This document shows, in pieces, positions 1-13,457 of a DNA stretch of 13,457 nt. Every line of letters starts with the position of its first letter. The stretch's first letter is position 1. The notes beneath the pieces are model-generated. The model saw only the letters and a list, made by a program, of their open reading frames with translations. It was not told where the DNA came from and searched no databases. The translations under genes were made by a program, and so were the position numbers. Source of the DNA: Candidatus Poseidoniaceae archaeon (GTDB lineage: Archaea; Thermoplasmatota; Poseidoniia; Poseidoniales; Poseidoniaceae); contig DUIP01000116.1 of assembly GCA_013330285.1 (NCBI GenBank), positions 5,075 through 18,531 on the forward strand, written 5' to 3'.

Positions 1-3000
1 CCATCTGTACTTTCAGTGACGATGTTGAATTCCACTGCAAAGTCGCCATCTTCGACATTGTCAGCAACAAATGCTGCGTCCTCGCCTGCAACTTCAATGT
101 GATACTCGAACCGTTGGCTTCCTGCTGCTTTGGCTCCGACATTGAACTCTGCGTTCGATGTGGATTGTGCGCCAATGCTGATGGTGACCGGGTCGTAAAC
201 CGTTCCACTGGATTGGTGAGTTAGAGTCACGATAACGCTGTCTGCGTCAAGGTAGCCAAAGTTCTCAACCGGTATTACAATCTTCGAATTTGGCACGTCA
301 GCAACTTGATCACTCGCTAGGATTGCTTGCGCAGGGTCAAAGCGTAGAGAAATCATGGCTTGCTGGAGTTCCACATCGAAGCTTTCGGTCGTCGTACCAT
401 CTTCACTGGTCACTGTAACGCTCACTGTCTTTGAATCGCCTTGCCATGTGCTTGGGGCGAAGACTGTGAAAGCCTGTGAACGTGTGTCATCCTTTGCAAT
501 GGTCACCACTGATTCCATTGGCGTGACTTCCCAGCCTTCTGGGATGTTGTCTGCCAGTTGAATCGTGAATGAGTCGTCTCCATTTCCAGTGTTCTGGAGC
601 ATGAAACTGAATTGGCGGTTTGATCCTGCAGCAATTCCGAGTTCAGTGACTTCTTCTGTAATCTCAAATCCAAAGGTCTGTGGAACTTGAACGTCCACTG
701 CGATTTCACTTGATTCACCGGTGCTTGTGCTTATTCGAACCTTGACCATGTGCGCATCTTCGAGGTTCCAAGCCTCAGATTGATTCGCCAAGTGAACTCG
801 TGCGGAAATCGTAGCGGTCTTGTCGACGCTGTCATCAGATGCATTCACACCGATTCCAAGAGTAAGGTCGTAGGATTCAACCCATGCAGTTCCGTTGTAG
901 AATTCAACGGACCAGAGCGCACTGTCAGGTGCAACACCAATGCTTCCTGTGACGGTGAAAACATCACTGATTTCGGTGCCTTCGTACGCAACATCGAGGT
1001 TGAACTCAATGGTCTTGTAAGCCTCTGCGAGAGGTTCAGCCATCAAATTCGTGTAGCTGCCATCGATGGTTGTAGCGTTGACGAGTGTGCTGTTCACCAT
1101 ACTCAAACTGCTGTCGGAATTTTCCGAACGTGTGTACGAGAGGGTCACAGGCGATCGGCCTTCGCCGACTGAAGTTCTGCTACCTGCAATGTAATCCATC
1201 TCAAGCATGTCATCATGCTGAATCGTTGTGAAGGTTGAATCGAAGTCGACATCATCGGCTGGCATGAGAAGAGTCAACGTTCCATCTGCTCCAATAGGCA
1301 TGTTCCATACAATGTCGTCACCAATCGAAATGGTCACTTCGACAGGATCTTGAATCATACTCGAACCGTTGTCATCTGAACCTGCGTGGTGTTCGCCAAG
1401 TGCAAAGTCGTTCCAGACTGTATCGAGGTCAATCCATCCGCCAAGCGCCATTTCCATATCGATAGAGGAGCCGGTTGCGATGGTTGCATCGAGGAGTCCA
1501 ACTGCGACACCGCCGCCGTTTTCGTCAGCATTTGCTTCAGACACAACAACAATCCATTCACCAGGAGCGATGGTTGCATCCCACGTCAAAACGTCGCCAT
1601 CCATGGTACCTGTGATGGTCACAGGATCTCGAACGGCGTCGAGTGTCGGGTAAAGCACGATTGTGGCGCCATCAAGTCGGGAGGCGTCGTTAATGTCTGT
1701 GACGTTACCAGAAACTGCGACGTTTCCAGCGATGACCTCAATGTCATGGGATTCAGGTTCGTTTTCGACTGGGTAAGCGCTTGAGTTGCTCAAGTTGTAT
1801 GATTCAGTGTCAAATCCATCCTTGCTTACTGTAACAGTGTAGTTGTCTTCAACAGGTACAAAGAGCGACCAAACACCAGAAGAATCAGTTGACACATTGG
1901 TGTCGACGCCTGAGCTTGCACCCAGCACTTCAACAAGGAAGCCTTCGACACCCTCAGCCACACCAGGTTCATCGTCTTCGTTCAAATCCCAGAAGACCTT
2001 TCCACCGATTTCAACTTCAAGATCTGCAGTGACAACACCAAGGTCTAGAGAGCCATTCACAGCATCATCGGTCGAGAATGGGGCGTTGGAAGTGTCCATC
2101 ATCCAGTGGCGTTGCGGAGCTGTTTCGTTAAGGAAAAGGCTCCATGTACCCGGCATCATCTGTTCACTTACCATACCAGTTTCATTGGACTTTGTCAAGG
2201 TGATGTTTCCATATCCATCGTGGCTTACTGCCGTGACGCGAATGTTGCTCATGTTGTTGCCGCTGGCAGTTTCTTGGAGTTGGAACATCACTTCGACTGT
2301 TTCCACAGTCGCATAGGAGAGGCCAGTCCTTAGGCTGGAATCTTCACCAACGATGAGTCCAGAGCGGAGAACCTCAGTGGCGTTTTCATTGGCGATAAAT
2401 GGTGCAACGATTGCGACCCAATCACCAGCAGGGACATAGCCTGAGAAGGTTCCATTCTCATCACTTTCAAGGTTGAAGTACAGGTCTTGGTCTGCCTCAT
2501 AGAGCATGAATTGCTTTTGGATCGCATCACCAGAAGCATTGGTGAGTGTTCCTGTGACCAAGTAATCGTTGCGCAATGGCATGTCCACTGCATCTTCAAT
2601 CGAGTCGAGTCCAATCACAAGTGGTTGCAAGGCAGTAACACCACCAAGGGCATAATCGCTTGCGTTTTCACTGTCAGGTGTTGTGAAGTTGAGGAGCACC
2701 GAGTAGGTACCTGGCTCGAGCGTGATGGTGATCACACCAGGAGAGGTGTAGTCATCAGCCGTGTAGTTCATCTGCGTACCATGGTTGTTGAGTGGCACAG
2801 CTGAGAAGTCTGGGCTCACAAGGGTTCCATTCTCAAAGGAGGCGTCATTACCAGCATCCATGAAGAACTGGAGAGTGACCTCTTGATGAGCTGGGTTTGC
2901 AAACAATTCAATCGGTGAAGGAGGTGTTCCACTTTCACGAGTGACGTTGAAGTTTTCAACCCCAGCAATGTTGAGTTCTGAATCAATAGCGTTGAAATCC

Positions 3001-6000
3001 CAGTTTCCATCTTGCAGGAAGAAGGTGAATTGTCCACCCTCTGTGATCTCTGTGCGCCATTCGAGTCCATCTTCATTGGTTGCAGTCAACGTTTGTGCTG
3101 CCCAACCTGGCACCAAATTGTCCCACAGGGAAGTGTTATCGTAAAGGTAAACAAATCCATTGGTCGATGTCGCTGGTGCGAGGTACATGATGCCCATGTC
3201 CATCTCAAATTCACCATTAAGAGCAATCAATTGACCGCCCGTGTAGGTGGAGAAGGTGCTGATGGCAGTCATATGGAAGTCTGCACCGTTTGGTAGACGC
3301 ATGCTGTAGTTTCCATCGACATCCGTCACGGTTGTGAATTCGAGATCGCCAGCCACAAAGTCAACGGTTAAGCCACTGGCAGGATCGCTTTCGGCCAACT
3401 TAATTTCATCTGTGCCCTGAGCCCACTGATCGTAGTTCGATGCATCCAAGTGGGTTCGTATTGTTCCATTCACCCATGTGGAGACAGCATAGTTGCCATC
3501 AAATTCGAGGTCTTCCTCTTCAAGTTCAAAGTGAGAGAAGAGAATGTATTCTCCGTCAGAATCATCCGACATGGTGTAAGCACCCATTGGTAATTCAATG
3601 TACACAACACCTGTTTCATCAGATGTAGCGTTAATTGGAGCCATCATTGAATCGTCGTTGGTAAAGGTCACCACTCGGTCAGCAACCGAAATCACAGGCG
3701 TCTGTGTTTCAGAGTCAGTCGGTGCAATAAGTTGAACCGTCACATCGTGCATTTCAGGCACGCCCATACCCATCGAGAAGTTCTCGGAGTCGTCACGAAC
3801 GAAGAGGCTCTCATTGACTTCATACCATCCATCGTTGTCAACGTCGACTCGATAGAAGTACTCGCCTGCAGCCAATGGACCATACGAGAAGCTACCGTTT
3901 TCATCTGTGATGATGTGTATAGCATACTCTTCACCAAGGCCTTCGTCGATCAGTTCAATGGTTTCATTGGCGTAGACTTCACCGAAGAAGTCTTCCAATA
4001 CATCTTCGAACAACGAACCAGGCATGGTCATCTCAAGATCGTATGAAGGGTTGATTCCAACATCAACAGCGCTAGGAAGGAGCACTTCTTTTCCGTTGTC
4101 AAGTTGAGCAATCATGTTGTACATGCCCGGAACGAGACCAGTAATGTAGAAGGAACCAGGTTGGACCATTGAGCCAGCGAAGTGACCCTTTCCGATGAAC
4201 AAACCAGTTCCATTGAGGGTACCTGTACCTTCGAATGATCCAGTTGCTTCGAATGTTGCATTGACAAGTTCTGTTCGTAGCGTCGAAATACCTTCAGAGG
4301 TCAAACGGCCATTTGCTGTTGCTTCACCATCAAGCATGTACACCGTCAAGTCACCACTGTTGTCCTTGACACAAAGTGTTTCGTTGGTTGGCATTGAATA
4401 GGTACCGTTTTCTTCGAAGCAGTCCATGACTGACTCGTTGGAAACCCAACTGGCTTCAAGAACACCAATACCGTTCCATGTACCATTACTTGTGTAGGTT
4501 CGCTTGTCAGCAATGGAGCGAGTGAACGTTCCTGTGAAGTCTTGAGCAAAGGCAACACCTTCGCTTTCGAAGGTACCGTTTTCGGTGAAGGTTGCCTCAC
4601 CGCTTCCTTGGAGGATTCGGCTTTCTTCAGAGGAGAAGGAACCGTTGGTGGTTGTCAAGGTGTAGTTGTCTGTCATCGACCAAATGCTTCGGAGAACAAA
4701 GGTTGTGTCCACAAGTGGATCACCGTTGAATGATTCAGCACCAGACCATGTGACGAGTCCAGAAACACCGCTGCTTTGCACATCGACGTCCATAGCCTCG
4801 GTGACTGCGACCTTACGGTCTGCTTGCTCGGCTGTCACGTTCATTTGTGAAGCACCAAGCCAAGTCATGTTAGCGACCTGACCGAGAATTGCTGTAATGT
4901 CGTTGATTTGACGATCGGTGTTGGTTTCGGTGAGAATATCAGCCAATCCATCCACATAAGCCCCTGTTCTGAGACTGTCTTGAGCGACGGTTGGATTGTA
5001 TTCACCTGCAAATGCAGAGACACGGATGCGTCCAGCAGGAGCATCGAAACTCCACTTGCCTTCGTCATCAGCATCGACATAGCCGATTGGCACCCAATAG
5101 GTATCTGGGTCCAAATCTTCTGCACCTTCGCCAGAGAAGGCGTCCCGCTCAATAAGCAAACGAACACCAGGAAGACCCTGTCCATTGTCACTCATGGACA
5201 CTTGTCCAGAGATTTCAGCACCAGAGTAGTACTTCATGATCTTGACATAGGTGTTGGTGTTTCCGATGGTGACGTTTGGATCGTCATTGTACCAGTTGCT
5301 GATCACGAAATGGTTGGACATAGCACCCGGAAGTGGTAATGCTTGACTCAATGAACTGCCAGGGCTACCTTGTTGACCAAAGTGCTGAGCTGGCTGTGGA
5401 TTCGAAGAGCCTGCATCAATGCCTAGTGTTGAAGCACCGTAGCCAACGTAGGTGTTGGCAAGCATGGTGCTGAAGAACTGTGGATTGTGATCGACGCGCA
5501 CATCCTGAACCTGCAATGGGTCAATGTCAGCCCCTGCTTGTTGGTTGAGGAAATCTTCTGTAATTGCTGCGTCGACTTCTTCTCGAGTCATTTCATCTTG
5601 GAATTCTCCACGGGTCGTTTCGTAGACTTCATCCATGAAGGTACCAATGTCTTGACCGCTAAGGATTGTAGGTGCACCAAAGATACCCATTGGTTGTCCT
5701 TGGTTGTAGCCCATATCTGCAGTGTATCGTCCAGCACGAGGGTAAAGTCGACTGTCGATTGCAAAGTATCGAATCTCGTGGTTACGCTCCACAGTTTCAC
5801 CAGGTGCGCCGAGGTAATCTTGCACTTGGTAGGTGTCAATGTTGTTGATGAGGTCATCGTAAAGATCGACGATTTGTGATTCGTCGAGCACGTTTGTTAA
5901 CAACTGCACCGTGAGAGCGAGACGTGCGTTCTTTCGGTGGATGTGGGTTGAAACAGAGTTGAACTCCTCGATCAAATCTTGTGTGTACCAATAATCGTTA

Positions 6001-9000
6001 ATGATGTAGTGTGTGGTTGTTTTAGAGGTATCTTGGCCAGAACGAATCGAGTTGTTGAATGAAACCATTGCTTCGCCCTTCACGGTCCAATCTGTGCCTT
6101 GACAGGTGAGAGAGAACTGTTCAGTACATTCAACAATTTCTTTGTCATCATAGATTCGGTACACCATGGTCGAGGTGTCGAAGGCACCATCAGTTTGGTG
6201 GTATCCTTGTGCCATGACCATGTCTCTGTTGGTTTGAATCACTTGGAAACTGTTGTCGATGACGAATGCTTTCAGTTCATCTGTGTCAGCGTTGGCATTG
6301 ATCTTCTCAAAGATCTCGTATGCACCATCAGCGTGTGAGAGATGGTTTTGAACGATGTTTGAGTATCCATTGGTGTAAGCAAGGTCGCCTGTTCGCGCCC
6401 TGTTGTAGGAAATATCACCTTCAGCAAGTTGCCAGATGAACATCGAAACAAGATCGGCTTCAGATTGAGCCAAAAGCATGTTTCCTGTTGCAGGAATACC
6501 GGACTGGAAGTTGTCAGAAACAGATGGGTGTTCTCCAGAAGCAAGTGCTTGGAACCCGTAGTCCCACCAAGATACAAATGCAGGTCGCTCGGAATATGGT
6601 TCGTTAGTGTCCTGTTGAGCAAGCCATTCATAGGCGTTGTTCCAACTGTTATCATTGAATCCTGAACCCATTGTACCTAGGTACCAGTCACCGTCATAGG
6701 GACTGTCATCAAGAATTGAGAATCCTGCAATCTCTTGACGAAGAATATCTGGAATGAGGTTGAATATGGTCTCATCAAGTTCATCTTCTGCAGTCACCGT
6801 TGATGGAATAGCAGCGTCCAAACCATAGGTTGCCTGTTGCCCAAAGAGCATGATCATCACGAGCAGAATTGCAGAGAAGTTGGGTGTTCTCCAGACGACT
6901 TTGCGTGCTCCACGAATTCGATCTTCTGGCGTACGGATGCCGTACTTCTTCCATGAACGAACCATACCACTCCAGTTTGCCCACTTCCACAAGGAGACAA
7001 TACCCCATGCGCCAAGCACGGCCATTGCTGGTGTAGCGTTGAACATGAAACGAGCAGCTGACCAAGCCATGTAGGACGCTGCGAGAATCCACACACCAAA
7101 GACAAGGCTTGTGTGCTTTCGCTCACGCATACCAGCGATGAGCGCAAGCAATCCCATAACGAGGGCCAAAAGGAACGTAATCGGTCCGAATTGTGCAAAG
7201 AGTTGGCCACGATCGGTTGCGTTTGCTTCCGCAACTGTACCGAAAATCTTGGATTTGGTGAAGTAGCCTCCACCTGTGAACAGCACATCCCATGCGTTGC
7301 TCAATTCGAAGAACTTGAGCACGTAAAGTATGCCGAAGAACACGGTGGCTCCAGCAACGAGGACGCCCAATACCAAGAGCCAGGGTTTGTCTCGGAATCC
7401 CGTGGTAATGAAAGCAAGGGTCAATGTGAACACAATGATGAACAAGAATGGCTGAAGGCCAGTTCCGTCAGTAACCAAGTTGAGTTGCGGGTGAGCGTAG
7501 AACGGCAACGCCATCAGAAGGTTGACCGCAAGCATGGAAATGAACAAGACGTTCAGAGTGGTCGAATCTCTTCGGCGGAACATGTTCAATGCAACTTGCA
7601 AGGCATATGCTAGGAAGAGAATTGATGGTCCAACTACGAATCCTTTCCAACCGAGAGAAACCACACCAAATGAAACACCAGCAAGAACTGCGTATGACAA
7701 CGCAGCAGTTCGCTGATGAGCGACGGCACTGAAGGAATCGATCAAGGTTGAAATTGAAGGCGATGTGTTGCGCAACAATCGGTCGCTTCCTGCATACTTC
7801 ACAGCCTTGAGCCAATACATGAAGCCCATCGTCAAGAACAGCATGATGAACGCATCGTGGTCGGCCAGAGCGAAGGTCGAATGCGAAACGTGAGCTGGCA
7901 TGAAGGCGATGAGCCAAGCAGCAACTACGCCTGCCTTTTCGTTGACGTGCTCCCGTGCGATTGCAGCGACTGGAAGAATGGTAAGTGCTCCATACACTGC
8001 AGGAAGGGCCAGCATGGACCACCAGACTGCATCCTCAGAACCAACGAAGGGTTCGAGGAGCGTGGCAAGCACAGCAATCGACCAGGTGAACAACGGAGGT
8101 CGAGGATTGATACCACCGATTGGGTAGTACCGATCTGCATCGACGATCATGTGAGCGTTGTTAGCAAGAATGTAATCGACGACTCGCTTCATGTACCATG
8201 GGTCAGAACCACCGGTCATGTCCCAAGTGTTGGTGCCAAGGGAGTTCATCGAAGGGATGACGTACCACTGCATTCGAATAACGAAACCAAAGAAGAACGC
8301 CATACCGACCATGATGGTGGCCCAATGAGCATTCCAGAATTGACGAGCACCTGATGGCTCAAATTCACTTCGATTTGACCATCCGCCCCACTTGTCATGC
8401 GTACCAATCACGTAGATGATGGCGCAGATGAAGAATGTGAACGCAAGCCAAATCAAAGCGCCCCAGCTTCCATCGAAAGCATCGTTTTGGATCATACCGG
8501 ATTCGTACCACGAAGATACGAGGTAAAGAGCCCACATTGAGCCAATGAACATTGAACGGGTGAACCATCGCTCAGAAGCCATACCAGCCACAATCATGGC
8601 CACCATACCGGTGAAGAAGGCATTCCAGAATCCAAAGTAGCCATGGTATCCAGCAAGGTCTTGATTGGCTGCAACAGCACGGTCGCTGTATGGTCCAAAG
8701 AGGTTGATGATGGACGATTCATTGCCCATGAGGTGGTTAAAGTGCCAAAGGCTACCAATATGGGCAAGGGCCCAAACAAGCAAACCAATCTGAAGCGGTA
8801 GCGTGGATTTGTTCCAAGCACCATCGCCGTCGGTAATGTGGCTGAACCATCCCTTTTCCGATGAAGGAGAAAGGACGCCACGAGCCAAGACCGAAAAGAG
8901 AATACCGAGCACTGTGAACAGCATCATGTAGCTGAAGAACTGGTAGCCAACTGCTCCACGGTATGCATCGAGAACACCAATGGCTTGTCCAGATTCAAGG

Positions 9001-9473
9001 ACCAGCCCATCGGTTGCAATGATGCTCAAGTCGGTTGCGATGTGACCGGCGGCAACGAAACCAAGTTCGATACCGACCGCTGCAAACATCAACACGTTGG
9101 CCCATTCGAAAGAGCCACGCATGACGAGAGCATGGACGCCAAACATCACGACAAAGAACAGGAGCGCAGTCACTGCATCAAGACCGAACATGCAAACGAC
9201 TTGCGATCCAATCAAAGCAACAACCAAAGAAACGAGGGAAAGGGTTGAGTTCGAAAAAGAGACAGTGCCGGATGCTTTGAGCATTCGTGGGGCGAGACCA
9301 AGCGAAGCCGCCGCAAGGACGACAACCATAGGTGCCATGTTGTCTAGGTTGAGATCGAAGTTCATTCCAACGATCTGTGTTGCTGCGAGCGCAAGAAGCA
9401 CTGCAAGGGGGGCAATAAGCCAACCAAGCAGAGGTGCTGGCGCTGGGCGCATTTCTGGGTTTTTCGTTTCCAT
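1..9473 (-). CDS. aglB: Giant STT3/AglB-type oligosaccharyltransferase with long extracellular extension (3' end beyond window)
   Basis: This integral membrane enzyme transfers a lipid-linked glycan to Asn in N-x-S/T sequons of exported proteins. The frame is open for 3157 codons from ATG 9473 to the left edge, and the stop lies outside. An in-frame TGA (9485-9483) sits just upstream and GAGGG lies 6 nt before the ATG, so the start is firm. STT3 hallmarks seen: an acidic site in SDPWYMKR (D424), a second acidic pair in ADHDAF (D538, D540), a TVAE motif (746-749, the archaeal TIxE motif), WWDYG (969-973) followed by a DNFQSGI stretch, and the AglB-type 'VKIMKYYSGA' segment ending near 1419. 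Typical archaeal STT3 proteins are about 600-1000 residues and have WWDYG near residue 500-550. Here about 378 extra N-terminal residues shift it, and more than 1700 residues follow the usual end. Reading frame was rechecked at seven widely spaced motifs and is constant. The STT3 family call is certain; the role of the extra parts is unknown. Confidence 0.95.
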   Translation of the reverse strand, partial: METKNPEMRPAPAPLLGWLIAPLAVLLALAATQIVGMNFDLNLDNMAPMVVVLAAASLGLAPRMLKASGTVSFSNSTLSLVSLVVALIGSQVVCMFGLDAVTALLFFVVMFGVHALVMRGSFEWANVLMFAAVGIELGFVAAGHIATDLSIIATDGLVLESGQAIGVLDAYRGAVGYQFFSYMMLFTVLGILFSVLARGVLSPSSEKGWFSHITDGDGAWNKSTLPLQIGLLVWALAHIGSLWHFNHLMGNESSIINLFGPYSDRAVAANQDLAGYHGYFGFWNAFFTGMVAMIVAGMASERWFTRSMFIGSMWALYLVSSWYESGMIQNDAFDGSWGALIWLAFTFFICAIIYVIGTHDKWGGWSNRSEFEPSGARQFWNAHWATIMVGMAFFFGFVIRMQWYVIPSMNSLGTNTWDMTGGSDPWYMKRVVDYILANNAHMIVDADRYYPIGGINPRPPLFTWSIAVLATLLEPFVGSEDAVWWSMLALPAVYGALTILPVAAIAREHVNEKAGVVAAWLIAFMPAHVSHSTFALADHDAFIMLFLTMGFMYWLKAVKYAGSDRLLRNTSPSISTLIDSFSAVAHQRTAALSYAVLAGVSFGVVSLGWKGFVVGPSILFLAYALQVALNMFRRRDSTTLNVLFISMLAVNLLMALPFYAHPQLNLVTDGTGLQPFLFIIVFTLTLAFITTGFRDKPWLLVLGVLVAGATVFFGILYVLKFFELSNAWDVLFTGGGYFTKSKIFGTVAEANATDRGQLFAQFGPITFLLALVMGLLALIAGMRERKHTSLVFGVWILAASYMAWSAARFMFNATPAMAVLGAWGIVSLWKWANWSGMVRSWKKYGIRTPEDRIRGARKVVWRTPNFSAILLVMIMLFGQQATYGLDAAIPSTVTAEDELDETIFNLIPDILRQEIAGFSILDDSPYDGDWYLGTMGSGFNDNSWNNAYEWLAQQDTNEPYSERPAFVSWWDYGFQALASGEHPSVSDNFQSGIPATGNMLLAQSEADLVSMFIWQLAEGDISYNRARTGDLAYTNGYSNIVQNHLSHADGAYEIFEKINANADTDELKAFVIDNSFQVIQTNRDMVMAQGYHQTDGAFDTSTMVYRIYDDKEIVECTEQFSLTCQGTDWTVKGEAMVSFNNSIRSGQDTSKTTTHYIINDYWYTQDLIEEFNSVSTHIHRKNARLALTVQLLTNVLDESQIVDLYDDLINNIDTYQVQDYLGAPGETVERNHEIRYFAIDSRLYPRAGRYTADMGYNQGQPMGIFGAPTILSGQDIGTFMDEVYETTRGEFQDEMTREEVDAAITEDFLNQQAGADIDPLQVQDVRVDHNPQFFSTMLANTYVGYGASTLGIDAGSSNPQPAQHFGQQGSPGSSLSQALPLPGAMSNHFVISNWYNDDPNVTIGNTNTYVKIMKYYSGAEISGQVSMSDNGQGLPGVRLLIERDAFSGEGAEDLDPDTYWVPIGYVDADDEGKWSFDAPAGRIRVSAFAGEYNPTVAQDSLRTGAYVDGLADILTETNTDRQINDITAILGQVANMTWLGASQMNVTAEQADRKVAVTEAMDVDVQSSGVSGLVTWSGAESFNGDPLVDTTFVLRSIWSMTDNYTLTTTNGSFSSEESRILQGSGEATFTENGTFESEGVAFAQDFTGTFTRSIADKRTYTSNGTWNGIGVLEASWVSNESVMDCFEENGTYSMPTNETLCVKDNSGDLTVYMLDGEATANGRLTSEGISTLRTELVNATFEATGSFEGTGTLNGTGLFIGKGHFAGSMVQPGSFYITGLVPGMYNMIAQLDNGKEVLLPSAVDVGINPSYDLEMTMPGSLFEDVLEDFFGEVYANETIELIDEGLGEEYAIHIITDENGSFSYGPLAAGEYFYRVDVDNDGWYEVNESLFVRDDSENFSMGMGVPEMHDVTVQLIAPTDSETQTPVISVADRVVTFTNDDSMMAPINATSDETGVVYIELPMGAYTMSDDSDGEYILFSHFELEEEDLEFDGNYAVSTWVNGTIRTHLDASNYDQWAQGTDEIKLAESDPASGLTVDFVAGDLEFTTVTDVDGNYSMRLPNGADFHMTAISTFSTYTGGQLIALNGEFEMDMGIMYLAPATSTNGFVYLYDNTSLWDNLVPGWAAQTLTATNEDGLEWRTEITEGGQFTFFLQDGNWDFNAIDSELNIAGVENFNVTRESGTPPSPIELFANPAHQEVTLQFFMDAGNDASFENGTLVSPDFSAVPLNNHGTQMNYTADDYTSPGVITITLEPGTYSVLLNFTTPDSENASDYALGGVTALQPLVIGLDSIEDAVDMPLRNDYLVTGTLTNASGDAIQKQFMLYEADQDLYFNLESDENGTFSGYVPAGDWVAIVAPFIANENATEVLRSGLIVGEDSSLRTGLSYATVETVEVMFQLQETASGNNMSNIRVTAVSHDGYGNITLTKSNETGMVSEQMMPGTWSLFLNETAPQRHWMMDTSNAPFSTDDAVNGSLDLGVVTADLEVEIGGKVFWDLNEDDEPGVAEGVEGFLVEVLGASSGVDTNVSTDSSGVWSLFVPVEDNYTVTVSKDGFDTESYNLSNSSAYPVENEPESHDIEVIAGNVAVSGNVTDINDASRLDGATIVLYPTLDAVRDPVTITGTMDGDVLTWDATIAPGEWIVVVSEANADENGGGVAVGLLDATIATGSSIDMEMALGGWIDLDTVWNDFALGEHHAGSDDNGSSMIQDPVEVTISIGDDIVWNMPIGADGTLTLLMPADDVDFDSTFTTIQHDDMLEMDYIAGSRTSVGEGRSPVTLSYTRSENSDSSLSMVNSTLVNATTIDGSYTNLMAEPLAEAYKTIEFNLDVAYEGTEISDVFTVTGSIGVAPDSALWSVEFYNGTAWVESYDLTLGIGVNASDDSVDKTATISARVHLANQSEAWNLEDAHMVKVRISTSTGESSEIAVDVQVPQTFGFEITEEVTELGIAAGSNRQFSFMLQNTGNGDDSFTIQLADNIPEGWEVTPMESVVTIAKDDTRSQAFTVFAPSTWQGDSKTVSVTVTSEDGTTTESFDVELQQAMISLRFDPAQAILASDQVADVPNSKIVIPVENFGYLDADSVIVTLTHQSSGTVYDPVTISIGAQSTSNAEFNVGAKAAGSQRFEYHIEVAGEDAAFVADNVEDGDFAVEFNIVTESTD
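384..686 (-). other. NEW3/CARDB-like Ig-fold domain in the STT3 extension
   Basis: Residues about 2930-3030 contain the strand-turn pattern FSFMLQNTGNGDDSFTIQL, then PEGWEV and a T-V-x-V-T strand. This is the usual signature of NEW3-type (NPCBM-associated) Ig-like domains in archaeal surface proteins. A second, CARDB-like unit follows at about 3040-3125, with IVIPVENFGYLDADSVIV. In such proteins these units tend to be membrane-proximal, so a C-terminal anchor helix may lie just outside the window. Confidence 0.65.
1809..2021 (-). other. SdrD_B-like domain in the STT3 extension
   Basis: Residues about 2485-2555 begin GGKVFWDLNEDDEPG and continue with a GVEGFLVEVLG strand and a DSSGVWSLFVP turn. 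This is the pattern of SdrD_B-like prealbumin-fold domains (G-x-V-F-x-D-x-N-x-D...G-V-x-x-V-x-V-x-L), whose acidic loop often binds calcium. The Asp/Asn/Glu residues of that loop are present here. Calcium binding is inferred. Confidence 0.65.
4170..4241 (-). repeat. Four consecutive six-residue repeats in the STT3 extension
   Basis: Residues 1745-1768 read as four hexads: GSFEGT, GTLNGT, GLFIGK, GHFAGS. Each begins with Gly, has a large hydrophobic residue at position 3 and a second Gly at position 5. The hydrophobic phase extends back to F1741. The pattern suggests regular short strands and turns. Looser versions occur upstream, around 1600-1680 (GSGEATF, NGTFESEG, NGTWNGIG). The DNA copies have diverged, so this is a protein-level repeat. 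Confidence 0.6.
5223..6815 (-). other. Extracytoplasmic C-terminal domain of STT3 with WWDYG motif
   Basis: This part encodes residues 887-1417, the soluble domain that binds the +2 Ser/Thr of the sequon. WWDYG is at 969-973 (bases 6555-6569). It is followed by the usual context, SDNFQSGI, then a small-residue/Leu stretch and AQSEAD. A candidate for the second Ser/Thr-binding signature, DxxKxxx(M/I), is D1065-E-L-K1068-A-F-V-I1072, 96 residues after WWDYG. I am not sure it is the true equivalent. C1116 and C1124 could form a disulfide. The domain ends with the beta strand KIMKYYSGAEISG, which matches the usual end of AglB proteins and marks the beginning of the extension. Confidence 0.85.
6816..8339 (-). 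other. STT3 catalytic membrane core (GT66)
   Basis: This part encodes residues 379-886, with about thirteen membrane segments as in known STT3/AglB/PglB structures. The first extracytoplasmic loop carries D424 in the GGSDPWY context. The second carries D538 and D540 in LADHDAF. These are the positions of the metal-coordinating acidic residues in the family. The long loop EL5 carries T746-V-A-E749, where Glu is expected to contact the acceptor Asn. A late helix contains ARFMFNATP, typical of the family's last helices. The final helix (about 865-883) leads into the soluble domain. Confidence 0.9.
8340..9473 (-). other. Region encoding an extra N-terminal multi-helix membrane domain of the STT3 protein
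   Basis: This stretch encodes residues 1-378, before the canonical first STT3 helix (about 379-402, containing FFFGFVIRM). I see about nine or ten hydrophobic segments, near residues 12-35, 44-62, 76-97, 101-120, 125-148, 173-196, 222-240, 270-295 and two more before 370. They are separated by short loops, with larger hydrophilic stretches around 148-170 and 240-270. I recognise no family or catalytic motif. Ordinary AglB/STT3 begins directly with the helix that precedes the first acidic motif, so this is an added module. It could be a subunit-like scaffold or a glycolipid-handling domain; nothing in the sequence decides. Confidence 0.7.
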
Positions 9474-9479
9474 TTTTTT

Positions 9480-9484
9480 CCCTC
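9480..9484 (-). promoter_or_regulatory. Shine-Dalgarno of the STT3 gene
   Basis: On the minus strand GAGGG is followed by six A residues and then ATG (9473-9471). The spacing is ideal and supports this start over the next Met at residue 8. Confidence 0.75.
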
Positions 9485-9540
9485 AGGGTGTTTGCAAGAC
9501 AGCAGCAAGGCTGGCGAGCATCTTGGCCACTTTAGAGCCT

Positions 9541-9550
9541 CTTTTAATAA
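9541..9550 (-). promoter_or_regulatory. Putative TATA box of the STT3 gene
   Basis: The minus strand reads TTATTAAAAG in an otherwise mixed-composition 184-nt spacer. It lies about 70 nt upstream of the ATG. A start site about 26 nt downstream would leave a leader of roughly 45 nt, which fits a Shine-Dalgarno-bearing mRNA. No experimental support is visible. Confidence 0.45.
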
Positions 9551-9619
9551 TGACGCAACGAGGTTGCCCCCCTATTGCGACGGAGCACCCCGTTTTGGGC
9601 ATTCTTGTAATGGGTGTTT

Positions 9620-9637
9620 CTCATGTGAAAAAATGAG
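9620..9637 (-). terminator. Putative oligo-T terminator after purD
   Basis: Twenty bases past the purD stop, the minus strand has a run of six T (9633-9628) inside a weak hairpin with a 5-bp stem (CTCAT/ATGAG) and an 8-nt loop. Archaeal RNA polymerase often terminates on oligo-T without a stem. The stem may be incidental. Confidence 0.4.
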
Positions 9638-9657
9638 CCGTGATGATGGCGTCAAAT

Positions 9658-10917
9658 TCACAACGCTCGATGGCCAATGTCAGTCCTGAAGTGGCTGCCT
9701 TCAAGTTCGATGGCTTCGATCATGGCATAGGCCCGTTCAGCGGCAATCGACAATGTGAGCCCCAGTGCGGTACAAGTCAGCACTCGACCACCACTTGAAA
9801 TCAAGGTCCCTTCTTCATCAAAGGCGGTCCCTGCATGATTAATCCATGCCGTATTCATAGGCATTGGTAGCCCTGTGATGGCTCTTCCTTTGATCGGTGA
9901 GGCCGGATAACCTTCAGAGGCAAGAACAACAGTGAGGGCATGAGTGTCATGGAACTCAGCATCGTAATCAGAGAGGCCATCCGTTGCTGATGCATGGAGC
10001 AGTTCATACACATCGCTCTTGATCAATGGCAATGTGATTTGGCATTCTGGATCGCCAAACCTTACATTGAATTCTACAACACTTGGGGCACCATTTTCTG
10101 GAATCATCAAGCCAACATACAGCACCCCACGGTAGGGAACTGGTTGGCTTGAAAGATAGGCGTGCATTGGTTTGACAATGGTTTCAACCGTTCTTGAATG
10201 CACATCAGGGGTGACAACTGGAGCAGGACAGTAGGCGCCCATGCCACCTGTATTCGGCCCTTCGTCGCCGTTGTAGGCACGTTTGTGATCTTGACTCGGA
10301 GGAAGACAGACAAAACCAGAGCCGTCCATCACCACAAGCATACTTGCTTCCTCACCTTGGAGAAATGCTTCGAGCAGCACCTTACCGTCGCTTTGAATGG
10401 ACGATTCGATGAAGGCTTGTGCTTCGCTTCGATCGCTTGTAACGACAACGCCTTTGCCCCCTGCCAAGACGTCACGTTTGACCACCCAAGGCTGGCCTTG
10501 GAAGTCATCCAAAGCGGATTGTATATCGGAGTTGGCATCGAGTACATGGAAATCTGCGGTCGGCACTCCAGCGATTCTCATGACGTTTTTTGCATGGAGT
10601 TTCGACCCCTCGAGTTCAGCAAGTGCTTGTACAGGCCCAAAGCAGGGAATGCCGATGGCTGAGAGTTTGTCTGCTAATGCATCACAAAGCGGTGCTTCAG
10701 GACCAACGACAACAAGAGAAGCATCGATGCGTTTTGCCAGTTCGACAAGGGAGGAAAGATCTGATGCTGAAATCGCATGATTTGTGGCAAGTTCCGAGGT
10801 GCCACCGTTTCCAGGTGCGCAATGCACTGCTTCAACATGACTCGATGAGGACAAGGCCATGCACAGAGCATGCTCTCTTCCGCCACCGCCAACAACCAAA
10901 ACTGTCCTGTCCGCCAT
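9658..10917 (-). CDS. purD: Phosphoribosylamine-glycine ligase (GAR synthetase), PurD
   Basis: This cytosolic ATP-grasp enzyme joins glycine to 5-phosphoribosylamine to give GAR, the second committed step of purine synthesis. At 419 residues it is full length for the family. Seen (numbering from Met at 10917): N-terminal VVGGGGREHA (8-17); PEAPLCDALAD near 73-83; FGP at 93-95 followed by LEGSK; ATP-grasp loop LAGGKG (151-156); QDHKR (209-213) and GPNTGGMGAY (220-229); the metal-binding region EFNVRFGDPE (282-291); and a C-terminal R-TDIGHRAL ending. An in-frame ATG nine codons upstream (10944) is possible. I prefer 10917 because homologues begin right at the glycine-rich strand, and an ATTATG sequence about 27 nt upstream could serve a leaderless start. 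It is divergent from carS and followed on the same strand by the STT3 gene after a 184-nt gap, so it is probably a separate transcript. Confidence 0.95.
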   Translation of the reverse strand: MADRTVLVVGGGGREHALCMALSSSSHVEAVHCAPGNGGTSELATNHAISASDLSSLVELAKRIDASLVVVGPEAPLCDALADKLSAIGIPCFGPVQALAELEGSKLHAKNVMRIAGVPTADFHVLDANSDIQSALDDFQGQPWVVKRDVLAGGKGVVVTSDRSEAQAFIESSIQSDGKVLLEAFLQGEEASMLVVMDGSGFVCLPPSQDHKRAYNGDEGPNTGGMGAYCPAPVVTPDVHSRTVETIVKPMHAYLSSQPVPYRGVLYVGLMIPENGAPSVVEFNVRFGDPECQITLPLIKSDVYELLHASATDGLSDYDAEFHDTHALTVVLASEGYPASPIKGRAITGLPMPMNTAWINHAGTAFDEEGTLISSGGRVLTCTALGLTLSIAAERAYAMIEAIELEGSHFRTDIGHRAL

Positions 10918-10964
10918 GCCCAACAACGGTCGGCTTCGGCACATAATCCCATCGTGCCCCCTTT

Positions 10965-10982
10965 CTCAATCAGAGGATTGAG
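10965..10982. repeat. Perfect 7-bp inverted repeat in the purD-carS divergent intergenic region
   Basis: CTCAATC (10965-10971) and GATTGAG (10976-10982) are exact reverse complements separated by AGAG. The repeat lies 48 nt upstream of the preferred purD start and 79 nt upstream of the carS start. It could be an operator for a dimeric regulator or a transcript hairpin; neither is shown. Confidence 0.5.
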
Positions 10983-11031
10983 TACAGCAAACGGGGCAGG
11001 CTTCAAAGGCCTTCGTTGACCAACAGCCACC

Positions 11032-11064
11032 ATGCCTACCGTTCTCTTGGAGGGTTTGATGTGA
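11032..11064 (+). other. Mini-ORF of ten codons overlapping the carS start
   Basis: ATG at 11032 opens a frame encoding MPTVLLEGLM and ends with TGA at 11062-11064. The stop overlaps the carS GTG (11061-11063) by two bases, and the frame spans the carS Shine-Dalgarno. An in-frame stop lies just upstream (11017-11019). No ribosome binding site is evident before its ATG. It could be a leader peptide coupled to carS, or chance. Confidence 0.25.
11049..11054 (+). promoter_or_regulatory. Shine-Dalgarno that sets the carS GTG start
   Basis: GGAGGG followed by a 6-nt spacer precedes GTG 11061. This is the strongest ribosome binding site in the window. It rules for the GTG over an in-frame TTG at 11016, which has no such sequence before it. 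Confidence 0.8.
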
Positions 11065-11711
11065 ATTTCCTCATCTTGTGCCTCATGTGTTTGTGGCTTT
11101 ACTTACCTGGGTTTTTGGCAAATACATTCGCTATGATGTGGGGTAAATGGCTTCCAAAAACAGGTTATGGCCCGTGGCCAATTGATGGGGGCCGCACGCT
11201 AAAAGACGGCAACCGAATGTTGGGGGATGGCAAAACATGGAATGGTTTGATCGGCGGCTCCCTCACTTCAGGCTTGCTTTGCATCCTCATGGTGGTCATG
11301 ACCAATGATGGCAGCGGAGCAGGGGCCCTCGATGACACAACCATCTTTGCTTCACCTCTTTCGGGGGCAGGCGATGCTTGGTTTTCAGTCGGTGGGACCA
11401 TGATGAGCGCCTTTGTATTGGGTACATTCCTCGGTTTTATGTGCCTGGTAGGCGACAGTACGGGCTCCTTCTTCAAGCGCCGTCGTGGATTGAAAAGGGA
11501 AGGCGACATTTCCTCAAAAGCGCCACTTTTGGACACGTTGCCGTTTGCAATTTCGGTGTTCCTTGCAGGACAAATCTTCCTCGAATCTTCATGGCTTGCC
11601 GATGAAGCATTACGCCTTCCAATGCTGATCCTTGTGCTGATTACCCCAGTGCTCCATCGAAGCTTCAACCTCATTGGTTATGCCATTGGATGGAAGGATG
11701 TCCCTTACTGA
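11061..11711 (+). CDS. carS: CDP-archaeol synthase (CTP:2,3-di-O-geranylgeranylglycerol-1-phosphate cytidylyltransferase), CarS
   Basis: This membrane enzyme uses CTP and Mg2+ to activate digeranylgeranylglycerol phosphate to CDP-archaeol, the branch point to archaeal polar lipids. The protein has 216 residues from the GTG start, slightly longer than the usual 170-180. Diagnostic motifs seen: LPGFLANTFAMMWG (15-28) at the end of helix 1; then PIDGGR (40-45) and KDGNRMLGDGKTWNG (48-62), the Asp-rich cytidylyltransferase loop; a VGDSTGSFFKRRRGLKREGD segment with APLLD after it; and the C-terminal HRSFNLIGYAIGWKDVPY. About five membrane segments are visible. Extra length lies in the loop after helix 2 (about 82-105, Gly/Ala/Asp-rich). 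Its stop is 40 nt before the next start on the same strand, but the next gene has its own TATA-like element. The presence of this gene is strong evidence for an archaeal host. Confidence 0.95.
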   Translation: MNFLILCLMCLWLYLPGFLANTFAMMWGKWLPKTGYGPWPIDGGRTLKDGNRMLGDGKTWNGLIGGSLTSGLLCILMVVMTNDGSGAGALDDTTIFASPLSGAGDAWFSVGGTMMSAFVLGTFLGFMCLVGDSTGSFFKRRRGLKREGDISSKAPLLDTLPFAISVFLAGQIFLESSWLADEALRLPMLILVLITPVLHRSFNLIGYAIGWKDVPY

Positions 11712-11723
11712 CGGAGCGAACTC

Positions 11724-11728
11724 TATAT
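11724..11728 (+). promoter_or_regulatory. TATA box for a leaderless transcript
   Basis: CTATATCC in the 40-nt gap after carS places TATAT centred 26 nt before the ATG at 11752. This is the normal archaeal TATA-to-start-site distance, so transcription should begin at or next to the ATG. No Shine-Dalgarno is present, which agrees with a leaderless mRNA. Confidence 0.6.
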
Positions 11729-11751
11729 CCGACTGTTGGCTCCATCTTACC

Positions 11752-13457
11752 ATGCGAACCGCTGTATCCTTAGTATTCCTGCTCTTGATGGCCCCACTTT
11801 TGGGTGGCCTCTCATCTGCTGAAATGACAACCGATGAAACCTCAATCACCGTCACAGGCACTGAAACATGGGATGCCTCCAACCCGATTGATCTCGACCT
11901 CACAATCACAGATGGGGCCTCATTATTCATTGACGATAGCACAACAGTAGTGCAAGGTGTAACCATCACCGTCGAAGAAGGTGCGAGCCTCACCGTGAAC
12001 GGAGATTTACTCGGGGATGATTACGACGCTGGCCTTTTGATTTACAATGATACTGAACTCAATCTCAACTTCGGTGATGTAGCAGAAACAGGACAGGTTC
12101 GAATCAACCTTGATCACGTCATTCCAGAGACGGCGATGTTCAACATCACCATCGGTAACGAAACCCGAGATGCTGTTGGCAGTGATTATGTCGATATCCC
12201 AGCAGCCCTCAATGGAACACCGCTTGTTGTTGAATTCTATGTCTACTACTTCTTTGCAACACAGGTGACCAGCGTACAAGCACTCCACTCTGGTTCGAGC
12301 GGCAGCGACACGGTCAACGCTGAGGATCTTGACCATACAGGTGGCAGCCTGAAGTGGAACTCTGCTGCCTTTACCCTCAACGCCCATGGCTCTGTTTCAA
12401 TCAACAACGCCACCATCGGCGGTGCAGACCTCACCTGTGCAGGCTCATGTTCCATGAATGGAGCAACTGCGACTGGAAGTGCGCCGATTCATGTCACTGA
12501 CTCAGGAAGCTTGTCGGTTGATGAATCAATGATTCAAGGTTCGAGAACTGACGAAGACATCATTGTTCACGATACTGGTGACATCACCTACACTGAAAGC
12601 AGCGGAACAGGCGGTTTTACCGACGCTTGGATTCGGTTGCTTTCCCAAAGGGCACTGCACACCAATTCTGGAAACATCACTGTCCATGCCACCGGTTTGG
12701 GCTACTATGGCAGCACAGTTGACAACATCACGAATGAAGCAGGTCATGTGAATTACGCCCTCAGTGAACATGCTCGAATCGTCGAATGGATGGATGGTGA
12801 TGGTGTGTATCACAAAGAAGATGCAGAAATTCTCCTCACGCTCTCTTCGAGTTGGGGCAATTATCAAACAACCATTGTCGCACCAATGGTCCCACTCGAA
12901 ACTGCTGCTGTACCGTTACCTTACATCGACGTGATCTCCATTGACATGGAAGACAACACCGGCTATACCAACATGGGACTAAGCGGTGATGTGGTCATCG
13001 AAAACAGCGGCGAGGCAAGTGTTTCAGGCGTTAGTTTCTGGTGTTATGTGGGTGATGAGTTGCAGGACACTTCGCAATTGACCGTCTCGCTCGAACCAGG
13101 TGAAACCAAGACCATTTATGTCACATGGCGAACAAGTTCGGCTGGTGTCGAGTCACTCGAATGCAAACCATTGATCCCCAATGTTTTGAAATCAATTACC
13201 TCTGATGTGTCGAACACCAACGGGGCCACATCCCAAGAAGTATCATGGTCAGTGGCTGAAGAAACCGAGGACCAGCCATGGATCATCTTCGCCATGCTTC
13301 TCGCTGTTGTTCTTGCGGGTGCATGGGTGGTCAGCAATCAGGCGACGAAGGCAGCCTTAAGAAACACAAAAGAGGAAGTTGAAGAGAGCGATTCTATGGA
13401 AAAATCCTACCTCGAAGATAACGAAGTGGAAACAGAAGAAGAGTCTGAAGATGATGC
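11752..13457 (+). CDS. Secreted, C-terminally membrane-anchored surface protein (partial at right edge)
   Basis: No family was recognised for the full protein. The visible 568 residues begin with a Sec signal peptide (positive R2, a hydrophobic core VSLVFLLLMAPLLGG, probable cleavage after SSA near residue 23). Residues 24-385 are beta-rich and polar, with short repeated strands (GASLFIDDS, GASLTVNGD, GSVSINNAT, GSLSVDESM) that suggest a right-handed beta-helix or similar solenoid. C229 and C233 may pair. Residues about 388-495 look like a CARDB Ig-like domain (VIENSGEASVSG, then SLEPGETKTIYVTW) with C431 and C471 as a likely disulfide. One membrane helix (about 509-528) follows, then a cytoplasmic tail rich in Glu and Asp that runs off the edge. 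There are about seven N-x-S/T sequons, so it is a plausible substrate of the neighbouring STT3. No enzymatic motif is seen. Confidence 0.85.
   Translation, partial: MRTAVSLVFLLLMAPLLGGLSSAEMTTDETSITVTGTETWDASNPIDLDLTITDGASLFIDDSTTVVQGVTITVEEGASLTVNGDLLGDDYDAGLLIYNDTELNLNFGDVAETGQVRINLDHVIPETAMFNITIGNETRDAVGSDYVDIPAALNGTPLVVEFYVYYFFATQVTSVQALHSGSSGSDTVNAEDLDHTGGSLKWNSAAFTLNAHGSVSINNATIGGADLTCAGSCSMNGATATGSAPIHVTDSGSLSVDESMIQGSRTDEDIIVHDTGDITYTESSGTGGFTDAWIRLLSQRALHTNSGNITVHATGLGYYGSTVDNITNEAGHVNYALSEHARIVEWMDGDGVYHKEDAEILLTLSSSWGNYQTTIVAPMVPLETAAVPLPYIDVISIDMEDNTGYTNMGLSGDVVIENSGEASVSGVSFWCYVGDELQDTSQLTVSLEPGETKTIYVTWRTSSAGVESLECKPLIPNVLKSITSDVSNTNGATSQEVSWSVAEETEDQPWIIFAMLLAVVLAGAWVVSNQATKAALRNTKEEVEESDSMEKSYLEDNEVETEEESEDD

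Follow-up and report, generated by a model that had tools for sequence, protein, structure and literature searches.

The window, that is, the whole 13,457 nt stretch of DNA analyzed here, carries an open reading frame on the minus strand at 3..9473, which is uninterrupted over 3,157 codons and still open at the left window edge. The preliminary description read this frame as an STT3 core continuing into a tail of more than 1,700 residues, and about 1,740 residues indeed follow the STT3/AglB core in the same frame, the tail beginning at residue ~1420. Sequence further left, where that description proposed to look for the true C-terminus, consists of a run of N followed by GSGAKRF and a stop codon; P0001, a homologue of 3,189 aa, ends in GSGAKRF as well. 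The chain is thus predicted to stop soon past the left edge, with a full length of ~3,190 residues. All features below lie on the minus strand.

The first 380 residues (8334..9473) form a predicted multi-helix membrane extension, delimited by hydropathy, by where the core starts in relatives and by conservation, which is 0.55 here versus 0.75 in the core. No Pfam family matched residues 1-380 at E ≤ 1. Among 21 genes fetched from outside the order (taken as Poseidoniales), the core begins at residue 1-81 in 19 and at residue 242-243 in two. The STT3/AglB membrane core follows at residues 381-880 (6834..8333; its inner boundary is approximate) with the motifs GGSD at 421, ADHD at 537 and TVAE at 746. 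The catalytic globular domain at residues 881-1420 (5214..6833) contains WWDYG at 969-973, SDNFQSG at 986-992 and few N-x-S/T sequons. PF02516, the STT3/AglB profile, matched residues 422-818 with 49.9 bits (cut-off 24.5), and TIGR04154, the archaeosortase-A-associated oligosaccharyltransferase (OST) family, aligned with residues 387-1006 at 178 bits, below its curated score of 450 bits. Key residues of the acidic motifs, the TIXE-type motif and WWDYG are invariant across 22 aligned cores; a DK or MI motif of the Ser/Thr pocket was not confidently assigned. By profile and motifs, the protein is an STT3/AglB-type OST with putative transfer activity. One STT3 and no second tail were found in its own genome; with a completeness of 88%, that assembly may lack a further OST gene. 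Every listed genome of the order that matches PF02516 does so once. Several genomes of the order list two core matches in the order-wide search.

The tail opens with residues 1421-1585 (4719..5213), whose first part is conserved nearly at the level of the core, and continues into a module at residues 1586-1770 (4164..4718) that is modeled with β-strands of up to 29 residues. Most of residues 1490-1767 lie outside the tail-profile matches (>15 bits) to genes beyond the order. Residues 1771-2933 (675..4163) make up a tandem prealbumin/CarboxypepD_reg/Ig-like rod according to profiles, models and fold matches, and the last Ig-like domains, at residues 2934-3157 (3..674), carry no sequons. CarboxypepD_reg matched the tail with 49.2 bits against a cut-off of 32.3, the FixG_C, NEW3 and CARDB types matched below their cut-offs, in the last domains among others, and the choice-of-anchor T family reached 40.3 bits against a curated score of 70. 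Foldseek and VIA searches with the tail models returned generic Ig-like and prealbumin matches, and a sequence search of solved structures with the single tail of this protein yielded four matches at E ≤ 1, of which three are designed dTor proteins and one is a nanobody. Profile, models and fold matches agree on tandem β-sandwich domains of the prealbumin/CNA-B/Ig-like kind. The pTM values of the tail models are 0.35 and 0.41, and their inter-domain geometry is unreliable, so that an arched course of the rod is our proposal rather than a property of the models. Across the order the tail hardly varies in length or in the sequence of its domains; in an alignment of 126 proteins the occupancy is 0.91-1.0 per 50 positions of this tail.

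Of 278 homologue hits, 120 were listed, and all 106 of these that exceed 3,100 aa end with one transmembrane helix, as judged by hydropathy, and a short basic segment. The name Poseidoniales for the order is based on sources given for listed homologues, 'Candidatus Poseidoniales archaeon' (P0119) and 'Candidatus Thermoplasmatota archaeon' (P0080). All 19 genes picked from the order have the same ending, and the helix occurs in 18 of 21 chosen loci outside it, the others being one cut by its contig and two short ones without a helix. These 40 loci were chosen by hand, mostly as long complete frames along with two short ones, and the helix counts are thus not a random sample. Judging from the position in relatives, the helix of the protein studied here would fall just outside the window. 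Because the relatives finish in this helix, the tail is by topology predicted to be an extracellular loop anchored in the membrane at each end, and a freely projecting tail is rejected.

We then asked how intact the fusion is across the lineage, a check proposed in the preliminary description. The order-wide search matched 188 of 193 genomes, and the open frame spans at least 3,100 aa in 106 of the 150 genome matches listed. Among the 44 shorter frames, 20 were inspected for breaks: 15 stop at or close to a contig end, one (G002) changes frame near residue 1555, within the tail, two between residues 2616 and 2731, and one between residues ~190 and 393, while one (G165) aligns in a single frame across all 3,157 residues despite a listed open frame of 1,942 aa. 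None of these 20 is broken at the core-tail junction (~1420), the place where a break had been named as fatal to the fusion. An assembly chimera or annotation artefact might be suspected from the gap at the C-terminal end of the gene in the window's genome and from the in-tail frame change of G002, but as regards the fusion it is refuted by the 106 database homologues of near-constant length (among the 120 listed of 278) together with the 106 of 150 listed genome matches of at least 3,100 aa. A chimera is very unlikely to be the source of the fusion, and we give the artefact reading as a whole next to no weight.

All 43 sequons of the in-window tail fall in a zone at residues 1535-2899 (777..4871). 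The expected number was 17.5 ± 3.6, and 43 was reached in none of 2,000 shuffles; the reverse motif, used as a control, occurs 19 times versus 17.2 expected. When N-G-S/T is left out, 31 sequons remain versus 15.9, so a by-product of β-turns is rejected in part as the cause. Sequon Asn residues are more conserved than other Asn residues of the tail (0.56 versus 0.33), and Asn and Ser/Thr are mostly conserved jointly. Averaged over 126 proteins, residues 1500-2899 hold 42 sequons versus 16 reverse motifs, and residues 2900-3199 hold 1.9 versus 2.6. The mean for residues 900-1499 is 1.5 versus 5.5, where conserved SDN and TGN inflate the control at 900-999 (1.4 versus 3.3 with this bin removed). 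The protein itself has 2 sequons versus 3.8 expected at residues 1011-1420 and 3 versus 2.8 at 381-1010, and 54 other Thermoplasmatota loci show no shortage of sequons in their catalytic region (334 versus 123 reverse motifs). Sequon depletion near the active site is weakly indicated.

Segments were also ranked by sequon enrichment within sampled stretches of 200-400 kb per genome. For the three genomes sampled from the order, the OST tail came first among 198, 172 and 100 segments, with z values of 6.9, 5.8 and 2.8, the last being a modest enrichment in G036. Other exported-like proteins of these genomes gave 293 versus 241, 246 versus 201 and 90 versus 96, so that a general property of exported proteins accounts for at most ~1.2-fold there, though it is strong in G223, the one genome from outside the order, in which exported proteins are enriched overall (206 versus 110) and the OST ranks second of 229. 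Tails elsewhere in the phylum contain 1,112 versus 582 sequons over 56 loci, with z > 2 in 37. The dense sequons, all of them potential sites and absent from the preliminary description, are the best clue to the role of the tail.

The fusion is no peculiarity of one organism, since it is order-wide and shorter long-tailed STT3 proteins of ~2,070-2,740 aa occur in many other Thermoplasmatota. We analyzed the best 80 of 578 loci, ranked by likeness to an Aciduliprofundum-type core. Among the 57 named loci outside the order with the C-terminal end inside the contig, the distance from WWDxG to the end is 1,497-1,701 residues in 54, and a C-terminal helix was scored in 53. Some carriers among the Aciduliprofundum and Methanomassiliicoccales relatives are cultured, so experiments are possible. 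In the titles and abstract openings searched, largely outside subscription journals, we found no account of long-tailed or looped OSTs; a referee comment on one survey mentions that over-long sequences were discarded there (PMC4973528).

We propose, with a probability of roughly one half, that the protein is an OST that glycosylates itself and bears a canopy coated with glycans above its active site. By sequence and models, a single chain runs from the N-terminal extension through the STT3 core and the catalytic domain into the β-sandwich rod and, in relatives, on to the C-terminal helix. The rod would be glycosylated in cis while leaving the translocon next to the already-made catalytic domain, or alternatively in trans on a neighboring OST. 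Bearing its glycans, it would form a fixed arch over the active site, shielding the enzyme and holding emerging acceptor chains close. The OST may even be its own main acceptor in this lineage. Rather more tentatively, we suggest that the OST of the order is its own principal substrate, the loop canopy being both part of the enzyme and the main N-glycoprotein of the cell. If so, dozens of loop sites would be glycosylated by the same chain while the loop leaves the translocon past the finished catalytic domain. These OSTs offer a testable case of an enzyme whose own body looks like an acceptor among those under the strongest selection; their carriers include widespread marine plankton.

Other roles were weighed against this proposal. 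The preliminary description suspected an envelope component or a tail holding acceptor proteins or the cell wall near the active site; the fusion proves to be genuine and conserved, and topology places the added part outside the cell, but the free tail has given way to a loop with a C-terminal anchor. Both roles are possible, and no direct sign of the tail holding acceptor proteins or cell wall was found. As a scaffold for nascent or folded acceptors or for translocon parts, with glycans just guarding against proteases, the tail would resemble the tandem β domains frequent in surface proteins, and residues 1421-1534, conserved nearly as well as the enzyme and sequon-free in this protein, would fit a contact surface. 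We know of no partner, however, and the rod past residue 1800 is mostly less conserved than the core; we regard a scaffold as unlikely, though it is the strongest of these alternatives. It is less likely still that the OST is a many-copy, S-layer-like coat protein whose glycosylated rod forms the cell surface. Sequon-dense β-domain rods would suit such a coat, and an OST, perhaps another gene, is among the more transcribed Poseidoniales genes in one set of coastal metatranscriptomes (PMC9723583), but S-layer families are absent from the Pfam matches and a many-helix enzyme would be an expensive coat protein. Improbable, too, is release of the tail as a separate surface glycoprotein by the adjoining S8 subtilase. 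In 17 of 19 loci of the order, the OST is immediately followed on the same strand by a frame for an S8 peptidase, which either overlaps the OST end or is separated from it by 4-185 bases; yet no cleavage site is known, L041 lacks an S8 match in 4.6 kb downstream, the sequence of L045 finishes just past the OST, and gene neighborhood by itself proves no substrate.

Similarly improbable is that the tail is a NOMO-like rod fused in cis, spacing or gating access as the translocon-associated luminal rods of eukaryotes do. NOMO, a subunit of the BOS complex, resembles the tail in being an extracytoplasmic rod of prealbumin/Ig-like domains with a C-terminal membrane helix. Among solved structures, three tail profiles from three groups all matched human NOMO2 (9c7v_B) best, with E values of 2.1e-6, 2.6e-6 and 4.3e-27, and NOMO is described as a rod of ~27 nm with Ig folds (PMC8327139). 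The match is not collinear, because one profile stretch matches several NOMO domains, and the tail of this protein alone has no NOMO2 match at E ≤ 1. Two single-sequence controls, non-OST proteins from archaea that contain this kind of domain, matched NOMO2 better (1.9e-5 and 2.9e-6) than a single tail did (0.021); with these two controls, no NOMO-specific similarity beyond domain type was found and a specific kinship is not upheld. Moreover, OST is reported as undetectable after purification of a NOMO-containing translocon from human cells (PMC7505659). Unlike the tail, NOMO is a separate protein and not an enzyme, and the likeness is common to other archaeal proteins of the domain type.

The protein studied here has the STT3 membrane core, the globular domain and the acidic, TIXE-type and WWDYG motifs in common with other STT3, AglB and PglB proteins. 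AglB-L of Archaeoglobus fulgidus is given as 868 aa in descriptions of AglB lengths and motifs (PMC3703281; PMC8342417). AglB-L and its kin end at the globular domain, with its CC, IS, P1 and P2 units, whereas here ~1,740 extra residues and a C-terminal helix follow, and ~380 more stand at the N-terminus. In eukaryotic STT3, which is glycosylated, the catalytic subunit itself bears a sequon motif, as it does here. The eukaryotic motif is described as a conserved DNXTZNX[T/S] in the globular domain (PMC8342417); in the present protein, by comparison, residues 986-992 read SDNFQSG and 43 sequons lie in the tail. Gram-positive CNA-B/SpaA surface proteins and pilins (for example Bacillus anthracis TIE), which gave the top Foldseek matches of the first tail model, also have tandem prealbumin-like domains, but contain no enzyme and are sortase-anchored to the wall. 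The long STT3 proteins of Aciduliprofundum/DHVE2, Methanomassiliicoccales and others likewise pass from STT3 through a globular domain and tandem β domains to a helix. Tail-profile matches are collinear in several of these loci (most clearly L054, L061, L062 and L066) and weak in DHVE2 tails; these proteins are shorter and mostly lack the large N-terminal extension. Known OSTs are compact single-subunit enzymes in bacteria and archaea or multi-subunit complexes in eukaryotes, and OSTs of 2,000-3,300 residues whose outer part returns to the membrane would represent a third layout, present in many Thermoplasmatota.

The oligosaccharyltransferase (OST) frame occupies 3..9473 (-) in the window, on contig C207 of a 1.6 Mb genome that is 88% complete, and comprises 3,157 codons with its left edge open. 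The conserved STT3 core (residues 381-1010, minus strand) is followed by the remainder of the globular domain up to ~residue 1420 and then by a tail of 1,737 residues reaching the window edge. Because it matches PF02516 at 49.9 bits (cut-off, 24.5) and carries the motifs GGSD (421), ADHD (537), TVAE (746) and WWDYG (969), the key residues of which are invariant across 22 aligned STT3 cores from the phylum Thermoplasmatota, the frame is assigned by sequence to STT3; a TIGR04154 match is present under its cut-off. This was the sole STT3 found in the 88% complete genome, where no second copy of the tail was found either. In the order, taken as Poseidoniales, the core is preceded by ~380 residues of extra membrane helices (window 8334-9473 (-)), and this N-terminal extension has no Pfam match at E<=1.

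A run of N lies immediately left of the window, and past it the residues GSGAKRF precede a stop. The closest database protein among the matches listed (P0001; 3,189 aa, 96% identity in the tail) ends with a hydrophobic helix followed by the same seven residues. Such a helix was present in all 106 homologues longer than 3,100 aa (length 3,154-3,227, median 3,185) among the best 120 of 278 database matches, and in 19/19 genes of the order that we chose. Since the relatives carry this C-terminal helix, the tail is predicted to loop outside the cell between two membrane anchors, with the short basic C-terminal end probably inside by the positive-inside rule.

An order-wide search gave a match in 188 of 193 genomes, and the open frame was at least 3,100 aa long, up to 3,335, in 106 of the 150 matches listed. 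Twenty of the other 44, all shorter than 3,100 aa, were examined: 15 stop at or near the end of the fetched sequence, two change frame between residues 2616 and 2731 and one between ~190 and 393, and one aligns across all 3,157 residues. None of these 20 breaks at residue 1420, the junction of the core with the tail to which the preliminary description had it fused. The remaining one, in G002 (locus L251), a single-contig genome of the order, changes frame within the tail near residue 1555, which may be either a sequencing error or a real break. Tail occupancy in an alignment of 126 proteins was 0.91-1.0 throughout (means per 50 residues of the window's protein), so that gain or loss of domains is rare in the order; this near-full occupancy also argues against a loosely repeated stalk.

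Across the phylum, PF02516 matched in 244 of 292 genomes. By our own grouping, many of the matches listed fall at ~1,160-1,430, 2,080-2,190 or 2,300-2,750 aa and those of the order at 3,100-3,330 aa; other open frames were near 900-1,300 aa or seemingly cut. The C-terminal helix was found in 18 of 21 genes fetched outside the order, one more being cut by its contig and the other two being the short genes L071 and L072 described below. The genome collection supplied 80 named loci (the best of 578), and the C-terminal end lay inside the contig in 57; the helix was scored in 53 of these, one of the four misses (L146) having a helix just below our threshold, and the WWDxG motif was 1,497-1,701 residues from the end in 54. 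A profile of the order's tail matched loci outside the order at residues 1228-1490, 1767-2590 and 2910-3145 in the same order, most clearly L054, L061, L062 and L066, and most of 1490-1767 lay outside these matches. Matches to other loci were partial or out of register, and those to Aciduliprofundum-type tails were weak. In some Thermoplasmatota families, a short STT3 ends in a few CarboxypepD_reg-like domains without a C-terminal helix (loci L071 and L072, outside the order), which might represent either a precursor of the tail or a reduced form of it. In two Thermoplasmatota families outside the order (loci L065 and L067), the C-terminus of the OST is a VPGF-hydrophobic-basic stretch resembling a PGF-CTERM archaeosortase signal, which suggests possible sorting or lipid anchoring of these proteins.

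Structure models of residues 1005-2196 (mean pLDDT 70, pTM 0.35; some stretches <50) and 2098-3157 (mean pLDDT 88, pTM 0.41) both contain tandem beta-sandwich domains, ~15-17 in the whole tail by our reading of the strand strings; residues ~1626-1754 were modelled as long strands. The first model matched the folds of prealbumin/CNA-B proteins and pilins, and the second generic Ig-like arrays. Human NOMO2 was the best solved relative for tail profiles from three groups. As two other archaeal proteins of the same domain type match NOMO2 better than a single tail does, and the match of the tail profile is not collinear, specific kinship was not upheld and we treat NOMO as an analogue of the tail, nothing more.

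The tail contains 43 N-x-S/T sequons, compared with 17.5+-3.6 in shuffled sequences, and none of 2,000 shuffles reached this number. The reverse motif, used as a control, was at chance (19 vs 17.2), and the excess persisted without N-G-S/T (31 vs 15.9). Each of the 19 relatives fetched from the order exceeded its own shuffles. Conservation was 0.56 for sequon Asn and 0.33 for the remaining tail Asn, and the +2 Ser/Thr was mostly kept wherever the Asn was; among the weighted homologues, 20 of the 43 sequons occur in 50% or more and 11 in 80% or more. In the weighted 126 proteins, residues 1500-2899 hold 42 sequons vs 16 reverse motifs, whereas after 2900 sequons are at background (1.9 vs 2.6) despite an Ig-like fold there too. 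They are also few in residues 900-1499 (1.5 vs 5.5), where conserved SDN and TGN residues at 986-997 raise the reverse-motif count; without the first bin the counts are 1.4 and 3.3. The window's protein alone has no clear depletion (2 vs 3.8 expected at 1011-1420).

We compared the OST with other proteins in stretches of 400, 336 and 200 kb from three genomes that represent three genera and two families of the order. Its segment ranked first of 198, 172 and 100 segments, respectively (z 6.9, 5.8 and 2.8), while the remaining exported-like proteins had 293 vs 241, 246 vs 201 and 90 vs 96 sequons. In G223, a genome outside the order, exported proteins were generally enriched (206 vs 110) and the OST was second of 229. 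The tails of 56 other Thermoplasmatota loci were likewise enriched (1,112 sequons vs 582), and 54 of these loci lacked a sequon-poor catalytic region (334 vs 123 reverse). As far as tested, what sets the order apart is that the OST stands out among exported proteins. Sequon enrichment was also seen in G022 (z 3.8) for a 1,917-aa exported-like protein with a TSP3 repeat match, encoded ~13 kb from the OST (L087:10380-16130 (-)), and G025 has an enriched protein of similar size (1,896 aa, z 3.1) at a similar distance.

Upstream of the OST lie purD, on the same strand in 19/19 loci of the order, and the CDP-archaeol synthase gene CarS in 18/19 (window 9658-11711 for both). Directly downstream is an S8 subtilase frame in 17/19, which in four loci overlaps the OST frame at its end; a beta-helix protein also lies downstream in 15/19, and several misses are contig ends. 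Outside the order, 29 of 101 loci, including Methanomassiliicoccales ones, have purD downstream and on the opposite strand. The window also encodes an exported-like CARDB protein (~590 aa; 11674-13455, +) close to the OST block, and a relative is upstream on the opposite strand in 16/19 loci of the order.

The neighbouring S8 subtilase, which has a hydrophobic N-terminal stretch (L002, 3352-4575, left of the window), offers a rival explanation, in which it would cleave the tail off. We favor glycosylation of the tail by the OST itself, with a probability of roughly 0.6. The catalytic domain is translated ahead of the rod, and thus the rod would cross the translocon next to an enzyme already able to act. 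Self-glycosylation in cis would be the simplest route, and in trans would fit equally well. The doubly anchored, fixed-length, glycan-coated rod might shield the active site, hold acceptors close or coat the cell; its role as a canopy is a tentative proposal.

PMC9723583 lists an oligosaccharyltransferase, which may or may not be the OST of the window, with the genes whose transcription was higher in one set of coastal Poseidoniales metatranscriptomes. The literature searched yielded no description of OSTs with such looped tails. In eukaryotes, STT3 itself has a conserved sequon motif (PMC8342417), which would be a precedent for a self-glycosylating OST.
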